Shown here: positions 1-64,000 of the stretch, in pieces
How the letters are laid out: each line of letters begins with the position of its first letter
How positions within the stretch are numbered: position 1 is the stretch's first letter
Origin: a virus
Virus record (IMG/VR): IMGVR_UViG_3300026484_000087
Location: 62,001-126,000 of that record
Length of the DNA stretch: 64,000 bases
Strand: one strand, 5' to 3'
Program-made: the position numbers and the translations under genes
The notes under the pieces: generated by a model
Seen by the model: only the letters and a program-made list of their open reading frames with translations
Told to the model about the DNA's origin: nothing
Database searches by the model: none

Positions 1-199
1 TAAGATAACCGCCTTTCATATGTCCACAATCACATGCTGGGACCATTGAAATAGTGTTATCATCATATACTGTTAAAAGTGCATTTGTTATTCTCTCTCT
101 ATCTTCTATAGAATAGTATTTAACATCATTAAGTACTATTTTATCACCTGTTGTTTCTTTATAATAAGTGTCAAGATTTTTTAATCTTTGAAATATCAT
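1..199 (-). CDS. N-terminal fragment, possible phage RNA polymerase beta-prime subunit
   Basis: The reading frame begins at an ATG (197-199) preceded by AAGGAGAATAAG and runs off the left edge after 66 codons. The visible N-terminus contains a hydrophobic strand, then P-A-C-D-C-G-H-M-K-G-G. A CxCG(x)3G cluster near the N-terminus recalls the first half of the zinc-binding element of multisubunit RNA polymerase beta-prime subunits carried by phiKZ-type jumbo phages. The second CxxC pair that would support this lies outside the window, so the function is inference. The gene sits directly behind a copy of the recurrent promoter-hairpin element (224-258). It could instead be any zinc-binding phage protein. 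Confidence 0.45.
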   Translation of the reverse strand, partial: MIFQRLKNLDTYYKETTGDKIVLNDVKYYSIEDRERITNALLTVYDDNTISMVPACDCGHMKGGYL

Positions 200-223
200 C
201 TTATTCTCCTTGGGTTATTTATT

Positions 224-262
224 GATACTGCCTAGTACCTACTTTAATAATATATGGTTATG
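224..262 (-). promoter_or_regulatory. Promoter-hairpin element P1
   Basis: Read on the minus strand this is CCATATATTATTAAAGTAG followed at once by GGTACT-AGGC-AGTATC, a 6-bp stem with one G-U pair and a 4-base loop. It lies between two minus-strand genes and points at the gene starting at 199. The same core plus hairpin recurs about a dozen times in the window, always upstream of a minus-strand gene. Confidence 0.6.
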
Positions 263-268
263 ATATAT

Positions 269-661
269 TTACTTAATATTTAATCTACCTGCTTCCATTA
301 CTGGGATGTTCGCTTCAGTAGGCACATATATAATCTTTTCAATATTACCATTATTTAATGCTTCTCCAAATGCACCTAAGAACTCTTGATATCTGTACTC
401 TGGATATTTCTTTGCAGCCTCACCAACTATTTTAATTGCTTGTGCTCTAAGCTTTGATGCCTCTAGTTCACCCCTAGCCTGTTCAATTTGTATTTGTCTA
501 GATTGAGTAGCCTCTGCTAACTTGGCTCTACCTGACATCTCCATAGACCAAACCTTATATTTAGGTATTATAAACATTAATGTCGCAATACAAACCATTA
601 TTAAAATACCATATGCAATTAGATCAACCCTTACCATAAACTCTTTTTCATTATTATTCAT
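269..661 (-). CDS. Short SPFH/prohibitin-like membrane-anchored protein
   Basis: A 130-residue protein starting at 661, where ATG follows AAAGGAAAAAAGAAG; an upstream in-frame start at 703 has no such site. Residues about 13-35 form one transmembrane segment. Then comes an alanine/glutamate-rich helix resembling the C-terminal helical arm of SPFH (prohibitin/HflK) proteins: EAAKKYPEYRYQEFLGAFGEAL followed by IIYVPTEANIPVMEAGR. The globular SPFH domain itself is absent, so only the membrane anchor and arm remain. It is probably inserted in the inner membrane, where it might oligomerise or modulate host FtsH/HflKC. That role is inference; the helix and membrane segment are seen directly. Confidence 0.6.
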   Translation of the reverse strand: MNNNEKEFMVRVDLIAYGILIMVCIATLMFIIPKYKVWSMEMSGRAKLAEATQSRQIQIEQARGELEASKLRAQAIKIVGEAAKKYPEYRYQEFLGAFGEALNNGNIEKIIYVPTEANIPVMEAGRLNIK

Positions 662-737
662 CTTCTTTTTTCCTTTATAAATTAAACTAAAAAATAAAGA
701 CAAGCTTGGTAATAAATACCAAACTTATCTTAAACTA

Positions 738-2651
738 TTATTGAAATCTGTTAAAACCTGCAGTAGCATATGGTGTTTGGTAAGAATTACCACCAGCAAA
801 TGATCTTGCAAAGTCAGCAGATTGTTGACCAATACCTGCACCAGATAAGTAATTACCAATAGCAGCAATAGAACTTTGTTCTGTAAACTGTACTTCTGGA
901 TCATATCTAGTCTCGAAACCAGCTGAAGCACATGCACTAGATAACGTTTGGATAAATTTACTAGAGAATGTAACTCTTGTAGCTTTACCAGAAATCTCTG
1001 CATTTGGAATAAGCTTGCTGATGATATCAACTTTAGTAATGAATGGATCAATACCAGAAACAGATTGTGGAACATTTGAAAGAGTCCATTTGTTAATGTT
1101 TTCACTAACTTGGTTTGGAGCACTTAATGTAGCAATTGCACTTAAGTCTAGATCTCTAATATCTCTAGATGCACCATCTTTATCTGTCCATGTACCTGTT
1201 GGAATATTAACACCATCATTAAGGAAGATCTCATTAGCTGGGAAATTATGTGGGAATGCCCCATTTGTTAACCATACAGCTGTAGATAAAATCTCTTGAG
1301 CTGCAGCATATTTCTTATCACCAACATCACTGTTAGCTGGAGCAGCAGCAACACCAAAGATTGAAGCAAAGTTACTATATGTACCATAAGCATCGATATC
1401 AATACTGAACATAGCATCTAGCGAATACATTTGTTTAATAAGACTGAATAACTCTTGAGAGTTTAGTTTAGAATCTCTTAAATCTAATGGTTCACCAAAT
1501 CCACTGCTATTATTTTCTAAGTTAGTAGAAATATTCAACTTACCAATATCGTGTAGTTGATCATTTGGTTTTGGAGCAACTGCAGCAAGCCACATATTTG
1601 GTCTAACCATAACAACTGATGAGATGATTGCCAATAAAGCATAACCTGTTGTAGGCATATCTGTATCCATAGATGTTAGAATAACATGTGGTCTAAGTCT
1701 GATCATAGATGTAGAGGCTGCTCCAGGTAATGCTTGAACAGTAAACTCTTCTTGCATAGCATCTACAAAACCTGTAGTTTTACAAACTCTTGTTCTATTG
1801 TTTTGTAGGTTAAGAGACTGAGCAACATTTCTGTTATCAATACTATTTAACTCAATTTGCCAATCAGCTCTAATTGGTTTACCTGCAGCATCCATAATTG
1901 TTGTTGGTAATAAGTTACTATCAATTTTAAGATATGCACCTGGAGCTTCTTTAATAGCTTCACTGATATTTAAATCTCTAAACTCTTTGTTAATTTTACC
2001 AATTTCTACTAAACATGCATTGTATGCAATAGAGGCAATTGGTCTTAAAGCAGCTGGACTGATGTCATTGTTGTAGTAAGGGATAACAACACCATCAACA
2101 GAGTAAAAGTTATAGTGATCACCATAAACTTTCTTAAGAGTATCTTTGATCTCGTTAAATAGTACAACGTCAATAGCATCTGATGCAACATAGATATCAT
2201 TAATTTTATTTTGATTGTAACTTCTTGCCAAGTTGTTATACTCTTGCATTACAGTTGCAGCATCAAGTGGTTTTCTACCCGTACCCTCTAATTGCATAAT
2301 GAAATAGGCAACCTTATTACTCTTAGCAATACTAACAATAACTGCACTATATGCTAAATTAGATTTAACTTCTCTATCAAGTACTGTAACTTTAGCTTGA
2401 TATCCATTACCAGCTTCAGAACTATAAATTGTTTTAAGTTCTTCACTCAACTTGTTAAGATATTCTGAACCTAACCCAGAAGCCATTGTGCTGAATTTCT
2501 TACCGCCAAATGTTAATACTGGCGTATTATCAACTACTGTCTCACTCTTTGGCATTGCACTACCTATTTGACTATTGATATCCAATTCAATTTTAGCTTT
2601 ATCATTAGCACCTGTTTCTACTTGTTCGTTGTTTCCTGTATGTACTGCCAT
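738..2651 (-). CDS. Large, probably abundant virion structural protein
   Basis: A 637-residue protein with a strong ribosome site (AAGGAGATAGT ATG) and no signal peptide. Composition is alanine, serine and asparagine rich, with a glycine/serine/glutamine-rich C-terminal tail, like a jumbo-phage virion protein. Codon choice looks like that of the sheath and tube genes, which suggests high expression. I cannot match it to a named family; a capsid, baseplate or tail-associated role are all possible. It is monocistronic, driven from the variant promoter at 2711-2745, with a 16-base palindrome in its 5' leader (2671-2686). Confidence 0.5.
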   Translation of the reverse strand: MAVHTGNNEQVETGANDKAKIELDINSQIGSAMPKSETVVDNTPVLTFGGKKFSTMASGLGSEYLNKLSEELKTIYSSEAGNGYQAKVTVLDREVKSNLAYSAVIVSIAKSNKVAYFIMQLEGTGRKPLDAATVMQEYNNLARSYNQNKINDIYVASDAIDVVLFNEIKDTLKKVYGDHYNFYSVDGVVIPYYNNDISPAALRPIASIAYNACLVEIGKINKEFRDLNISEAIKEAPGAYLKIDSNLLPTTIMDAAGKPIRADWQIELNSIDNRNVAQSLNLQNNRTRVCKTTGFVDAMQEEFTVQALPGAASTSMIRLRPHVILTSMDTDMPTTGYALLAIISSVVMVRPNMWLAAVAPKPNDQLHDIGKLNISTNLENNSSGFGEPLDLRDSKLNSQELFSLIKQMYSLDAMFSIDIDAYGTYSNFASIFGVAAAPANSDVGDKKYAAAQEILSTAVWLTNGAFPHNFPANEIFLNDGVNIPTGTWTDKDGASRDIRDLDLSAIATLSAPNQVSENINKWTLSNVPQSVSGIDPFITKVDIISKLIPNAEISGKATRVTFSSKFIQTLSSACASAGFETRYDPEVQFTEQSSIAAIGNYLSGAGIGQQSADFARSFAGGNSYQTPYATAGFNRFQ

Positions 2652-2670
2652 ACTATCTCCTTGTTTTAAG

Positions 2671-2693
2671 TTCTTTTCGAAAAGAATTTTTTT
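2671..2693. other. Palindrome in 5' leader of the large virion gene
   Basis: TTCTTTTCGAAAAGAA (2671-2686) is a perfect 16-base inverted repeat followed by seven T on the plus strand. On the minus strand it lies between promoter P9 and the ribosome site of the gene starting at 2651, so it may shape or stabilise that leader. On the plus strand it would resemble a weak terminator, but no plus-strand gene ends here. Confidence 0.4.
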
Positions 2694-2710
2694 AGATCAG
2701 AGGACATTAA

Positions 2711-2758
2711 GATCCTACTGTCTACTTAAATAATATATACGTATAGTTTTTTTAAAAC
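2711..2758 (-). promoter_or_regulatory. Promoter element P9 (virion-gene variant)
   Basis: Plus-strand text is gtctacttaaataatatata-like followed by cgtata and, a little further, ttttaaaaccca. The same extended block occurs at 61711-61755 upstream of two other virion genes, so it looks like a subclass of the minus-strand element. On the minus strand it reads TATATATTATTTAAGTAGAC and is 60-90 bases upstream of the start at 2651. The downstream hairpin is weaker here than in the other copies. Confidence 0.5.
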
Positions 2759-2796
2759 CCACATTTACATTAAATAGCCGTCATGTATACTAAACA

Positions 2797-2814
2797 CGTA
2801 TCTAAGAAGATACG
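2797..2814. other. Hairpin in the 2652-2958 divergent intergenic region
   Basis: CGTATCT-AAGA-AGATACG is a perfect 7-bp stem with a 4-base loop. The 307-base interval between the diverging genes at 2651 and 2959 holds this stem, promoter P9 and otherwise AT-rich sequence. I see no additional gene in it. The stem resembles the GATAC/GTATC hairpins of the promoter elements and could be a plus-strand leader structure or an operator. Confidence 0.4.
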
Positions 2815-2958
2815 AGAAAAGTTTTTTACTTTCAATATATAGGCTTAATTATAAAAAGAATTTTTTAAACCTCTATATTATTTCATTAATATACCTTGTT
2901 TAAAAAAAATATTTAGACAGTGTGCGTTAATTTGATAATTAATATAAAAGGAAAGATA

Positions 2959-4047
2959 ATGATTAATCTATTTTATAGAAAAGATATGTTAAGTACCCCA
3001 TCTATTAAAGATAATAGATTAAGATATCTTAGAGAAAGATTCAATACTGAGTTAACAAATATAACTGAATACTACCATAATAGAAACAGTAAAGTTAAAA
3101 ACGACAATATCTTAGTTGGCATAATAACTACTGTTTGTCCAAACATAGATTTGAATATATGGGAATTTCTTAGAATATTGGATTCTACCGCATTATATAA
3201 TACCAAAACTTTTGGTATAGTAAGCAATGTAAATAAAGGCTATATACATAATGATACACTATTTAAACATAATAGCAAAGAGATCTATATCTATGATGAT
3301 TCTGACATAGATTATGACATTATAGAAAATACATGGAAGGACCTTAAACCATTAAGGATACTAAGACATGACTCTACTGATTTAAATTTTAAAATTCCAT
3401 CTGATAGATATGGTCTTGAAGAAGATACTCTTACTGTATGTAGTATAGATATAAAATTATTGTGCTTGCAGTATCGTTATTGGGCTATAGAAAGACTATA
3501 CAATGATTTTGATATAGACCCAGCATATTTTATTTATAGATATGTTTATACTAACACAACATCAGACTTTATGGATCTGGCTATATTAGAAAGATTTGAT
3601 TATATTATTAATGGTAAAGATATACCAATATATAAAAACCATCATCCCTTTAACATAATAGATTTAAACACTAAGATAGATAGTGTTTTAAATAATGTAT
3701 CTAAACATATAAAGCATGAGAATAAGACATATAACAATATGCTATCAAACATACCCTTATTATATAATGGTACTGCTAGAGAATTCCTATTGATAAAAAA
3801 TATCATGCCAAATAAACAATCACTATGGGCCATAGTTTTATCTAGAATAGATTTCATTACTTTACTTATGGATCTTAGTTCTGATAAAACCCTAAGAGCA
3901 AATAAAGATACAATAAATGATCTATTAATATTATTTAAAAAGATTGATCGTGAGAACAATCTAGATGTACTTGATAATTACCCATATCTAAAAGTACAAT
4001 ATGAATTATCATATGACATTATAAAAGAACAAATAGGAGAGCGATAA
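2959..4047 (+). CDS. Unknown protein, first gene of GGDEF operon
   Basis: A 362-residue protein of unknown function. I chose the start at 2959 because AAAGGAAAGATA precedes that ATG; an in-frame start 13 codons upstream lacks a site. The protein is rich in asparagine, aspartate, isoleucine and tyrosine, is mostly helical in character, and shows no membrane segment or recognised motif. Its stop overlaps the next start by one base (TAATG at 4045-4049), so the two are probably translated in a coupled fashion. Large soluble proteins of this type in jumbo phages are often virion components, but nothing here proves that. Confidence 0.7.
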   Translation: MINLFYRKDMLSTPSIKDNRLRYLRERFNTELTNITEYYHNRNSKVKNDNILVGIITTVCPNIDLNIWEFLRILDSTALYNTKTFGIVSNVNKGYIHNDTLFKHNSKEIYIYDDSDIDYDIIENTWKDLKPLRILRHDSTDLNFKIPSDRYGLEEDTLTVCSIDIKLLCLQYRYWAIERLYNDFDIDPAYFIYRYVYTNTTSDFMDLAILERFDYIINGKDIPIYKNHHPFNIIDLNTKIDSVLNNVSKHIKHENKTYNNMLSNIPLLYNGTAREFLLIKNIMPNKQSLWAIVLSRIDFITLLMDLSSDKTLRANKDTINDLLILFKKIDRENNLDVLDNYPYLKVQYELSYDIIKEQIGER

Positions 4048-4847
4048 TGAACGCAATAAACAAACTGTTATCAGAGATAAAATTTCAAATACCATCTGAT
4101 ATTTTAAATTTAGCTTTTATGGATACCCAAAATTATAGAAATACTGTAACAAGTATAGATGACCAAATAATGACTGACGTTATAAGAAAAAGATTAATGG
4201 TGGATTTAAACCTATCTAGTCAAGAAACTTTAAATGTTCCATTACAATCATGTACCTTATTATATCATGATACCGTTAAGACTGCTTATCAAATACCAAA
4301 AAGTATAACTAATGGTAGGAGTATTGTATCTGTACATAATATGTTATCTGGATACCACATGCACGGCGACTCAATGCTAACAAATCATCAATTATCTGGT
4401 AGCACTATATTAGACAACAGTATAGGTTTAATGAATAGTCTAGACAATGTTAACTTAAGACAAACTTCAAGGGTGGATTTAATTGGGGAGAACACTGTAC
4501 TTATAGACATGGGAATGTTAGACAATCTTGCTGCTAATATAAGCGTAGTTGTAGAAAATGATTATAACTTAAACAACATCAATCCTAGGGCGTATGGTGC
4601 TTTAAGTCATCTGGCTGTACTTATAACCAAAGCATATATATATAATACTATGGTTGTAAAGATAAATAAGGGACAGATATATGCTGGACATGAGTTATCT
4701 ATTATAAAAGATATAGTTGATGAATATAAAGATGCCGAAGAACTTTATAGAGAATACTACAATACTGTGTGGAAAAAAATAGCGTTTATGCAAAATAACC
4801 ATAATATGGATAAATTCATAACTTCAATGTTTGGGAACGTTATATAA
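4047..4847 (+). CDS. Unknown protein, second gene of GGDEF operon
   Basis: A 266-residue soluble protein with no recognised motif. It begins by TAATG overlap with the preceding gene and ends by an identical TAATG overlap with the GGDEF gene, so all three are one translational unit. The middle contains histidine/methionine-rich and asparagine-rich stretches (around residues 95-150), and the C-terminal third is predicted helical. A structural or regulatory partner of its neighbours is possible. I do not recognise the family. Confidence 0.7.
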   Translation: MNAINKLLSEIKFQIPSDILNLAFMDTQNYRNTVTSIDDQIMTDVIRKRLMVDLNLSSQETLNVPLQSCTLLYHDTVKTAYQIPKSITNGRSIVSVHNMLSGYHMHGDSMLTNHQLSGSTILDNSIGLMNSLDNVNLRQTSRVDLIGENTVLIDMGMLDNLAANISVVVENDYNLNNINPRAYGALSHLAVLITKAYIYNTMVVKINKGQIYAGHELSIIKDIVDEYKDAEELYREYYNTVWKKIAFMQNNHNMDKFITSMFGNVI

Positions 4848-5359
4848 TGAAAAATGACCTACTTATAGAGCAGTATGAATCAGAAATAAAAAGACTTAAA
4901 GAAGAAATCCTTAAGTATAAATATGATAACCTAACAAGACTACCTTTAAGATCTGATTTCATACAGCATATGGATAATTTGCTAAATGAAGTTAAAATGT
5001 TTCATAGACATTTTATATTCATAATGATTGATGTAAACGATTTAAAAAAGATAAATACAGATTTTGGTTATGTGTATGGTGATGCCTATATAAAAAGAGT
5101 TGCTAACGATTTAATATCCACTTTCAACGAGTATAATATCTACAGAATTGGTGGTGATGAATTCTGCATGGTTAAAGTTGGAAACAATATATCACAAACT
5201 GTTGGTAAACTTAATGAGTTAAGCAATATATCATATGGTGTTGTTGAATCTAAAAAGATAAAACATTCACATCTAGATACCAAAAAAATGATAGAAATAG
5301 CAGATAGAATTATTAAACGTAAGAAAAGAAAAATCAAAAAAAGAAAGAGTGATGTTTAA
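4847..5359 (+). CDS. GGDEF-domain protein, putative diguanylate cyclase
   Basis: A 170-residue protein: a short N-terminal coiled coil (about 8-26), then a compact complete GGDEF domain. Visible landmarks are DNLTRLPLR (27-35, the DxLTxLPxR entry), the metal aspartate in MIDVNDLKKIN (D62), N70 and D79 (INTDFGYVYGD), which correspond to the GTP-contacting residues of PleD-like cyclases, and RIGGDEF (100-106). The family makes c-di-GMP from two GTP. The RxxD inhibitory site normally just before GGDEF is absent, so feedback inhibition is unlikely. The C-terminal part is short but retains SYGVV and IADRIIKRKKR, equivalent to the SxGxA and ADxALYxAK segments, then a lysine-rich tail. No sensor domain is fused. 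Activity is inferred from residue conservation. Confidence 0.85.
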   Translation: MKNDLLIEQYESEIKRLKEEILKYKYDNLTRLPLRSDFIQHMDNLLNEVKMFHRHFIFIMIDVNDLKKINTDFGYVYGDAYIKRVANDLISTFNEYNIYRIGGDEFCMVKVGNNISQTVGKLNELSNISYGVVESKKIKHSHLDTKKMIEIADRIIKRKKRKIKKRKSDV

Positions 5360-5373
5360 TCATCATTCTTTCT
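5342..5373 (+). terminator. Hairpin after the GGDEF gene
   Basis: A 13-bp stem (AGAAAGAGTGATG pairing with CATCATTCTTTCT, one G-T wobble) with a 6-base loop overlaps the stop of the GGDEF gene. There is no long T-run after it, so it may be a weak terminator or a processing site between that operon and the helicase gene at 5416. Confidence 0.45.
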
Positions 5374-5415
5374 ATTAATCTTAACTATTTTATGATTAAA
5401 CAAAAGGATAAAATA

Positions 5416-8400
5416 ATGTTCGATAATATAAAAATTAAACATGATGAAAAAAAAGATATCTATACTATAAATGCAACATTTGGTGCTAGATTTAAACGTT
5501 ATATGGAAAAGAACATTCTAAACTCAAAGAGAATGAAACAGCTATTTATAACTTATGGTCCTTTCGAAATATCATTCTATGGCTTCTTTGCATTGGAGGT
5601 AAGAACTGTTCTTGTGGCTTTTAATGAATTAGGGTTTTCAAATATAAACGTTAGATTAATAACTAAAGTTATAGAAGCCATAGAAAACAATACATGGTTA
5701 GCAGATATGGATAAAGAATATAAAGATGATTTCGATTACTCTATAATTAAGGACTTACTTAAATTTTCTATACTTGAACATCAAGATGATTGGTTCAAAG
5801 AGTATAATGCAGTTAAGAGAAGAATGCATTATAGAGGAAGATTACTAGATGCTGCACCTGGTACTGGTAAAGCACTAAAATTTACAACGAAAGTATTGAC
5901 ACCAACTGGATGGACTCCTATATATAAACTTAATGTAGGTGATGATGTTATAGGGCCAGATGATACGATAAATAAAGTAACTGGAGTTTACCCACAAGGA
6001 AAGAGGGAATTATTTAGATTTAGATTTAAAGATGGTAGAACAATTGATGCTGATTCTAATCATCTATGGAGAATATTTAATAGAAATGGTAGAAAAGAAA
6101 AAGTTACCATATCTACAACTTCAGAAATAATGGATATGATGAATAAATATAGTAATAAAAATTTATACATTGAATTGTTTCAACCTGATTTTAATAAAAA
6201 ATCTAAAGATTTATTAATAGACCCGTATTTACTTGGGTATCTAATAGGTAACGGATCTTTAACAACGGATATAAAATTCTCTGCTAATGATAAATTCATA
6301 GTTGATAAAATTGATAATATTGTAAAAGATAAGAATTTTTCAATTAAGTACCTAAACAAATTTGATTATTCAATTGTAGATAATTCAATACATTGTGATA
6401 ATAGATTAAAAAACGATCTGGAAGCATATGGTTTACATGGTAAAGAATCTAACCATAAGTTTATACCTAAAGAGTATTTGGAGGCTGAGAGTTTTGACAG
6501 GTTAGAACTATTAAAAGGTTTAATGGATAGCGATGGAACTACTAATAAAGATGGTTCATTGAGTTATAGTACAACCAACATGGAACTTGCAAACAATATA
6601 ATCTATTTAGTTAGATCTATCGGTGGTATGGCATATATAGACGTTAAATATCCAACATATACTCATAACGACATAAAAAAGAATGGTTTACCAAATTATA
6701 ACATAAACATAAAAGTAAAACATCCTGATGATCTATTATCACTACCCAGAAAAAAAGATAAGGTTAAACATATAAACCAACATAACAATAATCTTAAACT
6801 CAGAATAGAAAGTATTGATAAATTGGACAAGAAATATGAAGCAGTTTGCATATCTGTCGATCATAAAGATAGGTTATTTGTAATTGAGAATTTTGTAGTA
6901 ACTCATAATACCTTCAGCTCTATAGCTACTGCAGAATTGGTTAAATCTAATAAGATATTAGTAGTATGTCCTCTTCCAGCTTTAGATAAGGTATGGGTAA
7001 GTAGTATAGTAGATACTGTATATAAAACACCACAAACTTACTATGTTGTAGGAGATAAAAAGAAAGATTACAATGGTGAACGTTATATATTATGTAACTA
7101 TGAATCTTTAGGAAAGATAGACAAAACTATTCCTTTTATAAAAGGAAAAGATACTACAATCATAGTTGATGAATCGCACAATATGAACGAAACTAATTCT
7201 AAAAGAACTACACTATTACTTAACATATGTAATGCTATAGATTCTGACAATATACTTTTATTGTCTGGTACCCCAATAAAAGCCAGACCTTTGGAAATGT
7301 TACCAATGATAGAATTATTAGATAAACGTTTTACATCTGTTATAAAACATAGATTTATAAAATTATATAAAGCTATGCCCAAGGTATTAGTATCATCTAT
7401 AAGTGAAAGATATACAACCTATAGAACTAAAATTAAAAAGGAAAGTATTAAATTAAAACCAGTTATTACAAAAGAATATCCTTTAAAATTAAAAAATGCC
7501 AAGGAATATACTCTTGATACAATAAGAGATAAAATGAAAGCTTATATAACAAAAAGAAAAGATGAGCTTACTAAAGATATGTTAAAATATAAAAAGACAT
7601 ATTATGATCTTTATAAGAAAGCCAAGGAACTGGCTTTATTTAATAAAACCATTAAAGAAAGAGAATTTAAAGAATATGAAAACAATATAAAAATAATTAT
7701 TGAAATGTATCAAAGACGTAAACTTATGGATATACCTGATAGAATAAAGTTTGCTAATAAATTTGAAAATGATATAATTAGACCACTATTAGATCCAGAA
7801 GAAAAAAAATTATTCGCTGAAGCTAAAACCATAGTTAAATATCTTAATTTAAAACTTCAAGGTGAAGTACTCGGTAATGTTGTTGGTAGAGAAAGAATAA
7901 ATTGCCACATAGACTTAGCTAATGAAATAGACTATAAAAGCATCGTTAATAGTACTTTAAATAAAACTATAGTGTTTAGCAACTATGTTGAGGTCTGTGC
8001 GTCTGCTTATGATAGTTTAAATAAAATAGGATATAAACCACTAAGGGTATATGGAGAATATACAAAACAACTTAATTCTACAGTTACTGACTTTATGGTT
8101 CCTAAAAATGATTTAAATCCATTAGTAGCCACATACAAGAGTTTATCAACTGCTGTACCGTTAATAACAGCTAATGTTATGTTATGTATCGATTTACCGT
8201 TTCGTGAATATGTATTAAATCAAGCGATAAGTAGAATACATAGATTGGGTCAAAATGAGCAAGTTTATGTACATCAAGTACAATTAGATACTGGTGATAT
8301 ACCTAATATAAACAGTAGAAATATAGATATCATAGCATGGTCTGCTGACATGGTTAGTTTAATTACTGGAGAAGAAGTACTTACTGAAGTTATAAAAAAC

Positions 8401-8532
8401 GAAGGTACTGACGAGGGAACATTAAGTGTCGAGGAATTGGCATTTATCGATACGTTTATTATAAATCTTGAAAATAAAAAAATAAAAACATTCGTAGAAG
8501 AGAAAAAAATAGAAATATATGACTTATGGTAG
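5416..8532 (+). CDS. SNF2-family helicase precursor containing an intein
   Basis: A 1038-residue precursor starting at 5416 (AAAGGATAAAATA ATG); an upstream in-frame start at 5392 is poorly placed. The host protein is a superfamily 2 SNF2-like ATPase of about 692 residues. Walker A (PGTGK-T) is interrupted by an intein after Lys152. DESH and SGTP motifs lie in the first RecA lobe, and the signature Q-A-I-S-R-I-H-R-L-G-Q, typical of SNF2 motif VI, lies in the second. A charged helical insertion separates the lobes. SNF2 proteins use ATP to translocate on duplex DNA; in phages they are linked to replication, recombination or displacing bound proteins. Without splicing the ATP site cannot form, so splicing is required for activity. 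Confidence 0.88.
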   Translation: MFDNIKIKHDEKKDIYTINATFGARFKRYMEKNILNSKRMKQLFITYGPFEISFYGFFALEVRTVLVAFNELGFSNINVRLITKVIEAIENNTWLADMDKEYKDDFDYSIIKDLLKFSILEHQDDWFKEYNAVKRRMHYRGRLLDAAPGTGKALKFTTKVLTPTGWTPIYKLNVGDDVIGPDDTINKVTGVYPQGKRELFRFRFKDGRTIDADSNHLWRIFNRNGRKEKVTISTTSEIMDMMNKYSNKNLYIELFQPDFNKKSKDLLIDPYLLGYLIGNGSLTTDIKFSANDKFIVDKIDNIVKDKNFSIKYLNKFDYSIVDNSIHCDNRLKNDLEAYGLHGKESNHKFIPKEYLEAESFDRLELLKGLMDSDGTTNKDGSLSYSTTNMELANNIIYLVRSIGGMAYIDVKYPTYTHNDIKKNGLPNYNINIKVKHPDDLLSLPRKKDKVKHINQHNNNLKLRIESIDKLDKKYEAVCISVDHKDRLFVIENFVVTHNTFSSIATAELVKSNKILVVCPLPALDKVWVSSIVDTVYKTPQTYYVVGDKKKDYNGERYILCNYESLGKIDKTIPFIKGKDTTIIVDESHNMNETNSKRTTLLLNICNAIDSDNILLLSGTPIKARPLEMLPMIELLDKRFTSVIKHRFIKLYKAMPKVLVSSISERYTTYRTKIKKESIKLKPVITKEYPLKLKNAKEYTLDTIRDKMKAYITKRKDELTKDMLKYKKTYYDLYKKAKELALFNKTIKEREFKEYENNIKIIIEMYQRRKLMDIPDRIKFANKFENDIIRPLLDPEEKKLFAEAKTIVKYLNLKLQGEVLGNVVGRERINCHIDLANEIDYKSIVNSTLNKTIVFSNYVEVCASAYDSLNKIGYKPLRVYGEYTKQLNSTVTDFMVPKNDLNPLVATYKSLSTAVPLITANVMLCIDLPFREYVLNQAISRIHRLGQNEQVYVHQVQLDTGDIPNINSRNIDIIAWSADMVSLITGEEVLTEVIKNEGTDEGTLSVEELAFIDTFIINLENKKIKTFVEEKKIEIYDLW
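5872..6909 (+). other. Class 3 (WCT) intein with degenerate LAGLIDADG endonuclease, inserted in Walker A
   Basis: The 346-codon insert begins with Ala (ALKFTTKVLTPTGW...) directly after GTGK and ends with VVTHN before Thr, which restores GTGKT. The first residue is Ala rather than Cys/Ser. The three marks of class 3 inteins are visible: Trp in block B (NHLW), Cys at the block F position (AVCISVD) and Thr before the terminal HN in block G. An internal DOD homing endonuclease shows two LAGLIDADG helices, LLGYLIGNGSL and LLKGLMDSDG. The first has Asn where the catalytic acid is expected, so DNA cleavage may be lost or reduced to nicking. Splicing chemistry follows known class 3 behaviour and is not shown by sequence alone. 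Confidence 0.85.
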
Positions 8533-8550
8533 GATATCCTACCATAAGTC
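8521..8550. terminator. Bidirectional terminator palindrome
   Basis: A perfect 30-base inverted repeat (GACTTATGGTAGGAT and its complement) spans the stop of the plus-strand helicase and the stop of the converging minus-strand DHH gene. Its position and symmetry fit a shared terminator. Confidence 0.75.
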
Positions 8551-9491
8551 TAAGCTCTTCCTTCCAATACGTCTATTAAGTAGAATCCAATATCAAAATC
8601 GTGTTCTGCATTAAGTATTTTATTTAAATCAATATCATTTAATTTAAACCCTCTACCTGCAGCATTTGGATGCCCTTTAGGAATAGTAAGCGTAGTTAAA
8701 TCAATATCATTATTAGATCTAAATGAGAACACTATCTCATCCATAGTTATAAAATACTGGATAGAGAAAGGATGCTCTTTGGACATCATATTTCCAACCT
8801 CACTTATAAGATGACTATTGTTGAACATTGGAACCAAATATCCCTCAAATTCAACTAATCTTATCTCATTTTTAATAAGTTTCTTTTTAACACTATCAAC
8901 TTTACCTTCCTGATACTCTACGATAGCTTGACCCTTTTGCATTAGCTGTGAAACGCACGTAGCTTGCTGTGAGACGCAAGTTAGCAATTTATCATACTCT
9001 TCAGTACCTATAAGATTAAGTGCAGCAGAAACTTCCTTAGACTTAGCCAGTTTCCAATTCCATAAATCACGATCTTCTATATAGGCTATAAGTTCTGGTA
9101 CCTCATTATGTAATAGCAGCCATGTAAGACTTGCACCAGAATGATCCATATCGAAGTAACAGTAATCTAATCCATCTAACTCTTTTTCGGCCGAACTATG
9201 GTGATCTATAATAAATAGATTATGAGAAACATACTCCAACTTTACTAACGTATCTCTATCGAAAGAGAAGTCTGTCATTAATATATTATGATCCGCTAGT
9301 AACGCCATATCCAATTTATCGCCATATTGCATAGGCATAATGATTGGTCTTTGTAAACCCCTATCATCACAATATTTAATAACTGCTAATGCAGCACCCG
9401 TACCATCCATACAATTCTTATGTGTTATAAGTACAAAAGGTACTTCTTCATTATCAACACTATCTAAAAAATTTCTTAAAACATTACTCAT
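8550..9491 (-). CDS. DHH-family phosphoesterase (NrnB-like oligonucleotide/nanoRNA hydrolase)
   Basis: A 313-residue protein. Of two adjacent ATGs, 9491 has the better spacing from TTAGGAGG. DHH/DHHA1 landmarks are in order: THKNCMDGTGAA (about 23-34), TDFSF (about 73), IIDHHSSA (about 94-101) carrying the DHH triad, and a C-terminal G/H-rich segment HPNAAGRGF expected in the DHHA1 substrate-binding domain. Family members use two metal ions to remove nucleotides from very short RNAs or to hydrolyse linear and cyclic dinucleotides. The architecture is closest to NrnB-type enzymes. Near residues 171-185 a short duplication (TCVSQQATCVSQ) is present. It is the last gene of a minus operon with dUTPase and an ATPase. 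RNA turnover and removal of pGpG are both possible roles. Confidence 0.8.
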   Translation of the reverse strand: MSNVLRNFLDSVDNEEVPFVLITHKNCMDGTGAALAVIKYCDDRGLQRPIIMPMQYGDKLDMALLADHNILMTDFSFDRDTLVKLEYVSHNLFIIDHHSSAEKELDGLDYCYFDMDHSGASLTWLLLHNEVPELIAYIEDRDLWNWKLAKSKEVSAALNLIGTEEYDKLLTCVSQQATCVSQLMQKGQAIVEYQEGKVDSVKKKLIKNEIRLVEFEGYLVPMFNNSHLISEVGNMMSKEHPFSIQYFITMDEIVFSFRSNNDIDLTTLTIPKGHPNAAGRGFKLNDIDLNKILNAEHDFDIGFYLIDVLEGRA

Positions 9492-9521
9492 CATTTCCTC
9501 CTAAATATCTAACTCTTCTTA

Positions 9522-10205
9522 TCATTTTATAACTTTTGCATATTCAACCATTAAAAGACTTTTTAGTCCTTCTGGATCTATTGTTGGATTTATAGCCATT
9601 AAAGACATCATAACCTGATTATCTTCTAACTTATCCCATATCTTAATATATGTACCATCTTTATAACCGTTCTCTTGTCTAAATTCATTTAAGACATTTT
9701 TACCAATATATAACTTATAAAGATCTGACATTTTAAAATCCAATGCCAACATTAATTTGGAGAACTCAGAAACAATAAGATTTATATCTTTCTTAAATGT
9801 AGCATGCATCATATTCTCTGCAACTAGAATTGGATCAAGATCTACAGCTTTATATGTTGTTTCAACCTGAATTAATAATGATGATAATCTAAGCATATTA
9901 TCCTCTATAATACTATCTTTATTATCAATTAGATACTGTGAAATAATAAAATGCCATATATCCACTAATTCAACTTTGGCATTTTCTATATCTGGTTTTA
10001 GATCTAATGATTTCCAGTGCTTCCAGTTAAAACTATCTATTAACTCAGCTGCTTCCATTCTAATACATCTGTACCAGTCAATATTTCTATTTTCACTAGT
10101 AATACCATCGGTCCATCTAGTACCATTAGTATTAACATTTAATTTAACTTGTAATCTTGCCATATTTAAGACTTCCACCATATACTTATTTCCCTCGTTG
10201 TTCAT
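9522..10205 (-). CDS. Dimeric (all-alpha) dUTPase
   Basis: A 227-residue protein starting after AGGAGGAATTAGAAA. It matches the dimeric dUTPase/dUDPase family found in Campylobacter, kinetoplastids and some phages, not the trimeric beta-fold Dut. The metal-binding helices are E51xxE54 (MEAAELIDSFNWKHWK) and E79xxD82 (KVELVDIWHF). Further on, YIGKNVLNEFRQENGYKDG is strikingly like Campylobacter dUTPase as I remember it. The enzyme hydrolyses dUTP to dUMP, limiting uracil in DNA and feeding dTMP synthesis, which complements the NrdAB pair in this window. It overlaps the upstream gene by 20 bases in one operon. Confidence 0.9.
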   Translation of the reverse strand: MNNEGNKYMVEVLNMARLQVKLNVNTNGTRWTDGITSENRNIDWYRCIRMEAAELIDSFNWKHWKSLDLKPDIENAKVELVDIWHFIISQYLIDNKDSIIEDNMLRLSSLLIQVETTYKAVDLDPILVAENMMHATFKKDINLIVSEFSKLMLALDFKMSDLYKLYIGKNVLNEFRQENGYKDGTYIKIWDKLEDNQVMMSLMAINPTIDPEGLKSLLMVEYAKVIK

Positions 10206-10482
10206 TTTCTAATTCCTCCTGTTTTTTAAATAAATAGTCAACATACTCATATGCTTCAACTACATTCATGTCTTTACACTTATCAAAATTCTCAATAGCA
10301 TATATTGCGGTATTATATGCTCTTTCTGTTACAATGTCTATATCTAACAATTTTATATTCCTATCTATAGCATCAAGTTCTTTCTGACATTTAGTCATTA
10401 TCTCTAACTTACGATTTTCATAAGCATCCCGTTTATCCAACTTATTAGATATTTCTTCAATATCCTTTTTAGAAACACTCAT
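10186..10482 (-). CDS. Small coiled-coil protein
   Basis: A 98-residue charged, helical protein. ATG at 10482 follows GGGGAGTCAAT; the longer in-frame alternative begins with TTG at 10500. Residues about 5-50 and 80-96 are heptad-like and lysine/glutamate rich. No catalytic motif. It lies between the AAA-type ATPase and dUTPase genes and overlaps the latter, so it is probably co-expressed with them. Function unknown. Confidence 0.7.
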   Translation of the reverse strand: MSVSKKDIEEISNKLDKRDAYENRKLEIMTKCQKELDAIDRNIKLLDIDIVTERAYNTAIYAIENFDKCKDMNVVEAYEYVDYLFKKQEELENEQRGK

Positions 10483-10492
10483 ATTGACTCCC

Positions 10493-11431
10493 CTATTCAA
10501 CCAACATTGTTATCTTGTATTTATTATCAACCTCTGCAGTATACATACCACTTGAACTATCAATATTAACTACATTAGAACTTTTTATCTTTATAGCTGG
10601 TGCCATCTTACGATATGCCCAAAGATATCTTCCAGATTCAAAATCCTTTCTACTTATACCGTCGCTACTTTCTATCTCAACTGGTTCATTTGTTTTCATA
10701 TCGATTACTTCTAAAACACTAACCATCTCTTGTTTAGTCAATATATCTAAGTTAAGTATTCCTAGTATATATTCAAAACTATCTTTTGGGTTATTGTTAT
10801 GTTCTGTAACTAAGGCCATTAAATGGTCAAAACTAAATACAGTTGATTTATTATAGACTCTGATAAGTTCATCGTAGAAATCCCTATCTACAGAATAATC
10901 CTTACATACCTCATCTATAACTGTTTTACTTATACGTGTAAAATCTATATGATATCTAACTCTACCTGGTCTATTTCTTATATATCTAGAAATGTCCCTT
11001 GTCTCGTTCTCAGTTATAATAAATAGCTTTTTAGAATAATTAACATTACTAAGCATAGTTAGCATTTTATCCTGTAGATTTATATTAAAGTTCTTACCGA
11101 ACTCATCGTATAAAATTACTGCATTATTTAAACTATCTAAAAATCTAACTAATTCAATAGTAGCTGTGATTTCACTAACCTCGACAACAAACATATTATT
11201 TGTTATAGCTATATTACTTAAAACCATAGATAATGCTGTTTTACCGCTACCACTAGCACCTGTAAGCATTATACCCATAGAACCTTTAGATATAGCAAAA
11301 GCTTTCCAAAATCTGAGTGCCAGTATCTCCATATCGCCATACAGCTTTTCTGGAGTAATAAACATATTTTCTTTAAGTTCTAAATAATAGTTTTTCTTAC
11401 CATCATCCTTGACTTTATAAACTCCAACCAT
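10493..11431 (-). CDS. AAA-type P-loop ATPase
   Basis: A 312-residue protein with a clear Walker A (TGASGSGKT, about 57-65) and Walker B (AVILYDEFGK, about 104-113, D109/E110). A following ITENETRDISRYIRNRPGR segment resembles sensor 1 and arginine finger of AAA proteins. The C-terminal part is helical and then beta rich. It starts after AAAGGATTGAA. A role as helicase loader, clamp loader-like factor or DNA remodeller fits the replication genes nearby, but I cannot assign the specific family. Confidence 0.75.
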   Translation of the reverse strand: MVGVYKVKDDGKKNYYLELKENMFITPEKLYGDMEILALRFWKAFAISKGSMGIMLTGASGSGKTALSMVLSNIAITNNMFVVEVSEITATIELVRFLDSLNNAVILYDEFGKNFNINLQDKMLTMLSNVNYSKKLFIITENETRDISRYIRNRPGRVRYHIDFTRISKTVIDEVCKDYSVDRDFYDELIRVYNKSTVFSFDHLMALVTEHNNNPKDSFEYILGILNLDILTKQEMVSVLEVIDMKTNEPVEIESSDGISRKDFESGRYLWAYRKMAPAIKIKSSNVVNIDSSSGMYTAEVDNKYKITMLVE

Positions 11432-11432
11432 T

Positions 11433-11957
11433 TCAATCCTTTATATCTTTTAAATTAAACTTATGATATAAATAATTATCAAGTAATGCCAATTCAAATC
11501 TAAACTCGGCCATTTCTGAATTTATACCAAATTTATCATACGATATAAATACATCTTTAAGTCCAGAAGATACTGGATCCAACTCTTTTCCAGTTTGCAT
11601 AAATTTATTAAAATTTACATCATAGTTATGCATATCGTTAGCCATTCTTATAATGTCTCTAGAATCATTATTATCGAATGATAAATAGAACCTAGAATTA
11701 TTGTTAAGAATGTTATCAATATGATCTCTTACTGGAATTCCATCTATACCTAATCTAACGTAATCTACTTTCTCACCTGATTTAATTACCCATACTAAAT
11801 ATCTATCACCAATCTCAATGTTTGATAATATATCAGTACCTTTCTCAACCTTAGCTGGGAAACATAATTTACCTTTATTATCCTTAAATAACCAAGCACC
11901 TTCATTCTTACGATCTTTTACAACCTTAACAATTTTTAAAACTGCATACTTTTCCAT
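11433..11957 (-). CDS. Unknown protein, first gene of ATPase/dUTPase operon
   Basis: A 174-residue soluble protein starting after TTGGAGTAAAT. The N-terminal 75 residues are beta-strand rich (EKYAVLKIVKVV, LCFPAKVEKG, IEIGDRYLVWVI), which might be an OB-like or SH3-like fold. The C-terminal half is helical. No known motif. It is first in the operon controlled by promoter P2 and is separated from the ATPase gene by one base, suggesting a shared task. Confidence 0.65.
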   Translation of the reverse strand: MEKYAVLKIVKVVKDRKNEGAWLFKDNKGKLCFPAKVEKGTDILSNIEIGDRYLVWVIKSGEKVDYVRLGIDGIPVRDHIDNILNNNSRFYLSFDNNDSRDIIRMANDMHNYDVNFNKFMQTGKELDPVSSGLKDVFISYDKFGINSEMAEFRFELALLDNYLYHKFNLKDIKD

Positions 11958-11980
11958 ATTTACTCCAATATTATTTATTC

Positions 11981-12016
11981 GATACTGCCTAGTACCTACT
12001 TTAATAATATATAACT
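11981..12016 (-). promoter_or_regulatory. Promoter-hairpin element P2
   Basis: On the minus strand this is TATATATTATTAAAGTAG followed by GGTACT-AGGC-AGTATC, the same core and hairpin as P1. The start of the gene at 11957 follows about 25 bases later. It controls the operon 11957 to 8550. Confidence 0.65.
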
Positions 12017-12044
12017 ATAATAATGTTGAAAAAGAAAAAAGACT

Positions 12045-12074
12045 GTTAGTATATAGGATATCCTATATACTAAC
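12045..12074 (-). terminator. Terminator palindrome after gene 12081-12653
   Basis: A perfect 30-base inverted repeat (GTTAGTATATAGGAT and its complement). On the minus strand it is followed by AGTCTTTTTTCTTTTT, a good T-tract, just past the stop of the gene at 12081. Confidence 0.75.
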
Positions 12075-12080
12075 ATTACA

Positions 12081-12653
12081 TTATTTAATTTCGCTAATTA
12101 TAATGTCTTTTGCTAAACCCTCTTCAACAGCATGAAGAACAACTTCAATTACTGAACCTAAGTCGGTTAAGTCTAGTTGATGTGAAAAATTTTCATCATT
12201 AACTTTAAACTCCCATTTACCACTTGTAAGAGTTTTAATTATAGCTTCTTCACTTTTACCAGCTCTATCAACTACAACATTAATTCTTAAATCAGGATAT
12301 GCAATATATAATTCCGCAAGTCTACTTAATGCGGGCAATATATCTCTTAGATGTTTTGCGTTATCTAATGCAAATGCCAAAACATTATCTTTAACCATTA
12401 TAACATTAGTTATATTCAAGATGTATTTAGCAACATCATCGCTAACGGTTTCACCGTTTACTTTTAATTGCTTATTATCAATCATAGATCTAATATCAGC
12501 CATAGCTTCCATGCCTATAACCGCATGGTCTATTTCGCTTGGATCTAAACCAATGGTACGCATCATAAAGATTCTATCATATGCCTCATCGAACGTCCCA
12601 AGTGCCTGATTTATTGCTTCTCTTTTATCGTCTAATTCTAACTTTTCAACCAT
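12081..12653 (-). CDS. Unknown protein downstream of dapD-like gene
   Basis: A 190-residue acidic protein, mostly helical in the first two thirds, with a beta-like segment LRINVVVDRAG and a C-terminal helical end. No recognised motif, membrane segment or signal peptide. The start (ATG 12653) follows the dapD-like stop by eight bases, so the two are in one operon, and it ends at a strong terminator. Possible functional link to the DapD-like protein is by context only. Confidence 0.7.
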   Translation of the reverse strand: MVEKLELDDKREAINQALGTFDEAYDRIFMMRTIGLDPSEIDHAVIGMEAMADIRSMIDNKQLKVNGETVSDDVAKYILNITNVIMVKDNVLAFALDNAKHLRDILPALSRLAELYIAYPDLRINVVVDRAGKSEEAIIKTLTSGKWEFKVNDENFSHQLDLTDLGSVIEVVLHAVEEGLAKDIIISEIK

Positions 12654-12661
12654 ATTATATC

Positions 12662-13861
12662 CTAATGTAAATCAGCGTTAAGCTTTACTTCTCTTGTACT
12701 TCTTTTAACAAGTATTGTACCAGTCATGCTATCCATTCTAAAATGTGCCCCATTAATGCCTGATAAACTTATTGCTTTAACTACACCACTAACCACATTA
12801 ACGCCGTTAACCTCAGAAAGCTCTGATGCTGCTTCATCACTAATACTTACCTTAGTACCTGGAAGTATTGCTAAACCACCGTCAATAATACATGCGTCCC
12901 CTAATGGAATACCGCAAACTGAATTTGCACCAAGCAGACAATTCTCACCGATACTAATTGGATCGCCATCTGTTCCACTTAATACTCCAAGTATAGAGGC
13001 ACCACCACCAATGTCTGAACCTGCACCAACAATAGCAGAACTACTAATTCTACCCTCTACCATAACTGGCCCTTGTGTACCAGCATTAAAGTTGATATAT
13101 GAAGCACCTGGCATAACCACAGTACCCGATGCTAACTGTGCACCAAATCTAACTTTAGATGTTTCAAGGATTCTAACATTTTCATCAGGAATAATATATT
13201 GTAAGAATCTTGGAAGCTTATCAACATACTCAACTGCTGGATAGTTACCTGTTGCTTTCATAGCTATCTCATTATTCTTAAGATAATCTAATTCAATAGC
13301 AGTATTACCAACCCATGCAACTCTCTCTAATAAACCGAAGATACCATCAAGATTGATCTGTCTAATGTCTGCTCTATTTAAAGATAACATAAATAGTTTT
13401 AAATATGCTGTTTCAACACATGTAGGTGCGACATCTTCAAAGATGAATACTAATCTATAAGGATTACCTATCTCCTCAACTGGTGTATTTGTAAGAGTTT
13501 CTCTTATAACCATAAGTGTCTGGATATTTTTATGTTGTTCACCATGTGCTTCTTCCAAGAATGGTTCAAACATAGCTAATGCCGCATTTACAAAATCTAA
13601 AGTAATTACCACTGATATCTCATCTTTACTTAAATCTAGATCAATTCCTGTTGCTAATGCTGCTTGCATAAAAATTGCTGCAGTTCCAAAGTTCTCAACT
13701 ACATTAACTACTGGGAATACTGCAGTAAGTACTTTATCTCTGTTTACTTGCCCTGGTTGACATAATGCAATACCAAATGCTTTTGGTGCCTTATAAATCT
13801 CATCTTCTTGAATACTTTTAACCAACTCGTTAAACGCTTCTTTTGTTTCTACTTTTTCCAT
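12662..13861 (-). CDS. dapD: Tetrahydrodipicolinate N-succinyltransferase (DapD), long form
   Basis: A 399-residue protein. The C-terminal part (about 230-345) is a left-handed beta-helix with hexapeptide repeats: RFGAQLASGTVVMPGASYIN, then MVEGRISSSAIVGAGSDIGG, GASILGVLSGTDGDPISIGE, NCLLGANSVCGIPLGD. These blocks are the hallmark of long-type DapD; the Glu in MVEGRIS is the position implicated in catalysis in the mycobacterial enzyme. The C-terminus (AHFRMDS, KRSTREVKLNADLH) resembles Campylobacterota DapD in my recollection. The family transfers succinyl from succinyl-CoA to tetrahydrodipicolinate on the way to meso-diaminopimelate and lysine. Length is full and no residue block is missing, so it looks functional. 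It lies amid phage genes on the phage coding pattern. Start is ATG 13861 after AAAGGACAAAG. Confidence 0.88.
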   Translation of the reverse strand: MEKVETKEAFNELVKSIQEDEIYKAPKAFGIALCQPGQVNRDKVLTAVFPVVNVVENFGTAAIFMQAALATGIDLDLSKDEISVVITLDFVNAALAMFEPFLEEAHGEQHKNIQTLMVIRETLTNTPVEEIGNPYRLVFIFEDVAPTCVETAYLKLFMLSLNRADIRQINLDGIFGLLERVAWVGNTAIELDYLKNNEIAMKATGNYPAVEYVDKLPRFLQYIIPDENVRILETSKVRFGAQLASGTVVMPGASYINFNAGTQGPVMVEGRISSSAIVGAGSDIGGGASILGVLSGTDGDPISIGENCLLGANSVCGIPLGDACIIDGGLAILPGTKVSISDEAASELSEVNGVNVVSGVVKAISLSGINGAHFRMDSMTGTILVKRSTREVKLNADLH

Positions 13862-13909
13862 ATCTTTGTCCTTTATGTTATTTTCATTTAAATTATTTGT
13901 ATAAAATTT

Positions 13910-14422
13910 TTATACACCGTTTACTAGATCCATGCTTTTCTTCATGATAACATCATCGCTTACTCCTTTTATGTTTTCTAAACCTACATCTAATTCAGTT
14001 ATAAGTCTATTTGCGTACATAGTAGATTGAAATGTTAAAGAATCACCATTATATTTTTTAAACATACTATCTATATCTTTTTGATCTATCTCGGCCTTAG
14101 CTAATAAATCTGGTTCTTTCATCATTATAGCACGCAACAATGCTGGCATAGTTACTGAATTTAACTTGTCTTTATCAACCAGATCCAATGTCATCTTATT
14201 AAACGCTCTTAACTTTAAATCATAAGACTCATGTGCTATTTTAAGATATGTCATGCGATTCATATTCTTATTAGTTATGGCCATTAATTTATTAAAACTT
14301 CTAATTATTTTTTTAAGTTCTCTTTTAATTAAAAGCTTCTTATCTTGCTGATAAGGGTGGAATAATAAGAAGAGGGCTGATACCATCATCAGCTCTCTTT
14401 CTGTAAGTACATATTTATTCAT
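13910..14422 (-). CDS. Unknown helical protein upstream of dapD
   Basis: A 170-residue basic helical protein. ATG 14422 with GGGAGAAGACA upstream is preferred over a longer frame starting at 14461, and it overlaps the preceding stop by eight bases. No motif recognised. It lies between another unknown gene and dapD in the operon driven from P3. Confidence 0.65.
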   Translation of the reverse strand: MNKYVLTERELMMVSALFLLFHPYQQDKKLLIKRELKKIIRSFNKLMAITNKNMNRMTYLKIAHESYDLKLRAFNKMTLDLVDKDKLNSVTMPALLRAIMMKEPDLLAKAEIDQKDIDSMFKKYNGDSLTFQSTMYANRLITELDVGLENIKGVSDDVIMKKSMDLVNGV

Positions 14423-14882
14423 TGTCTTCTCCCATATTATCTTTAAAACTAGCAAAATCATTTTCTAACACATTCAATTCATAAATGTAATCGTCTGCAC
14501 AAATATCCAGAAACTCACATATGTCTATCTTTATCTTAGTTAACTTCATACTTCTATAGATATTGAAATAATCAATCCATACACTTATTGGATATTTTGT
14601 TCTAGTACTAGCCAGGTTAAGTATATTCTGTGTTTGATTTATTTTTAATTGTAGATCAAATATTTTCATATCAGTTATAAGTAATTCGTTACTTTCTAAA
14701 CTAACAGCATTAAGCATAGCATAGTCGTCAAGACTACCTACACTTATTTCATCATTAACTATTTGTGGGAAATCAAAAGTAGTAAACTCATCTATCTGAC
14801 CTTCACCTATCATATCAGATATAACTTCTTCTCTTTTAACGAATAAGAATTCTATCTCATTCTCCATGTTGTCTATATTCAT
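14415..14882 (-). CDS. Unknown protein, first gene of dapD operon
   Basis: A 155-residue acidic protein, mostly helical in its second half (ITDMKIFDLQLKINQTQNIL onward). No known motif. Start at 14882 after TAAGGAATAAAA. It is the first cistron behind promoter P3, and overlaps the next gene, so expression is coupled. Function unknown. Confidence 0.65.
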   Translation of the reverse strand: MNIDNMENEIEFLFVKREEVISDMIGEGQIDEFTTFDFPQIVNDEISVGSLDDYAMLNAVSLESNELLITDMKIFDLQLKINQTQNILNLASTRTKYPISVWIDYFNIYRSMKLTKIKIDICEFLDICADDYIYELNVLENDFASFKDNMGEDNE

Positions 14883-14904
14883 TTTTATTCCTTACTGTAA
14901 TATT

Positions 14905-14958
14905 GATACTGCCACGTATCTACATTAATAATATATAAGTGAAAAAAATTAGAAACAG
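14905..14958 (-). promoter_or_regulatory. Promoter-hairpin element P3
   Basis: Minus-strand reading is TTATATATTATTAATGTA followed by GATAC-GTGGCA-GTATC, a 5-bp stem. Upstream on the same strand is GTTTCTAATTTTTTTCAC (14939-14956), a box shared with P5, P7, P10 and P12. It precedes the dapD operon starting at 14882. Confidence 0.6.
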
Positions 14959-14965
14959 CAAAATA

Positions 14966-15009
14966 TATAACCCGACCTACACCAAAAGTCGGGTTATAAT
15001 ATAATTTTT
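14966..15009. terminator. Hairpin terminator in the 14.9-15.3 kb noncoding region
   Basis: TATAACCCGAC pairs with GTCGGGTTATA (11 bp, 11-base loop, 14966-14998), followed on the plus strand by ATAATTTTTC. It is more GC rich than its surroundings. It could terminate the minus operon whose last gene ends at 15337, or act on a plus-strand transcript. Confidence 0.5.
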
Positions 15010-15056
15010 CAATTTGTTTGTGCACGCTTAATCATGCTTTTATAATAAGGAGAATA

Positions 15057-15137
15057 ATGTCAAAAATCCATATAGCAACAACAGATAAGTGGTTATTATA
15101 CATTAAGACTCATTTTGCATACCAACAACGTCGGTAA
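15057..15137 (+). CDS. Possible 26-residue peptide
   Basis: ATG at 15057 follows a strong AAGGAGAATA ribosome site and opens a 26-codon frame (MSKIHIATTDKWLLYIKTHF then AYQQRR). It is the only good candidate gene in the 454-base interval 14883-15336; the rest of that interval is AT-rich sequence with the hairpin at 14966-14998 and an ATCCTT-TAT-AAGGAT stem at about 15249-15263. Too short to assign; it may be spurious. Confidence 0.35.
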   Translation: MSKIHIATTDKWLLYIKTHFAYQQRR

Positions 15138-15336
15138 TACGAGTACATTTACTCTTATATAATAGGTTATAAAGTTTTCCTTCTTAATGCAATTTATATT
15201 ATGCATCATATAATATAATTAAATTACATTTCTTATTTTTAAGAATTAATCCTTTATAAGGATAGGTTTGAACTCCTTCTATTAATGATCCACATTCATA
15301 TCTGTACCTCTATTATATTTATCGATAACTTTTACA

Positions 15337-15666
15337 TTATTTGCTTACCGTATGTAAAAATCTTGGCATTTGAAGTATAGTACTACCATCAACTGGTGTT
15401 ATCTTTTGTATTGGCGTCAGAATACCAAACTCTTCTAAATCCTCGCATGTTACACCAACTGATTCCATTGTACCAATGCTAACATATGGTGCGTTATACA
15501 TATTTGAAACCATAAGCAAACATTCTGGCTTTGATGTATCATCAACTATTAAACATCCTGGCTGTATTGATAAGGATATCGTATCTATACCTGTTTTACG
15601 CTTAACTCTATCTAATACTTCCATATAGAATGATTTGGCATTCTCTCTTAAAGGACTATCCATCAT
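15337..15666 (-). CDS. Unknown 109-residue protein
   Basis: A soluble alpha/beta-like protein with no known motif. ATG 15666 overlaps the upstream stop (ATGA) and has AAGGAGTTAGATTT before it. The segment holding its start and ribosome site (15653-15684) is almost duplicated at 16073-16104. It is the last gene of the minus operon that begins at 18666. Confidence 0.65.
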   Translation of the reverse strand: MMDSPLRENAKSFYMEVLDRVKRKTGIDTISLSIQPGCLIVDDTSKPECLLMVSNMYNAPYVSIGTMESVGVTCEDLEEFGILTPIQKITPVDGSTILQMPRFLHTVSK

Positions 15667-15684
15667 AAATCTAACTCCTTATAT
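15653..15684. repeat. Direct repeat copy 1 (start region of small gene)
   Basis: Thirty of 32 bases are identical to 16073-16104. The repeat covers the end of one gene (encoding ELDL-stop), the ribosome site, and the first codons of the next (M-[MI]-D-S-P). It looks like a remnant of local gene duplication. Confidence 0.7.
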
Positions 15685-16007
15685 TTATAATCAAACGCTG
15701 CTGGGTTATTAACATCCCAATAGAATAATTCCCAGTAACCAAACAAACTATAACCAAGACCTCTATAAAAGTTTCTATAGATCTCATGATTCTTAGTTAA
15801 ACCTATTTTATGCATAGCTGCTACAATACAATTAAGATCATCATCATAATCTTTAACTAAACTCCAACATAACATACCAGTCTCTTCATCTCTTATGATT
15901 GGATGACCACATTTCATTAACTCATCTTTCATATCCAATAACCATGTATTTTCCTGAGTTACTGAACCTATAACTGATTCTGGACTTACTTGTTTCATAA
16001 TAGACAT
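15663..16007 (-). CDS. Unknown 114-residue protein
   Basis: A soluble aromatic-rich protein (NFYRGLGYSLFGYWELFYWD near the C-terminus) with a strong ribosome site (AAAGGAGTAAAT). It ends in YKELDL, much like the downstream neighbour ending in YKKLDL, because both stops lie in the 32-base repeat. No function recognised. Overlaps the next gene by ATGA. Confidence 0.65.
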   Translation of the reverse strand: MSIMKQVSPESVIGSVTQENTWLLDMKDELMKCGHPIIRDEETGMLCWSLVKDYDDDLNCIVAAMHKIGLTKNHEIYRNFYRGLGYSLFGYWELFYWDVNNPAAFDYKYKELDL

Positions 16008-16017
16008 ATTTACTCCT

Positions 16018-16086
16018 TTAGTCTAAATCGTAATATAATAATTCATAAAGTAGATCGTAATCATATTCAAATGGACTATCAATCAT
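16018..16086 (-). CDS. 22-residue ORF beginning in the duplicated segment
   Basis: ATG 16086 sits in the second repeat copy and gives MIDSPFEYDYDLLYELLYYD then LD. It overlaps the previous stop as ATGA, exactly as the 109-residue gene does at the first copy. It is either a genuine micro-gene or the truncated relic of a duplicated gene. Confidence 0.4.
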   Translation of the reverse strand: MIDSPFEYDYDLLYELLYYDLD

Positions 16087-16104
16087 AAATCTAACTTCTT
16101 ATAT
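16073..16104. repeat. Direct repeat copy 2
   Basis: Partner of 15653-15684 (30 of 32 identical). It carries the stop of gene 16083-16346 and the start of the 22-residue ORF. Confidence 0.7.
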
Positions 16105-16346
16105 AGACCATAAGCAATACTACTATACGCTGTTCTTAATGCTTTTACATTAGCCTCATATTTTTCAACATACTCTACAACTTCACTTTTAGCTTCTTCA
16201 ACGCATATAGCAAGATCATATGTTTCATCATTAAAGTCGTCTTCATCAAGGTGTTCTGTTCTAACAAAAGCCTTATCTAATTCTTTCTTGGCATCCATGT
16301 ACACCTTAACTAAACTCTTGAGTTCGTCTTTATCAAATTCTTCCAT
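16083..16346 (-). CDS. Small acidic coiled-coil protein
   Basis: An 87-residue, strongly acidic, helical protein with heptad-like repeats and no catalytic motif. Start at 16346 follows AAAGGAAAAGAT. About 115 bases of AT-rich noncoding sequence separate it from the upstream zinc-ribbon gene, in which I see no further gene. Function unknown. Confidence 0.65.
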   Translation of the reverse strand: MEEFDKDELKSLVKVYMDAKKELDKAFVRTEHLDEDDFNDETYDLAICVEEAKSEVVEYVEKYEANVKALRTAYSSIAYGLYKKLDL

Positions 16347-16462
16347 ATCTTTTCCTTTTAAATTATCTAAATTAATTTCTTATCACCAACTATAAGCTTT
16401 ATACTATATTAAAAAATCTCAATATAGCCAGATTTTCTTAACTATAGTTACTCATGTCTTTA

Positions 16463-16801
16463 TTATATTTCCTTTCTAAAGAACGTTCTAGAATTACATC
16501 CGTCATTACTACACATATATGGCTTATAACTATGGTTACTATCCATACCACAACAACTACATACGAATGTAAAATTATGTTTCTTTTTATACTTTTTCTT
16601 GTCCCTACCTGTAAATGGTTTCTTTCTGGAAATATCTACTTTCTCAAACTCATGTGTCTTAGCATAAACGGCTTTTTTAACCTTATCTCTACCATAATCA
16701 TCTAAACTAAAACATGTATTACATAGTTTACCAGTTGCTACTATATCATCAAAACTATTAGCCGTAACTATTCGTTCACAGCATTTACATTTGAATTCCA
16801 T
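16463..16801 (-). CDS. Zinc-ribbon protein
   Basis: A 112-residue basic protein with two cysteine clusters: CKCCERI with LCNTC near the N-terminus, and CSCCGMDSNHSYKPYMCSND near the C-terminus, separated by a lysine-rich linker. Each set could bind one zinc. This suggests nucleic-acid binding or a small adaptor to the transcription machinery. It starts by one-base overlap (TAATG) with the upstream gene. No specific family recognised. Confidence 0.7.
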   Translation of the reverse strand: MEFKCKCCERIVTANSFDDIVATGKLCNTCFSLDDYGRDKVKKAVYAKTHEFEKVDISRKKPFTGRDKKKYKKKHNFTFVCSCCGMDSNHSYKPYMCSNDGCNSRTFFRKEI

Positions 16802-17301
16802 TATACATCCTCTCTAATATTATTCTCAACTACCTCTATAGTTAATGTCTCATTCTCCCAGTGTTTCCTAAGATTGCCATATTTATAAGATTCACACATA
16901 GAATTAACTATACCGTATTCTTTTTCTGCTTCTAACCAATTAACGAAATCATCATATATTGCTGATTTACCTAAATCCTCTTTAAGTTTTACAATATAAA
17001 GATCATAATACTTATTGACAGATATGAATTTTCTATTTATCAGAGACTCTATTTTTCTCATATTCTCTTCTCTAATTAATTCAATACGCTTTATTTCATC
17101 TTCTATATTGGAACTCTCAACTATGCACCAACCTCTTACGAAACTTTCTTCCAGCTTTAAATCGTACAAACCATCAATAAGTTTACTAACATACTTAGCT
17201 CTATGTTTATTTATACCATAAACTTTTTTAGTCCTTTTATAACCAACAAACATTAAATAATCGAGATCCGTCTCAACCGCATATTTATCTAAAATATTCA
17301 T
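16801..17301 (-). CDS. Unknown 166-residue protein
   Basis: A charged, helical protein. The start at 17301 is chosen because AAGGAAACATG precedes it; an in-frame ATG at 17325 lacks a good site. Overlaps the upstream gene by 17 bases and the zinc-ribbon gene by one base. No known motif. Confidence 0.6.
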   Translation of the reverse strand: MNILDKYAVETDLDYLMFVGYKRTKKVYGINKHRAKYVSKLIDGLYDLKLEESFVRGWCIVESSNIEDEIKRIELIREENMRKIESLINRKFISVNKYYDLYIVKLKEDLGKSAIYDDFVNWLEAEKEYGIVNSMCESYKYGNLRKHWENETLTIEVVENNIREDV

Positions 17302-17560
17302 CATGTTTCCTTGTATCAAATCCATTCTCAGGATGTATTTTTAAGAACTCTTCTTTGGTCATATTACCACATCTAAGTTTCTTAAAGTCCTCTAAAATTT
17401 CAAACTTATAATCTACTTTTTTATACGTTACATTTTTATAACCAAAATATTCTAGTAATTCTTTTCTTGTATTTATATCATCATTACTATGTGCACTTCT
17501 GGTGATATATACAACATCAACGCCATCTTCATCTGTTAATGAAATTTCATATCTAAACAT
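17285..17560 (-). CDS. Unknown 91-residue protein
   Basis: A small alpha/beta-like protein starting after AAAAGGTATTAAT. The N-terminal third looks like beta strands (RYEISLTDEDGVDVVYITRS) followed by a helix, reminiscent of a small single-domain binding protein. No motif recognised. Part of the minus operon from 18666. Confidence 0.6.
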   Translation of the reverse strand: MFRYEISLTDEDGVDVVYITRSAHSNDDINTRKELLEYFGYKNVTYKKVDYKFEILEDFKKLRCGNMTKEEFLKIHPENGFDTRKHDEYFR

Positions 17561-17561
17561 A

Positions 17562-17780
17562 TTAATACCTTTTAAAATTTAATAAGTAGTCCGATGCTAC
17601 TCTTGGATCTATATGTCCTTTACCATGTTTTAATACATACGCTAAAATAGTTGTTAATGGAACACCATCTATACAATCTTTCTGATATACATCAAATGCA
17701 TCGCATGTTAACTTAGCTATATCTCTATACATTGCTGGCATATCTGAAGCATAATTTCTACATAAGATTAGTTCTTGCAT
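17562..17780 (-). CDS. Unknown 72-residue protein
   Basis: A small helical protein with three cysteines. Start at 17780 after GAAAGGATAAAAG, overlapping the preceding gene by 23 bases. No motif recognised. Confidence 0.6.
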   Translation of the reverse strand: MQELILCRNYASDMPAMYRDIAKLTCDAFDVYQKDCIDGVPLTTILAYVLKHGKGHIDPRVASDYLLNFKRY

Positions 17781-18666
17781 CTTTTATCCTTTCTAAACAA
17801 TTTGTTTTATAGTTATTTGTCTCTTCTAAACTTCTAACAAATAATTTAAGTTCCTCATATTCCTCATCATTATATGCGTACCCTAATGGATTTAACATTC
17901 CACTTTCTTTATTAGCTTTTATAAGTGAAATTAAATATACTTCTAACCTTTCTTTATGTCTTACTAATATATCGTAAACATTAATATTTACTTCTAAAAG
18001 GATAGCTTTTATTTTTAACAACATATCATCATTAGCAGATATTGAAACCATAGCACTAACACCAACATTATGAGCAAATAGATTTCTTATAGAATTAAAT
18101 AGTTTTAAAGAGTTATATTCTATACCATTTATTAATCGTTCTTTTCTAGCTTGATAAATTATATCATTGAAGCTTCTATTAGCATCATAATTAAATGTAA
18201 CAGCATTCATTATACCAGATATCCTATCGAACATTTTCATTATCTCATAAATGAATTTACCAGTTAATTCGTCTACTTCACTTTTTAACCTCAAATTTCT
18301 TTTATATCTACCAGAATTAGCATAAAGCATTTTCTTAAAATCAGAAGATTTATCTATATCTATAATGTTATCATCTCCGATTATCTCTTTAATCAATCTT
18401 AATGTTTTAGTAAGATATGTAACCGTTATTGGAGTAGATAACTTTATATTGCCAGTTGCCTTATATTCCATAAGTATATCTCTTATATTATTTATATTTT
18501 CTATACCAGTAACACTTCTTCCCATTATGTAAAAAGATGACATTAGTTCTTTCAATGGATCTCCACCAAAGTTTATCATGTCTCTATATTCTAATAGTTT
18601 AGCATCCTCTATTTCTCTTTCAGCTTGTTCTTTAGCAAGTAATATTTTATTTTTTTGCTTAGCCAT
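17758..18666 (-). CDS. HEPN-like helical protein
   Basis: A 302-residue almost wholly helical protein with a lysine/glutamate-rich N-terminus. The segment LFNSIRNLFAHN (about 189-200) contains Arg-Asn-x3-His, the R-x4-6-H signature of HEPN RNases and of related folds such as the mannitol-repressor family. It is embedded in helices on both sides, as in HEPN domains. HEPN proteins often cut RNA in defence or counter-defence systems. The match is to a short motif, so this remains tentative. First gene of the operon behind promoter P4. Confidence 0.5.
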   Translation of the reverse strand: MAKQKNKILLAKEQAEREIEDAKLLEYRDMINFGGDPLKELMSSFYIMGRSVTGIENINNIRDILMEYKATGNIKLSTPITVTYLTKTLRLIKEIIGDDNIIDIDKSSDFKKMLYANSGRYKRNLRLKSEVDELTGKFIYEIMKMFDRISGIMNAVTFNYDANRSFNDIIYQARKERLINGIEYNSLKLFNSIRNLFAHNVGVSAMVSISANDDMLLKIKAILLEVNINVYDILVRHKERLEVYLISLIKANKESGMLNPLGYAYNDEEYEELKLFVRSLEETNNYKTNCLERIKDARTNLM

Positions 18667-18716
18667 GTTGTTTTCCTTTTATAGAATTCATTTTTTATCC
18701 TTTATGTTTAATAATT

Positions 18717-18769
18717 AGATACAGTTGTATCTATTTTAATAATATATAACCAAATAAAAATAGAAAACT
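18717..18769 (-). promoter_or_regulatory. Promoter-hairpin element P4
   Basis: Minus-strand reading is GGTTATATATTATTAAAATA followed by GATAC-AACT-GTATC, extendable to the palindrome AGATACAACTGTATCT. Upstream is GTTTTCTATTTTTATTT. It precedes the gene starting at 18666. Confidence 0.6.
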
Positions 18770-18808
18770 AGTATAGTATGGAGTTAAACTCCATACTATA
18801 CTTTTTTA
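18770..18808. terminator. Terminator hairpin
   Basis: A 15-bp perfect stem (AGTATAGTATGGAGT / ACTCCATACTATACT) with a three-base loop. It lies beyond the stop of the minus gene at 18835. On the plus strand it is followed by TTTTTT. Confidence 0.7.
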
Positions 18809-18834
18809 TATATTTCCCCACTCTAAAGGTAACA

Positions 18835-20040
18835 TTATTTTTTATCCCCTTTTTTAGTTTTATCACTTAACTCTTTATCCATAGCTTTCTTAATGATACT
18901 ACCATATGCATCCATCATATTTACGTCACTAGACATTTGTTTAACTACTTCTACAGAAATTGTAGCTATCTTACTATTTATAGTTTTAAGATAAGTCATA
19001 AGATGTTTTTCATCATATCCATTAGGAAGTTTTGATTTATCTAATTTATCAACAACTTTCTCTAATTTACTACCAATATCTTTTAAACCAGAACCACTAG
19101 ATTTTATAGTTTTGTTTATATCGACCATACCATCTGCTAATGTTAATATATCTTTCTGACTAAATATGCCGATCATAAGGAATGTAAAATCATTTACATG
19201 TTTTATAGTCTTATCATTTAGTTTACCAGAGTTTAAACTTAATACTTCTGAGGTACCTGCATTATATAAATAACCGTACTTAACAGTACCATCTGCTTCT
19301 ATACCATATGCAAAACATACTCTACTCTTACTAAACTCTTTATCTGGCTTAGCTAAGTTTTTATTAAAAGCTGGTACAAATTTATCACTAACTATAGTTT
19401 TACCACCGAAGTTAAAAACTTCTTCTTCTAATAGTTTAGGAAGATCACTTGTTAAATATTTAACATCATCTTTTAAACTTGATAAAATATGTTTAGGATC
19501 GATGCTCATATTAGATCTATATTTATATCTTAACATAGCTTTAGATAGATCTTTCTTTACTTCATCTCCTAAATTTAGTACTAAACCATATTCACCCATT
19601 CTATCTGCTAACTCATATAGTTTATTTTTAAACTCTTCAGCTTTCTTCTCTTTAAGACCTATCCATACCAAGAACTTATTAACGTACTTAGTTATAGTAT
19701 CCCATATAGATTTTACAAATTTCTTTATAGCATCCCATGCCTTTTCTAATATGTTTTTATCACTTTCTATGCTTAGTTTAAGAAGATCACCATCTTTACT
19801 CTCTATACTAATCATACTGCTTTCTAAACCTAAAGCCTCTACATCCATTTTTAATGTTTCTAAACTAGTTATAGCAACACCATCTTTCCAACTACTATAA
19901 GCAGTACTATCGTATTTCTCTTCATTGCTTACAACTCTTTTACTTATTCTATCAGTTATATCTAATGCATTTTCAAGTATAATAACTTTTTCTTTTATAG
20001 ATTCCTCTAAACTAACTATCTCAGCTTCTAACATTTCCAT
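18835..20040 (-). CDS. Candidate internal head or virion protein
   Basis: A 401-residue protein. The N-terminal about 90 residues are helical and acidic, then comes an amphipathic segment W-D-A-I-K-K-F-V-K-S-I-W-D-T-I-T-K-Y-V and a lysine-rich region, with the rest helical and lysine/aspartate rich. Jumbo phages of the phiKZ type carry several internal head proteins with a similar tryptophan/lysine amphipathic stretch after an acidic propeptide-like region, so I infer that role weakly. No catalytic motif. Start 20040 follows AAGGAATAAAT. Confidence 0.45.
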   Translation of the reverse strand: MEMLEAEIVSLEESIKEKVIILENALDITDRISKRVVSNEEKYDSTAYSSWKDGVAITSLETLKMDVEALGLESSMISIESKDGDLLKLSIESDKNILEKAWDAIKKFVKSIWDTITKYVNKFLVWIGLKEKKAEEFKNKLYELADRMGEYGLVLNLGDEVKKDLSKAMLRYKYRSNMSIDPKHILSSLKDDVKYLTSDLPKLLEEEVFNFGGKTIVSDKFVPAFNKNLAKPDKEFSKSRVCFAYGIEADGTVKYGYLYNAGTSEVLSLNSGKLNDKTIKHVNDFTFLMIGIFSQKDILTLADGMVDINKTIKSSGSGLKDIGSKLEKVVDKLDKSKLPNGYDEKHLMTYLKTINSKIATISVEVVKQMSSDVNMMDAYGSIIKKAMDKELSDKTKKGDKK

Positions 20041-20052
20041 ATTTATTCCTTG

Positions 20053-20532
20053 TTACATTTTATCATTAAATTGTTCTTTTATCATAGACATAATCCTATA
20101 TCTATCCTTTACACTAAATTCACCAGACATCTTATACCATAAATAATTTTTATTCTTTATTTCACTCATATCCATATCATCTAAACATATTACCTTATTA
20201 CCATCATTTAGTAGTATTTCCATGTCTCTTATTCTATTACCACTACTTATACCATACCATCTACCATCAAATACAGTTTTCATACTACATAATATACATA
20301 TAACATCATCAATATTATCTAAATCATCTATATCTAACTTTATATCTATATTACCTCTATTATAGTTAACTAGTTTACTCCATGTACTAGTTAAGAATAT
20401 TTCACCATCTATAGCACTTAATAAATCTTTTATATTTAATAAACTATTTATCATTTTCATTATTCTTTCATTTACATCTTCTATACTATAATCTATTACA
20501 GCATCATCCATATCTAAACATATTATAAACAT
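20053..20532 (-). CDS. HAD-like phosphatase-fold protein
   Basis: A 159-residue protein. ATG 20532 follows AAGGATGTATAGT. The order of motifs resembles a small HAD-superfamily domain: IICLDMDD near the N-terminus (motif I, DxD), FLTSTWSK (motif II, T/S), and VICLDDMD (motif IV, DD). This pattern is used by the HAD domain associated with nucleic-acid end repair in phages. Substrate could be a 5' or 3' phosphate on RNA/DNA or a nucleotide. Assignment is by short motifs. It lies 12 bases upstream of the candidate internal head protein. Confidence 0.55.
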   Translation of the reverse strand: MFIICLDMDDAVIDYSIEDVNERIMKMINSLLNIKDLLSAIDGEIFLTSTWSKLVNYNRGNIDIKLDIDDLDNIDDVICILCSMKTVFDGRWYGISSGNRIRDMEILLNDGNKVICLDDMDMSEIKNKNYLWYKMSGEFSVKDRYRIMSMIKEQFNDKM

Positions 20533-20989
20533 ACTATACATCCTTATTATATACTATTCATTACAATACTACACATATAAATAAAAAAAGAATATATCTA
20601 ACAGTAATAGTATATATAAATAATATAAATATAATTTAAATAAACTATATAAAGGATGTTATATAGAGTGTTACTCTATATAACTCCTATTTATGTTTAA
20701 ATGGGTAGTATTCGGTTATAAGGGCCGAAGGCCCTTATAACCTATACTACATTAGTATAGTTTTCTTTTCTTTATAGGTTTGTGTCTCTGAGAGTTGGCC
20801 CTTACTCCTCCTGAGATGCTGCTCAGGTCATCATTGTATAGAGTCTTAAACTCTATGGCGTATAAGTTTTTTCTTTATTAGGATGTTCTCAAGATTATTT
20901 TATAATCTCAATATAAATAATACTTAAATTAAAAAAAATATTTATTATGGGTAAAAAATAAAGATAGTAAGGTAGTTGGAATTAACCAA
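20533..20989. other. Structured, GC-richer noncoding interval
   Basis: No protein gene is apparent in these 457 bases. The interval instead carries a run of stems: GTTATATAGAGT/ACTCTATATAAC (20658-20684), GGTTATAAGGGCC-GAA-GGCCCTTATAACC (20714-20742), CCTGAG-ATGCTG-CTCAGG (20810-20827) and ATAGAGT-CTTAA-ACTCTAT (20838-20856) followed by TTTTTTC (20867-20873). The block 20780-20860 is noticeably richer in G and C than the rest of the window, as is common for structured RNAs. The plus strand contains ACTCCTCCTGAG, the complement of a Shine-Dalgarno sequence. A noncoding RNA is a reasonable reading, strand unknown. Confidence 0.5.
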
Positions 20990-20993
20990 CTAC
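20972..20993 (-). terminator. Terminator hairpin for gene 20990-21874
   Basis: GTAGTTGG and CCAACTAC form an 8-bp stem with loop AATTAA, overlapping the stop codon of the minus gene. On the minus strand it is followed by a T-rich stretch. Confidence 0.6.
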
Positions 20994-21874
20994 TCACTTA
21001 ACTTGTATATCTTTTTAACTTCTTCATTTCCATCTCCTTTCCAATATGGATCAATCCATTTGGGTTTATAGCTATCAGTACTTTTATAATACTGGTTTCT
21101 CCAATGTCCTCTTACAATCCATCTTTTATTAGATTTCCAATTAGAACCATCTTTATCATTAGTATCATTCTTAATAGGTTGGAATAATTTAATTACATTT
21201 ACTGTATGTTTCTTTATTCCCTTACTAGCACTCTTAATGCCTTTTTGTTTAGAAATCGAACATCTACTTTTATCATTATTATGGTATGTACCAACATATA
21301 GTAAAACAGATAAAACTTCGCTTATTACAGTCATTATATTTTCTTCAACATCTTTCTTACTGTTAAAATTATTATATAATTCAATGTTTTCTCTAATAGT
21401 TAATTCAGATATTAAAGTTATAATTCTTGTTTTAAGACTTATTGTTAATGCAGAGAAATTGCTATTACCATTGAAATTGGGTAGACTGGTATCCATGCCT
21501 ATACTACTCAGGCTATCAACTAGTTTACCTTTTTCAAAATAACTGAAGAATATGTCAGTCTTAGATGATCCCTTTATATAACCATGTTTAAATGGGAATT
21601 TAAAATTTTCTAATTTTAAATCCATAATAGTATTAAACGAGATGTCAGAATACCAACTATCCTTACCTGGGTCAATATAGGTATGGCCATTTTTCATTAT
21701 ATTATTTAAAACTAATGCCTTTATGAAAAGCATACCAGTAACATTATCATCTCTTACGCCTCTATATTCCGGCATAGATCTTACTATGCTGTATGCTTTT
21801 TTTACAGATTCAATATCAGTATTTATCTGTTTTGCTATAACAAATGCTGCGTCGCTGTATAGTGGATGTTTCAT
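20990..21874 (-). CDS. Protein with AcrVA2-like C-terminal signature
   Basis: A 294-residue protein. The N-terminal two thirds are helical with no known motif. The C-terminus contains RWIVRGHWRNQYY followed about 15 residues later by KPKWIDPYWKG. An RGHWRxQ...xWIxPYxKG pattern marks a small domain spread through phages and plasmids that I associate with the C-terminus of the anti-CRISPR AcrVA2, which triggers loss of Cas12a mRNA. The resemblance is from memory and limited to this domain. It overlaps by one base (TAATG) with the upstream small membrane-protein gene, so the two are co-translated. Confidence 0.5.
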   Translation of the reverse strand: MKHPLYSDAAFVIAKQINTDIESVKKAYSIVRSMPEYRGVRDDNVTGMLFIKALVLNNIMKNGHTYIDPGKDSWYSDISFNTIMDLKLENFKFPFKHGYIKGSSKTDIFFSYFEKGKLVDSLSSIGMDTSLPNFNGNSNFSALTISLKTRIITLISELTIRENIELYNNFNSKKDVEENIMTVISEVLSVLLYVGTYHNNDKSRCSISKQKGIKSASKGIKKHTVNVIKLFQPIKNDTNDKDGSNWKSNKRWIVRGHWRNQYYKSTDSYKPKWIDPYWKGDGNEEVKKIYKLSE

Positions 21875-22137
21875 TATACTACCTCCACATCTATATAGTC
21901 GTTGTTTCTGTCATCATTATACATATATCTTACTGATAAAGATACGGTTACAATGATTGCTCCTACTATAGCATTTTGACATGGGTGTAAGATAAATAAA
22001 CTGATACTGTTAGCTATTACTATTAGGCTAGGTATAATAAGACCGTAGCCTCCTCTTTCTTTAAATACTATTCTCATACCGAAGTATAATATAGTAACCA
22101 ACAATAGCATGTCTTTTGTGTATGGTGTTAATTCCAT
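21874..22137 (-). CDS. Small membrane protein
   Basis: An 87-residue protein starting at 22137 after AAGGAGAACAAG. It has two or three hydrophobic segments (about residues 9-22, 30-48 and 53-68) and a charged C-terminal tail (YNDDRNNDYID). Probably inner-membrane. A holin-like shape is conceivable, but no lysis gene is next to it. First gene behind element P10. Confidence 0.6.
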   Translation of the reverse strand: MELTPYTKDMLLLVTILYFGMRIVFKERGGYGLIIPSLIVIANSISLFILHPCQNAIVGAIIVTVSLSVRYMYNDDRNNDYIDVEVV

Positions 22138-22208
22138 CTTGTTCTCCTTAAGAACTGGCAATTATAAATGCCAAAAAAGTATATATGAAGTTACGTATTC
22201 TCCACATA

Positions 22209-22245
22209 TCTATCTTTATTATATATGGTTGAAAATAAGTGGAAT
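22209..22245 (-). promoter_or_regulatory. Promoter element P10
   Basis: Minus-strand reading is GATTCCACTTATTTTCAACC followed by ATATATAATAAAGATAGATAT. The upstream TTCCACTT-TTTTCAACC box is almost identical to P12. It precedes the small membrane-protein gene at 22137. The leader hairpin is less obvious than in P1-P7. Confidence 0.5.
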
Positions 22246-22300
22246 CTTAAAAATAAAAATTTTAAATAGAATTCTTAAATGAAAATATTAAGGATATAAA

Positions 22301-22417
22301 ATGGTTACATTTATTTTAGCAATAGTAGCTTACAAGCTTGGATACGATAGTAGTTGGTATATGTATATATTACCTATACTTTTAGATTTGGTTATTATAG
22401 AACGGGTAGAACGATAA
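22301..22417 (+). CDS. 38-residue membrane peptide
   Basis: ATG 22301 follows AAGGATATAAA. The peptide begins MVTFILAIVAYKLGYD, has a second hydrophobic segment (YMYILPILLDLVII) and ends RVER. Its stop overlaps the next start (TAATG at 22415-22419), which supports translation. Likely a small membrane protein of unknown role. Confidence 0.55.
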   Translation: MVTFILAIVAYKLGYDSSWYMYILPILLDLVIIERVER

Positions 22418-22626
22418 TGTTTTTTAATAGTAAAATAACAAAAGAGGACCTTATAGAGTTAAGAATACACATTATCTTTATAATCAGTTTTTGTTTAACT
22501 CCTAATTATATTGTAAAGGGCATAGAGAATATAGAGAGTTTTAATCTACCTAGGACTATAAGAATGTCTAAAAGATTTGATATTGATTATAATATGGGTA
22601 AAAAGAAAATAGACTATGTAAGATGA
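22417..22626 (+). CDS. Unknown 69-residue protein
   Basis: The true start is likely ATG 22417, coupled by TAATG to the membrane peptide; a longer frame begins upstream without a ribosome site. The protein has a hydrophobic stretch (IHIIFIISFCLTPNYIV) and a basic C-terminus. Function unknown. Confidence 0.55.
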   Translation: MFFNSKITKEDLIELRIHIIFIISFCLTPNYIVKGIENIESFNLPRTIRMSKRFDIDYNMGKKKIDYVR

Positions 22627-22691
22627 TAAGTTCTATATAGTTATTTTTTATATCTGATATTAGATGATTAAAAATACATTAGGAATTTAAA

Positions 22692-23810
22692 ATGATCTAT
22701 ACGAGTTATTTAGGAAATTTAAAAAATATACCAGACGAATTAACAAAAGTATCTATAATGAGATTTACACCAGAGTGGGCTGCAAAATATGTGGATGATG
22801 TTTTATTAAGTCTAGCACCAGCTGAGTCTACTTTAATAAAGTATCAAAATGGAGAGATAGATAAAGAACAATATATAAGAGAATTTAATGCTGTACTTAA
22901 GAAAGTAAGACCAAATAAACTTAAAAAAGAATTGGATGGAAAGGTTTTATTATGTACATGTAAGCTAGGCAAGTTCTGTCATAGACATTTAGTAGCAGAT
23001 TATCTTAGAGACAACAATATTGCAGTTAGAGAGTTGCCGATTAAAGACAGTCTCAAAGTGATAAATGTAGAAGTTACAGATCTATTATCTGTTAAACTAT
23101 GTAGAGATAATCCTGATAAGATATATGTGTTTGGAGATAACACTATACGTAAGGGTAAAAAAGGTCAAGCTATAATTAGGGATGAACCAAACGCCTTTGG
23201 TATAATAACTAAAAGATATCCTAGTAATAACTACGGATCATTTTTAAGCGATAATAAAGATGATAAATTATTAGTCCTTAAAGATTTGGTTAAGTTAAGG
23301 GATTTGGCTTATAATGGTAAAACTATAGTGTTCCCAAAAGATGGGTTAGGAACAGGTTTAGCTAATTTAGGATACCATGCTCCATACTTAAGTATAATGT
23401 TATATACGTTTGTAGAGGATAATTTCATGAGGTACCTTAAAACTGATAAAGATAGAAAGAGAATAATTATAGCTGGTGGAAGAGATTTCAAAGATTATGA
23501 TTTACTTTATAAGTCTGTTTATAAACTGGTAAAAGAACATGATCTTTATAATCCCATAATCTATACTGGTGATGCAAGGGGTGCAGATAAACTTGGTAAT
23601 AAGTTTGCTAAGAAAAACAAATTAGAATTAGTTAAGTTTCCAGCTGATTGGGATAAACATGGTAAGTCTGCTGGTTTTATTAGGAATGTTGAGATGGCCA
23701 ATGATGCAGATTACCTGGTAGCTTTTTGGGATGGTAAATCAAAGGGAACCAAGCATATGATAGATACTGCAAAAAAGAAAAAAATAAAAGTTAAGGTAGT
23801 GAGGTATTAA
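22692..23810 (+). CDS. Three-module protein: DUF488-like, FGDN domain, SLOG (DUF2493)
   Basis: A 372-residue protein starting after AGGAATTTAAA. Module 1 (about 1-115) resembles DUF488, with LLCTCKLGKFCHRHLVADYL (87-106) carrying the Cys/His cluster. Module 2 (about 122-245) has KIYVFGDN (143-150), RDEPNAFGI (163-171) and KDGLGTGLANL (216-226), a conserved phage domain of unknown activity. Module 3 (about 256-372) is a DprA-like Rossmann SLOG domain of the DUF2493/YspA group: IIIAGGRDF, YTGDARGADKLG, FPADWDKHGKSAGFIRN, LVAFWDGKSKGT. SLOG domains bind nucleotides or their derivatives, often in conflict systems. The combined role may be sensing or modifying a nucleotide signal; that is inference. 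It ends at a shared terminator. Confidence 0.8.
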   Translation: MIYTSYLGNLKNIPDELTKVSIMRFTPEWAAKYVDDVLLSLAPAESTLIKYQNGEIDKEQYIREFNAVLKKVRPNKLKKELDGKVLLCTCKLGKFCHRHLVADYLRDNNIAVRELPIKDSLKVINVEVTDLLSVKLCRDNPDKIYVFGDNTIRKGKKGQAIIRDEPNAFGIITKRYPSNNYGSFLSDNKDDKLLVLKDLVKLRDLAYNGKTIVFPKDGLGTGLANLGYHAPYLSIMLYTFVEDNFMRYLKTDKDRKRIIIAGGRDFKDYDLLYKSVYKLVKEHDLYNPIIYTGDARGADKLGNKFAKKNKLELVKFPADWDKHGKSAGFIRNVEMANDADYLVAFWDGKSKGTKHMIDTAKKKKIKVKVVRY

Positions 23811-23820
23811 CCTCACTACC
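23795..23820. terminator. Bidirectional terminator
   Basis: GGTAGTGAGGT and ACCTCACTACC form an 11-bp stem with loop ATTA, between converging genes ending at 23810 and 23821. Confidence 0.7.
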
Positions 23821-24183
23821 TTACACTGATAAATCTACTTTAATGTTTTGGGCGTAAGCATTTAATGCTTCTCGCTCTTTTCTTCTCTCTAGAAACAAAT
23901 TACTTAGACCTAATTTATATTTTAGGTCCTCGTTCTCTTTTAATAATTTGGCATTCGTAGATGCCGCCTCTAAAAGATAGCTATTGTTTTTTCTAAGTTC
24001 TCTAATCTCATCTTTAAGTTTAGAGATCTCTTCCATCTTGGCTTCTTCGATATCGTAAGCCGTTTCTAATTTAGCTTCAGTAGCCATACATTTTTCGATG
24101 TATGATTGGAGCTGTAATCCATTTACATCCACTCTGTCATGTTCGCTTAACCCTTTTATGGTCAGAAAATCATTCATTTTCAT
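23821..24183 (-). CDS. Coiled-coil protein
   Basis: A 120-residue protein starting after AAGGATAAGAA. Residues about 30-105 form a long heptad-type coiled coil rich in glutamate, lysine and leucine. No catalytic motif. Second gene of a two-gene minus unit behind P11. Possibly an oligomerisation or scaffold protein. Confidence 0.6.
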   Translation of the reverse strand: MKMNDFLTIKGLSEHDRVDVNGLQLQSYIEKCMATEAKLETAYDIEEAKMEEISKLKDEIRELRKNNSYLLEAASTNAKLLKENEDLKYKLGLSNLFLERRKEREALNAYAQNIKVDLSV

Positions 24184-24193
24184 TTCTTATCCT

Positions 24194-24478
24194 TTATGAT
24201 AATATTTTGTAAGGAGCAATGTAACCCATCGCATCCAATTGTTCTATTGTTAAAATGAAAGTTTCTTTCTTACCGTTTTTAACAACTTCTATTCTTATTA
24301 TGCCGTCCCTATGATGGACTATACCATCACGTGTGCCGATCTTAACTTCATTGTCAGTCTCGCCTATAAGGTAATATAGTACATCCTCTGGATTAACTGT
24401 CCATCTCATTGGACTTGTTCTAAGGCAAATTGCCTCTTCTTCTTTACCACAAAACCATTTCTTAATCGCTTCTAACAT
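24194..24478 (-). CDS. Unknown 94-residue protein
   Basis: A small beta-rich protein with KIGTRDGIVHHRDGIIRIEV in its middle. Start at 24478 after TAAGGATCGGTT. No recognised family. First gene behind element P11. Confidence 0.6.
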   Translation of the reverse strand: MLEAIKKWFCGKEEEAICLRTSPMRWTVNPEDVLYYLIGETDNEVKIGTRDGIVHHRDGIIRIEVVKNGKKETFILTIEQLDAMGYIAPYKILS

Positions 24479-24528
24479 AACCGATCCTTAAAAATTAAAG
24501 TATACATTTAAATCATCTGCAGTTTGAT

Positions 24529-24572
24529 TTAAGCTTGTACCTAAATATATTATATATGGTTATTTTTTATTC
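24529..24572 (-). promoter_or_regulatory. Promoter element P11 (divergent copy)
   Basis: Minus-strand reading contains AACCATATATAATATATTTAGGTACAAGC, matching the AACCATATAT and GGTAC parts of the other elements. It lies 60-90 bases upstream of the gene at 24478. The divergent plus gene starts at 24616. Confidence 0.45.
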
Positions 24573-24615
24573 GATACTCAGTTTATATGATTATTATACC
24601 TAATAGGAGCCCAAA

Positions 24616-25380
24616 GTGAATAAAGTTAAACGTCTTAGTTTCATAGATAAATTGAAACTATTTTTTAATAAGGATTTGTATGTTAGTACAAGAGGTACTA
24701 GAATCATTTCAATAGATGATAAAGTTAGTACAAAACACTATCTAAATGTTAGATCGATGCAAATGGATGCAAAAAATAAAGTTATTGTTGTCTTAACTGA
24801 AGAGAACAAAAAACTAGAACAGTTTAGAAAAGACTGCATGGAGCATAGTAGGAATATGTCTGAGGTAGCTCAGGGATATAAAAAAGAGTTATCGGAATGC
24901 AAGGGTGTCTATAAGGTTAAAAATGACGATCTAAGAAAAGAACGTTTTAAATTAACATCAGAGTTATCTAAGTTAAAAACTGATTATGAAGATAAACTAT
25001 TCTCTATAAGAGAGAAGAATAGAGAACTTAAACAACGTATTGAAAAATATACTGCATTTGGAGTATCGGAAGCATCTGAAGAATTAAAGAAACTCGTTAA
25101 ACAAATGTCTAATAAGAAGTTCTTTACCCTTAGAAGATCTATTAAAGTGTTGGAAAATGAAGTTGAAAGTTTAACAGCATCTATAGAAAGAAATAAGATA
25201 GATAGAAATAACATTTTATCTAAGTCTAAAAATAAAAAATCTTTCAAATGTAAAGAAGTTGTAAAAATAAGAGAAGCTATAAAGAATATGACATATGCTG
25301 AATTGGCTAATATATATGACGTATCCACTTCAACAATTAGAAGAGTTGTTAAATACAAAACATATAAGAACTGTAAGTAG
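24616..25380 (+). CDS. Coiled-coil protein with C-terminal helix-turn-helix
   Basis: A 254-residue protein starting with GTG after TAGGAGCCCAAA. Residues about 60-200 are a long charged coiled coil. The last 45 residues, IREAIKNMTYAELANIYDVS followed by TSTIRRVVKYKTYKN, look like a resolvase/homing-type helix-turn-helix (MTYAELANIYDVSTSTIRRV). Such domains bind DNA. It could be a regulator or a relative of the DNA-binding half of mobile endonucleases, but no nuclease domain is present. Confidence 0.6.
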   Translation: MNKVKRLSFIDKLKLFFNKDLYVSTRGTRIISIDDKVSTKHYLNVRSMQMDAKNKVIVVLTEENKKLEQFRKDCMEHSRNMSEVAQGYKKELSECKGVYKVKNDDLRKERFKLTSELSKLKTDYEDKLFSIREKNRELKQRIEKYTAFGVSEASEELKKLVKQMSNKKFFTLRRSIKVLENEVESLTASIERNKIDRNNILSKSKNKKSFKCKEVVKIREAIKNMTYAELANIYDVSTSTIRRVVKYKTYKNCK

Positions 25381-25404
25381 TATGGTTATAACCATACTAC
25401 TTAC
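25373..25404. terminator. Bidirectional terminator palindrome
   Basis: A perfect 32-base inverted repeat (GTAAGTAGTATGGTTA and complement) bridging the stops of converging genes at 25380 and 25401. Confidence 0.75.
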
Positions 25405-25841
25405 TTCTTGTAATAACTTTTCTTCCATAAATTAAAAGTATTTATTTTATCAACATTTTCTTTTATAAAGTTTATAGTGCTATTATTTATAACGCCATAA
25501 GTACAAATAAAACTTAGTACAAATTCCATGTCTATAAAGTCATTATTGGCCTTATTTAAAAGCAATATTAAAAGAGCTTTTACCTTGCTATCATCCCCAT
25601 TGCATATATAGATTATATAGTCTATAGACTGATCATCTATTAGGTCATATAGACCATTGTTCTTATTCATTAGTCTATCTATATGTAGTTTTATGTTGTT
25701 ATATTTATTCTCAGTGCTAGTATAACCATCCTCTATATTGTCTTTAAGTTCATTAACATATTCAAAACGTTTATCGCTTAAATCTTCTAATTTTATATTT
25801 GTTATTATAGAATCGAAATTTAATTTGGTAGGATCAATCAT
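25401..25841 (-). CDS. Unknown helical protein
   Basis: A 146-residue acidic helical protein starting after AAGGAAGAATAAAAA. No motif recognised. It is a single gene between a terminator and the nrd operon running the other way, with no copy of the common promoter element in front of it. Confidence 0.65.
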   Translation of the reverse strand: MIDPTKLNFDSIITNIKLEDLSDKRFEYVNELKDNIEDGYTSTENKYNNIKLHIDRLMNKNNGLYDLIDDQSIDYIIYICNGDDSKVKALLILLLNKANNDFIDMEFVLSFICTYGVINNSTINFIKENVDKINTFNLWKKSYYKK

Positions 25842-25921
25842 TTTTTATTCTTCCTTATATTTATTCATACAAATATTTAACTGGATATCATTTTTTGAAT
25901 ATATAAATTAAAGGAAATGAA

Positions 25922-26134
25922 ATGTCCAGTAACAACATAGATGATACTATACTATTCAATCATATTTATAAGCATAAAGATGGAGGTACGTATAGGACTT
26001 TAAGATCACACTATCTTACAGATACATACGGTAAACCACATAAAGTAGTTGAGTATGAGAGTATGGAAACAAAAGAAGTTTATTTTAGAACAGTAGAACA
26101 TTTTAAACACAGTTTTAAGTTAAAGGAAGAATAA
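25922..26134 (+). CDS. DUF1653-like small protein
   Basis: A 70-residue protein starting after AAAGGAAATGAA. The segment YKHKDGGTYRTL and later VVEYESMETKEVYFRTVEHF resembles the small DUF1653 fold (YxHxKGGxYxVL ... VVY ... YVRP.EMF). Function of that family is unknown. It is one base upstream of nrdA and probably co-transcribed. Confidence 0.6.
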   Translation: MSSNNIDDTILFNHIYKHKDGGTYRTLRSHYLTDTYGKPHKVVEYESMETKEVYFRTVEHFKHSFKLKEE

Positions 26135-26135
26135 T

Positions 26136-28289
26136 ATGAAAGTAATCAAGAGAGACGGTAGAATAGATAAAATGGATATAAGTCAGATAAGAAAACAAAC
26201 TGAGCCATCAGTTGCGGGTCTTGGGTTGTCTTATGAGGAATTAGAGTTAGATGCCAGTGTATCTATAACGGATGGCATGCATACTAAAGACATGCAGGAA
26301 CTATTTATTAAAACAGCTTTATTCAAAGTTGATGTTGATGTTCCTAATTGGACATATGTTGCAGCACGATTAAAATTATATGATATCTATCATGACATGA
26401 AAAGATCTTACCATGGTAAAAAGGTATCTGGTGATGTTTATAAGGCAATTACTTATAGAGATTATTTAAAAATGATGAAAGATGGCCGTAATAAAGTATT
26501 ATTATCTTATATGGATAAAGTAGATAGATTTGATCTTGATAAGATTGAAGAAGCTATTGATGGTAAAAGAGACTTACTGTTTAACTACTTAGCAGTTGAA
26601 TCGCTATATGAACGTTATATGTTACAGACAAATGGTGAAGTACTTGAATTACCACAACACATGTTTATGTCTGAAGCAATGTTTTTATCTCAGAATGAAG
26701 AAAACCCAACAGAAAAAGCTATTGAACTGTATCATATCTTTTCTAATTTAGAAGCATTAATGGCTACACCAACGTTATCTAATGGTAGAAAAGTTACCGG
26801 CTCATGTTTTAGTTGTTTTGTTGGTTCTGCTGAAGATACAATTGAAAGTATCTTTGATGGTTATAAAAATCAAGCACTTATTAGCAAAGGTGGTGGTGGT
26901 ATCGGTTGGGATTATACTAGAATTAGAGCTCTAGGTGGTACTATTGGTGATAAACCAGGTGCAGCAGGCGGTCCAATCCCATTCTTGAAAATAGAAAATG
27001 ATATTGCAGTTGCAGTAGATCAATTATCAACAAGACTTGGTGCTATTAACATCTTTATGGAAACATGGCATAAAGATTTCGTATCATTCTTAGATATGAA
27101 GAAAAATGGCGGTGATGAGTTAAGAAGAGCTAAGCAATTATTTATTGCAGCATCTGCATCTGATGAATTCATGCGTAGAGTTAGAGCTGATGAGGAATGG
27201 ACTATGTTCGATCCTTATGACGTTAGAATTCTTACAGAAGTTCATGGTGAAGAGTTTACTAAAGAGTATAATAGATTTGAACAAGGTTTCTTAGATGGTA
27301 CAATAGAATTTACTAACCCACCAGAAAGAGTTAAAGCTAAAGATATCATGAAAGCCATTATTAGATACTCTTGGGATGTTGGGATGCCATCATTATTCTA
27401 TAAAGATACAGTTAATAGAGACCATAATAACCCACAACTTGGAATCATTAGATCAGCAAACTTATGCATGGAGTTTCTTAATCCAGTATCTGGTGACAAT
27501 GAACTCGCAGTTTGTAATCTTGCTTCCATTAATCTTGCTAAAATAAATACTCGTGTTGATTTTGAAAGAGTTATACCACCAATTGTTAGAGCATTAGATA
27601 ATGTTATTGATTTATCTAGTTATCCAACTAAAGAAGCTGCTAGAACTCAAGCTATTAGAAGAGCCATTGGTTTAGGTATTGCTGGTGAAGCAGAACTTAT
27701 TGCTAATAAACATATGCATTATGGGTCTGATGAGCATTTAGAGTTTATTGACCAATTATATAAAGACTTTAACGAAGTACTTGAACAAGCCAGTATTGAT
27801 CTTGGTAAAGAAAAAGGTACATGGTGTGAAGAGTCTAATCGTAGAAATGCATATCTTAGTTGTATCGCTCCTACATCTAGTATATCTATTCTTATGGATA
27901 CTACTGCAATGCATGAGCCTGCATTTGATAAAGTATGGGGTGAAGAAAATGCTCTTGGTGTATTTAAAGTAACTGCACCTAGATTAAGTCCTGAAAATTA
28001 TGAGTTCTATAAGTCGCCTTATGAAGTTGGAATAATACCAATGATTAAAGCTAATGCTATAAGACAGAAACATTTTGATATGGGTATTTCTTTTAACCTA
28101 TATTTCGATCCTGAGAAAACAAAAGGTAAAGATGTTTTTGAAGCACTTATGTTATGTTGGGAGTTAGGGCTTAAAACTACGTATTACGTTAGAACAGGTT
28201 CTAAAAAGTTGACATCTGAAGATGTGAATAAAGCTAATGGTATAGTACTTAGAGATACTGCTGTAGCATGTTTTGGTTGTGGAGGCTGA
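26136..28289 (+). CDS. nrdA: Class I ribonucleotide reductase, large (alpha) subunit
   Basis: A 717-residue protein. The N-terminal about 90 residues form an ATP-cone (MKVIKRDGRIDKMDISQIRK), the allosteric activity site. The catalytic barrel shows GSCFSCF (C224/C227 region), NLCMEF (N442, C444 thiyl position, E446) with AVCNLASINLAK shortly after, and PTSSISILMDTT. The C-terminus ends CFGCGG, a CxxC pair (C712, C715) that shuttles electrons from thioredoxin. Its substrates are ribonucleoside diphosphates. It is followed by nrdB after four bases. With thioredoxin and dUTPase also in the window, the phage can make its own deoxynucleotides. Confidence 0.96.
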   Translation: MKVIKRDGRIDKMDISQIRKQTEPSVAGLGLSYEELELDASVSITDGMHTKDMQELFIKTALFKVDVDVPNWTYVAARLKLYDIYHDMKRSYHGKKVSGDVYKAITYRDYLKMMKDGRNKVLLSYMDKVDRFDLDKIEEAIDGKRDLLFNYLAVESLYERYMLQTNGEVLELPQHMFMSEAMFLSQNEENPTEKAIELYHIFSNLEALMATPTLSNGRKVTGSCFSCFVGSAEDTIESIFDGYKNQALISKGGGGIGWDYTRIRALGGTIGDKPGAAGGPIPFLKIENDIAVAVDQLSTRLGAINIFMETWHKDFVSFLDMKKNGGDELRRAKQLFIAASASDEFMRRVRADEEWTMFDPYDVRILTEVHGEEFTKEYNRFEQGFLDGTIEFTNPPERVKAKDIMKAIIRYSWDVGMPSLFYKDTVNRDHNNPQLGIIRSANLCMEFLNPVSGDNELAVCNLASINLAKINTRVDFERVIPPIVRALDNVIDLSSYPTKEAARTQAIRRAIGLGIAGEAELIANKHMHYGSDEHLEFIDQLYKDFNEVLEQASIDLGKEKGTWCEESNRRNAYLSCIAPTSSISILMDTTAMHEPAFDKVWGEENALGVFKVTAPRLSPENYEFYKSPYEVGIIPMIKANAIRQKHFDMGISFNLYFDPEKTKGKDVFEALMLCWELGLKTTYYVRTGSKKLTSEDVNKANGIVLRDTAVACFGCGG

Positions 28290-28292
28290 TAA

Positions 28293-29345
28293 ATGAGTAA
28301 TAAAGATATTATAGTAAACAAGTGTGGAGTTAGTAATTTTGATTCTGATGAAGCTTTAAACGAAGCTAAAATAATTAACGGTAATCCTACTGGGATTGCC
28401 GATTGGAATAATCCAAGTAGAAAATGGGCTGTAAGCATTTATGATTTAATGTTAAATTATAACTGGCATCATAGTGAAGCGAGTATAGGTTCAGATATAG
28501 AACCTTATAAAAAGTTATCTGAAGAGAATAAAGAGGCATATGATTTATCATTAGCACAGATTATTGCAAATGATAATTTACAAGATAGTCAGCTGGTTGA
28601 ATCTATTGCTTCTTATATTACAGATCCGTTAGTTAAAGACTGTCTAATTAGACAAGCTTCTGAGGAAGTACATCATCATAGATCATATGGAGTTATGGCT
28701 AGTGATGTTTGTGTTGATAGCGATAGAATTTACAGAATGCATAAAGAAGATCCTATGCTTGCTAGAAAGAATAGATCAGTTGAAATTATGTATGAGAAAG
28801 TTAACAATATTAATGGTAATGTAAGCGTTCATGATTTTCAAAAAGCAGTTGCTGCAAACAACATTTTAGAACAACAAGTATTTCCGGGAGGTTTCTTAGT
28901 TTTATGGCATATATCTAGTCAAGGTTTACCAGGAACAGCCAAGATGATCGGATTCATAGAGCGTGATGAGAGCGGTACCCATGTGCCATTGTTTAAAAAT
29001 ATCTTTTCAGATATAAGAAGGCAATATGGATTGGATAAAGATACAGAACAAGAGATTAGCGATATGATATCTCATATGTGTGAAGAAGATAAGGTTTGGG
29101 TTAAGTATCTAACTAAAAAACTTTTAGGTTTTTCTGAACAAGCTGTTGACTTATTCTGTGAGCATATGGCTAATATCGTTTATAACAATCTTAAAATAAA
29201 ATCACCATATGAACAAACTAAAGGTGGACCACTTATGTCTGTATTTGAATTAAATTCAATGTTATCTAATGTTAAAAACAAAACAAATCAGTTTGAGCAA
29301 GCTGTCGGCGATTATTCTACAGGTGGTTTAGACGAGGATTACTAG
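28293..29345 (+). CDS. nrdB: Class I ribonucleotide reductase, small (beta) subunit
   Basis: A 350-residue ferritin-like protein. Predicted iron ligands are D98, E125 and H128 (EEVHHHRSY), E193 (ILEQQVF), and E226 with H230 (ERDESGTHV). The radical tyrosine is Y132. The last residues, including YSTGGLDEDY, provide the C-terminal tail that docks on NrdA. One oddity: the last metal pair is spaced E-x3-H, whereas the family is normally E-x2-H, so the local helix may bulge. The gene is four bases after nrdA and is clearly co-expressed. Confidence 0.95.
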   Translation: MSNKDIIVNKCGVSNFDSDEALNEAKIINGNPTGIADWNNPSRKWAVSIYDLMLNYNWHHSEASIGSDIEPYKKLSEENKEAYDLSLAQIIANDNLQDSQLVESIASYITDPLVKDCLIRQASEEVHHHRSYGVMASDVCVDSDRIYRMHKEDPMLARKNRSVEIMYEKVNNINGNVSVHDFQKAVAANNILEQQVFPGGFLVLWHISSQGLPGTAKMIGFIERDESGTHVPLFKNIFSDIRRQYGLDKDTEQEISDMISHMCEEDKVWVKYLTKKLLGFSEQAVDLFCEHMANIVYNNLKIKSPYEQTKGGPLMSVFELNSMLSNVKNKTNQFEQAVGDYSTGGLDEDY

Positions 29346-29354
29346 GAGGCGAAT

Positions 29355-29456
29355 ATGATGTATTATATAGGCAGTATTATAGCAGTAACGTATATAGTTA
29401 TGTTATTTGTTGCCCATAAATATTATAAGGGAAAACATGAAAAAAATAAAAGATAA
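29355..29456 (+). CDS. 33-residue membrane peptide
   Basis: Two adjacent ATGs (29355, 29358) follow TAGGAGGCGAAT. The peptide has one transmembrane segment (YYIGSIIAVTYIVMLFVA) and a basic tail. It overlaps the next gene by 20 bases. Small single-pass peptides after nrdB are plausible but this one has no recognised family. Confidence 0.5.
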   Translation: MMYYIGSIIAVTYIVMLFVAHKYYKGKHEKNKR

Positions 29457-29697
29457 GATATTGTATCTTATTATATGGCTTAAGTTTTATCATCTTACTG
29501 AAGAAATAGATAGCTATTATTACGCTGATTTATTATCCAAACGTAAAAGATTAGTATTGAATTATATTGCGTTTATAAAATATATGGATAAAGATGATAA
29601 ATACGGTGCTATAGCATATGCTATGTTTAAAGTATACCATTTATGGGGAGTGGATGCTATAACAAAAAAAGAAATAGATAATTTCTTTCATGTATAG
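29437..29697 (+). CDS. Unknown 86-residue protein
   Basis: ATG 29437, preceded by AAGGGAAAAC, is a better start than an in-frame TTG upstream at 29407. The protein is basic, helical and tyrosine-rich with an N-terminal hydrophobic helix (ILYLIIWLKFYHL). Last gene of the nrd operon, ending at a large palindrome. Confidence 0.55.
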   Translation: MKKIKDKILYLIIWLKFYHLTEEIDSYYYADLLSKRKRLVLNYIAFIKYMDKDDKYGAIAYAMFKVYHLWGVDAITKKEIDNFFHV

Positions 29698-29726
29698 AGT
29701 ATTGGGTTTAACCCAATACTCTATAC
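29692..29726. terminator. Bidirectional terminator palindrome
   Basis: A 17-bp perfect stem (GTATAGAGTATTGGGTT and complement) around a single central T, joining converging gene ends at 29697 and 29721. Confidence 0.75.
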
Positions 29727-30923
29727 TAATAGCGTTCTTATCTTTTCATAAGTTGTTTTGTAAGAATGACCAACCATTTTATCCCATGTAGGATTAGTAT
29801 ACTCATTAGTTAAATACTTACTATAGAAATTAATAAATTCATCGCTAAATTTAATAAAACCGTCATCTGTTTTATCAAATAGAGTTGTTGGTAATGGATG
29901 TTTTTGTTTAGAAGTTAGTAAATTAGCTTCTAATATCTTTATACCGTAGTCGTTATTAATATCAGATATATCAAACGTACCGCCTATTTTATTTGCAAAT
30001 ATTATTTTAATATTAGGATCTATTTTAAATACATGAAATAAATCAGTTTTATTTAGAAAACCTAATAAACTTAATAATATTATACTGCTTACATAATCTT
30101 TAGACTTGAAACTAAATCTAGATGGTATGATTATATCAGTTGCTATAAAGATTTTTCTATGCATACCCTTTAATTCAGATTTACCATTAACTACACAAAG
30201 ATCATCACCATAAGAATCGTTCATATGTAGTCTAAAAAGATGGCCAAATATATGTGAATGTATATGGTAGTTAATGCCTTTATCTGATTTATCAGAAGTT
30301 TTAAACATCATAGCTAATTCTCCTGGACTTGCCTCCGCAGGTACATCATTGTCGACTTTAGCTTTTTTAAGTTTCTTTTTCTCTCTTCTTTTACGTTCTT
30401 CCTCATAACGAAGTTTTTTGGTTTTGTTATATGCTATTAAATCCAGAGAAGGCATATGGGTTTTAAAGGTATCGTCGTACTCTTTGTCCATCTTCGTTGT
30501 TTTAACTTCTACATCATCAAAATCTGGATCATAGTCATCTTGTACATTGTATTTCTTTTTAGTGGATATAAAATCAAAACTAGGATGAATACCCCTAGTT
30601 GGTAAGTCATATTTCTTACAGATGTCTAAAAGTTTTTCACACTCGATACCGCTAAGATTATTTTGCTTCTGTTTTAAAACGGCATATTCGATAAATTCTT
30701 TTTTAGTTTTAAAATATCCAAAAGTATTTTTTATAGTTTGACTAAAATCAGAACAACGATCGCAAAGTTTTCTTTTACCGACTTTTCTTTTGTACTCGAA
30801 CTCTTCTCCACAGTATTTGCATTTTGCTCTAGTAGGACCATATCCTGTTTTAGGTACATGTATACCTTTTGTTACTTTATTTACCATCCTCCAGTCTGCT
30901 GCTGTCATTCCATCATCGTACAT
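29721..30923 (-). CDS. Zinc-ribbon protein with lysine-rich linker
   Basis: A 400-residue protein. The start at 30923 is set by AGGAGGAAAGAAA; an upstream in-frame extension encodes a hydrophobic stretch from the intergenic region and is unlikely. Residues about 33-58 hold a CxxC...CxxC zinc ribbon (CKYCGEEF, CDRC). A strongly basic region (about 175-200) follows, and the C-terminal half is a globular alpha/beta domain. DNA or RNA binding is likely; specific role unknown. Single gene behind P12 and ending at a shared terminator. Confidence 0.65.
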   Translation of the reverse strand: MYDDGMTAADWRMVNKVTKGIHVPKTGYGPTRAKCKYCGEEFEYKRKVGKRKLCDRCSDFSQTIKNTFGYFKTKKEFIEYAVLKQKQNNLSGIECEKLLDICKKYDLPTRGIHPSFDFISTKKKYNVQDDYDPDFDDVEVKTTKMDKEYDDTFKTHMPSLDLIAYNKTKKLRYEEERKRREKKKLKKAKVDNDVPAEASPGELAMMFKTSDKSDKGINYHIHSHIFGHLFRLHMNDSYGDDLCVVNGKSELKGMHRKIFIATDIIIPSRFSFKSKDYVSSIILLSLLGFLNKTDLFHVFKIDPNIKIIFANKIGGTFDISDINNDYGIKILEANLLTSKQKHPLPTTLFDKTDDGFIKFSDEFINFYSKYLTNEYTNPTWDKMVGHSYKTTYEKIRTLLV

Positions 30924-31026
30924 TTTCTTTCCTCCTAATAGGTTTATAATTATTAGTATCGATATTATAATAATATAGGCACTGCTATAATATTGATACA
31001 AACGCAGTAACGTTAAGACGTTCAAA

Positions 31027-31101
31027 TATCTATAGCCTATTATAGATAACCGTTACCTTAATCATATTATATATGGTTGAAAAAAAGTGGAAACATATTT
31101 T
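31027..31101 (-). promoter_or_regulatory. Promoter-hairpin element P12
   Basis: Minus-strand reading is GTTTCCACTTTTTTTCAACC, then ATATATAATATGATTAAGGT, then two leader stems: GGTAAC/GTTATC and TATCTATA-ATAGGC-TATAGATA (8 bp, 31027-31048). It precedes the zinc-ribbon gene starting at 30923. The rest of 30924-31145 is AT-rich with no gene seen. Confidence 0.55.
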
Positions 31102-31145
31102 TTATAAAATGAACAATATAATGAAATATTACAAAAGGATATAAT

Positions 31146-31478
31146 ATGGGTAAAATCGTAGTTGTAAATTCTAAAAAAGAATTGGATGAGGTTATTAGTA
31201 ATAATGATAGGGTCTTAGTTGATTTCTGGGCACCATGGTGTGGTCCATGCAGAATGATAGCACCTATTATGGATGAGTTAGCTGCAGAAGATAATGGTAT
31301 TACTGTAGTTAAAATTAATACAGATGAAAATGGAGACTTATGTACAGATCTTGGTATTAGAAGTATACCGACAGTATTTAAATATGTGGATGGTAAACAG
31401 ATAGATACGCAAATTGGTGCTACGAGTAAAGACAAGTTTATTGAAGGTTTAGTTAAGACAGAAAAAGGAAAGAAATAA
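31146..31478 (+). CDS. trxA: Thioredoxin
   Basis: A 110-residue thioredoxin of standard length with active site WAPWCGPC (28-35; C32, C35) and the cis-proline segment RSIPTVF. It starts after AAAGGATATAAT. It would supply reducing equivalents to the phage ribonucleotide reductase through the C-terminal CxxC of NrdA, or act as a processivity or folding partner as in T7. It shares a one-base TAATG overlap with the next gene. Confidence 0.95.
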   Translation: MGKIVVVNSKKELDEVISNNDRVLVDFWAPWCGPCRMIAPIMDELAAEDNGITVVKINTDENGDLCTDLGIRSIPTVFKYVDGKQIDTQIGATSKDKFIEGLVKTEKGKK

Positions 31479-31834
31479 TGTCAGATAAAAAAACAGAAGA
31501 GATATTAAGAGAAAAAGGTTTAAATGCACCTCGTTTAACACCAGAGGTTATCGATAACTCTATTGCTAAAAAAGAGTTTCATCGTCTTACTGATGTATTA
31601 ACTGTATGTGTTATTACATTAACAAATGGTTATACAGTTACTGGTGAATCAGCTTGTGCGTCACCAGAGAACTACAATCAAGAGGTTGGTGAGGATATTG
31701 CATTTAAAAATGCTAGAGAAAAAGTTTGGGGTCTTGTTGGATTCTTATTAGTAGATGCATTAGCTGCTGATGAAAACAAGATTGACTTCTGTACTGAAAA
31801 TGATACTGTTGAAGGAGTTTGTTGTGGAAAATAA
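31478..31834 (+). CDS. Phage gp49-like protein
   Basis: A 118-residue protein. The block LTVCVITLTNGYTVTGESAC followed by ASPENYNQEVGEDIAFKNAREKVW is diagnostic of a widespread small phage family (gp49/gp66 type). Members are found in many tailed phages; the biochemical role is not established. Translation is coupled to thioredoxin by TAATG and overlaps the next gene by 11 bases. Confidence 0.85.
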   Translation: MSDKKTEEILREKGLNAPRLTPEVIDNSIAKKEFHRLTDVLTVCVITLTNGYTVTGESACASPENYNQEVGEDIAFKNAREKVWGLVGFLLVDALAADENKIDFCTENDTVEGVCCGK

Positions 31835-32132
31835 AGCTCTTAATAATACTAAAATTAGTGATGTTAAGAAAACAACATCTGATGTAGAAGTTTTTGGTGA
31901 TGGTGATTTATTTAAGTTGTTGTCCAAAGCATCTTCTAGAAGTCAAGGTTGGATGAAGTCTACTAAAGCTATGTTTACTGGAACGGGGTGCGTAGTACAA
32001 GTTACTACACAAGTACAAAATCCAGACTACACGCATAGTATTGCAGAAGCAGTTACATTTGTTCCTAATGTTAAAATTGTGGAGGATATGAAAGATGGCG
32101 TTTGCGTGGGTCGTCATTTAGAAGCTCTATAA
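31824..32132 (+). CDS. Unknown conserved phage protein, partner of gp49-like gene
   Basis: A 102-residue protein. The best start is GTG 31824 after GAAGGAGTTTGTT, overlapping the gp49-like stop. SQGWMKSTKAM and GCVVQVTTQVQNPD followed by SIAEAVTFVPNVKI are, as far as I recall, conserved in the gene commonly found next to gp49-like genes. Function unknown, but the pair is likely functional together. Confidence 0.75.
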   Translation: MENKALNNTKISDVKKTTSDVEVFGDGDLFKLLSKASSRSQGWMKSTKAMFTGTGCVVQVTTQVQNPDYTHSIAEAVTFVPNVKIVEDMKDGVCVGRHLEAL

Positions 32133-32149
32133 AAGAAAAAAGATAATGG

Positions 32150-32178
32150 GTACTAGTATCGCTATGCGATACTAGTAC
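32150..32178. terminator. Bidirectional terminator
   Basis: A 13-bp stem (GTACTAGTATCGC / GCGATACTAGTAC) with loop TAT, between converging genes at 32132 and 32179, flanked by A- and T-rich tracts. Confidence 0.75.
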
Positions 32179-32637
32179 TTAAACTCTTTTTAGTTCACTT
32201 GCAATAAATGTATGTGGAGTCCAACAATTATACATTACTTTATCATCAGTTGTTTCAGGTTCTATCTTAGTACCTAGAACATATTCCACTCTACCAGTAA
32301 AATCAACATTCTTTTCAACAATAAAGTATGTTTCACCACTTAACTCAGATATGTCGCCTCTACTATGATTTGGATCTAGATTATTCATGTCTACAGTTAC
32401 AGTATCACCAAAGTTTAATTCATTGTCTTCTTTTAAAAGATCTTTAAACTCTTGACTAAGTATAACTGCACAGTCAGTTTTATAATGCACATCAAATGTA
32501 ACCTGATCATCTACACGTCCAGTGTATTCGATTAAGCTAACTTGTCCATCTTCTCTAACTAATTTAATAATCTTATTTCCATTTTCATCTTTGAAAACAC
32601 CAATACATTCATATCCATTTGCTTTTACATTACTCAT
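32179..32637 (-). CDS. Unknown beta-rich protein
   Basis: A 152-residue acidic protein, rich in short beta strands. Of two adjacent ATGs, 32637 is better spaced from TAAGGAG. No motif recognised. It is the last gene of the long accessory operon starting at 36635. Confidence 0.65.
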   Translation of the reverse strand: MSNVKANGYECIGVFKDENGNKIIKLVREDGQVSLIEYTGRVDDQVTFDVHYKTDCAVILSQEFKDLLKEDNELNFGDTVTVDMNNLDPNHSRGDISELSGETYFIVEKNVDFTGRVEYVLGTKIEPETTDDKVMYNCWTPHTFIASELKRV

Positions 32638-32647
32638 CATGAACTCC

Positions 32648-33466
32648 TTATTTAGCTTTACTTAACATAGATGCTACATCAGCAATGTTATATTCAGTTA
32701 ACCAGTAATTTAATAAACTACAGTCACCTTGTTCTCCACAAAATTGTTCCATAACTAAATGTTCGGTTCTCTTTTCAACTGGCATATAAACGAATGATGA
32801 TTTACCTATAACTTTACCATCTCTATAGACAGAAGCATCTACATCATAAACATCTATAACGTACTTCCCGCCGACTTTAACCGTAGTTATGGTTCTGTCC
32901 ATAATAACACTTGATTCTAAATCAGTAATTTTACATTTTTCACCAGTGAAAAGGTCATAGTGTATAGAGTCAGTTCTAGACGCCATAACTTCTCTACCAT
33001 TTTCAGGAAGTAAATCAGACATACCAATTGTAATAAGACAGTTCTTGAAATATACTGGAGGTAAACCTCTTGTCTCTTTACATCTTTGTCTAGTTATATA
33101 ACAATCAAATTGATGTTCATCAACTAACTCTAAGAATCTTTCCATATCAAAGTTAGATATAAACTCAGTACCATCTACATAAAGAACAGTACTATCGTCA
33201 TCAACATCCTTAGCTATGCGTTCTAGATCATCAAATCCACTAACAGTATAAACACCCATGTTCGCATTTTTAGCAAAGTCAGGATTGTTTTTACGCATAC
33301 CTTCGATCATATGCTCTATAAGATCAACTGCAGTTTTATGGTCAAGGCTTGTTAGAAAGTAATGTTTCATAATTTTATCGTCTTTAACATGCCCAAGGAA
33401 ATCCATAATTAATTCTTGTGTTTTACCTTCACCCTCTAAACCATTTATAATTGTTACTCTGTTCAT
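32648..33466 (-). CDS. P-loop NTPase of unknown role
   Basis: A 272-residue protein with an N-terminal Walker A (INGLEGEGKT, about residues 7-16), and STVLYVDGTEF near residue 92-102 as a Walker B-like strand. The following RQRCKETRGLPP could be a sensor/arginine segment. The C-terminal third is beta rich. The order resembles small phage ATPases related to thymidine kinase or RecA-like folds, but I cannot choose. Start 33466 follows AAGGAGAGAATAA. Confidence 0.65.
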   Translation of the reverse strand: MNRVTIINGLEGEGKTQELIMDFLGHVKDDKIMKHYFLTSLDHKTAVDLIEHMIEGMRKNNPDFAKNANMGVYTVSGFDDLERIAKDVDDDSTVLYVDGTEFISNFDMERFLELVDEHQFDCYITRQRCKETRGLPPVYFKNCLITIGMSDLLPENGREVMASRTDSIHYDLFTGEKCKITDLESSVIMDRTITTVKVGGKYVIDVYDVDASVYRDGKVIGKSSFVYMPVEKRTEHLVMEQFCGEQGDCSLLNYWLTEYNIADVASMLSKAK

Positions 33467-33477
33467 TTATTCTCTCC

Positions 33478-33739
33478 TTATTTGGTTCTATCTATATTTG
33501 TTCTAACTGCCATATGATTTAATGGGTCAGTAAAACTTCCACCACATGGTACATATGGATCATTTAGGATCTTATCATCAAATGCTGATATAAGAATACT
33601 TCTTCTATACCATCTAGCTATTGGTTTAGTATTGCTATTTTTTATCAAAACCATCTGGACCCCTAACTGCTGATATTAAAACAGATTGTTGCATATAAGA
33701 TAATGACAACAACCAGTTTTGTAAAACGCATTTATTCAT
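33478..33739 (-). pseudogene. Conserved small phage gene interrupted by a frameshift at A6
   Basis: ATG 33739 overlaps the upstream stop (ATGA) and opens MNKCVLQNWLLSLSYMQQSV then LISAVRGPDGFDKK before TAG at 33635. Skipping one A in the run of six A (T run 33638-33643 on the plus strand) restores a frame that continues NSNTKPIARWYRRSILISAF then DDKILNDPYVPCGGSFTDPL to a stop at 33478. Together the two parts give an 86-residue protein resembling a small phage family of unknown function (MQQSVLIxAxRGPDG...RWYRR...LxSAFD...GGSFTGP). It may be a sequencing indel, a true mutation or a programmed slip. Confidence 0.7.
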
Positions 33740-34143
33740 TGACAACCCCTTTCATAGAGTGTATCTATATAATTGCTGTTTATATGGAATAGCTCCTTAG
33801 TACTTAAAGCTTCCTCAATATCCTCTCTAAGTTTTAACGTCTCGGGAGGAGTTTCGCCTATTTCCATATAGCGATTCCATACCTCTTTATCGCCAAGATG
33901 TACATCATTTGCATCGTAGAAGTTAATATCACACCATTCATTCTTACCCCATTCGTCAGATACAAATTTATGTACATATGCACAATATGTGGCATCGCTA
34001 GGAACTTCTTTACCCCAAGCCTTTTTAACTAGATCAAAGATTAAAGGACTATGTTCATTCTTAATAAACTCACGAATGGTATCAGCATATTTAACATTCA
34101 ACTTCTCTATCTCTTTTTCAACAGTTCTTATTGCATCATTCAT
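33736..34143 (-). CDS. Unknown 135-residue protein
   Basis: A charged helical protein, start at 34143 after GAGGAGATAAA, joined to both neighbours by ATGA overlaps. No motif recognised. It belongs to the accessory operon starting at 36635. Confidence 0.65.
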   Translation of the reverse strand: MNDAIRTVEKEIEKLNVKYADTIREFIKNEHSPLIFDLVKKAWGKEVPSDATYCAYVHKFVSDEWGKNEWCDINFYDANDVHLGDKEVWNRYMEIGETPPETLKLREDIEEALSTKELFHINSNYIDTLYERGCQ

Positions 34144-34691
34144 TTTATCTCCTCGTACGTATATAAACGTGTGCCTTTTATAATAGGTAATTTATCGCTT
34201 TCTAAAGTCAGTCCTAACTGACAGCCAAGTAAGTTACTAATCCCATTTATACAGTCGTTAAAGACCTTATTATTGCTTATGTGAACTTCTACCTCATCCA
34301 ACATTAACTTATCGTCTTTATTATAATTGCCATGAACAACATTACATCCAAGAACTGTACCAACTAACTCTATTAGATAAATGTCTATAACTTCAACTAT
34401 ACTTTTTATTTTTTTAGGTTCTGGCTGCTTCCAGTTAAAACCATTAGCGATAAAGATCTTAAGTATATTATGCGTCTCTCTAATCTCACGGTCTGTATAG
34501 ATTTTATTGGCATCTGTATATAGTTCAGACATTAAAATATATCTACCGTCTTTACAAACGATCTTACAATCATAATCATAATCGTTATTGAAGAACGTTA
34601 AACAATTTGTTGTGAAATTATCACCTAACTGAAGACCCTCGCCACGAGAGACCTCAGTTCCATCTGTAAAATCATAATGTATAGTAATCAT
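34140..34691 (-). CDS. Unknown 183-residue protein
   Basis: An acidic soluble protein with several cysteines and aromatic residues; beta-like at the N-terminus and helical later. ATG 34691 lacks a strong ribosome site but immediately follows the upstream stop (TAG at 34694-34696), suggesting re-initiation. No motif recognised. Confidence 0.6.
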   Translation of the reverse strand: MITIHYDFTDGTEVSRGEGLQLGDNFTTNCLTFFNNDYDYDCKIVCKDGRYILMSELYTDANKIYTDREIRETHNILKIFIANGFNWKQPEPKKIKSIVEVIDIYLIELVGTVLGCNVVHGNYNKDDKLMLDEVEVHISNNKVFNDCINGISNLLGCQLGLTLESDKLPIIKGTRLYTYEEIK

Positions 34692-34693
34692 GA

Positions 34694-34954
34694 CTAAACC
34701 ACATATAACTTAATTGTATCGTCCAAATTTCCATCTGTCAATACTTCTTGTTTTTGTGCTTCATGAAACATAGCAAAATCAAATACCTTAGTTGTTTTAC
34801 CGTTACCACAATTGATACACACTGCATTTTCAGCAGATACCACTTTAACTACAAATCCACACTTGGTACAAGCTTTAAATTCCGTAGGATTATCTTTAAG
34901 ATATCTATACGGAAGTTCTAAACTACCATCGTTTGTTACAATACTATTATTCAT
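34694..34954 (-). CDS. Small zinc-ribbon protein
   Basis: An 86-residue protein with a CxxC...CxxC ribbon (ACTKCGFVV and VCINCGNGK, about residues 29-51). Start after AAAGGATTATAAA. It probably binds zinc and perhaps nucleic acid or a protein partner. No specific family identified. Confidence 0.65.
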   Translation of the reverse strand: MNNSIVTNDGSLELPYRYLKDNPTEFKACTKCGFVVKVVSAENAVCINCGNGKTTKVFDFAMFHEAQKQEVLTDGNLDDTIKLYVV

Positions 34955-34972
34955 TTTATAATCCTTTCTTTT

Positions 34973-36013
34973 TTACTCTATATAGATTATTAACTTATCT
35001 AAACCATCAACTTTACCAACGACATTAAAGTCATCGCACATTTTATAAAATACATCTTCCTCGCCCTCTTCATTATTTATAACGATTTCAGTTACAGACA
35101 AATTACCATTGCGTATTAAGGGTAATCTAGTTTTTGCATCAGTTGCAGTAAATACAGTGTATGCTATTTCATTTATATCTAAGTATCTGATGATATCCTC
35201 ATAACTTCTTTCAGTATGAATATAATCCATATATTCTACTTTAAGTCCGATGTCAAGATATCTTTGTCTGTCATAACCGTATTCATAAACGGTACCCATT
35301 AGACCATTTCTGTTATTATGGTAATAGTTAAGTCTATTTATAAAAGCTGGAGTATACGTCGCCTCTATATCAGTGATGCTTGCGTGTGGATTATTCTCTG
35401 GCTGATCAAAGTATGAGAAGTCATGTAAGATATAGCTTTCCTGTACATTGAAACGCTTCTCTATTTGTTCAACAGTTATTTCCAATGCCTTATTGGCTTT
35501 AGTATCCCCAGAGATAACTACCATTGCACCATTAGTGTTACCGACAGCAAATCCAAAACTTTTAACATGATGAACTCCTTCTATTGCCACAAGGAAGTTG
35601 TCCAGTTCAGTGTGTCCGAGAGTTTTAAACTCAGCTATCTGAACCATATTATAAATAGGTGCATTGACATACTTACCGTTTACCATTTCTTCATTCTTAG
35701 GTAGGAATAAAGCCAACTCAGCACCGATATCCTTAGCATATCTAACTATAGTTGTTTTACCTAGTACAAAATATCTATAATATAGCAGTGATTTTAAACT
35801 ACCAACATGATCATCATCAAGATGCGTTATTACAACAAAATCCATTTCTTCTAATATCTCTGGCTTATGTTCCTTAAGATGTGGAAATACGTTATATCCA
35901 CAATCAAATAGCATATTAGTTCCAGCACACGTTATATAAAAACTACTATTTATTAATTCAGTGTCAAATGCACCACCACTACCGATAACTTCTACCTTTA
36001 AATTTTTACTCAT
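34973..36013 (-). CDS. Metallo-beta-lactamase-fold hydrolase (RNase Z / Apyc1-like)
   Basis: A 346-residue protein; ATG 36013 follows AAGGAGTTGAAC. MBL landmarks are visible: GSGGAF (11-16), LFDCGYNVFP (36-45), VITHLDDDHVGS (61-72) and VVISGDTKAN with a following histidine/aspartate segment. Canonical HxHxDH reads H-x-D-x-D-H here, an Asp replacing the second His, which may alter metal binding. The N-terminal layout is like RNase Z and the phage anti-Pycsar nuclease Apyc1, which hydrolyses cyclic nucleotides to disarm host signalling. Substrate is not determined by sequence. It sits in the long accessory operon with other unknown small proteins. Confidence 0.75.
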   Translation of the reverse strand: MSKNLKVEVIGSGGAFDTELINSSFYITCAGTNMLFDCGYNVFPHLKEHKPEILEEMDFVVITHLDDDHVGSLKSLLYYRYFVLGKTTIVRYAKDIGAELALFLPKNEEMVNGKYVNAPIYNMVQIAEFKTLGHTELDNFLVAIEGVHHVKSFGFAVGNTNGAMVVISGDTKANKALEITVEQIEKRFNVQESYILHDFSYFDQPENNPHASITDIEATYTPAFINRLNYYHNNRNGLMGTVYEYGYDRQRYLDIGLKVEYMDYIHTERSYEDIIRYLDINEIAYTVFTATDAKTRLPLIRNGNLSVTEIVINNEEGEEDVFYKMCDDFNVVGKVDGLDKLIIYIE

Positions 36014-36023
36014 GTTCAACTCC

Positions 36024-36635
36024 TTATACATCTAAATTGCTTAGCAAATTATTTATTAATAAACTCTCATACGTATCCATTTTATCATTTACTGGGAATA
36101 ATATCATGGAACCATCTGGATTTAAGTAAGTCATACTGTGGTCAGTTATATCTCCTGAACCATCATAAGTAAATTCGTTTATATACTTTACGTTCCCTTC
36201 AGAATCTTCTTGAAACATAATTAGATAAAATTTTTCACCCCAACCTCTATCGTACCAGTCTTCACCCATATGTTTTTCTAAATCTATAGAGAAATCTTCA
36301 GTAGTTATCTCTATTTTACTGCCTTTCCAGTTAAACTCATCTGTTATAAGAACATATGTTTTTAGTTCATCTCTTATAGGTGCCTTACCTTCTAATCTTG
36401 TGTGGTTATCTAGGAATGCTTCACCTACGCCATATTTATCATAAATCTCTTTAAACATATCACCGTCATCATCAGATACTCCACCATCATCGGCAATGTA
36501 ATTCGTATAGTCTACCTCACCATTATCTTTCTTGTTTAACTCAACAAGCATTGTTCTGTTAATATCACTAACCTTTATAACCATTATATTTTGGTCATCT
36601 TTATCTGTAAATACATTTTCTATGTTTCTACCCAT
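36024..36635 (-). CDS. Unknown acidic protein, first gene of accessory operon
   Basis: A 203-residue, strongly acidic protein (DDGGVSDDDGDMF) with a beta-rich core. Start 36635 after AAAAGGATATACA. No recognised motif. It is the first cistron behind promoter P5. Highly acidic phage proteins can mimic DNA or bind basic host factors, but there is no specific evidence here. Confidence 0.6.
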   Translation of the reverse strand: MGRNIENVFTDKDDQNIMVIKVSDINRTMLVELNKKDNGEVDYTNYIADDGGVSDDDGDMFKEIYDKYGVGEAFLDNHTRLEGKAPIRDELKTYVLITDEFNWKGSKIEITTEDFSIDLEKHMGEDWYDRGWGEKFYLIMFQEDSEGNVKYINEFTYDGSGDITDHSMTYLNPDGSMILFPVNDKMDTYESLLINNLLSNLDV

Positions 36636-36658
36636 TGTATATCCTTTTATTAATATTC

Positions 36659-36713
36659 GATACTGCCTTGTATCTATTTTAATAATATATACGTATATAT
36701 TAATAGAAACTTA
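36659..36713 (-). promoter_or_regulatory. Promoter-hairpin element P5
   Basis: Minus-strand reading is AAGTTTCTATTAATATATAC then GTATATATTATTAAAATA then GATAC-AAGGCA-GTATC. The gene at 36635 follows about 23 bases downstream. It controls the operon 36635 to 32179. Confidence 0.6.
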
Positions 36714-36781
36714 ATATAAAAAAATAATATGAATATTTTTTAACATGGCAATATATAAATGAAAGATAAAAGGAGTTCGAT

Positions 36782-38896
36782 ATGGGTAATATTTTCATAA
36801 GAGATTTAAAAGATTATAAAATAGATATGTCACCAGTTCAGCAATACATTAAGCAAGCAACGCTATACGTACATAAGACCGTTGGTCTTAGTTTAGAAGA
36901 TGCAGAAAAGATGGTTAGAAAACAAATAAAAAAATCAGATATAGTTAACCCAGAAGTTAAATATAACTATAGAAATGATAACGGAGACGTTACGGTAGAA
37001 CAAACTTCATTAATGCATTATATAGAAGATAATGTTAGAAGCAATCACATTGTAGTACCATCAATGACAGCTTATGTGCACCCAAGTAAAGATAAGTCAC
37101 TGCATGCAGAATTCTTAGAACGGAATATCGCCTCTAGAAATGCAGATAAAAAGAAAGCATTCCAATATAAGCAAGAGGGTAATAGCGTTCTACATGGTAG
37201 ATTTAATACTTTACAAAAAAGTAAGAAGATAGCAAATAATTCACTCTCTGGGGCCTATGCCAGTATATCTACAATACTCTATAATCCATCAGCACATTAC
37301 TCATTAACATCTACTACTAGAACAGCAACTAGTATTGCTAATGCAGTTACCGAGTCTATGGTTGCAGGAAATAAGCATTATAGAGAACCTTATATAGTTC
37401 TTAACTATATAGTTTCAACAGTACAGTCTGTAGATTATAATACTATAGATAATATTATAAATAAGTATAATATTCATAAACCAACTTCTAAAGAAGTTCT
37501 TACGGCAATCAGGAGAAGCAGTGATCTTTATTGGACAAATGATCTATACTTTGATAAAATATCGGAACTATTAGACAGTCTAGATGGTGTAGAAAGAGCT
37601 ATAGTTTTATATGTTAATGATTTCTATAATTTAAGAGTATTTAACGATAGTTTAGTTAGAGGTATAATTAATAAACTTTCTAAAAGAGTTAGAGGACTAA
37701 CTGATAATCCGTTAGAGGTTCTTAATAATTCTGAGGAATTTGTTTTAAATTTAATACATCATATTTGTGCACCAGACATTAAGGGTAAAAAGGTAAACTA
37801 TAAAGATATGGTTGGTAGTGAAGAATTAGATTATCTTGGTTCAACAGCACTTAATGTTAATTTAACACTTGAAATGTATAGTGACTTATTACAAGCATTT
37901 TTTAGAAATGATGTTATGCCTGTTAGTGTAGCGTATATTAGAGATATAGTTAGAAGGGTAACTGTTCTATCTGATACAGATTCTACTTGTGCCACATATC
38001 AAGAATGGGTTGAATGGTATCTTGGGGATATTGTATTCTCAGAGGAAGCTACCGCTGTTAGTGCTTCAGTTATGTCAGTGGTTACACAGGTATTAGAACA
38101 TAAACTTAGACAATATACAAGTAACTTAAATGTGCCAGATGATCTTAAAGGTAAAATTACCTATAAAGGTGAATTCTATTGGCACACCATGACGCCTATG
38201 TCGGTTGCTAAACATTATTTTGCAAGTGTAGCTATACAGGAGGGTAATGTTTTTGCTAATGATGATCTTGAATTAAAAGGGGTTAACCTTATAGCATCAA
38301 ATGCTCCTATGTTTGTACAGAAGATAACTAAGGATACTATTATAGAGATAAATGAAACTATAAATAGAAATGAGAAGTTATCACTTATGAAATATATAAA
38401 GATAGCAGCTGATTTAGAACGTAGACTACTTAAGGAATTAGCAGAGGGTAATACTGAAGTACTTAAGATGGGTAAACTTAAAGAGCCGAGTGGGTATAAG
38501 TTAGGACCAGATAAGTCTCCGTATATAAATCACATTTTATGGGATACGGTTTTATCAGATAAGTATGGTAAAATAGATGAACCTCCTTACACTACAGTTA
38601 AGGTACCAACTACTTTAAAGACAAAAAGATTACTTAATAGTTTTCTTGATAATATGGAAGATCAGGTACTGAAGAATAAATTCTTGGATTTTTGTACAAA
38701 GTATGATAAAGATTCAATCGGAACATTTCATTTACCAATGGTTGTAATTGGTGAACATGGTATACCAGAAGATCTTCTTCCAGCTATAGATTCAGATAGA
38801 ATAGTATTTGATTCATTAGGTGCTTTATATATGGTATTAAGTGGAATAGGTTTTTATAAGAAAGAGGGAATGAAATTAATAGATATGGGTTATTAA
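36782..38896 (+). CDS. B-family-like DNA polymerase, palm/thumb subunit
   Basis: A 704-residue protein starting after AAAAGGAGTTCGAT. Motif C of B-family polymerases is present as LSDTDS (D398, D400), and motif B as a Lys/Arg-rich helix followed by NNSLSGAY (152-159). A later segment, LELKGVNLIASNAPMFVQ, resembles the KKRYAG/thumb region in which polymerases write KGV..RSSNxPxF. A 3'-5' exonuclease domain and a convincing motif A aspartate are not visible, so this is likely one part of a split polymerase, as in jumbo phages where the enzyme is encoded in two or more pieces. It is the single gene on its plus-strand unit and ends at a palindromic terminator. Confidence 0.65.
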   Translation: MGNIFIRDLKDYKIDMSPVQQYIKQATLYVHKTVGLSLEDAEKMVRKQIKKSDIVNPEVKYNYRNDNGDVTVEQTSLMHYIEDNVRSNHIVVPSMTAYVHPSKDKSLHAEFLERNIASRNADKKKAFQYKQEGNSVLHGRFNTLQKSKKIANNSLSGAYASISTILYNPSAHYSLTSTTRTATSIANAVTESMVAGNKHYREPYIVLNYIVSTVQSVDYNTIDNIINKYNIHKPTSKEVLTAIRRSSDLYWTNDLYFDKISELLDSLDGVERAIVLYVNDFYNLRVFNDSLVRGIINKLSKRVRGLTDNPLEVLNNSEEFVLNLIHHICAPDIKGKKVNYKDMVGSEELDYLGSTALNVNLTLEMYSDLLQAFFRNDVMPVSVAYIRDIVRRVTVLSDTDSTCATYQEWVEWYLGDIVFSEEATAVSASVMSVVTQVLEHKLRQYTSNLNVPDDLKGKITYKGEFYWHTMTPMSVAKHYFASVAIQEGNVFANDDLELKGVNLIASNAPMFVQKITKDTIIEINETINRNEKLSLMKYIKIAADLERRLLKELAEGNTEVLKMGKLKEPSGYKLGPDKSPYINHILWDTVLSDKYGKIDEPPYTTVKVPTTLKTKRLLNSFLDNMEDQVLKNKFLDFCTKYDKDSIGTFHLPMVVIGEHGIPEDLLPAIDSDRIVFDSLGALYMVLSGIGFYKKEGMKLIDMGY

Positions 38897-38913
38897 AAAA
38901 AGAAACAATGGAC

Positions 38914-38947
38914 TATATCCATACTAGGAAATCCTAGTATGGATATA
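38914..38947. terminator. Bidirectional terminator
   Basis: A 15-bp stem (TATATCCATACTAGG / CCTAGTATGGATATA) with loop AAAT, between converging genes ending at 38896 and 38934; A-tract before it. Confidence 0.75.
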
Positions 38948-39323
38948 TGTTCAAGTTTAGATAGCCCAATTCTTTTAGAGCGTTTCTTATTATTTTTACA
39001 TCCGCAGTTGAAGCATTACTGACATCTATACGAATGTTAACCCCCTCTATAAGTTCTATAGTGGCATCATCTATCCATTCATAAGCTAACGCTACTCTTT
39101 CACCCGTATTGGTTTCAAATACAACATATGTATTATCATTAGCATTACTCGATAGTCCCGGTATAAGTGGTGCTAGCTTACTATTAAGTCCATGTATATC
39201 GCCATATTGCAATACCTCAGATGCTATAGTTTCACTAGTTATTACCTTCATCATCGTAAATTCTCCACCTAATATACTAGGTGCCAGAGTAGAAAACTTA
39301 TAAACCTTTTTAGTTTCAAACAT
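38934..39323 (-). CDS. Unknown 129-residue protein
   Basis: A soluble alpha/beta protein starting after AAAGGAGAATAGAC. No motif recognised. It ends the minus operon of unknown proteins (42578 to 38934) and overlaps the upstream gene by eight bases. Confidence 0.65.
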   Translation of the reverse strand: MFETKKVYKFSTLAPSILGGEFTMMKVITSETIASEVLQYGDIHGLNSKLAPLIPGLSSNANDNTYVVFETNTGERVALAYEWIDDATIELIEGVNIRIDVSNASTADVKIIRNALKELGYLNLNIYPY

Positions 39324-39735
39324 GTCTATTCTCCTTTGATATAGATCTCATGTGATCATTATTATAACTAGCTATCATTATACCATTGTTATTAATGTCA
39401 TCAAGATAAAGTAGTTTTTCACCTACATGTAAATCTATCAACATAAACGTATAATAGTTCAGTATAATACTAACCAAACTATCAACCATATTTATAACAT
39501 ATTGATCCACAACATTTCCGAAGGCCTTAAAAACTATATCTTTTATCAACTCATCATGGTCATATGTCATAGTATTGCCATTACTTAATGTATTGGCCGT
39601 TGTTAATATGTCGTCAAGTATCTCTTTAAATAGTACTGGAAGACCGTCAATGTGTTTGCAATATTCTTGCATAAGGCTATATAATGCCTTATGTTCATTT
39701 GTTGTATTTATAAGTATTATACTTTCTTTTTCCAT
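39316..39735 (-). CDS. Unknown 139-residue helical protein
   Basis: A mainly helical acidic protein, start after TAAGGAGATAAT. No recognised motif. Overlaps the next gene by eight bases. Function unknown; a virion or replication-accessory role is equally possible. Confidence 0.65.
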   Translation of the reverse strand: MEKESIILINTTNEHKALYSLMQEYCKHIDGLPVLFKEILDDILTTANTLSNGNTMTYDHDELIKDIVFKAFGNVVDQYVINMVDSLVSIILNYYTFMLIDLHVGEKLLYLDDINNNGIMIASYNNDHMRSISKENRHV

Positions 39736-39747
39736 ATTATCTCCTTA

Positions 39748-40134
39748 TTAATAATATTCAACCTCCATAAAAACGCCTACAGTGCTATTATTTTTTAACC
39801 AACCTAGGAATATATTTATTTCATTATAGTTGGCAAGAAACTTTTTAACGTAGTTGTAGTCTGCAATGAATTCTATAAAAGTTTTATTTTTTACCTGTTC
39901 TTCTATATATTCTATTATATCATTTGGATCATCATCAAGATATATGATATAGAATATAAATTCTAGGTAACTCCTATCCTTAAATCTATTAATTATAATG
40001 TCTAAATCTATAAGCATGCATTTATTAATATCCCAACCATTAGATTCTAGGCTCTCAAGTTCCATTGCAATGGCTTCACTCATTATGAAGTTGCTGGGTT
40101 CTATTATATGTTTATATAAAGATAATTCCTGCAT
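39748..40134 (-). CDS. Unknown 128-residue acidic protein
   Basis: ATG 40134 (MQELSLYKHI) is favoured by GGTGGATACG upstream and overlaps the previous gene by 23 bases; a longer TTG-started frame is less likely. It is helical, acidic and aromatic-rich (YLEFIFYIIYLDDDPND). No motif recognised. Confidence 0.6.
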   Translation of the reverse strand: MQELSLYKHIIEPSNFIMSEAIAMELESLESNGWDINKCMLIDLDIIINRFKDRSYLEFIFYIIYLDDDPNDIIEYIEEQVKNKTFIEFIADYNYVKKFLANYNEINIFLGWLKNNSTVGVFMEVEYY

Positions 40135-40558
40135 CGTATCCACCATCAATATTGGTCCATCCTATTAGAACAGGTGTATCAGATGTTTTAACACCAACTA
40201 TTTTATCAAATGTAACTACTAATCGATCAAGTATTGCATCAGTTAAGCGTGAATGATATTTATCAAATATAGCATCACCTACGGCTACCCTGGCTATGCC
40301 ACAATCAAGTTCTTCTCTTAGATATATCATATCGTATTTACCATCTAAACCTGATCTATATGCAAAAATAAGTTCCAATAAAACCTTATTAAAATACATA
40401 GCTTCTTCATCAATAAAAGCTTTACAAGGTTCTAAATCATACATATTTAATTCTATTTTACTTAGATCAACGTTATCGTTATAGATGGTGTCCATAAGAA
40501 ATTCAGTAGCTGGATAGTAAATGTGCCTAAACTTATTTCCTATTAATTGGTCTATCAT
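40112..40558 (-). CDS. Unknown 148-residue protein
   Basis: A soluble, mostly helical protein joined to the upstream gene by ATGA overlap. No recognised motif. Confidence 0.65.
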   Translation of the reverse strand: MIDQLIGNKFRHIYYPATEFLMDTIYNDNVDLSKIELNMYDLEPCKAFIDEEAMYFNKVLLELIFAYRSGLDGKYDMIYLREELDCGIARVAVGDAIFDKYHSRLTDAILDRLVVTFDKIVGVKTSDTPVLIGWTNIDGGYDAGIIFI

Positions 40559-40932
40559 CGTTTTATCTCCATTTTTATACTAACCTCCTCAGTCGTAGCT
40601 TTATTGAAAGATACAAACTTAGCATCCATAACCTCACAACCAAACTTTTCATATACTAATGCATCCATAGTTGCTTTTATTTTAAACACTAACTTATTAA
40701 AGGAATTTTTTCTAACAATTCTAAATAGTTCAGTATCGTCTTTAACCTTTAATTTTTCATATAAGTAGTCTTTAAATAATCTTATGGTGTCGGTGTTATT
40801 CATTGATCTTAGATGATAAAATTCGATTATTTTTATCTCTAAGGGCATTTTATATAGTTTATTCAGATATTTCGTTATAAACGAAACATCCAAATCAACA
40901 ACTTCTTCTTTACTAAGTTCCATAGTTATCAT
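40555..40932 (-). CDS. Unknown 125-residue protein
   Basis: A charged helical protein starting after AAAGGAAATAAT. No motif recognised. It overlaps the next gene as ATGA and follows the upstream stop by one base, so it is part of a tightly packed operon. Confidence 0.65.
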   Translation of the reverse strand: MITMELSKEEVVDLDVSFITKYLNKLYKMPLEIKIIEFYHLRSMNNTDTIRLFKDYLYEKLKVKDDTELFRIVRKNSFNKLVFKIKATMDALVYEKFGCEVMDAKFVSFNKATTEEVSIKMEIKR

Positions 40933-40933
40933 A

Positions 40934-41491
40934 TTATTTCCTTTTATACTCTCTTAAGTATATAGATCCAGTTACTGCATTTTTAACTGGTTTATTTATA
41001 AGTATGTCGCCTACGACATAAAAACCCTTAGAATTCTCATCTATATAATCAAGATCATCATATCCATACCTAGTAGTTTCCGTTATAACATTATCTATAG
41101 ATTTATTTATGAAATTAATCATTATAGATATTAAAGGAGCTAGGCTTTCTTCTATACCCTCTTCAAGGCATACTGGCATCTTATTATTTTCTAAAACCTT
41201 TTCCATCATATCTAAAACATTTTTAGTTATTTCAGTTATTGTGTATTTGTTACTATTCTGTAAAACAATACTAACAACTGATTCTATGAAAACGGCTTCA
41301 AAATTTGTCTGGTTGTCAAATACATCATAATCTCCACTATATTTATTAAATAGATCTAGTATGCTGTAAGATGTAAAACATTTGAAATAAGTTATGTCTA
41401 TAATATGTGCAAGTACAGAGTAGTTCTCAACATCTTTGTACTCATCCACATAGTGTATTATAGAGGGCATATCATCATCTATCACATACAT
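40934..41491 (-). CDS. Unknown 185-residue protein
   Basis: A soluble acidic protein, helical in the middle and beta-like near the C-terminus. It starts after AGAGGAGATAGA and overlaps the preceding gene by 10 bases. No family recognised. Confidence 0.65.
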   Translation of the reverse strand: MYVIDDDMPSIIHYVDEYKDVENYSVLAHIIDITYFKCFTSYSILDLFNKYSGDYDVFDNQTNFEAVFIESVVSIVLQNSNKYTITEITKNVLDMMEKVLENNKMPVCLEEGIEESLAPLISIMINFINKSIDNVITETTRYGYDDLDYIDENSKGFYVVGDILINKPVKNAVTGSIYLREYKRK

Positions 41492-42177
41492 TCTATCTCC
41501 TCTTGTAAATTCTTTAACTCAATAGCCTCCAAATAACGTATAGATCTAATGTCATCGTACTTACGTAGTTCTATGTTTAAGTTATTAAAAACTAGTTCAT
41601 AAAATGCGGTCGTATCGTCTTCTAATATAGAAGCAAACACTGGTACAATAAATCTATGTAAAAGTTCATTTATCTTATTTTGATCTTCTATTATCATATT
41701 TGGATAATCCAATTCTATAACATCTTCTATATTGCCTATACCTTTTATATAGCTTCCGATCATTGGTGTTTCTACATTAGTTAAATCATTTCTATATAAT
41801 AGGTTACTTTGTGGATTAAACTCATTTTGCATATAGTCTAGAATATCAACTAGGTAATCCATAACTAGTATAGGGTTAAATGGATAAACACTAACTGTAT
41901 CTGGCTTATTGTCAAGTATATATGCAGGTATAAGTAAATCGCCTCTCTTGTTAACGATATCTACACCTGCACCATATGGTAGAGTTGCTGTTAAATCAAG
42001 TTCTTTTCCAGTCTGATGTACAAATAAACCATCCTCATGAGTAAATGGTAAACGCATACTTTTAACATACACACCCAATGGAGGACGTTTGTATTTTAAC
42101 ATTATCTTCTCAATTGGCAATAGTATTCTATCCAGGTCTAAGAAAGTACTAGATTTAAGTTCCATGTTAATTGGCAT
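41482..42177 (-). CDS. Unknown 231-residue protein
   Basis: A soluble protein with a beta-rich N-terminal half (VYVKSMRLPFTHEDGLFVHQ, LPYGAGVDIVNKRGDLLIPA) and a helical C-terminal half. Such mixed, aromatic-containing proteins are common in virion baseplates, but there is no direct evidence. TAATG overlap with the preceding gene at 42177. Confidence 0.6.
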   Translation of the reverse strand: MPINMELKSSTFLDLDRILLPIEKIMLKYKRPPLGVYVKSMRLPFTHEDGLFVHQTGKELDLTATLPYGAGVDIVNKRGDLLIPAYILDNKPDTVSVYPFNPILVMDYLVDILDYMQNEFNPQSNLLYRNDLTNVETPMIGSYIKGIGNIEDVIELDYPNMIIEDQNKINELLHRFIVPVFASILEDDTTAFYELVFNNLNIELRKYDDIRSIRYLEAIELKNLQEEIECM

Positions 42178-42578
42178 TATAGCTCCTTACTGTATGTAGA
42201 TACAAGTAGATTGTTTCCAGATAACATTACATCAACTGCTATCTCTATATTTCCAGTAAATCTAAACACATCTCCATATAAACTTAACATACTTTTAAAT
42301 ATATTTCCTACGTATGACATGATACTTTGGTCTAAATTGATATCAGATGGTAGTAGACAAGTAACTGGTTGATCATTGGTATCTTCTATAACCTTTTTTA
42401 TCCCCTCTGTTAATATGGTTTTTGTTAAAAGATTTTTATCTTTAAAGTTTAATTCCCTACCATCATAATATATTTCAGATATTTTATCTTCTATATAATT
42501 AATGTTTGTCATCAGGTCATATTTAAGATTAGAAACATCTAGTATAAATATTCTATCTTTCATGTTTAATTTATTCAT
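42177..42578 (-). CDS. Unknown 133-residue protein downstream of ligase
   Basis: ATG 42578 follows CAAGGAGATTTA, so the in-frame start at 42608 inside a hairpin is rejected. The protein is soluble, mixed alpha/beta, without known motif. It is first in the run of seven coupled unknown genes reaching 38934. Confidence 0.65.
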   Translation of the reverse strand: MNKLNMKDRIFILDVSNLKYDLMTNINYIEDKISEIYYDGRELNFKDKNLLTKTILTEGIKKVIEDTNDQPVTCLLPSDINLDQSIMSYVGNIFKSMLSLYGDVFRFTGNIEIAVDVMLSGNNLLVSTYSKEL

Positions 42579-42597
42579 TAAATCTCCTTGTTTTACG

Positions 42598-42620
42598 GTA
42601 CTTTTCATTAAAAAGTACCT
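42598..42620 (-). terminator. Hairpin after the DNA ligase gene
   Basis: GGTACTTTT and AAAAGTACC form a 9-bp stem with a 5-base loop in the 60 bases between the ligase stop and the next minus start. There is no strong T-tract, so it may be a processing signal or partial terminator. Confidence 0.45.
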
Positions 42621-42638
42621 GTTATAAAAGTTATTTTT

Positions 42639-44594
42639 TCATATAATATCCATATATGATATAATTGAAATTCCCAACTCTTTGGCCCTATCAAGCTTGC
42701 TTCCCGGTTTATTTCCATATACCACCAAATCAGTGGTCTTACTAACGCTAGATTTTACATTGCCCCCTTGTTTCTCTATAATATCCTTAACAGCATCTTT
42801 ACCAACATGCATAGAACCAGTTAAAACAACATCCATATTGGAAAGTTTTCCTTTTATAGAACCACTATCTTTTGGTTTAACTATAGAGAATAGATCCATT
42901 ACATACAGCTTATTATTTTTCATATAGTTAATGAAGTTATTAGCTATCTCTTCCCCCACACCATCTATTTTAATTAAGTCATCATAATTTAATCTAAAGA
43001 TATCATATGAGTAGACGTCACATACCTTTTTACTAACGGTTTTTCCGAAACCACTAATACCTAATGCGGCTACAAACTTATATAGTTCTCTACCTTTACT
43101 ATCCTCTATAGATTTTAGTAAGTTATTTATCTTCTTATCCTGAAACCCATCCAACAGTTCGAGTTTATCTTTAGACAATGCATAAAGATCTCTTATATCT
43201 CTTATTAAATTCATCTTTACTAATTTAGTAGCTACTGATTCACCAAGACCATCTATAGACATATAATCTCTTCCAGCGAAAAACATTATGTATCTAATTA
43301 TTCTAGAAGGACAATTTTCATTAACGCATTTTATATCGTTATCGTTTATAACTAAAATAGTGCCACATTCTGGACATTTAGTTGGTCTTACGACCTTTAT
43401 CTCCAAACCAGTTCTTCTTTCCTTAAATACTTTGATTATCTTAGGAATTATATCCCCGGATTTTATTAGAGTAACTTGATCGTTTATTCTAATATCTTTC
43501 TTTTCTATTTCAGAATAGTTATGTAAAGTAACTCGTTCAACTGTACTACCATCTATTAAAGTGGGCGTAAGTATCGCTACAGGAGTAACAACTCCAGTTC
43601 TTCCTATTTGATTTACTATGTTTACTACTCTTGTTGTTTTTTCTACAGCTGGAAACTTATAAGCACAACTCCATTTAGGATATTTGTTAGTATAGCCTAT
43701 TTTATTGCGAATATTTGGAGCTTCGTCATCTATCTTAAATATAATTCCATCTATATTCATTGGTAAGCTATCACGTTTATTCATGTACTGTTCTATAATA
43801 TTTTCCATTTTGTTAAGTATTAGTTTTAAATCAGAAATGCCGAAACCATTTGGATTTTTATTAATTATATCAACAGCCTTTTCACTAGTTCTAAATAAGC
43901 TTTTAATCTTAATAAGATCTTTAGTCGATAGCAAATCATCATATGGTATATATTCCCATGGATAAAATTTAAGATTTCGTTTAGCAGTTTCATTACTGTT
44001 TAACAATCGCATACTTCCAGCAGCAGCATTTCTAGCATTAGCAAATATTTCCAAACCTTTTGTAGATCTTTCTTTATTAAGGTTCTCAAAATCAGTTTTA
44101 TGTATAACTATTTCACCATTTATTTCCATATCTATAAGAATTGGTAATGTCAATGGTATGCTATTTATAACTTTGGCATTCGCAGTAACATCTTCACCAA
44201 TGAAACCATCACCACGTGTAGCAGCTCTTACAAGTTTACCCTGTTCGTAGTATAGTTTTAAAGACAACCCATCATACTTACATTCATTAGATATAATGTT
44301 TGGTCCAAACGGTAAGATATATTCTAACCACTTCTTAAGTCCATCAAGATTAAATATGTCTTGTTGACTCCACATTCTATGTTTATGTTTTATTTTGTTA
44401 AACTTTTCAGAAACCCCACCAACTCTTCTTGTTGGACTATTTGGATGTATTTCATTTGGATGTTCTTTTTCATAGTCTAAGACATTATGATATAAAACAT
44501 CGTATTCATCATCTGTAGCCAATGGGTTATCTAAAACATAATATGCATGGGCCCAATTTATTAATTTTTCAACTTCTTTTTTATAGTTAAACAT
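42639..44594 (-). CDS. ligA: NAD-dependent DNA ligase
   Basis: A 651-residue complete LigA. In order: Ia domain; adenylation site CKYDGLSLK with catalytic K106 (KxDG); RGDGFIGEDVT; OB fold; a four-cysteine zinc finger (CPECGTILV...CVNENCPSR); helix-hairpin-helix repeats; and a C-terminal BRCT domain (VVLTGSMHVGKDAVKDIIEK). It seals nicks in duplex DNA using NAD. Its full bacterial domain set is unusual for small phages but usual for jumbo phages. It follows the tubulin-like gene after a terminator hairpin, so its expression may partly depend on readthrough. Confidence 0.96.
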   Translation of the reverse strand: MFNYKKEVEKLINWAHAYYVLDNPLATDDEYDVLYHNVLDYEKEHPNEIHPNSPTRRVGGVSEKFNKIKHKHRMWSQQDIFNLDGLKKWLEYILPFGPNIISNECKYDGLSLKLYYEQGKLVRAATRGDGFIGEDVTANAKVINSIPLTLPILIDMEINGEIVIHKTDFENLNKERSTKGLEIFANARNAAAGSMRLLNSNETAKRNLKFYPWEYIPYDDLLSTKDLIKIKSLFRTSEKAVDIINKNPNGFGISDLKLILNKMENIIEQYMNKRDSLPMNIDGIIFKIDDEAPNIRNKIGYTNKYPKWSCAYKFPAVEKTTRVVNIVNQIGRTGVVTPVAILTPTLIDGSTVERVTLHNYSEIEKKDIRINDQVTLIKSGDIIPKIIKVFKERRTGLEIKVVRPTKCPECGTILVINDNDIKCVNENCPSRIIRYIMFFAGRDYMSIDGLGESVATKLVKMNLIRDIRDLYALSKDKLELLDGFQDKKINNLLKSIEDSKGRELYKFVAALGISGFGKTVSKKVCDVYSYDIFRLNYDDLIKIDGVGEEIANNFINYMKNNKLYVMDLFSIVKPKDSGSIKGKLSNMDVVLTGSMHVGKDAVKDIIEKQGGNVKSSVSKTTDLVVYGNKPGSKLDRAKELGISIISYMDII

Positions 44595-44628
44595 TTTTAT
44601 CCTTTTTTTAAATTAAAAAAATATTCTA

Positions 44629-44657
44629 GATATAGTGTAGTAAAACTACACTATATC
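44629..44657 (-). terminator. Terminator after the tubulin-like gene
   Basis: A 13-bp stem (GATATAGTGTAGT / ACTACACTATATC) with loop AAA. On the minus strand it is followed by AGAATATTTTTTTAAT, a good T-tract, so it fits a rho-independent terminator for the gene ending at 44670. Confidence 0.75.
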
Positions 44658-44669
44658 CATACTTTTTAT

Positions 44670-45716
44670 TTAGAATACCAAACCATCATCATCTGCACTA
44701 TTATCTGCAGTAACATCATCTACAGTAGATTGATTTAACTTTTCATTAATACTATCTACTCTGGTTTTAAGTTCAAATTCAATAGCACTAAATGAGTTAG
44801 CATAACTAACAACATGTATTGGAAATTGACCTCTGAATGTGTTTATAACATTGCTATTTTCCGTTGTACCAAATTTATGGTGAAATAACTCTATACCAAT
44901 ATCAGATGCAACATCTTTAACAGTTATAGTTCTACCAACAGTTGGCGTAAGATGATCTGGAAGATTTACTTCCTTAGGGAATACATTCAATCCATAAAGA
45001 CCTGGTTTAATACCAATCGTTTTATATACAGATTGATCTATAAATGCAGCCATATCTTTTTGATCTAAAGATGTATTTTGTCCAGATAAGAACATAGATA
45101 ATACAGAGATATTTTTAAAGATTTCTCTATCTATACTTTCTAACTTTTCTATAGAGTTTTCACCTATACCTTTAGCATTATCATTATAAATTATGCTGAG
45201 TGGTTTCTTAGTAGCTTTAGCAATAGCATTAAAACTAGCAATGGTATTTAAGGTATTTATTGTAGAAAGACCATTCGAGCTATCTCCAACAAGCACTGCA
45301 ATAACTGGTAAGTCTCTTTCTAAAAGATTCTTAACAACCATAGGAGATATAACGCTACCAGTACCACCAGAAGCAGAAGCTATAACTACATAATATGTAC
45401 TTATCTTACTAACATTAAATTTCTTTTTATCTATAAATTCTTTTACAGATTCAACTATGTCAGAAGAGTTTTCTTTACGCTCACCACCCGAACCAAGGAT
45501 CTCTTTACTAACACCCGTAGCTTTTATAAGATGAAAGTTTTCATCATCATGACTAAAGTTTTTGATATTAGATAATGAACTATCTATATATTCAACTCTA
45601 ATATTACTAAATCCATCACCAAGCTCTTCTAACGGATCTCTAAGATTACCAGCAATAGTAATTCCACATCCACCACATCCAATTACAACTATTTCACCTT
45701 CAGTTTTAATTGCCAT
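44670..45716 (-). CDS. Tubulin/FtsZ-like GTPase (PhuZ-type candidate)
   Basis: A 348-residue protein. N-terminal VIGCGGCGIT (11-20) matches the first glycine loop of the tubulin/FtsZ fold, and IASASGGTGSVISP (112-125) is the tubulin signature (GGTGS). IYNDN at 176-180 lies where these proteins contact the guanine. The C-terminus ends in a flexible acidic tail (DDVTADNSADDDGLVF), as in PhuZ and eukaryotic tubulins. In phiKZ-like phages PhuZ makes a spindle that centres the phage nucleus. It is co-transcribed with an unknown gene just upstream. No other nucleus genes are recognisable in this window. Divergence makes exact subfamily uncertain. Confidence 0.85.
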   Translation of the reverse strand: MAIKTEGEIVVIGCGGCGITIAGNLRDPLEELGDGFSNIRVEYIDSSLSNIKNFSHDDENFHLIKATGVSKEILGSGGERKENSSDIVESVKEFIDKKKFNVSKISTYYVVIASASGGTGSVISPMVVKNLLERDLPVIAVLVGDSSNGLSTINTLNTIASFNAIAKATKKPLSIIYNDNAKGIGENSIEKLESIDREIFKNISVLSMFLSGQNTSLDQKDMAAFIDQSVYKTIGIKPGLYGLNVFPKEVNLPDHLTPTVGRTITVKDVASDIGIELFHHKFGTTENSNVINTFRGQFPIHVVSYANSFSAIEFELKTRVDSINEKLNQSTVDDVTADNSADDDGLVF

Positions 45717-45718
45717 AT

Positions 45719-46261
45719 TTAATTCCTTTTATTGTGTTTATTTATAATAGTTTCAACTAACTCTACAGACAGTTTCCACATCTCTTCCTCATAGTCCTCA
45801 TTATCTAATAAAGAACCATCGATTATCAACTCACAAGGTTTTAAATAATCTACATCCAAACATGGAAGTAATCGTTTATCTAATGCCTTGTTAATAGTAA
45901 CACGTTCGTTAAAAACCTGAAACATCATATAAAAAGCTAAAAGATCTGTATGAATCTTACCGCTATCTTTAGGAGTTATCTCTATTTTAGATACTTTGGA
46001 TATTGAATCAAATGTTTCTTTGTTAATATAACTACTAAATGTATTGGATAATTCAGTTATCTTGTTTCTATAGTAGACAAGTTCCTCAGGTGGGTTTTTA
46101 ATAGATGTAAAATATTTACTTTCTCTTTTACCTAAATTTATAAGAGCTGCTGAAAGAAATAATATCTTAGCATCTCTAATTGATTCATTATCTAAATGGT
46201 TTATATCAAACACTTTGTTGTTAGATACCTCAGCTGTTGGTATCTTCTTAACTTTTGCCAT
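45719..46261 (-). CDS. Unknown protein, operon partner of tubulin-like gene
   Basis: A 180-residue, mostly helical protein with a basic N-terminus. Start 46261 after AAAAGGAGACCAT. Two bases separate its stop from the tubulin-like start, so the two form a unit behind P6. By analogy with plasmid and phage tubulins, a DNA-binding or filament-modulating partner is conceivable, but no helix-turn-helix is obvious. Confidence 0.65.
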   Translation of the reverse strand: MAKVKKIPTAEVSNNKVFDINHLDNESIRDAKILFLSAALINLGKRESKYFTSIKNPPEELVYYRNKITELSNTFSSYINKETFDSISKVSKIEITPKDSGKIHTDLLAFYMMFQVFNERVTINKALDKRLLPCLDVDYLKPCELIIDGSLLDNEDYEEEMWKLSVELVETIINKHNKRN

Positions 46262-46306
46262 ATGGTCTCCTTTTGGATGTCGTTTTTTATCTGCGACTAA
46301 AATATT

Positions 46307-46352
46307 GTAGGCAGCATATACTTGCTAACCTACATTAATAATATATCATTTA
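46307..46352 (-). promoter_or_regulatory. Promoter-hairpin element P6
   Basis: Minus-strand reading is GATATATTATTAAT then GTAGG-TT-AGCA-AGTATA-TGCT-G-CCTAC, a two-part hairpin (46307-46333). It lies about 45 bases upstream of the operon encoding the tubulin-like protein. Confidence 0.6.
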
Positions 46353-46359
46353 TTAATAT

Positions 46360-48096
46360 TTAAAACTCAGTTAGATATGCTAGTTCTAATCTAAATTCAA
46401 CATTACCCCTGAAAGTATTTATAACAGGTCTATATACTATTTTTAATTTATTTCCAACTACGAGTAAATCATGGTTAAATTTATCACTACTATTAAATAT
46501 AAAACAATCAACAATGCTTCCATTGCTTAAAAGGAACTTTAAGTTAACATGTTCAGAATCCCTTCCTATATAGAATACCTTATGTAATGTAAAAACTCCA
46601 ACAAAATAAACCTTTTCAAAACCCATACCAAAGGGTGATAATGTTTTTAATTCGTTCATTATAGATATGGAAAGATCATTAACAGGTATCGTTCCAATTA
46701 CATTATGTTGTTTAAGTGTTACTGAATTAGCCAGTTGTTCTTTAGCTTCTTCTAAGAATAAACGTTTAAATTCGTTTATCTTATCTAGATTAACTAAGCA
46801 GCCAGCTGCCCCCTTATGTCCTCCAAACTTGATAAAGATACTACCATCTTTTTTATTTATATTTGTAAAAGCCAAATGCAAATTAAAATTTGGATTTATC
46901 CCTCTACCAGATCCATGGAAGCCATCTTTTTCTTTAACAAATGTAACTATAGGTTTATTGAATCTTTCACCTATATTACTGGAAACTATACCGTTAAGAC
47001 CCAAACCCTGTGTTAGTACTATTACTATAGCAGAATCCTTTTCTACGTCTATACATTGTAAAATGCTATTTCTGATTAAATGTTTTTGCATCTTTTTACG
47101 ATTATCATTTATTTCTAGTAGTCTTTCGAACGTAACTATGGCATCTCTATATTCAGAACTAGTATAAAAATTAAATGCTGCAGTTGGTTCCCCCATCCTA
47201 CTTGCTGCATTTATAGCAGGAACTATATTGAAACCTATAGTTTCTTCATCCATTAAGATATTTATATCTAGTAGATATTTAACGGCTTGCCATAAAGGAT
47301 CCCTTAGACTATTAAGTTCTTTTAACCCAGCAACGACTATAGCTCTATTTATAACATTCCACATTTGCATAGCATCACCTATGGTAGATATGGCAACTAT
47401 TGGTAAGGTTTCAATAACTTCATTTATATCATCGTTGTAATTATAAAGATCTTTTATTGTAACCATTAAGAAATATGCAACGGCACATCCAGATATATAC
47501 TTAAATGTATCATCTTTATCTTTTTGCGGATTTACAAAAGCCGTAGCTATATGTGCATTATTTTCTTCTGGTACTATATGGTGGTCAGTTACTACCACAT
47601 CCATATTAAGGTCCAACATCTTTTTTATGCTTACACCATTAGCGGAACCATGATCAGCGGTTATAACTAGATCTATATGTTCTCTTTCATTTTCTAACAT
47701 AATGGTATCTAGAAGTTTTGAACCTATACCATTTCCATTTTCTCTGCGATTAATGATAAATATTATATTGCTCATATCGCATTTAAAAACATTCTTAAAG
47801 AATCTGTAAATAACAGCCGCACTAGAGATTCCATCGGAATCATAATCCACAACTACAGCTATCTTACTAACGTTTTTTATATGCTTATTTATAATCTCAG
47901 CAGATTTAACCATATCTCCAATAGTCTTATAATCAGGTATATCGGCTAATCTTGGGTTAAAAGTTTTATCTATAACTTGATCATCAGATATTTTACAACC
48001 AATTATAGCTGATTGTAATTCAGTATAACCTAACTCTAAAGATTTTTTAAATACAGATTCATTAATTGGAATCTTTTTTATAACGTCATCATACAT
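46360..48096 (-). CDS. recJ: RecJ-like DHH single-strand exonuclease
   Basis: A 578-residue protein with the RecJ order of motifs: VVVDYDSDGISS (81-92), TADHGS (146-151), VVVTDHHIVP (167-176), then SGRGINPNF and FGGHKGAAG of the DHHA1 domain (about 400-430), and an OB-like C-terminal region. RecJ enzymes degrade single-stranded DNA 5' to 3' in repair and recombination. The length is normal. It begins after a ribosome site near 48100 in a unit with the upstream unknown gene. Confidence 0.92.
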   Translation of the reverse strand: MYDDVIKKIPINESVFKKSLELGYTELQSAIIGCKISDDQVIDKTFNPRLADIPDYKTIGDMVKSAEIINKHIKNVSKIAVVVDYDSDGISSAAVIYRFFKNVFKCDMSNIIFIINRRENGNGIGSKLLDTIMLENEREHIDLVITADHGSANGVSIKKMLDLNMDVVVTDHHIVPEENNAHIATAFVNPQKDKDDTFKYISGCAVAYFLMVTIKDLYNYNDDINEVIETLPIVAISTIGDAMQMWNVINRAIVVAGLKELNSLRDPLWQAVKYLLDINILMDEETIGFNIVPAINAASRMGEPTAAFNFYTSSEYRDAIVTFERLLEINDNRKKMQKHLIRNSILQCIDVEKDSAIVIVLTQGLGLNGIVSSNIGERFNKPIVTFVKEKDGFHGSGRGINPNFNLHLAFTNINKKDGSIFIKFGGHKGAAGCLVNLDKINEFKRLFLEEAKEQLANSVTLKQHNVIGTIPVNDLSISIMNELKTLSPFGMGFEKVYFVGVFTLHKVFYIGRDSEHVNLKFLLSNGSIVDCFIFNSSDKFNHDLLVVGNKLKIVYRPVINTFRGNVEFRLELAYLTEF

Positions 48097-48105
48097 GTTA
48101 TATCC

Positions 48106-48804
48106 TTAGTAAGTTGTTTCTTCAGAATCATCTCCAAATTCATCTAATATTTTAACTAGTTCAGCCATAGGTTTCAATATGTTCTCAGTATAGTTTTTTT
48201 GTGTTCCAACGTTGCTTACTAATTTAACATCTTTTTTAACTACTGTTAATTCGCCTATTTTCCAACCATCATCATCTAAAGATGTTTTATGGCTATATGT
48301 CTTACCATTTTCATCAGTTGCTGTCCACTCTAAGGTACAATTACCAAATACTTCTAATACTGGTGCAGGTGATGTATAGTTATCAACGCCTCTAGATCTT
48401 CCTAAAAGACCCTCTCCAATTACCCTAACATCACCATGTGTTTTAAATGTTACATTACTATAAAACTTATTTGGTATTTCCCATAATATAACATAATCAT
48501 TTTTATGGTCTTCCATCGTATCTGTAGAAATGAAGTATAAGTAGTTACCTTTACTATCAGTCTTATGTTTCTTATTTTCATATATAGGTAGCATTATATA
48601 GTTGTTATCTATAAGATGTAGTTTATCATCAGTATTGTTTGGTTTAAATAGTCTTTTATCAACTCCTATAGTATATGTAAATAAACCAGAACCTCTACCA
48701 CCATGTTTGATATTATAAAATAAAGAATTCTCCTTACTTTTGTTTGTTACTACTTCGGCCGTTACTGGCAATAATACGCTAGTTGTTAGCTTCATTATTT
48801 TCAT
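48106..48804 (-). CDS. Unknown 232-residue protein upstream of recJ-like gene
   Basis: A soluble beta-rich protein starting after AAGGATAAGAA. Segments such as LFTYTIGVDKRLF and YIMLPIYENKK look like strands. No motif recognised. Single operon with the RecJ-like gene (spacing 9 bases), with no clear copy of the common promoter in front. Confidence 0.6.
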   Translation of the reverse strand: MKIMKLTTSVLLPVTAEVVTNKSKENSLFYNIKHGGRGSGLFTYTIGVDKRLFKPNNTDDKLHLIDNNYIMLPIYENKKHKTDSKGNYLYFISTDTMEDHKNDYVILWEIPNKFYSNVTFKTHGDVRVIGEGLLGRSRGVDNYTSPAPVLEVFGNCTLEWTATDENGKTYSHKTSLDDDGWKIGELTVVKKDVKLVSNVGTQKNYTENILKPMAELVKILDEFGDDSEETTY

Positions 48805-48896
48805 TTCTTATCCTTAATGTTATATTTTTCATTTAATATCTACTGTTTAAAAAGTTAAATAATAAATCTTTAATGATATTTAAATAAGGAAGACAC

Positions 48897-49061
48897 ATGT
48901 TAACAGTTACTAGAACAGATAAGAAAGAAGTAAAACAAGTAATCAATGACTTACGTAGTAAAGGTAATATTATGGGTAATAATTCTGCGTCTACAAAAAA
49001 GAAAGATAGTGGTGGTAATTTAAGTAAGCTAGCTACAGATTCTCTTAATTCTGGTAAGTAA
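48897..49061 (+). CDS. 54-residue basic protein
   Basis: ATG 48897 follows AAGGAAGACAC. The peptide is Lys/Ser/Asn-rich, beginning MLTVTRTDKKEVKQVINDLR and ending in LSKLATDSLNSGK. It stops three bases before the next gene starts, so translation is likely. Function unknown. A minus-strand frame over the same bases is a shadow. Confidence 0.55.
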   Translation: MLTVTRTDKKEVKQVINDLRSKGNIMGNNSASTKKKDSGGNLSKLATDSLNSGK

Positions 49062-49063
49062 CC

Positions 49064-50281
49064 ATGAAGAGAACTATACTTGATGTGTTTGAAGACCATC
49101 TAGGACATATAAAATTTGATAAAGAGTTTTATGTTGCAGTTAGTAGATTTAGAACTGGGTGGGCCACCAAGAACAATGATAATATAGAATTCCTAGGCAG
49201 TAATCTTCTAGGTTCAAATCCAATAAGATTTACAGCACTTGATGAAGAAACATTGTTTTTAGATATTTTGGAAGTTGATAAGAATGAACTTAAAAAGGAT
49301 TTGCATTCTATAAAAGGAATAGATCCAAGTAGAGCAGTTACGTCCAATGTATTCTATTTAACTATGACATATTTAATGCATGGTTTTACAGTATCTAAAC
49401 ATATAGGTAAAGATAGGGATAACGCTGTTAGAGAAGTTTATTATATATTTGCGTATAGAGCCATGAGCAGTTTAATTAGTCATTATTTTAAATATGATGT
49501 TGAAAGAAGCATTGCTGTTGCAGTTAATGAGCAACTATCTAATAAGTTCTTGATTAAAAAACTTGGTACGTGGCAAAAAGTATTTGAATATAGATCTGAT
49601 GCGGTAATACAACCAAAGGGCCTACATGCTAAGAGAGTATATACTTATACTACAGATGATGCGGTTAGAATAGTTATGGATTTACAAGGTAGGATTAGGG
49701 AAACAGTTAAAAACATTTATCTAGTTTTAATAGATGTTAATGAAAATAATAATAAGGTTAAAGTTACATCTTTAGATAAAACTGATATTGATGGAGAATC
49801 TGTTATATCAGATATAGTTGATAGGCCAGATATGTATATAATCTATATAAAAGATATAGTTTATAAATATAATGATTTTATTAAAGATGATCTAATGCAT
49901 GTTATAGCAAACATATTAAATATGCCAAACACAAAAGATCTATACGAAACATTAACGTACATATCTGAAAACTCTATGAGAGATATAAAGGGTACAGGGT
50001 TTCTTATCGAGGCATCCATAGACATACCTATAGAATATTTAAGTAAGCAACAAATACTTTCTAATTATCAATCAGACATAAATCAGATACTAATAATGCT
50101 TAAGAATTATTATACTGGTAGTAGGGTAGATAATAAAGATATGGATAAAGTAAAAAAGATGCTTAAAAAAATATATATGCATGCTACTGGTAAAAAAAAT
50201 AAAACAGCTGTTAGTAACATAAGGGTTGGAGTAATGCTTTATATAATACTCAGAGCTTTAGCTAAAAATAGCTATACGTAA
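49064..50281 (+). CDS. Unknown 405-residue protein, probably structural
   Basis: A soluble, mostly helical protein with many tyrosine and lysine residues. It begins three bases after the 54-residue gene and ends just before a 32-base terminator. Position in the gene order next to packaging and virion genes suggests a virion or assembly protein, but I do not recognise the family. Confidence 0.6.
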   Translation: MKRTILDVFEDHLGHIKFDKEFYVAVSRFRTGWATKNNDNIEFLGSNLLGSNPIRFTALDEETLFLDILEVDKNELKKDLHSIKGIDPSRAVTSNVFYLTMTYLMHGFTVSKHIGKDRDNAVREVYYIFAYRAMSSLISHYFKYDVERSIAVAVNEQLSNKFLIKKLGTWQKVFEYRSDAVIQPKGLHAKRVYTYTTDDAVRIVMDLQGRIRETVKNIYLVLIDVNENNNKVKVTSLDKTDIDGESVISDIVDRPDMYIIYIKDIVYKYNDFIKDDLMHVIANILNMPNTKDLYETLTYISENSMRDIKGTGFLIEASIDIPIEYLSKQQILSNYQSDINQILIMLKNYYTGSRVDNKDMDKVKKMLKKIYMHATGKKNKTAVSNIRVGVMLYIILRALAKNSYT

Positions 50282-50301
50282 AAAGAAAAAAGACATTAAC
50301 A

Positions 50302-50333
50302 GTTATATAGGTAGCATATGCTACCTATATAAC
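50302..50333. terminator. Bidirectional terminator palindrome
   Basis: Perfect 32-base inverted repeat (GTTATATAGGTAGCAT and complement), between converging genes at 50281 and 50340, with an A-tract before it. Confidence 0.75.
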
Positions 50334-50339
50334 CATCTT

Positions 50340-51260
50340 CTAATGTCTATTGAAATCTCTTTGACTATATGCTGGACCTGCATTACTCATGGTTGGCGTT
50401 GGTTGTTGATACATGCTTTGTTGTTGTAATTGTTGCCCATGAATGTAAGCTCCATGGTTATTCACGTTGAACTGATGTACCATTGCATTTAATGTGCTTG
50501 TTAGACCCGTTATGCTTGATTCAATGAAATTTATCTTATTAACAAGACCATCATTAATATCAGTTCTTTTTACAATGTTCTCTAATTTACCATAAATCAA
50601 TGCTGTAGCATATCTAATGATTGTTGGTATAAATAAATGAATAAGTTCTAATGTAGTTAATGTTGCATTATCACTAGAACTCTTTAATTCCAATATCCTA
50701 TCAACTTCTTTTCTAACCCCCTCATAAATGTAATCCATTGCAGCTTTACCATTAAGCATACTTAATCTCTTTTCAAGTTGCACAGGCATTATGACCTTCT
50801 CTACTATAGCAGTTGTTAATAAATATAAAAAATCACTTACACCATATGTTATACCATTAAGTTTTCCATCAAACTTAGATATTACCTCAATACATTTACT
50901 CTCAATAATGGTAATTTCTTCTTCTTTAGTTAGCTCTTTTACATTAGTTGTTTGCTTATTGTTAAAATCCATATAAGCATTAAACATGATGTCAGAGAAT
51001 TTATCTATAAACGTTGTTGTCTTTTTAACCGTTTTAAGTTTACTTGCAGACAAATTCTTAACCATTACTATAAATTCTAATGCATCATCAGTTGTTTTAA
51101 AAGACATTTTTGTTTTGTCTGTAGTTATAACATCTAAACATAAAGCAATCAAATTATTAATTTCATATTTGCTCAATTTTTCTTGATTAGCACCATCATT
51201 ATTTCTTTTTACAATATCCTCTATTGTTTCAATGAATGGATTTGGTATATGTATTGCCAT
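50340..51260 (-). CDS. Unknown protein with Gln/Pro-rich tail
   Basis: A 306-residue protein: a helical body (about 1-255) followed by a low-complexity tail rich in glutamine, proline and tyrosine (QQLQQQSMYQQPTPT). Start 51260 after AAGGAGTACATA. No known motif. Single gene behind P7 and ended by a shared terminator. The tail suggests a protein-protein interaction or virion role. Confidence 0.6.
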   Translation of the reverse strand: MAIHIPNPFIETIEDIVKRNNDGANQEKLSKYEINNLIALCLDVITTDKTKMSFKTTDDALEFIVMVKNLSASKLKTVKKTTTFIDKFSDIMFNAYMDFNNKQTTNVKELTKEEEITIIESKCIEVISKFDGKLNGITYGVSDFLYLLTTAIVEKVIMPVQLEKRLSMLNGKAAMDYIYEGVRKEVDRILELKSSSDNATLTTLELIHLFIPTIIRYATALIYGKLENIVKRTDINDGLVNKINFIESSITGLTSTLNAMVHQFNVNNHGAYIHGQQLQQQSMYQQPTPTMSNAGPAYSQRDFNRH

Positions 51261-51317
51261 TATGTACTCCTTATTGTTAGAGGTATCATCTAGGATACTT
51301 AACTTACATAATTTTTC

Positions 51318-51390
51318 GATACTGCCTAGTATCTACATTAATAATATATAATTGAAATTTAATGGAAACTTAATTAAATGATATAAACAT
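51318..51390 (-). promoter_or_regulatory. Promoter-hairpin element P7
   Basis: Minus-strand reading is AAGTTTCCATTAAATTTCAA then TTATATATTATTAATGTA then GATACT-AGGC-AGTATC, a perfect 6-bp stem with loop AGGC. It precedes the gene starting at 51260. On the plus strand ATATAAAC (51380-51388) lies just upstream of the terminase operon. Confidence 0.65.
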
Positions 51391-51404
51391 AAAAAGGAGA
51401 TATT

Positions 51405-51896
51405 ATGGGTAAAGTTAATGGTGGTGGATACAATAGTTTCTACGACATACCTAAAGAGGTAACTAATGTAGATCAGCTTGCTAAGTTTTTAAAAGCATCT
51501 GGTCCGGTATTTAATATTTTAAAAAGCTTATTTGGACTTAATAAAAATAGACATACTGGTACAAGTTCTAAAAGGGATTCTGAAAAGATAATTCATTATG
51601 GTATTGAAAATTATTTATGGCAGCCAGATGTTGAAGAGAAAACACATTCTGATGTTATTTACAAACTTATAACAGAACTTAAAGAAGAAGATAGGCTTAT
51701 TCTGCTTAGTAGGTTAGAGTCTTTGAATGGAATACCTAAGGTAATGTCTGGAGATGAAAATATTATGTTATGCGATACTGTTGTAGGAAAACCTAAAATG
51801 AAAATACAAAATAAAGTCAATATTCCAGATCCATCAGACTATGGTATAGATAGAGAGGGTATGTCTGGAGAAAAACCTATGGTGTGTAACCACTAA
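51405..51896 (+). CDS. Unknown protein upstream of terminase
   Basis: A 163-residue basic protein starting after AAAAAGGAGATATT. No recognised motif; the middle is helical. It ends three bases before the terminase gene, so it is co-transcribed. A small terminase subunit or a packaging accessory would fit the location, but the sequence does not show a DNA-binding domain. Confidence 0.6.
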   Translation: MGKVNGGGYNSFYDIPKEVTNVDQLAKFLKASGPVFNILKSLFGLNKNRHTGTSSKRDSEKIIHYGIENYLWQPDVEEKTHSDVIYKLITELKEEDRLILLSRLESLNGIPKVMSGDENIMLCDTVVGKPKMKIQNKVNIPDPSDYGIDREGMSGEKPMVCNH

Positions 51897-51898
51897 TC

Positions 51899-54031
51899 AT
51901 GATTTTATTTTTAGAAGATTGGCAAAAGTATCCTACTACCATTGTAGATACTAAGACCACAAATAAATCATTTGTTAGATTGGCAGGCTTATATAAATCT
52001 ATGAATGTAGTAAATCATAGTTTTATCTTAGCACTACACGACCCAGAATTACAAGGTGTAGATCCCTATGATCCCAACATCTCTCAGGAGATGATAGGGA
52101 GAATAGTTGTCGAATGTAAAATAAATCCATGGTATTTCTTTAGAGAGATAGCCAGGGCTCCATCTGCTTCAGGTATTAACCCAGTTAGATTTAAAGCTAA
52201 TAGAGGTAACATAGCATTGTTTTGGTTATTCTTTAACCATATAACAAGTATGCTTATACAACCAAGACAAACAGGTAAATCTTTTTCTACTGGTATATTA
52301 TATAGGTATCTCTTAAGTATTGCATGTAACAATACTAAAATGAACCTACTTACAAAGGATAATAAGCTTAGAGTCTCAACTATTGAGGTTATTAAGTCTA
52401 TTGAGAAAGAGCTACCATTTTATTTATTCTTAACTGGTAAAAAGGATACAAATAATAGTGAAGAGATTACTGTTAATGCATTAGGTAATAAGTTATCTTC
52501 TCACTTAGCACAGATCTCACCAAAAGCTGCTAGAAATATTGGTAGGGGTTTAACATCTCCAATATTCCATATAGATGAAATTGCATATCTTTATAACATT
52601 GAAATAACATTACCTGCCGCACTTGCATCTGGTGGTGCTGCTAGAGATATTGCTGCTAATAGTGGTAGTCCTTATGGTACAGTATATACTACAACTGCTG
52701 GTAGACTTGATACTGATTCTGGTAGATATGCACATAAACTATTACAGAACTCAGCACCATGGACTGAGAAGTTCTTTGATGCTGCAAATGAAGATATCTT
52801 AGTAGATATGGTTAGAATGAATTCATCTACTGGTAATAAAACAGTTATACTTGAATTTAATCATAGACAGTTAGGTTATACAGATGAATGGTTAAGAGGT
52901 AAGATGGAAGATGCTGAATCTAGTGGTATAGATGCTGAAACTGATTTCTTAAATATTTGGGCATCTGGTACTGATACTAGTCCTATATCTAAGGATCTGT
53001 TAAAAATACTTAAAGAATCATTGGTTCCAGATTACTATAGCGATATATCTAACCATGGTTACATTACCAGATGGTATGTTACAGAAGAGAAACTTAAACA
53101 TATTAAAGAAAACGTTCATATTATTTTATCATTGGATACTTCTGATGCAGTTGGTAAAGATGATATAGCTCTTACAGCAAGAGATATTCGTACTGGTAAA
53201 GTATTAGCAGTTGGTAATTTTAACGAAACCAATCTTATCACTTTTTCAGAATGGTTAGTTACTTGGTTTACAGACTTCAAAAAGATACTTTGTATTATCG
53301 AGCGTAGATCATCTGGTGTAGCTATTATAGATTACTTACTTAAGTTGTTACCTACTGCTGGAATAAATCCATTTAAGGTTTTATTTAATTGGGTAGTAGA
53401 AGAAAAAGAAGATTATCCAGATAGATTTAAAAATATAGAAGATCCTAGAAGAGGATTTGATCAAACTATACTCGCTAAATATCGTAAGTTTTTTGGATTT
53501 GCTACATCTGGTGGGGGTAAAACATCTAGGGATGGACTATATGGTTCTACGTTATTATCTGCTGTTAAGTATACTGGTGCTGGTGTTAGAGACAAGATGC
53601 TTATAAATCAATTGTCAGGTTTAACTACTAGAAACGGTAGAATAGATCATGCTGTTGGAGGTAAGGATGACCTTTGTATCTCATGGATGCTTAGTTATTG
53701 GTGGCTAATAAATGGTAAGAATACTCAATTCTACGGAATAGATCCTAGAATCATATTATCTTCTGTTGTTAGTACGGCTATAACCACAAGTAATGGTAAG
53801 ACAATTAGTGTTGAAAAGAAACAAGAACAAGAAGAGATAAAGTTAATGATAGATAAGTTAATGGACTTTCTTAAGATAGAGGTTAACGATTTAAAAGCTG
53901 TTTTAATAAATAATAAAATAAAACAACTTAGTAAAGAATTGGATCCTTCAGTTCTACAATCATTTAACATCTCTGGTATGTTGCAAGAGATAAACGATAA
54001 TAGAAAATTTAAAAGAAAGATGGCTAGATAA
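51899..54031 (+). CDS. terL: Terminase large subunit
   Basis: A 710-residue TerL. Walker A is QPRQTGKS (121-128), Walker B is FHIDEIAYL (about 223-231), and the RNase H-like nuclease begins with LSLDTSDAVGKDDIAL (about 406-421) with the later acidic residues in LCIIERRSSG and GKDDL. TerL cuts concatemeric DNA and pumps it into the prohead. Length agrees with jumbo-phage terminases. The gene starts right after TAATC of the upstream gene, with no strong ribosome site. Confidence 0.93.
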   Translation: MILFLEDWQKYPTTIVDTKTTNKSFVRLAGLYKSMNVVNHSFILALHDPELQGVDPYDPNISQEMIGRIVVECKINPWYFFREIARAPSASGINPVRFKANRGNIALFWLFFNHITSMLIQPRQTGKSFSTGILYRYLLSIACNNTKMNLLTKDNKLRVSTIEVIKSIEKELPFYLFLTGKKDTNNSEEITVNALGNKLSSHLAQISPKAARNIGRGLTSPIFHIDEIAYLYNIEITLPAALASGGAARDIAANSGSPYGTVYTTTAGRLDTDSGRYAHKLLQNSAPWTEKFFDAANEDILVDMVRMNSSTGNKTVILEFNHRQLGYTDEWLRGKMEDAESSGIDAETDFLNIWASGTDTSPISKDLLKILKESLVPDYYSDISNHGYITRWYVTEEKLKHIKENVHIILSLDTSDAVGKDDIALTARDIRTGKVLAVGNFNETNLITFSEWLVTWFTDFKKILCIIERRSSGVAIIDYLLKLLPTAGINPFKVLFNWVVEEKEDYPDRFKNIEDPRRGFDQTILAKYRKFFGFATSGGGKTSRDGLYGSTLLSAVKYTGAGVRDKMLINQLSGLTTRNGRIDHAVGGKDDLCISWMLSYWWLINGKNTQFYGIDPRIILSSVVSTAITTSNGKTISVEKKQEQEEIKLMIDKLMDFLKIEVNDLKAVLINNKIKQLSKELDPSVLQSFNISGMLQEINDNRKFKRKMAR

Positions 54032-54060
54032 GATACAAGAGGAAACCCTCTTGTATCTTA
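54029..54060. terminator. Bidirectional terminator
   Basis: 14-bp perfect stem (TAAGATACAAGAGG / CCTCTTGTATCTTA) with loop AAAC, overlapping the terminase stop and the end of the converging gene at 54058. Confidence 0.75.
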
Positions 54061-55005
54061 CACTGACATTGTTTGGTCTGAAATAATAAGTTCTACTGTT
54101 TTACTAAAGTTATCTAAACCTATAGCTCTTTTATTAGAGTTCAATATGTTAGCAAGTTTACTATGTTTAAAACTTTTATTGTTAGCAGATACATAAAGTA
54201 AAGCTATTAAAGTTGGAATATGATCGAAAGTCATTGCTATGTTCTCTCCAGCATTCACCCCGTTCCATGTATTACCCAATATAGTATAAAGTAATGTTGT
54301 ATTTATGTTAGCTAATAACGGACTATCTATTCCTTTTTGAATATTTTCCACAAAATCAACTGCATCCATTGGACTATGATTTATATTAGAACATACATCT
54401 TTAATATATTTTATGTTATTCCTAACAGATCTAACGGTTTTACTTATTTTAAAATAAACATTCTCTATATCAGAAGATGTTAGTTCACCATCTATCATGT
54501 TTGAATAAAGATAATATGCAGAAAGTATTTCCATTTTAATAGTATCTTCGATACCTAGGCTTAGAACACTTTTAAAAGAAGTACTTATCCAGATACTAAA
54601 AGCTGTAGTTATTGGTAAACTAATACTGCTAAGTAAGTCTTCGTCTAATAACATCATAAATAAAGTTTTAGTTATGATAAAATCAAAACCGGGTTTATTA
54701 CTAACAACATGTTTAAGATCTGTAAAATCGGCATTTTTAATTTTAACATATTGTCTAACATCTACAAAGATCTTCTTATTGCCTCTAAAATCCTTTATAT
54801 ATAATGGATGATTCCATACTGGAAGCTCTACTTCTTCATGGTTTTTACCGGTTATAAAAATAAGACTTACATCATCTTTGTTTATGTACTCATAGTTCAA
54901 ATTAGCACTACCTGGATTCTTAATTGTAAACTCCATTAGAGTAGTTTCTAATTTTTTTACATTAAAGTGCGACCCTATACTTGTTTCATATGGATTTAAA
55001 ATCAT
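54058..55005 (-). CDS. Unknown protein, probably structural
   Basis: A 315-residue protein starting after TAGGAGAAAAG. No motif recognised. The N-terminal third is beta-like and the rest helical. Located between terminase and tail genes on the opposite strand, it may be a virion protein. Confidence 0.6.
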   Translation of the reverse strand: MILNPYETSIGSHFNVKKLETTLMEFTIKNPGSANLNYEYINKDDVSLIFITGKNHEEVELPVWNHPLYIKDFRGNKKIFVDVRQYVKIKNADFTDLKHVVSNKPGFDFIITKTLFMMLLDEDLLSSISLPITTAFSIWISTSFKSVLSLGIEDTIKMEILSAYYLYSNMIDGELTSSDIENVYFKISKTVRSVRNNIKYIKDVCSNINHSPMDAVDFVENIQKGIDSPLLANINTTLLYTILGNTWNGVNAGENIAMTFDHIPTLIALLYVSANNKSFKHSKLANILNSNKRAIGLDNFSKTVELIISDQTMSV

Positions 55006-55057
55006 CTTTTCTCCTATTTTATTTTCATTTCATTGAATACTAAATAAGGAAAATGGT

Positions 55058-55402
55058 ATGGCCAAATTTACAATAGATAAAGTTTTACACTTTGGAGTTT
55101 CTGATTTACATGACGCTACTGATTGGCAAGTTGCTTTAGATGAAGATTTTAATGTCATTATTGATGAGAGTATTGGAGATAAAGTTAACTTATTGTTATG
55201 GCATACACCATTACCGAAGATAGGAGGTAAGGGTTATTATTCTGATCAAGATATAATATATGCTAGAGCAAGAATATGGCATGGTGATGTTCCAAGTAAT
55301 TGGATCGTTTTAAATGACAATCAAAACTTTCAAGTAGTTAAGATTACACAAGAGTATATGGAGTCATATCTTACTGACTCTGATAAGATAGATATGCAAT
55401 AA
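55058..55402 (+). CDS. Fn3-like tail-associated protein, single module
   Basis: A 114-residue protein starting after AAGGAAAATGGT. It is one copy of a module shared with the next two genes: DLHDATDWQVALDEDFNVII followed by a YARARIWHGD strand pair. The pattern (W-Q-x-A-x-D-x-x-F ... Y-x-R-x-R) is that of fibronectin type III-like repeats in tail fibre and tip proteins. Probably displayed on the tail. Confidence 0.6.
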   Translation: MAKFTIDKVLHFGVSDLHDATDWQVALDEDFNVIIDESIGDKVNLLLWHTPLPKIGGKGYYSDQDIIYARARIWHGDVPSNWIVLNDNQNFQVVKITQEYMESYLTDSDKIDMQ

Positions 55403-55418
55403 GAAAGGAAATAAAAAA

Positions 55419-56036
55419 ATGATTAATGTAAGTATTGATAAGCCAATCATACCTGATGATGCTGGCTTCGAACATAAATCTACTAGTTGGCAAATAGCTA
55501 CAACAAAAGATTTTGAAAACGATATAATGGTAGAGTCTCTTAATGATGAGGAAAACCTTTTAGAATATCATGTTCTAAATAAAATTGAAGAAGATCAAGT
55601 AGTTTTTGCTAGAGTAAAAATTCATTTTGATAATGATACAGAAACTGAATGGAGTAGACCAATTACTCTTTCTGAATATCAAAAAGGTTTTAAATTAAGT
55701 AACACTATTGTTGTAACTCCTGAGTTATTTATAGACGATTCAATCGTTGATGTTCGATTAGAGGAATTAGAAGTTAGAACTAATGAGTTTAGTCTTTACG
55801 CTGGTGTTGGTAAACATATGGCTACATCATGGACAATTGAAACTGCTACTGGTACAAAAGTATGGGAGAGATTAGAAGATAAAGATAACCTTACTTCTAT
55901 TAGAATACCTGAGAATACTCTACAGGACAATAAGTTCTATGTTATTAAAGCTAGACATATTAGCGATACTAACACATCTAGTAATCCTGGTAAAATAACT
56001 ATAAGTACTGGTTTAAAAGACTTAAATAGAATTTAA
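55419..56036 (+). CDS. Fn3-like tail-associated protein, two modules
   Basis: A 205-residue protein. Residues about 10-95 contain AGFEHKSTSWQIATTKDFEN and VFARVKIHFDNDTETEWSRP; residues about 110-200 are a second related module (KHMATSWTIETATGTKVWER). It is a longer paralogue of the preceding protein. Start after AAGAAAGGAAATAAAAAA. A tail fibre or tail-tip adhesin role is likely. Confidence 0.6.
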   Translation: MINVSIDKPIIPDDAGFEHKSTSWQIATTKDFENDIMVESLNDEENLLEYHVLNKIEEDQVVFARVKIHFDNDTETEWSRPITLSEYQKGFKLSNTIVVTPELFIDDSIVDVRLEELEVRTNEFSLYAGVGKHMATSWTIETATGTKVWERLEDKDNLTSIRIPENTLQDNKFYVIKARHISDTNTSSNPGKITISTGLKDLNRI

Positions 56037-56051
56037 TAATAGGAGTATAAG

Positions 56052-57827
56052 ATGTTAACATTAAGAATGGCTAAATGGCCAGATGATACTGGTTTAGTGC
56101 ATGAATCTACTACATGGCAGATTGCTACAGATGCACAATTTGAAAACATTATGGATGAAACAGAAAAGGATGAGACATTCCTTGATATTTGGTATAGCAA
56201 TGTTGTTGTTCCTAAGAACGAGGTATATTGGGGTAGATCTAAGAGACATTTCGATAATGGTACTGAAACTGACTGGATTAGCCCAGTTAAATTATTGCCA
56301 GCTGAAGCAGGTGATAATGTAGATATAAAACCAGAGGTTGTTGTAGAGACTCCTTATGCTTTTATAGATAAAGAAGAAGTTCTAGATAAAAATCAAGAAC
56401 AAATTACTTTGAAATCTGGTGCATTTAGATGTAAGCACGATGGTCATCTTGCTACTAACTGGATTTTAAGAGATGGTGCCGGTAGAGCAGTATATATTAA
56501 AATGTATGATAAGATAAATAAGAATGAGTTAATTCTTAGTAAAGCTGAGGTTGATATCGAAAATGTTAACAATCTTATCTTAGAAGTATCGCATGTAACT
56601 GCAAATAATTATGAGTCTGCATTTGGTAGACATAAAATCAATCTTAATAAGTATAAGTTTGAAGTATTAAGTAATACTCATTCAGTATCTCCTATTAAAG
56701 ATTATAAATTTGAATTTAAAGTTCTTAGAGGTGTTTTTGAAGAATATCCATTGGATAGAATTAAAGTTAGAGATACTGACAATAAAGTTGTTTATGAAAA
56801 AGAACTTAAAGATGAGAATTTTATTGTTATTGATAGAGAAATTCTCAAAGAGAACTCTACATATTTCGTGGACTTTTATCAAAAAGATATTGTTGGCGAA
56901 GTTAGAACTATCGTATTCAGCACAGTTGATAATAAAGGTACTTATGTAATTGATCCAGAGTATATTTATAAAGAGACTATTGAAGATAGCGGTATGACTG
57001 CATCTAACATTAGACAATGTAGTTCTGAGCAATTACTAGATAATGGTATTCCTTTAGCTATAGAAAATGATGGTACAATTAAATTGTTTAATTTTGATAG
57101 ACGTTTAAATACGTTTACAATTTCAGACTTACCTGTGTCATTCCTTAAAAAATCTACAAATGATCATGAGCATCTTACTATAAGACTTCTTGACGTTGAT
57201 AGAATTATTGTTGATAGACCAACTGGTGAAGATAATGCACCAGAGTTTACTGTATTTGATTATGAACATCAAGTACTTAAAGGTATTAAAGAAAGAGCTA
57301 ACGAAACTAAGTCAACTGGATTAACTAATAATTTAGCTATTAATCTTAGTGGTAATGAATGTTTCTATTTTGCAAAAGATGATGATGTTCTTAAGTTTAG
57401 AAGACTTGATACTAAAACAATGGAGGTTACTGATTTAACGATAAGACCAGATTTACTGGATGAGGATGCTAATTTAGTTTATATAGGCGATGGTAGATTA
57501 TTATCATTTAACTCTAGTTCTAAACACCTAGTTTATACTTACGATATCAAAAATGATTTATGGAATGATGTTACACTTGTTCCTGAAAGATTTAGAGATC
57601 TTAAGATGACAAGTTTTATGAGGAAAGACGGTAGAGTAGCTTCGTTTAACACTGGAAATGGTACTAATGACGTTCTTTTATTTGATCCTTCTGATAATAC
57701 TATGGTAGGTCTTGTTAATGACCTTGATGATACTATTGATTTAGACACAACTATAAGATTGAGAAACGGTGAATTCCTTAGATTAAAATCTAACACAGAG
57801 AATTCTAAAATATACATCTATAAATAA
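56052..57827 (+). CDS. Large tail protein: Fn3-like modules plus beta-propeller-like region
   Basis: A 591-residue protein starting after TAGGAGTATAAG. The N-terminus repeats the module of the two preceding genes (GLVHESTTWQIATDAQFENI, WGRSKRHFDNGTETDW). A second module follows at about 115-190. The last 250 residues contain blades such as IGDGRLLSFNSSSKHLVYTY and GRVASFNTGNGTNDVLLFDP, which resemble kelch/beta-propeller repeats. This is a candidate receptor-binding or tail-tip protein. No chaperone signature is visible. Confidence 0.6.
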   Translation: MLTLRMAKWPDDTGLVHESTTWQIATDAQFENIMDETEKDETFLDIWYSNVVVPKNEVYWGRSKRHFDNGTETDWISPVKLLPAEAGDNVDIKPEVVVETPYAFIDKEEVLDKNQEQITLKSGAFRCKHDGHLATNWILRDGAGRAVYIKMYDKINKNELILSKAEVDIENVNNLILEVSHVTANNYESAFGRHKINLNKYKFEVLSNTHSVSPIKDYKFEFKVLRGVFEEYPLDRIKVRDTDNKVVYEKELKDENFIVIDREILKENSTYFVDFYQKDIVGEVRTIVFSTVDNKGTYVIDPEYIYKETIEDSGMTASNIRQCSSEQLLDNGIPLAIENDGTIKLFNFDRRLNTFTISDLPVSFLKKSTNDHEHLTIRLLDVDRIIVDRPTGEDNAPEFTVFDYEHQVLKGIKERANETKSTGLTNNLAINLSGNECFYFAKDDDVLKFRRLDTKTMEVTDLTIRPDLLDEDANLVYIGDGRLLSFNSSSKHLVYTYDIKNDLWNDVTLVPERFRDLKMTSFMRKDGRVASFNTGNGTNDVLLFDPSDNTMVGLVNDLDDTIDLDTTIRLRNGEFLRLKSNTENSKIYIYK

Positions 57828-57836
57828 TAGATGTAT
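57812..57836 (+). terminator. Hairpin at the end of the large tail gene
   Basis: ATACATCTAT-AAATA-ATAGATGTAT overlaps the stop codon of the gene ending at 57827. A second stem (TGGATTAA-TTTTT-TTAATCCA, 57845-57865) follows before the sheath gene. They may reduce or adjust transcription into the sheath gene. Confidence 0.5.
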
Positions 57837-57903
57837 TAAAAAAGTGGATTAATTTTTTTAATCCATTAATTTGAAATATTTAAAAATACAAAAAGGAAAA
57901 ATT

Positions 57904-60042
57904 ATGAATATTCTTAATGCGAGTCCACAAGCAATACTATTGGGTACTGATGATAAATCAGCTGTTATTGTAACACCTGAAAGAGATCCTATTCCACAGC
58001 ATTTGCCTAAGTTCTTTTTATTTGCTCAAAAAGGTCAAACTGTTCCATCATTAGTAGGTGGTGCTAAAATGTTAGCTACGTATGGAGCTACATCATTTGA
58101 CAAGTTAAGTAAATATTATAATCATGCAACATTATTTGCAACTTCTATTGCTGGTGAAGCAAACACATTAATGGTTCAAAGAGTTGTTCCTGATGATGCA
58201 AATCCAGAATCTAACTTTACATTATATGTAGATATTTTAGAAGATGATGTTCCTAACTATTTAAGAAATAGCGATGGTAGTTTAGTTCCAGATGGTTCTG
58301 GTGGGTACGAAGTTGATAGTGATAAAGAGACTATCAGAGGACATAGAATCAAATACATTAAGGCTTATAGTCCAGAAGGTTTGACATTAGGTACATCTGT
58401 TTCTACTGAAGGTACTATGGAAGATGCTGATGGTAATAAATCAACTATGATTCCTGTTCTTGATTTTAAAGCTAAATATCAAGGTGAGTACTACAATAAT
58501 GTTGGTATCGCTATTGAAAGTCTTTTACAGTCTAAAATCCCTGGTACGATCATTACTAAAGAGAAGGTTTTACCATACAAACTTAAACTTGTTACTAGAC
58601 CTAGTAAAAAAGAATCTTTTGTTACACAAAAATCTTTATATGGTGAAGAAAGTGTAATGTTCTCTCTTAAACAAAATGCTATCAATCCTACAACTGAAGC
58701 TGGTTTTGATTTAGATGCAGTATTTCCAGAACAATGGTCTAATGAAACTGATCCTGCAATGCCACTTAAATATAGTGATTATGAGAATGTTCATGTTTAC
58801 TATAGTAATGTAGAGAAAATTCTTGGTACTATTATGGAGCTTGAAAAAGAGTACGTTAGTTCTGAAATTAAAACATGGCATGATGGTATGGATGCAAGCA
58901 CATTGTCTTGGTTTGATTTTACTACAGATGTAAAAGAAGACTTACAAGAAGATGAGTTACATTTAATTGGTCTATTTAACTGTAAATCTAGTAAGCTTGT
59001 TAGATACTTTACTATGGTACATGATGATGCAGAAGTTGAATCAAGTGATGTTATGAGAGAAATTCAAGTTTCTTCTACTACTCCTATCTTCTTAGAAGGT
59101 GGTTCTGATGGTACTTTAAGTAATGAAATGTATGAAACATTAGTTGTTAGAGAAATGCAAAAATACTTGGATCCAGATTCTGAAGTTATGGATATGGCAG
59201 TTAATGTTGAATCTATTATGTATGATTCAGGTTTTACTTTAGCCACTAAAAAAGAGTTATGTAACTTTATTGCTTTAAGAAAAGATACTATGGTTATGCT
59301 TTCTACGCATGATGCAAGTCTTGGTGAAAAATTCTTACCGTTATCTGATGAAAGAGCTATTGCAGTAAATCTTAAAACAAGATTAAAACTTACTCCTGAG
59401 TCTGATTACTTTGGTACTAAAGTTATGCGTGGTGTTGTTGTTTCTGGTACAGGTCTTCTTACTGATGGTTCTATTAAAACTAGAGTTCCACAACTATTAG
59501 AGATTGCTACTAAATCTGCTGCATATATGGGTGCTGGTTCTGGTGAATGGAAACATGTTAATATGTTTGATAGAGCTCCAGGTAATATTATCAGTAATCA
59601 AAAAGATTTACAACCTGCGTTTATTCCTGCTGGTGTTAAACCTGCATTATGGAATGCTGGTATGGTATGGTCACAACCTTTTGATAGAAGACAATACTTC
59701 TTCCCTGCTATTCAAACAGTATATGAAAATGATACTTCTGTACTTAACTCTTACTTTACTGTAATGGCTATCTGTACATTGAATAAAATTGCAGCTGAGG
59801 CTTGGAGAAACTTTACTGGTGAGTCAGACTTATCTTCTGCACAATTAGCAGATGCTGTTGTAGCATTCGTTAACGATAGAATTGCTAATAAATTTGATGG
59901 CAGATTTGTTATTCATCCAGAAGTACAATTTACTACTGCTGATAAACAAAGAGGTTACTCTTGGAGTCTTGTTACTAAAATCTATGCACACAACATGAAA
60001 ACTGTAATGGTTAGTAGAGTTGAAGCTTATAGATTAGGTTAA
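57904..60042 (+). CDS. Tail sheath protein
   Basis: A 712-residue protein. The start at 57904 (AAAAAGGAAAAATT ATG) is preferred over an in-frame one at 57871. N-terminal NASPQAILLGTDDKSAVIVT, a middle with many acidic and tyrosine residues, and a C-terminal domain with PAGVKPALWNAGMVWSQPFD then INDR-like VNDRIANKFDGRFVIHPEVQ are typical of phage contractile sheaths, in which the C-terminal part forms the conserved sheath fold. Length fits jumbo myoviruses. It shows strong, biased codon usage and is followed by the probable tube gene. Confidence 0.85.
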   Translation: MNILNASPQAILLGTDDKSAVIVTPERDPIPQHLPKFFLFAQKGQTVPSLVGGAKMLATYGATSFDKLSKYYNHATLFATSIAGEANTLMVQRVVPDDANPESNFTLYVDILEDDVPNYLRNSDGSLVPDGSGGYEVDSDKETIRGHRIKYIKAYSPEGLTLGTSVSTEGTMEDADGNKSTMIPVLDFKAKYQGEYYNNVGIAIESLLQSKIPGTIITKEKVLPYKLKLVTRPSKKESFVTQKSLYGEESVMFSLKQNAINPTTEAGFDLDAVFPEQWSNETDPAMPLKYSDYENVHVYYSNVEKILGTIMELEKEYVSSEIKTWHDGMDASTLSWFDFTTDVKEDLQEDELHLIGLFNCKSSKLVRYFTMVHDDAEVESSDVMREIQVSSTTPIFLEGGSDGTLSNEMYETLVVREMQKYLDPDSEVMDMAVNVESIMYDSGFTLATKKELCNFIALRKDTMVMLSTHDASLGEKFLPLSDERAIAVNLKTRLKLTPESDYFGTKVMRGVVVSGTGLLTDGSIKTRVPQLLEIATKSAAYMGAGSGEWKHVNMFDRAPGNIISNQKDLQPAFIPAGVKPALWNAGMVWSQPFDRRQYFFPAIQTVYENDTSVLNSYFTVMAICTLNKIAAEAWRNFTGESDLSSAQLADAVVAFVNDRIANKFDGRFVIHPEVQFTTADKQRGYSWSLVTKIYAHNMKTVMVSRVEAYRLG

Positions 60043-60051
60043 ACAATAACT

Positions 60052-60073
60052 ATCTACGGGACACTCCGTAGAT
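60052..60073 (+). terminator. Stem-loop between sheath and tube genes
   Basis: ATCTACGG-GACACT-CCGTAGAT, an 8-bp stem. No T-tract follows, so it is more likely a processing or attenuation signal that sets sheath-to-tube ratio. Confidence 0.45.
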
Positions 60074-60114
60074 AAACCAAATTAAATCTAAATAAATAAA
60101 AAAAGGAAGATATT

Positions 60115-61104
60115 ATGGCTGAACCAATTCACGCTACTACTGCGACTAAAAGTAAAACTTTTTCTACTCCTCTTGAGAGAGTTAAAGAGGCTTTAACTGC
60201 TGGTACTTATAATAGAAACAATGAAAAAATGTTGAATGTTGACTTCGGTGGACAATTCGGATGGTCTCCTAGATTGGGATATATCGATGGTGGTAAAAAC
60301 TATAGCGAATGGATTTCTAATCATAAATACATTTCTAAAAATGTAATTGCTGTTGTTTTACAAACTCCAAGATTCTTTGACTTTATGCCTGATCCACAAA
60401 AATGGATTACTACTTTTAAATCACTTATTGAGTTACATTCAAAAAGCATTGAAGGTCTTACTTCAGGATTAACTGTAGAGTATTCTGAGCATGCTGTTGG
60501 TGGTGCTGGTGAGATGCAAGAAGAGGTAACTAATGTTACTAGAGCTAGATCTACTATTACTCATACATTTGAGGAAAAAGCTGGTAAACCAATTAACAGA
60601 TTCTTAACTGATTGGATTAGATATGGTCTTATGGATCCTGATACTAAACATGCACTTATTGGTACAATGGCTAACTGGAAAGATGAACTTTATACTCCAG
60701 AGTATTATACTGCTACTATTCTATATATGGAAACAGATATTACAAATAGACATATTGTTGAAGCATGGTTATGTACAAACATGGCTCCTAAATCAAATGG
60801 TGAAGTAGTTGGTAAAAGAGATTTATCTGCTGGTGGTGAAGCTAAAGAGATGGCTATTGAGTTTACATCTATTACAATGTATAACGAGCCAGTTAGAAGA
60901 TTGGCACAAAACTTACTTGATGAAATGACAACTATTAAAGTTGATCCACATCAATTACCAATGTTTGTTAGCGAAACAACTGCTGATGCAAAAGATAAAC
61001 ACTTACAACCTTCAGATGCACCTATTGGATATGACAATACGCATTCTAAAGCTGAGAACGAAGCTGCTACTAGTGCAGTTAAAAACAATACACATACAAA
61101 CTAG
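60115..61104 (+). CDS. Probable tail tube protein
   Basis: A 329-residue protein starting after AAAAAAAGGAAGATATT. Directly downstream of the sheath, it has the composition of a tube subunit: beta-rich core, GLTVEYSEHAVGGAGEMQEE, and a flexible alanine/lysine/asparagine-rich C-terminus. The order sheath then tube is a strong contextual argument. It could also be another virion protein. Confidence 0.6.
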   Translation: MAEPIHATTATKSKTFSTPLERVKEALTAGTYNRNNEKMLNVDFGGQFGWSPRLGYIDGGKNYSEWISNHKYISKNVIAVVLQTPRFFDFMPDPQKWITTFKSLIELHSKSIEGLTSGLTVEYSEHAVGGAGEMQEEVTNVTRARSTITHTFEEKAGKPINRFLTDWIRYGLMDPDTKHALIGTMANWKDELYTPEYYTATILYMETDITNRHIVEAWLCTNMAPKSNGEVVGKRDLSAGGEAKEMAIEFTSITMYNEPVRRLAQNLLDEMTTIKVDPHQLPMFVSETTADAKDKHLQPSDAPIGYDNTHSKAENEAATSAVKNNTHTN

Positions 61105-61124
61105 AAAAATAAAAAAAGATAGTT

Positions 61125-61157
61125 ATATACTACATAGCATTATGCTATGTAGTATAT
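61125..61157. terminator. Bidirectional terminator
   Basis: 15-bp stem (ATATACTACATAGCA / TGCTATGTAGTATAT) with loop TTA, between converging genes at 61104 and 61161; a run of A precedes it. Confidence 0.75.
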
Positions 61158-61160
61158 GTG

Positions 61161-61586
61161 TTATTTGATGTTTTCTAACATCTCTGCTTGTAATGCTTTG
61201 ATATGCGATTTAGACGCTTTAAGCATGCTGTGTTTAACCGATAGTTGGATATCAGGTCTGCTTATAGACTTGTCTGTACCAGGAACTCTAAATGTTTTCT
61301 CTCTTGTAACTGCAGCTGTAACAGATCCTGAACCAGTTGGACCATATGGAAAGTCAATGATAACTTTATCTACTTCTTTATCTTTGTTAAAAGTATTAGT
61401 TGCAATCTTTGCTGCTTCATCAGTAGTAGCTGAGATAAACTCACCAGAGTGTTTGAATACATCTTTAAGTACTGATTTCTCAATATCTGTACCAGTGTTA
61501 AAAACCTCTTTATCAGTATAACTAACTGTAGCTACACCTTCTGCTGTATTTGTTTCATACATATCTTCATTAAACGTAATTGCCAT
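61161..61586 (-). CDS. Unknown small virion-type protein
   Basis: A 141-residue protein starting after AAGGAGTCCGCA. Beta-like strands and a glycine-rich PYGPTGSGSVTAAVTREKTF segment, with a helical C-terminus. Single gene behind the virion-type promoter P8. Likely structural by position. Confidence 0.55.
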   Translation of the reverse strand: MAITFNEDMYETNTAEGVATVSYTDKEVFNTGTDIEKSVLKDVFKHSGEFISATTDEAAKIATNTFNKDKEVDKVIIDFPYGPTGSGSVTAAVTREKTFRVPGTDKSISRPDIQLSVKHSMLKASKSHIKALQAEMLENIK

Positions 61587-61690
61587 TGCGGACTCCTTAA
61601 AATATTGTTTAAACTGGTAAACTTATTACCATCATATATACCAATAGTATATAAAAGTTAACCTAAATTATTAGGCGACTGGATCCAATC

Positions 61691-61755
61691 GACTATTGAT
61701 ACCTACCAATGTCTACTTAAATAATATATATGTGTATATAGTTTAAAACCCAATT
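61691..61755 (-). promoter_or_regulatory. Promoter-hairpin element P8 (virion-gene variant)
   Basis: Minus-strand reading is TATATATTATTTAAGTA then GACATTG-GTAGGTAT-CAAT-A-GTC, a 7-bp stem with one bulge (61691-61713), then the near-palindrome 61677-61690. The block gtctacttaaataatatata followed by tatagtttaaaaccca is shared with P9. It lies between the diverging genes at 61586 and 61785. Confidence 0.55.
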
Positions 61756-61784
61756 TAATTGATATTATATATAAGGAGATTATT

Positions 61785-62735
61785 ATGGCTATATCAGCAG
61801 ATAGGATGTCTGTTAGTACCGCAGGTAAGGTTAGTAGTTTTTTATCTAACTTTTCATCTGCATCAGAGGGTTCCAAATTTAATAAGGTTAGTTCTAATAA
61901 CAATCTATTTAAAAAAGATGGTTTAGGAAATACTGGTGGTTTGAGTAAGAGCGATAAATTAAATAGGATATCTAGTGGTATGGATATGATGTCTATAGGT
62001 AAGACTATGAATAGTACTGATAAGTTATCACTTGCTAAAAATGCTTTAAAGACATTGGATAAGAATAAATCAGTACTTGGTGGTAGTATTGGGTCTAAAA
62101 ATATGACGGATGCTATATTCGGAGATTGTCCAGATATGCATGGTGCGTTCGGTCCAGATTCAGCATTCTTTGAAAGTTTATTCTTAGGTTTAAGTTTGGA
62201 TATGGAATGTTCTGATGGACTTATAAGTGATTTATTGTCTGCTACAAATATTGGCGAGGTTACATCAGCTATAACTGGTGCATTAAGTAAGGTTGTTGGC
62301 AATAGTAAAACTGGTTTAAAAGCTACAAATATGTTAAGCGAAGTTGGAGGAAAGGGTTTAAAATTTGGTTCTAATAATACAAGTATAGTTAGTGGTTTAA
62401 TTTCTAAAACAGATTTGAATTCTAGTAAGAAACCAAAAGATGCATTCGGCTTAATAGATACTGCAGTGGGTAATACTGATAGTTATAACTTTAAAAATAA
62501 TAAAGTAGCAACTGATGTGGCTGTAAAGAATTCATTGTCTAAAACTCCTGATGTAAATTTGGGAAGTAAACCATCTGAACCAAGTAAAAGCGATGTGCTT
62601 AGCTCATATAGTAAAAATCCAGGTACTGGTCCAACGGTTGATGAGTATTGTAAAATGGGATGGTTCGGAAGAAAAACATCTGGTGCGACAAAATGCGTTA
62701 AAGATGCTTGTGATGATATTGAAGAATTTGGATAA
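61785..62735 (+). CDS. Unknown virion-type protein, serine/glycine/asparagine rich
   Basis: A 316-residue low-complexity protein starting after AAGGAGATTATT. The first 100 residues are Ser/Lys/Asn/Gly rich, the middle is helical, and the C-terminus has several cysteines (CKMGWFGRKTSGATKCVKDA). No motif recognised. Likely a virion or assembly protein by position. The minus frame overlapping it is a shadow. Confidence 0.55.
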   Translation: MAISADRMSVSTAGKVSSFLSNFSSASEGSKFNKVSSNNNLFKKDGLGNTGGLSKSDKLNRISSGMDMMSIGKTMNSTDKLSLAKNALKTLDKNKSVLGGSIGSKNMTDAIFGDCPDMHGAFGPDSAFFESLFLGLSLDMECSDGLISDLLSATNIGEVTSAITGALSKVVGNSKTGLKATNMLSEVGGKGLKFGSNNTSIVSGLISKTDLNSSKKPKDAFGLIDTAVGNTDSYNFKNNKVATDVAVKNSLSKTPDVNLGSKPSEPSKSDVLSSYSKNPGTGPTVDEYCKMGWFGRKTSGATKCVKDACDDIEEFG

Positions 62736-62760
62736 TGGTATTAATAATCGTATGTAAATA

Positions 62761-62798
62761 CTACTACACTGTATCATATATATGATACAGTGTAGTAG
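62761..62798. terminator. Bidirectional terminator palindrome
   Basis: Perfect 38-base inverted repeat (CTACTACACTGTATCATAT and complement), between converging genes at 62735 and 62811. It is the longest perfect palindrome in the window. Confidence 0.75.
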
Positions 62799-62810
62799 CT
62801 AATAAAAATC

Positions 62811-64000
62811 TTAATTTCTATCAGCTAGTGCTAATGAATGATCTGCAAGAAATCCACCAACATATCCCATAGAAAAATTACCTGTTCTAAATCCCCAATA
62901 TGCAGGTGACATAACGCTATCAACACCATATTTTAATTTAGATAATCTCATTTTAGCTTTAGGAAGCGTATACATATCCGTTAAGAGGTCTCTAGAGGCT
63001 AAGGTAGATATATATCTACCAAATACACTATCATCGTCTATACCACTCTTAAAAGCCCCAAAAAGACTAGCGTCCACAGGAGCGACCATTAACTGGCTAA
63101 AATCAGTAATAGAAAATGATACATCCAACGCCAACGCTCTCTTTTGTTTATTAAAAGCTAGATTTGATGTCCCTCTAGTTATGCTTAGGTCTGTAATCAT
63201 ACCTAATTTAACATTATGTACTCCTTTAAGAAAAGCTTTACAGATAAATGGGGAAGTATATGAAGCTTTACCTGCAGCTAGTGGCAATGTTCCAGCCATA
63301 ATCATTGCTAATGGTATATAGATGTTCTGTATTTGAGATATAGTATTACCATATGGCGATATAAGTTTCATATTGTAAGTTAGTTTTGGCAAAGATGCTG
63401 AACTGTCTTCCCACATCTTTGGTATATCTATATAGGCTCCACCGAATAATGTCGGTATGATATTGCTTAATCCAAAAGACAAACTATCTAATGCTCCTGC
63501 TGCTAAATCTTTAGCTGCATTAACAACATTACCAACTCCATCAGCAACATTACCTCCTGCGAATGAGAAACTAGCCTGTCTTGCCCCCTTAGCTATGCTT
63601 TTAATCTTATCCCCAGCTGGTACATCTGTAACGCTATTACTAAAACTTTCAGTAACACTACCTACGTACTCTACTTTGAATATAGCATGACCACCACCAC
63701 CTTTTACCGCACTTTTAAAATATTCAGTGGCATTTGGTATCGGAGCATTCTTCTGTTCAGTTGCAGTTGTTTTATATGTACCATCTCTTAAGGCTTGTAG
63801 TTCTTTTGGGTCCTGTTTAGTTGCTGGTGTAGGATCATCTTCTTTACCTTTCTTTTCATCACCATTAAATAAATCCCCAGCACTTGTAAGAACATCCTGT
63901 AACCATGATGTAAAATCATTATCTGGTTCTTTTATTATTGGACCAGTAACAGCCTGATGAAAACTTTCTTCATCGCTAAATGACTCATGTGCTAAACGTT
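62811..64000 (-). CDS. Virion structural protein, 5' end outside window
   Basis: The frame is open from the stop at 62811 to the right edge (395 codons visible). An internal TTG at 63482 is not a true start, because the same frame continues upstream without a stop. The upstream part is a charged, low-complexity region (DEKKGKEDDPTPATKQDPKE) then a glycine-rich linker; the downstream part is a compact hydrophobic domain with PYGNTISQIQNIYIPLAMIM and SPAYWGFRTGNF. Probably a large tail or baseplate protein. No family recognised. Confidence 0.6.
   Translation of the reverse strand, partial: RLAHESFSDEESFHQAVTGPIIKEPDNDFTSWLQDVLTSAGDLFNGDEKKGKEDDPTPATKQDPKELQALRDGTYKTTATEQKNAPIPNATEYFKSAVKGGGGHAIFKVEYVGSVTESFSNSVTDVPAGDKIKSIAKGARQASFSFAGGNVADGVGNVVNAAKDLAAGALDSLSFGLSNIIPTLFGGAYIDIPKMWEDSSASLPKLTYNMKLISPYGNTISQIQNIYIPLAMIMAGTLPLAAGKASYTSPFICKAFLKGVHNVKLGMITDLSITRGTSNLAFNKQKRALALDVSFSITDFSQLMVAPVDASLFGAFKSGIDDDSVFGRYISTLASRDLLTDMYTLPKAKMRLSKLKYGVDSVMSPAYWGFRTGNFSMGYVGGFLADHSLALADRN

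Follow-up and report, generated by a model that had tools for sequence, protein, structure and literature searches.

The stretch of DNA analysed here (the window, 64,000 nucleotides) covers positions 62001-126000 of the 206,244-base virus record IMGVR_UViG_3300026484_000087. It encodes chimallin, the protein of the phage nucleus shell, and therefore comes from a chimallivirus-type jumbo phage, classed as nucleus-forming by gene content. A DNA-level search of known phages gave no near relative of the window. The GC content is around 30% throughout, including in the gene that is the subject of this work, a compact stand-alone gene of the GGDEF (diguanylate cyclase, DGC) family encoding 170 residues (Table 1). 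Such enzymes make c-di-GMP, the bacterial signal governing swimming versus settling. This is the sole GGDEF gene of the record. Searches of the phage for EAL and PilZ proteins and for Rfam c-di-GMP riboswitches found none, and PADLOC matched no defence system.

Table 1. Features at the GGDEF locus, in window coordinates.
Feature	Position	Strand	Basis
Chimallin (phage nucleus shell)	738..2651	-	PF25677 4e-12, phrog_4795 2.8e-40
phrog_3938 protein, first gene of unit	2956..4047	+	phrog_3938 1.1e-54; phrog_14481 6.7e-9 (virion structural family; weak)
DUF7484 / PHIKZ042-type portal-complex protein, 266 aa	4047..4847	+	PF24302 1.1e-70; PDB matches
TAATG stop-start overlap, DUF7484 gene / GGDEF gene	4845..4849	+	sequence
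GGDEF gene, 170 aa	4847..5359	+	PF00990, AlphaFold2, Foldseek
N-terminal coiled coil, residues 2-25, core I7 Y10 I14 L17 I21 Y24	4850..4921	+	helix in model, heptad conservation
DxLT motif D27-T30	4925..4936	+	D27, T30 invariant in 86-row alignment
Metal/guanine site D62, K67, N70, D79	5030..5083	+	conservation in 86-row alignment
RIGGDEF signature R100-F106	5144..5164	+	F93/Y96 upstream at I-site positions, not RxxD
13-bp stem-loop spanning GGDEF stop codon	5342..5373	+	-17.2 kcal/mol, z -6.55
SNF2-type helicase interrupted by intein-like LAGLIDADG region, next downstream gene	5392..8532	+	PF00176 4.3e-10, PF14528 5.1e-5

A reading of the letters alone (hereafter the sequence-only reading) had described the GGDEF gene as translationally coupled to two unknown proteins. 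The overlaps are there, since the phrog_3938 and DUF7484 genes share a TAATG at 4045-4049 just as the DUF7484 and GGDEF genes do, but neither upstream protein is an orphan. Both are conserved chimallivirus genes and one belongs to the portal complex, and we rejected them as signalling partners for that reason. The DUF7484 protein matches PHIKZ042 in the PDB (9xpe, 4.6e-31, 12 chains), as well as the "portal assembly protein gp233" (11ed) and the "portal protein gp36" (36za), and the domain occurs in 252 annotated phage records. The coupling thus appears to place the GGDEF gene in a virion-type unit and points to no functional partner. Because a strong stem-loop spans its stop codon, the GGDEF gene may end this three-gene unit; the hairpin is a candidate 3' end and a possible terminator or processing site. 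A promoter scan of the sequence gave no excess over shuffles (53 vs 48.5).

The association is not a general trait of the group. The order chimallin (-), phrog_3938 (+), DUF7484 (+) is retained in several relatives (L001, L025, L035 and L084), but the GGDEF gene is not, and a check for coupled homologues showed that the link to the portal-complex gene is not kept. Among 80 IMG/VR records with DUF7484 only two have any GGDEF domain, a lower bound given that many of these records are fragments. On the other side of the gene, the LAGLIDADG insert of the helicase resembles inserts of phage terminases and primases (PHROG matches). A DHH-family phosphoesterase, below the Pfam cut-off, lies 3 kb from the cyclase gene (8550-9494, -) and could act on nucleotides or DNA.

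Sequence and predicted fold of the GGDEF protein

The reading frame (P0001) starts with ATG and is bounded exactly by positions 4847 and 5359. Its residues 25-114 match PF00990 with an E-value of 5.5e-17 (62.4 bits, for a cut-off of 23.8), so that by profile its membership of the GGDEF family is far above chance. The metal ligands, the guanine-reading pair and the GG[DE]EF loop are intact (D62, N70, D79, G102-F106, K67 and K160), in agreement with the residues listed in the sequence-only reading. We take the roles of these residues to be those of their counterparts in PleD-type enzymes. D62 and N70 are invariant in the 86 rows of our alignment, D79 is found in 81 and K67 in 84. Two other near-invariant residues are missing: the Tyr at position 157 is absent, and the His at position 75 is replaced by Tyr.

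The protein has just 26 residues ahead of the DxLT motif and accordingly no sensor domain. It also has no RxxD inhibitory site (I-site): the residues nine and six positions before GGDEF are F93 and Y96. The sequence-only reading had noted both absences and taken them to look like a design for being constitutively on. For the I-site, the comparison with relatives speaks against this. RxxD is absent from all five proteins of the phage family described below; of the 69 bacterial GGDEF domains nearest to them, one has it and 68 do not. We therefore rejected the loss as a phage adaptation: on this alignment it is inherited background, and no evidence of design for constitutive activity.

AlphaFold2, given the 86-row alignment, folded the single chain with a pLDDT of 96.0 and a pTM of 0.86; without an alignment the model was useless (pLDDT 40). 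The predicted N-terminal half consists of helices 2-25 and 35-52, strand 56-63, and helices 66-73 and 75-92. Next come the two strands of the GGDEF hairpin (97-100 and 105-111), a short helix at 115-123, a further strand at 128-134 and, at the C-terminus, a long helix (145-169). The best Foldseek matches in the PDB were diguanylate cyclases, namely PadC (6et7, 2.3e-10), DgcB (6ttr, 4.9e-10) and GCN4-WspR (3i5c, 3.3e-9), and the matches also included a T. maritima GGDEF protein, SiaD and PleD. The core elements of the domain are present and so are all residues of the GTP pocket in this single-chain model. Between the GGDEF hairpin and the last strand of the core, the chain is shorter than in ordinary domains, a trait also of some compact relatives from bacteria and phages. 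The prediction, a confident one, is of a complete but compact GGDEF fold.

A family of short phage GGDEF proteins

Searches with P0001 and one relative brought up four more IMG/VR phage proteins built in the same way, which extends the family to at least five phages. L109 (165 aa) comes from another chimallin-encoding record (G039), and L108 (222 aa) is encoded near phosphoesterase and NADAR genes. L110 (168 aa) and L212 (161 aa by the longest reading frame, around 142 aa from a later Met) are encoded directly upstream of terminase genes, as judged from the translations. In both cases the short GGDEF gene comes first and the terminase genes follow (L110:1457-5607 and L212:3938-7139), and inserts of intein or homing type interrupt the terminase of L110. 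As the surroundings of the family gene change from phage to phage, its function seems to be portable and not tied to the portal operon. Single-sequence scans of viral contigs were less productive: P0001 matched nothing and L109 matched only itself. Many matches annotated as phage GGDEF proteins looked bacterial (e.g., those in fecal scaffolds and in Acinetobacter MD-2021a contigs), and these were left out as phage evidence.

We built a tree of the five phage proteins with 69 bacterial and 12 other IMG/VR GGDEF domains, using 92 columns only, which puts deeper relations beyond its reach. The five proteins form one branch with support 99/94, recovered in 99% of the bootstrap trees. The nearest bacterial rows are mostly from Clostridia, a type that the search patterns favour. 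Identity to P0001 is 35-39% among the four proteins first aligned (P0001 included). Nine of the ten ligand or catalytic positions are nonetheless identical in all five, where 25 positions are invariant overall (hypergeometric p ~1e-7). The exception is K67, which is His in two members; Ala152 is missing in two members. The shortest reading frame listed among the nearest bacterial relatives has 238 aa, so that P0001 is shorter than all those listed. Its codon usage and GC content resemble those of the rest of the phage, which suggests a settled phage gene. The sequence-only proposal of a phage-encoded GGDEF protein with its catalytic residues kept is thus borne out across a divergent phage family, and the predicted fold is complete.

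The N-terminal helix carries a further family trait. Counting back from the Asp of DxLT (D27), hydrophobic residues occupy positions -3, -6, -10, -13, -17 and -20 in the five members, except for one Asn in L109 and for the shorter L212, which has only the last four positions of the heptad pattern (-3, -6, -10 and -13). The stimulating register of coiled-coil diguanylate cyclases was inspired by the highly active GCN4-WspR fusion, in which a GCN4 zipper is joined to GGDEF (PMC10396304). We read it from PDB 3i5c as -3, -7, -10, -14, -17 and -21; the offsets of both published registers relative to DxLT were derived here from 3i5c and the residue numbers in PMC10396304. The inhibiting register is almost empty in the five phage proteins. 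The phage register is therefore, at the level of sequence, single and fixed, and unlike both the stimulating and the inhibiting one. Searched against the PDB on its own, the 50-residue N-terminus gave no informative match. The fixed register supports a permanent dimer that does not switch registers, but does not thereby prove an active geometry. Because it is neither stimulating nor inhibiting, the activity of P0001 cannot be read from its sequence. A cyclase that is constitutively on, as proposed in the sequence-only reading, is plausible for a stand-alone protein with a fixed coiled coil, but its register gives no such assurance.

Proposed function and alternatives

We infer from the sequence and predicted fold that P0001 is an active, unregulated, stand-alone dimeric c-di-GMP synthase made together with virion proteins, and hold this, including its dimerisation, activity, timing and effect, to be somewhat better than an even bet. 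Two chains would be joined by their N-terminal helices, wound into a parallel coiled coil, and their GGDEF domains thereby kept together. In each domain N70 and D79 would bind GTP, while D62 and the GGDEF loop would bind metal ions; c-di-GMP would be made by the pair. With no sensor, no product-inhibition site and one coiled-coil register, only the level of expression would determine the output. As the gene appears to close a unit that includes portal-complex genes, the protein is probably made with virion proteins. The resulting rise of c-di-GMP in the infected cell would most simply alter host motility, surface or matrix behaviour. The sequence-only reading had suggested that the host might be pushed to a sessile or biofilm state, or a cyclic-dinucleotide defence be disturbed. 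Phage peptides (YIPs) have been reported to raise host c-di-GMP by binding YfiN (reviewed in PMC9145820).

The family match, the predicted complete fold, the five-protein clade, the conserved active site, the common register and the settled codon usage argue for an active cyclase. Against it stand the register (-3, -6, -10, -13, as opposed to the stimulating -3, -7, -10, -14 of GCN4-WspR), the short and diverged second half of the domain, the residues that P0001 or its relatives lack (Tyr157 and His75; K67 and Ala152 in two members each), and the absence of EAL, PilZ and c-di-GMP riboswitches from the phage. A bolder version, which we consider unlikely, sees in the family a portable module of zipper-linked, register-locked minimal cyclases that moves among unrelated phages, nucleus-forming ones included, and swamps infected cells with c-di-GMP, for late host reprogramming or as a decoy against cyclic-nucleotide immunity.

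Some of the same observations would suit a weak or inactive GGDEF domain that serves as a module binding GTP, c-di-GMP or protein, for example on the virion portal. The shortened, divergent C-terminal half, the unusual register and the coupling to a portal-complex gene all fit such a role. Yet typical degenerate GGDEF domains do not keep all their metal and GGDEF residues, as these five divergent proteins do, and no PHIKZ042-type gene adjoins any of the sister genes. We find this alternative improbable.

Next in probability, and improbable as well, is counter-defence, where c-di-GMP or a related dinucleotide would act as a decoy, occupying a cyclic-nucleotide immune effector of the host or giving it a false signal. 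A role of this kind was put forward for polyvalent proteins of phages that contain GGDEF domains (Iyer et al. 2017, PMC5512222), and Panoptes shows cyclic dinucleotides at work in phage defence (PMC12657218). The phage itself encodes a metallo-beta-lactamase-fold protein with a weak match to the anti-Pycsar protein Apyc1 (34973-36031, -; PF23023 1.6e-8, 34.8 bits for a cut-off of 50), and the sister locus L108 has a NADAR-domain protein. However, the immediate neighbours of the gene are a portal-complex protein and a helicase instead of any defence-type gene, PADLOC gave no match, and a virion-gene context would be an odd location. Interference with immunity is a live alternative, less supported than a change of host lifestyle.

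A product other than c-di-GMP, such as 3'3'-cGAMP, c-di-AMP or an oligonucleotide, is very unlikely. GGDEF-like palm domains do vary in product, as in mCpol and in the Hypr GGDEF enzymes, but the guanine-reading pair N70/D79 is conserved in all five phage proteins. Least probable of all is that the gene came from a host recently and has no selected role in the phage: GGDEF genes abound in bacteria and are rare among related phage records (two of 80), but the protein groups with four phage proteins and not with bacteria (99/94), has phage-like codon use and falls below the length of all the nearest bacterial relatives listed. The phage clade already disfavours this explanation.

If P0001 is an active cyclase, then lytic phages that replicate in a protected compartment would have a c-di-GMP source of their own, and the protein would provide a minimal, sensor-free enzyme for asking what a phage gains from this molecule. 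The question was raised for polyvalent proteins, apparently with no test using a phage-encoded cyclase in the literature searched.

Comparison with known systems

GGDEF proteins of phages are already known from phage G (gp350), SP-15, polyvalent proteins and Bordetella phage CN1; the latter was found in BFVD with others. This work adds the short coiled-coil clade, the fixed register of its members and the occurrence of the clade in chimalliviruses. Our literature search gave no paper joining chimallin and GGDEF.

Bacillus phage G gp350 (254 aa, annotated as a GGDEF motif diguanylate cyclase) is, like P0001, a GGDEF protein of a very large phage, and its fold matches with a TM of 0.77. It differs by its greater length, its extra hydrophobic N-terminal region and its full-length GGDEF tail, and its profile score is 45.9 bits, as opposed to 110-239 for the four other family members. 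The 222-kb Bacillus phage SP-15 has an annotated diguanylate cyclase, drawn in a region of carbohydrate genes (PMC5977210). This protein (L241, 183-196 aa) is also a short stand-alone cyclase of a large phage, but it has a hydrophobic, membrane-type N-terminal helix instead of a soluble coiled coil, and a full-length domain tail. Phage diguanylate cyclases hence seem to exist in soluble and membrane-anchored forms.

The GGDEF domains of polyvalent proteins (PMC5512222) are phage-borne enzyme domains for which the same functions were proposed, but they lie inside very large, multi-domain injected proteins. One phage reading frame of this type (L128, 2926 residues) includes a GGDEF domain. We rejected P0001 as a polyvalent protein, as it has 170 aa and one domain. 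We also rejected it as an mCpol or Panoptes OptS protein. These are likewise small stand-alone palm-domain nucleotide cyclases, but OptS has almost no GGDEF motif and is adjacent to the effector gene optE, whereas P0001 has a strict GGDEF and lies between a portal-complex protein and a helicase. The YIPs of PB1-like Pseudomonas phages also come from lytic phages that raise host c-di-GMP, but they are peptides that bind the host cyclase YfiN, and not cyclases.

GCN4-WspR (3i5c), PadC, DgcR and DgcB, which include the best fold and profile matches, share with P0001 a coiled coil joined directly to GGDEF. P0001 differs from them in its heptad register relative to DxLT, in having no sensor and in its shorter domain. 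A further chimallin-encoding record (L053, G030) offers a contrast within the same phage group. There, the DUF7484 gene and a small opposite-strand reading frame are followed by a hemerythrin-like gene (PF01814 4.5e-5, just under the cut-off) that overlaps the gene of a full-length, 344-aa cyclase with RxxD (L053:7440-8883). The pair appears to be an independent case of a diguanylate cyclase in these phages, and possibly an oxygen-sensing c-di-GMP pair. Together with the five-member family, it allows the proposed function to be tested by comparison.

Follow-up and report, generated by a model that had tools for sequence, protein, structure and literature searches.

Gene organization at the dapD locus

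The window, that is, the whole stretch of 64,000 nucleotides that was analysed, corresponds to bases 62001-126000 of a virus record of 206,244 bases, whose single dapD gene lies mid-record, at 74.7 kb. The gene is read on the minus strand from position 13861 to 12662 of the window, from ATG to TAG, with 399 codons and no internal stop, and it is the third of four minus-strand genes that run from 14882 to 12081. The features of this region, in the order in which they are read, are as follows.

14966-14998, minus strand: terminator-like hairpin ahead of the run (13 pairs)
14415-14882, minus strand: open reading frame for a 155-aa protein, first of the four-gene run; no Pfam or PHROG match at E ≤ 0.01
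14393-14376, minus strand: weaker terminator-like hairpin within the run, upstream of dapD (7 pairs)
13910-14461, minus strand: open reading frame for a 183-aa protein, 48 bases upstream of dapD; no Pfam or PHROG match at E ≤ 0.01
13865-13874, minus strand: purine-rich, ribosome-site-like stretch AAAGGACAAA with AAAGGA, which leads dapD as AAAGGACAAAGAT-ATG
12662-13861, minus strand: dapD, long-form tetrahydrodipicolinate N-succinyltransferase, 399 aa (open reading frame, Pfam, PDB match, active-site mapping and structure model)
12081-12653, minus strand: open reading frame for a 190-aa protein, starting 8 bases past the dapD stop; no Pfam or PHROG match at E ≤ 0.01
12044-12075, minus strand: terminator-like hairpin past the end of the run (14 pairs, 4 of them G-C, followed by a T-rich tail)

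Terminator-like sites in the scanned region numbered 12, against 2.6 ± 1.5 in shuffles, whereas promoter-like sites did not exceed chance (81 against 100.1 ± 10.9). An earlier reading made from the letters of this DNA (the sequence-only reading) had given the coordinates of the gene exactly and had described it as embedded in a phage operon. The gene proves to lie on the minus strand, and the layout, a four-gene run with its hairpins, agrees with an operon, but the promoter-like sites add nothing to that description. The 190-aa gene, which had no tblastn match at E ≤ 0.01 in 50,697 phage records, is probably co-transcribed with dapD. Further downstream, beyond one more gene, we found an ATPase of phrog_2376, a short gene, a dUTPase and a DHH phosphoesterase.

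Domains, active site and predicted fold of the phage DapD

The product had been named a full-length, long-form DapD, and this is borne out by its Pfam domains and by its match to a solved structure. THDPS_N (residues 8-176, E 1.5e-53), THDPS_M (residues 178-218) and Hexapep_2 (residues 301-332) all score above their curated cut-offs and follow one another across the whole protein in the same order as in the long Campylobacterota form. The closest solved relative is the Campylobacter jejuni DapD Cj1605c (2rij), which matches residues 4-399 with an E-value of 1.6e-124 and 52% identity, and with which the phage protein shares its three-domain architecture and the mapped active-site residues; it differs from Cj1605c in being encoded by a phage, in standing on a single long branch and in carrying the replacements N180R, P188A and F216L. 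The NCBIfam models TIGR03535 and TIGR03536 gave 248.4 and 235.6 bits, respectively, and their cut-offs of 441.5 and 518.45 were not reached. Since the five full-length Campylobacterota DapDs that we scanned also fell below both cut-offs (5/5), while a P. aeruginosa-type copy passed TIGR03536, these cut-offs do not cover the long form of the Campylobacterota. The DapDs of Pseudomonas aeruginosa and Mycobacterium tuberculosis (3r5a-d and 3fsx/3fsy; TIGR03536 and TIGR03535, respectively) have the C-terminal catalytic half in common with the phage protein, along with the CoA, succinate and acceptor residues, but they match it only from about residue 130 onward, the P. aeruginosa type with about 42% identity over 270 residues. 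Judged on sequence, the match to DapD is far beyond chance.

An AlphaFold monomer model built from an 80-row alignment (mean pLDDT 93.9, pTM 0.91) has the left-handed beta-helix catalytic domain and the overall DapD fold. In a fold search against the PDB, 2rij was the best match (TMq 0.92) and the top 24 matches were all long-type DapDs, while among predicted viral structures no fold match was found at E ≤ 0.001. An earlier model from 11 rows, in which the beta-helix was poor (pLDDT 69.8), was set aside. Sequence, predicted fold and active site together make it very probable that the phage encodes a genuine DapD.

PMC3281039 names the P. aeruginosa DapD residues that hold succinate, CoA and 2-aminopimelate, and we carried these over to the phage protein with a numbering offset of three, which fits most of them. 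Asp168, Asn209, Glu221, Arg223, Gly238 and Ser241 are identical to D214, N257, E269, R271, G286 and S289 of the phage, as are Gly287, Lys289, Lys304, Arg317 and Ser320 to G335, K337, K362, R375 and S378. Ala226, which binds through its main chain, corresponds to phage Ser274, and Glu279 to Asp327, and both Ser and Asp are found at these positions in 105 of the 105 host sequences; Arg318, a main-chain contact, falls on Met376 at a variable position. Three of the identical residues are not fixed in the hosts, 11 of the 105 differing at K337, 5 at K362 and 7 at S378. Under the three-residue offset, Arg181, Arg193, Asn264 and Asn280 as given in the paper do not land on residues of those kinds. The phage residues R230 and R238, which are Arg in all 105 hosts, are, by their position in the alignment, the likely counterparts of the acceptor-carboxylate residues Arg181 and Arg193.

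The hosts in this comparison are 105 distinct Campylobacterota DapDs aligned with the phage protein, 13 of the 118 rows having been excluded (two phage-record matches, five divergent full-length sequences, four N-half sequences and two repeat fetches). The phage DapD retains 82 of the 85 columns that are invariant in these hosts, and the three that it has lost, N180R, P188A and F216L, all fall within the THDPS_M stretch (178-218). Where at least 95% of the hosts agree, it retains 108 of 116 columns (93.1%), five being altered besides the three invariant ones. When each host was left out in turn as a control, the three lowest retained 91.5-93.2%, with a host median of 100%, so the phage DapD still falls within the family, at its divergent limit.

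When we simulated neutral decay by random base changes down to 60% protein identity, none of the 500 runs remained free of stops (mean 11.2, minimum 3). The dapD gene has a GC3 of 0.188, where 147 phage genes average 0.202 (sd 0.033), while its total GC is high, at the 99th percentile of phage genes, and its codon score lies at the 13th percentile. The gene is thus phage-like at third positions, though not by every measure. The sequence-only reading had named two observations that would speak against it, namely that the succinyl-CoA or substrate residues are absent on alignment, and that the gene is degrading. As far as an alignment can tell, the mapped residues are present, and the intact frame, the phage-like GC3 and the decay simulation all describe a gene that is not degrading.

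The phage and its kinship with Campylobacterota

The record contains 221 open reading frames of at least 60 residues and 185 of at least 110. Of the latter, 173 were scanned with Pfam and three (NrdA, NrdB and LigA) with NCBIfam only, and 9 lay outside the scan. The Pfam matches include the PhiKZ major capsid protein (6.3e-132), the phiKZ internal head protein, the PhiKZ vertex-binding protein, chimallin, tubulin, a divergent family B DNA polymerase and a divergent DnaB-like ATPase. A PHROGs scan of part of the record's proteins, taking the best 25 of 43 and the best 25 of 42 families, gave the nuclear shell protein phrog_4795 (2.8e-40), the PhuZ family phrog_4733 (4.2e-49), a tail sheath and RNA polymerase beta subunits. 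Within the window, the chimallin-like nuclear shell protein is encoded at 738-2651 (minus strand; PF25677, 4e-12) and the PhuZ-like tubulin at 44670-45716 (minus strand; Pfam Tubulin, 4.6e-11); the PHROGs nuclear shell family and phrog_4733 are each matched by one protein of the window. Matches to the tail sheath occur in 264 of 50,697 phage records, and the best 15, at 29-35% identity, all come from records above 200 kb, which we take to be phiKZ relatives. With these phiKZ, chimallin, PhuZ and RNA polymerase families, dapD sits in a nucleus-forming, phiKZ-like type of jumbo phage, as judged by its genes. Chimalliviridae, the family name given to phiKZ-like nucleus-forming jumbo phages in PMC11797060, share with this phage chimallin, the PhuZ tubulin, the PhiKZ capsid, the divergent DNA polymerase and the phage RNA polymerase families; unlike phiKZ-like phages, it carries dapD and an NrdA that is nearer to that of Campylobacterota than to the phage rows listed.

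Among 397 Campylobacterota genomes, an even draw from a larger group, 383 match the phage DapD, with a best identity of 61%, some of them over the N-terminal half only, and 14 are without a match. In four Campylobacterota genomes (L086, 1474-2163, minus strand; L087, 1501-2190, plus strand; L088; L089) the sole match covers residues 4 to 235 or so and lies in a free frame. A search with PF14790 in 21 chosen genomes returned 11 with open frames of this N-half type, of 233-246 codons.

In a tree of 85 rows (113 rows minus the two phage-record outgroup rows and 26 near-copies), the phage sequence joins a ten-row host clade with support of 90/89 and an end branch of 1.1. After removal of a further 16 fast or divergent rows, the resulting 69-row tree gave the same ten-row join, with support of 95/88 and an end branch of 1.21, the bootstrap having not fully settled. 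These trees, built on Campylobacterota rows and the phage sequence, are provisionally rooted. A basal placement of the phage, obtained in the 113-row tree with two short-type phage-record rows as outgroup, was rejected, the join being flagged as a meeting of long branches. The sequence-only reading had called for a phylogeny that would place the gene inside a host clade or in a phage clade; we see neither a recent pick-up from a host nor a demonstrable phage clade, and in their place a single long phage branch among Campylobacterota rows. The safest statement that these alignments allow is that the phage dapD would be an old or fast-changing copy from Campylobacterota.

Compared with Campylobacterota NrdA, that of the phage reaches 46-51% identity in the best segment (61 of 61 genomes), and compared with phage rows 33.6-36.7% (the best 10 of at least 5000). 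The kinship of dapD and NrdA suggests a Campylobacterota host and, together with chimallin, hints at a nucleus-forming phage of Campylobacterota. The link to this host is not an exclusive one, because the NrdA genome search covered Campylobacterota only and the scan of all genomes for dapD used Campylobacter-biased patterns. Open-licence literature, searched for phages of this nucleus-forming type that infect Campylobacter or other Campylobacterota, yielded in the parts available a mention of Campylobacterota in a reference list only; the phage dapD suggests that such phages reach this group.

Other viral DapDs proved scarce. Three scans of IMG/VR, with the protein, a two-row alignment and an eleven-row alignment, gave no confirmed DapD relative, and those with NrdA and the DHH protein gave no phage relative covering the dapD region; such scans depend on a handful of short peptides matched exactly and may omit near copies of the source record, so that absence is not proven by them. 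Two of the 50,697 phage records match the phage DapD, with 58-68% of the protein aligned at 42-43% identity, and both were rejected as phage DapDs. In the unverified record of Pseudomonas phage Y1 (OQ572403), the DapD (L002, 9752-10783, plus strand) is letter for letter the P. aeruginosa DapD in the PDB, and its gene is probably host DNA; in MT835995, a faecal scaffold that is likewise unverified, dapD has 73% GC. The "lysine biosynthesis" protein of the PaBG paper is RimK-related. A record of 109,992 bases (G398), many of whose proteins are 50-90% identical to those of our phage, is collinear with it from window base 31,478 to about record base 197,800 and ends short of the dapD locus. The more distant G399 (179,975 bases) and G400 had no dapD match, and a search of four related phage records at E ≤ 1 gave none, these records perhaps being fragments; the search method used on these records recovers dapD in its source record. 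No description of a phage dapD or DapD was found in the available parts of the open-licence literature on phage DapD or lysine genes. Among the virus records examined, no other well-supported one was found to carry dapD.

Possible roles of the phage DapD

Phage metabolic genes usually concern nucleotides, photosynthesis or carbon flow, and a DapD with an intact active site would add to these the succinylase branch, which feeds lysine and peptidoglycan. Here a host-derived metabolic gene lies inside a genuine phage genome, as expected of an auxiliary metabolic gene, and the simplest reading of the sequence data, one that we consider reasonably probable, is that it would encode a working one-step DapD that raises flux towards diaminopimelate (DAP) and lysine. 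A jumbo phage of the nucleus-forming type would have acquired the gene from a Campylobacterota cell and retained it by selection, and the product would be catalytically competent. This DapD would carry out the first committed step of the succinylase branch, in which tetrahydrodipicolinate receives a succinyl group from succinyl-CoA, and the host enzymes DapC, DapE and DapF would take the product on to L,L-DAP, meso-DAP and lysine. The phage enzyme could add capacity at one step or substitute for the host enzyme after host expression is shut off, and what runs short would be the lysine needed for protein, or else the DAP needed for the wall. In proposing this we infer enzymatic activity, expression, a Campylobacterota host and a limitation by lysine or DAP.

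No other enzyme of the DAP/lysine route was found in the 173 Pfam-scanned phage proteins (51 family rows at E ≤ 1e-5, plus those of a further ten proteins, the rows of dapD itself apart), and the flux would therefore depend on host enzymes. Lysine makes up 9.3% of the phage proteome, a value obtained with no control set, which fits a demand for lysine and proves nothing. A phage-encoded DAP decarboxylase of the LysA type ("DAPDC") is in print, according to PMC9992855; it belongs to the same DAP/lysine route, but it acts at the last step, whereas DapD acts at the succinylase step, and it is an unrelated protein with an alanine racemase fold. A phage DapD would also indicate a testable bottleneck in cells under a nucleus-forming phage. 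A wider claim, that the phage carries DapD to sustain the synthesis of both wall and lysine precursors once expression of the host genome is cut off, seems to us rather unlikely; if it were true, such phages must maintain envelope growth or lysine supply through a long, compartmented infection, and DapD would be the step that fails first.

The length of the phage branch (1.1-1.2 changes per site), the three replacements at host-invariant positions and the lack of other DAP genes among the scanned phage proteins could also be taken as signs that the DapD scaffold now acylates or succinylates another amine for the phage, be it a sugar, a polyamine, a modified base or a protein. An enzyme that had turned to another acceptor would be expected to show it in the acceptor pocket, yet those side chains for acceptor, succinate and CoA that were mapped are retained, as are all but three of the 85 invariant columns, and no fold other than that of the long-type DapDs appears among the 24 best PDB matches. 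Repurposing as an acyltransferase had been offered as the alternative in the sequence-only reading, and given the conserved acceptor residues we hold it to be improbable. It is an improbable reading as well that the phage DapD has a non-catalytic, regulatory part, joining host trimers or binding succinyl-CoA or tetrahydrodipicolinate and so altering host metabolism, for its catalytic residue set is intact and we know of no feedback site in DapD. What speaks for such a part is that positions 180, 188 and 216 are all altered within the one THDPS_M stretch, and that mixed trimers of host and phage subunits are conceivable, since the active sites are located between the subunits of the trimer, as stated in PMC3281039.

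The gene could, in principle, be a passenger from the host with no current use, and its occurrence in only one phage record among those searched would agree with this. However, its frame is intact after a protein divergence of about 40%, at which every neutral run had acquired at least three stops, the host-invariant columns are nearly all in place and GC3 fits the phage, so that we find a mere passenger decidedly improbable. Phage records can contain pieces of host DNA, as the probable case of phage Y1 illustrates, but an assembly artefact or stretch of host DNA would be extremely improbable for a gene that lies far inside a 206-kb record, among phage genes, with a phage-like GC3 and with no match better than 61% among the 397 sampled genomes. 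Both host contamination and decay are unlikely because of this GC3 together with the single long branch among host DapDs. A working DapD that adds to DAP and lysine flux is the reading that we retain.

Several other genes of the window deserve mention. A protein of 170 aa (4847-5359, plus strand), whose GGDEF motif lies at residue 102, appears to be a stand-alone diguanylate-cyclase-like gene product; one protein of the window matches Pfam GGDEF (5.5e-17), and this is presumably the same one. A helicase (5392-8532, plus strand) has its Walker A motif (GTGK / TFSS) interrupted by an insert that starts with Ala and ends in VVTHN and that, judged by its motifs, is intein-like. A metallo-beta-lactamase-fold protein (34973-36031, minus strand), 90% and 82% identical to its counterparts in two related phage records, bears a weak likeness to the anti-Pycsar protein Apyc1 (1.6e-8, below the cut-off). 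A three-part protein at 22692-23810 (plus strand) combines DUF488-N3a, DUF7831 and a YspA-type SLOG domain.
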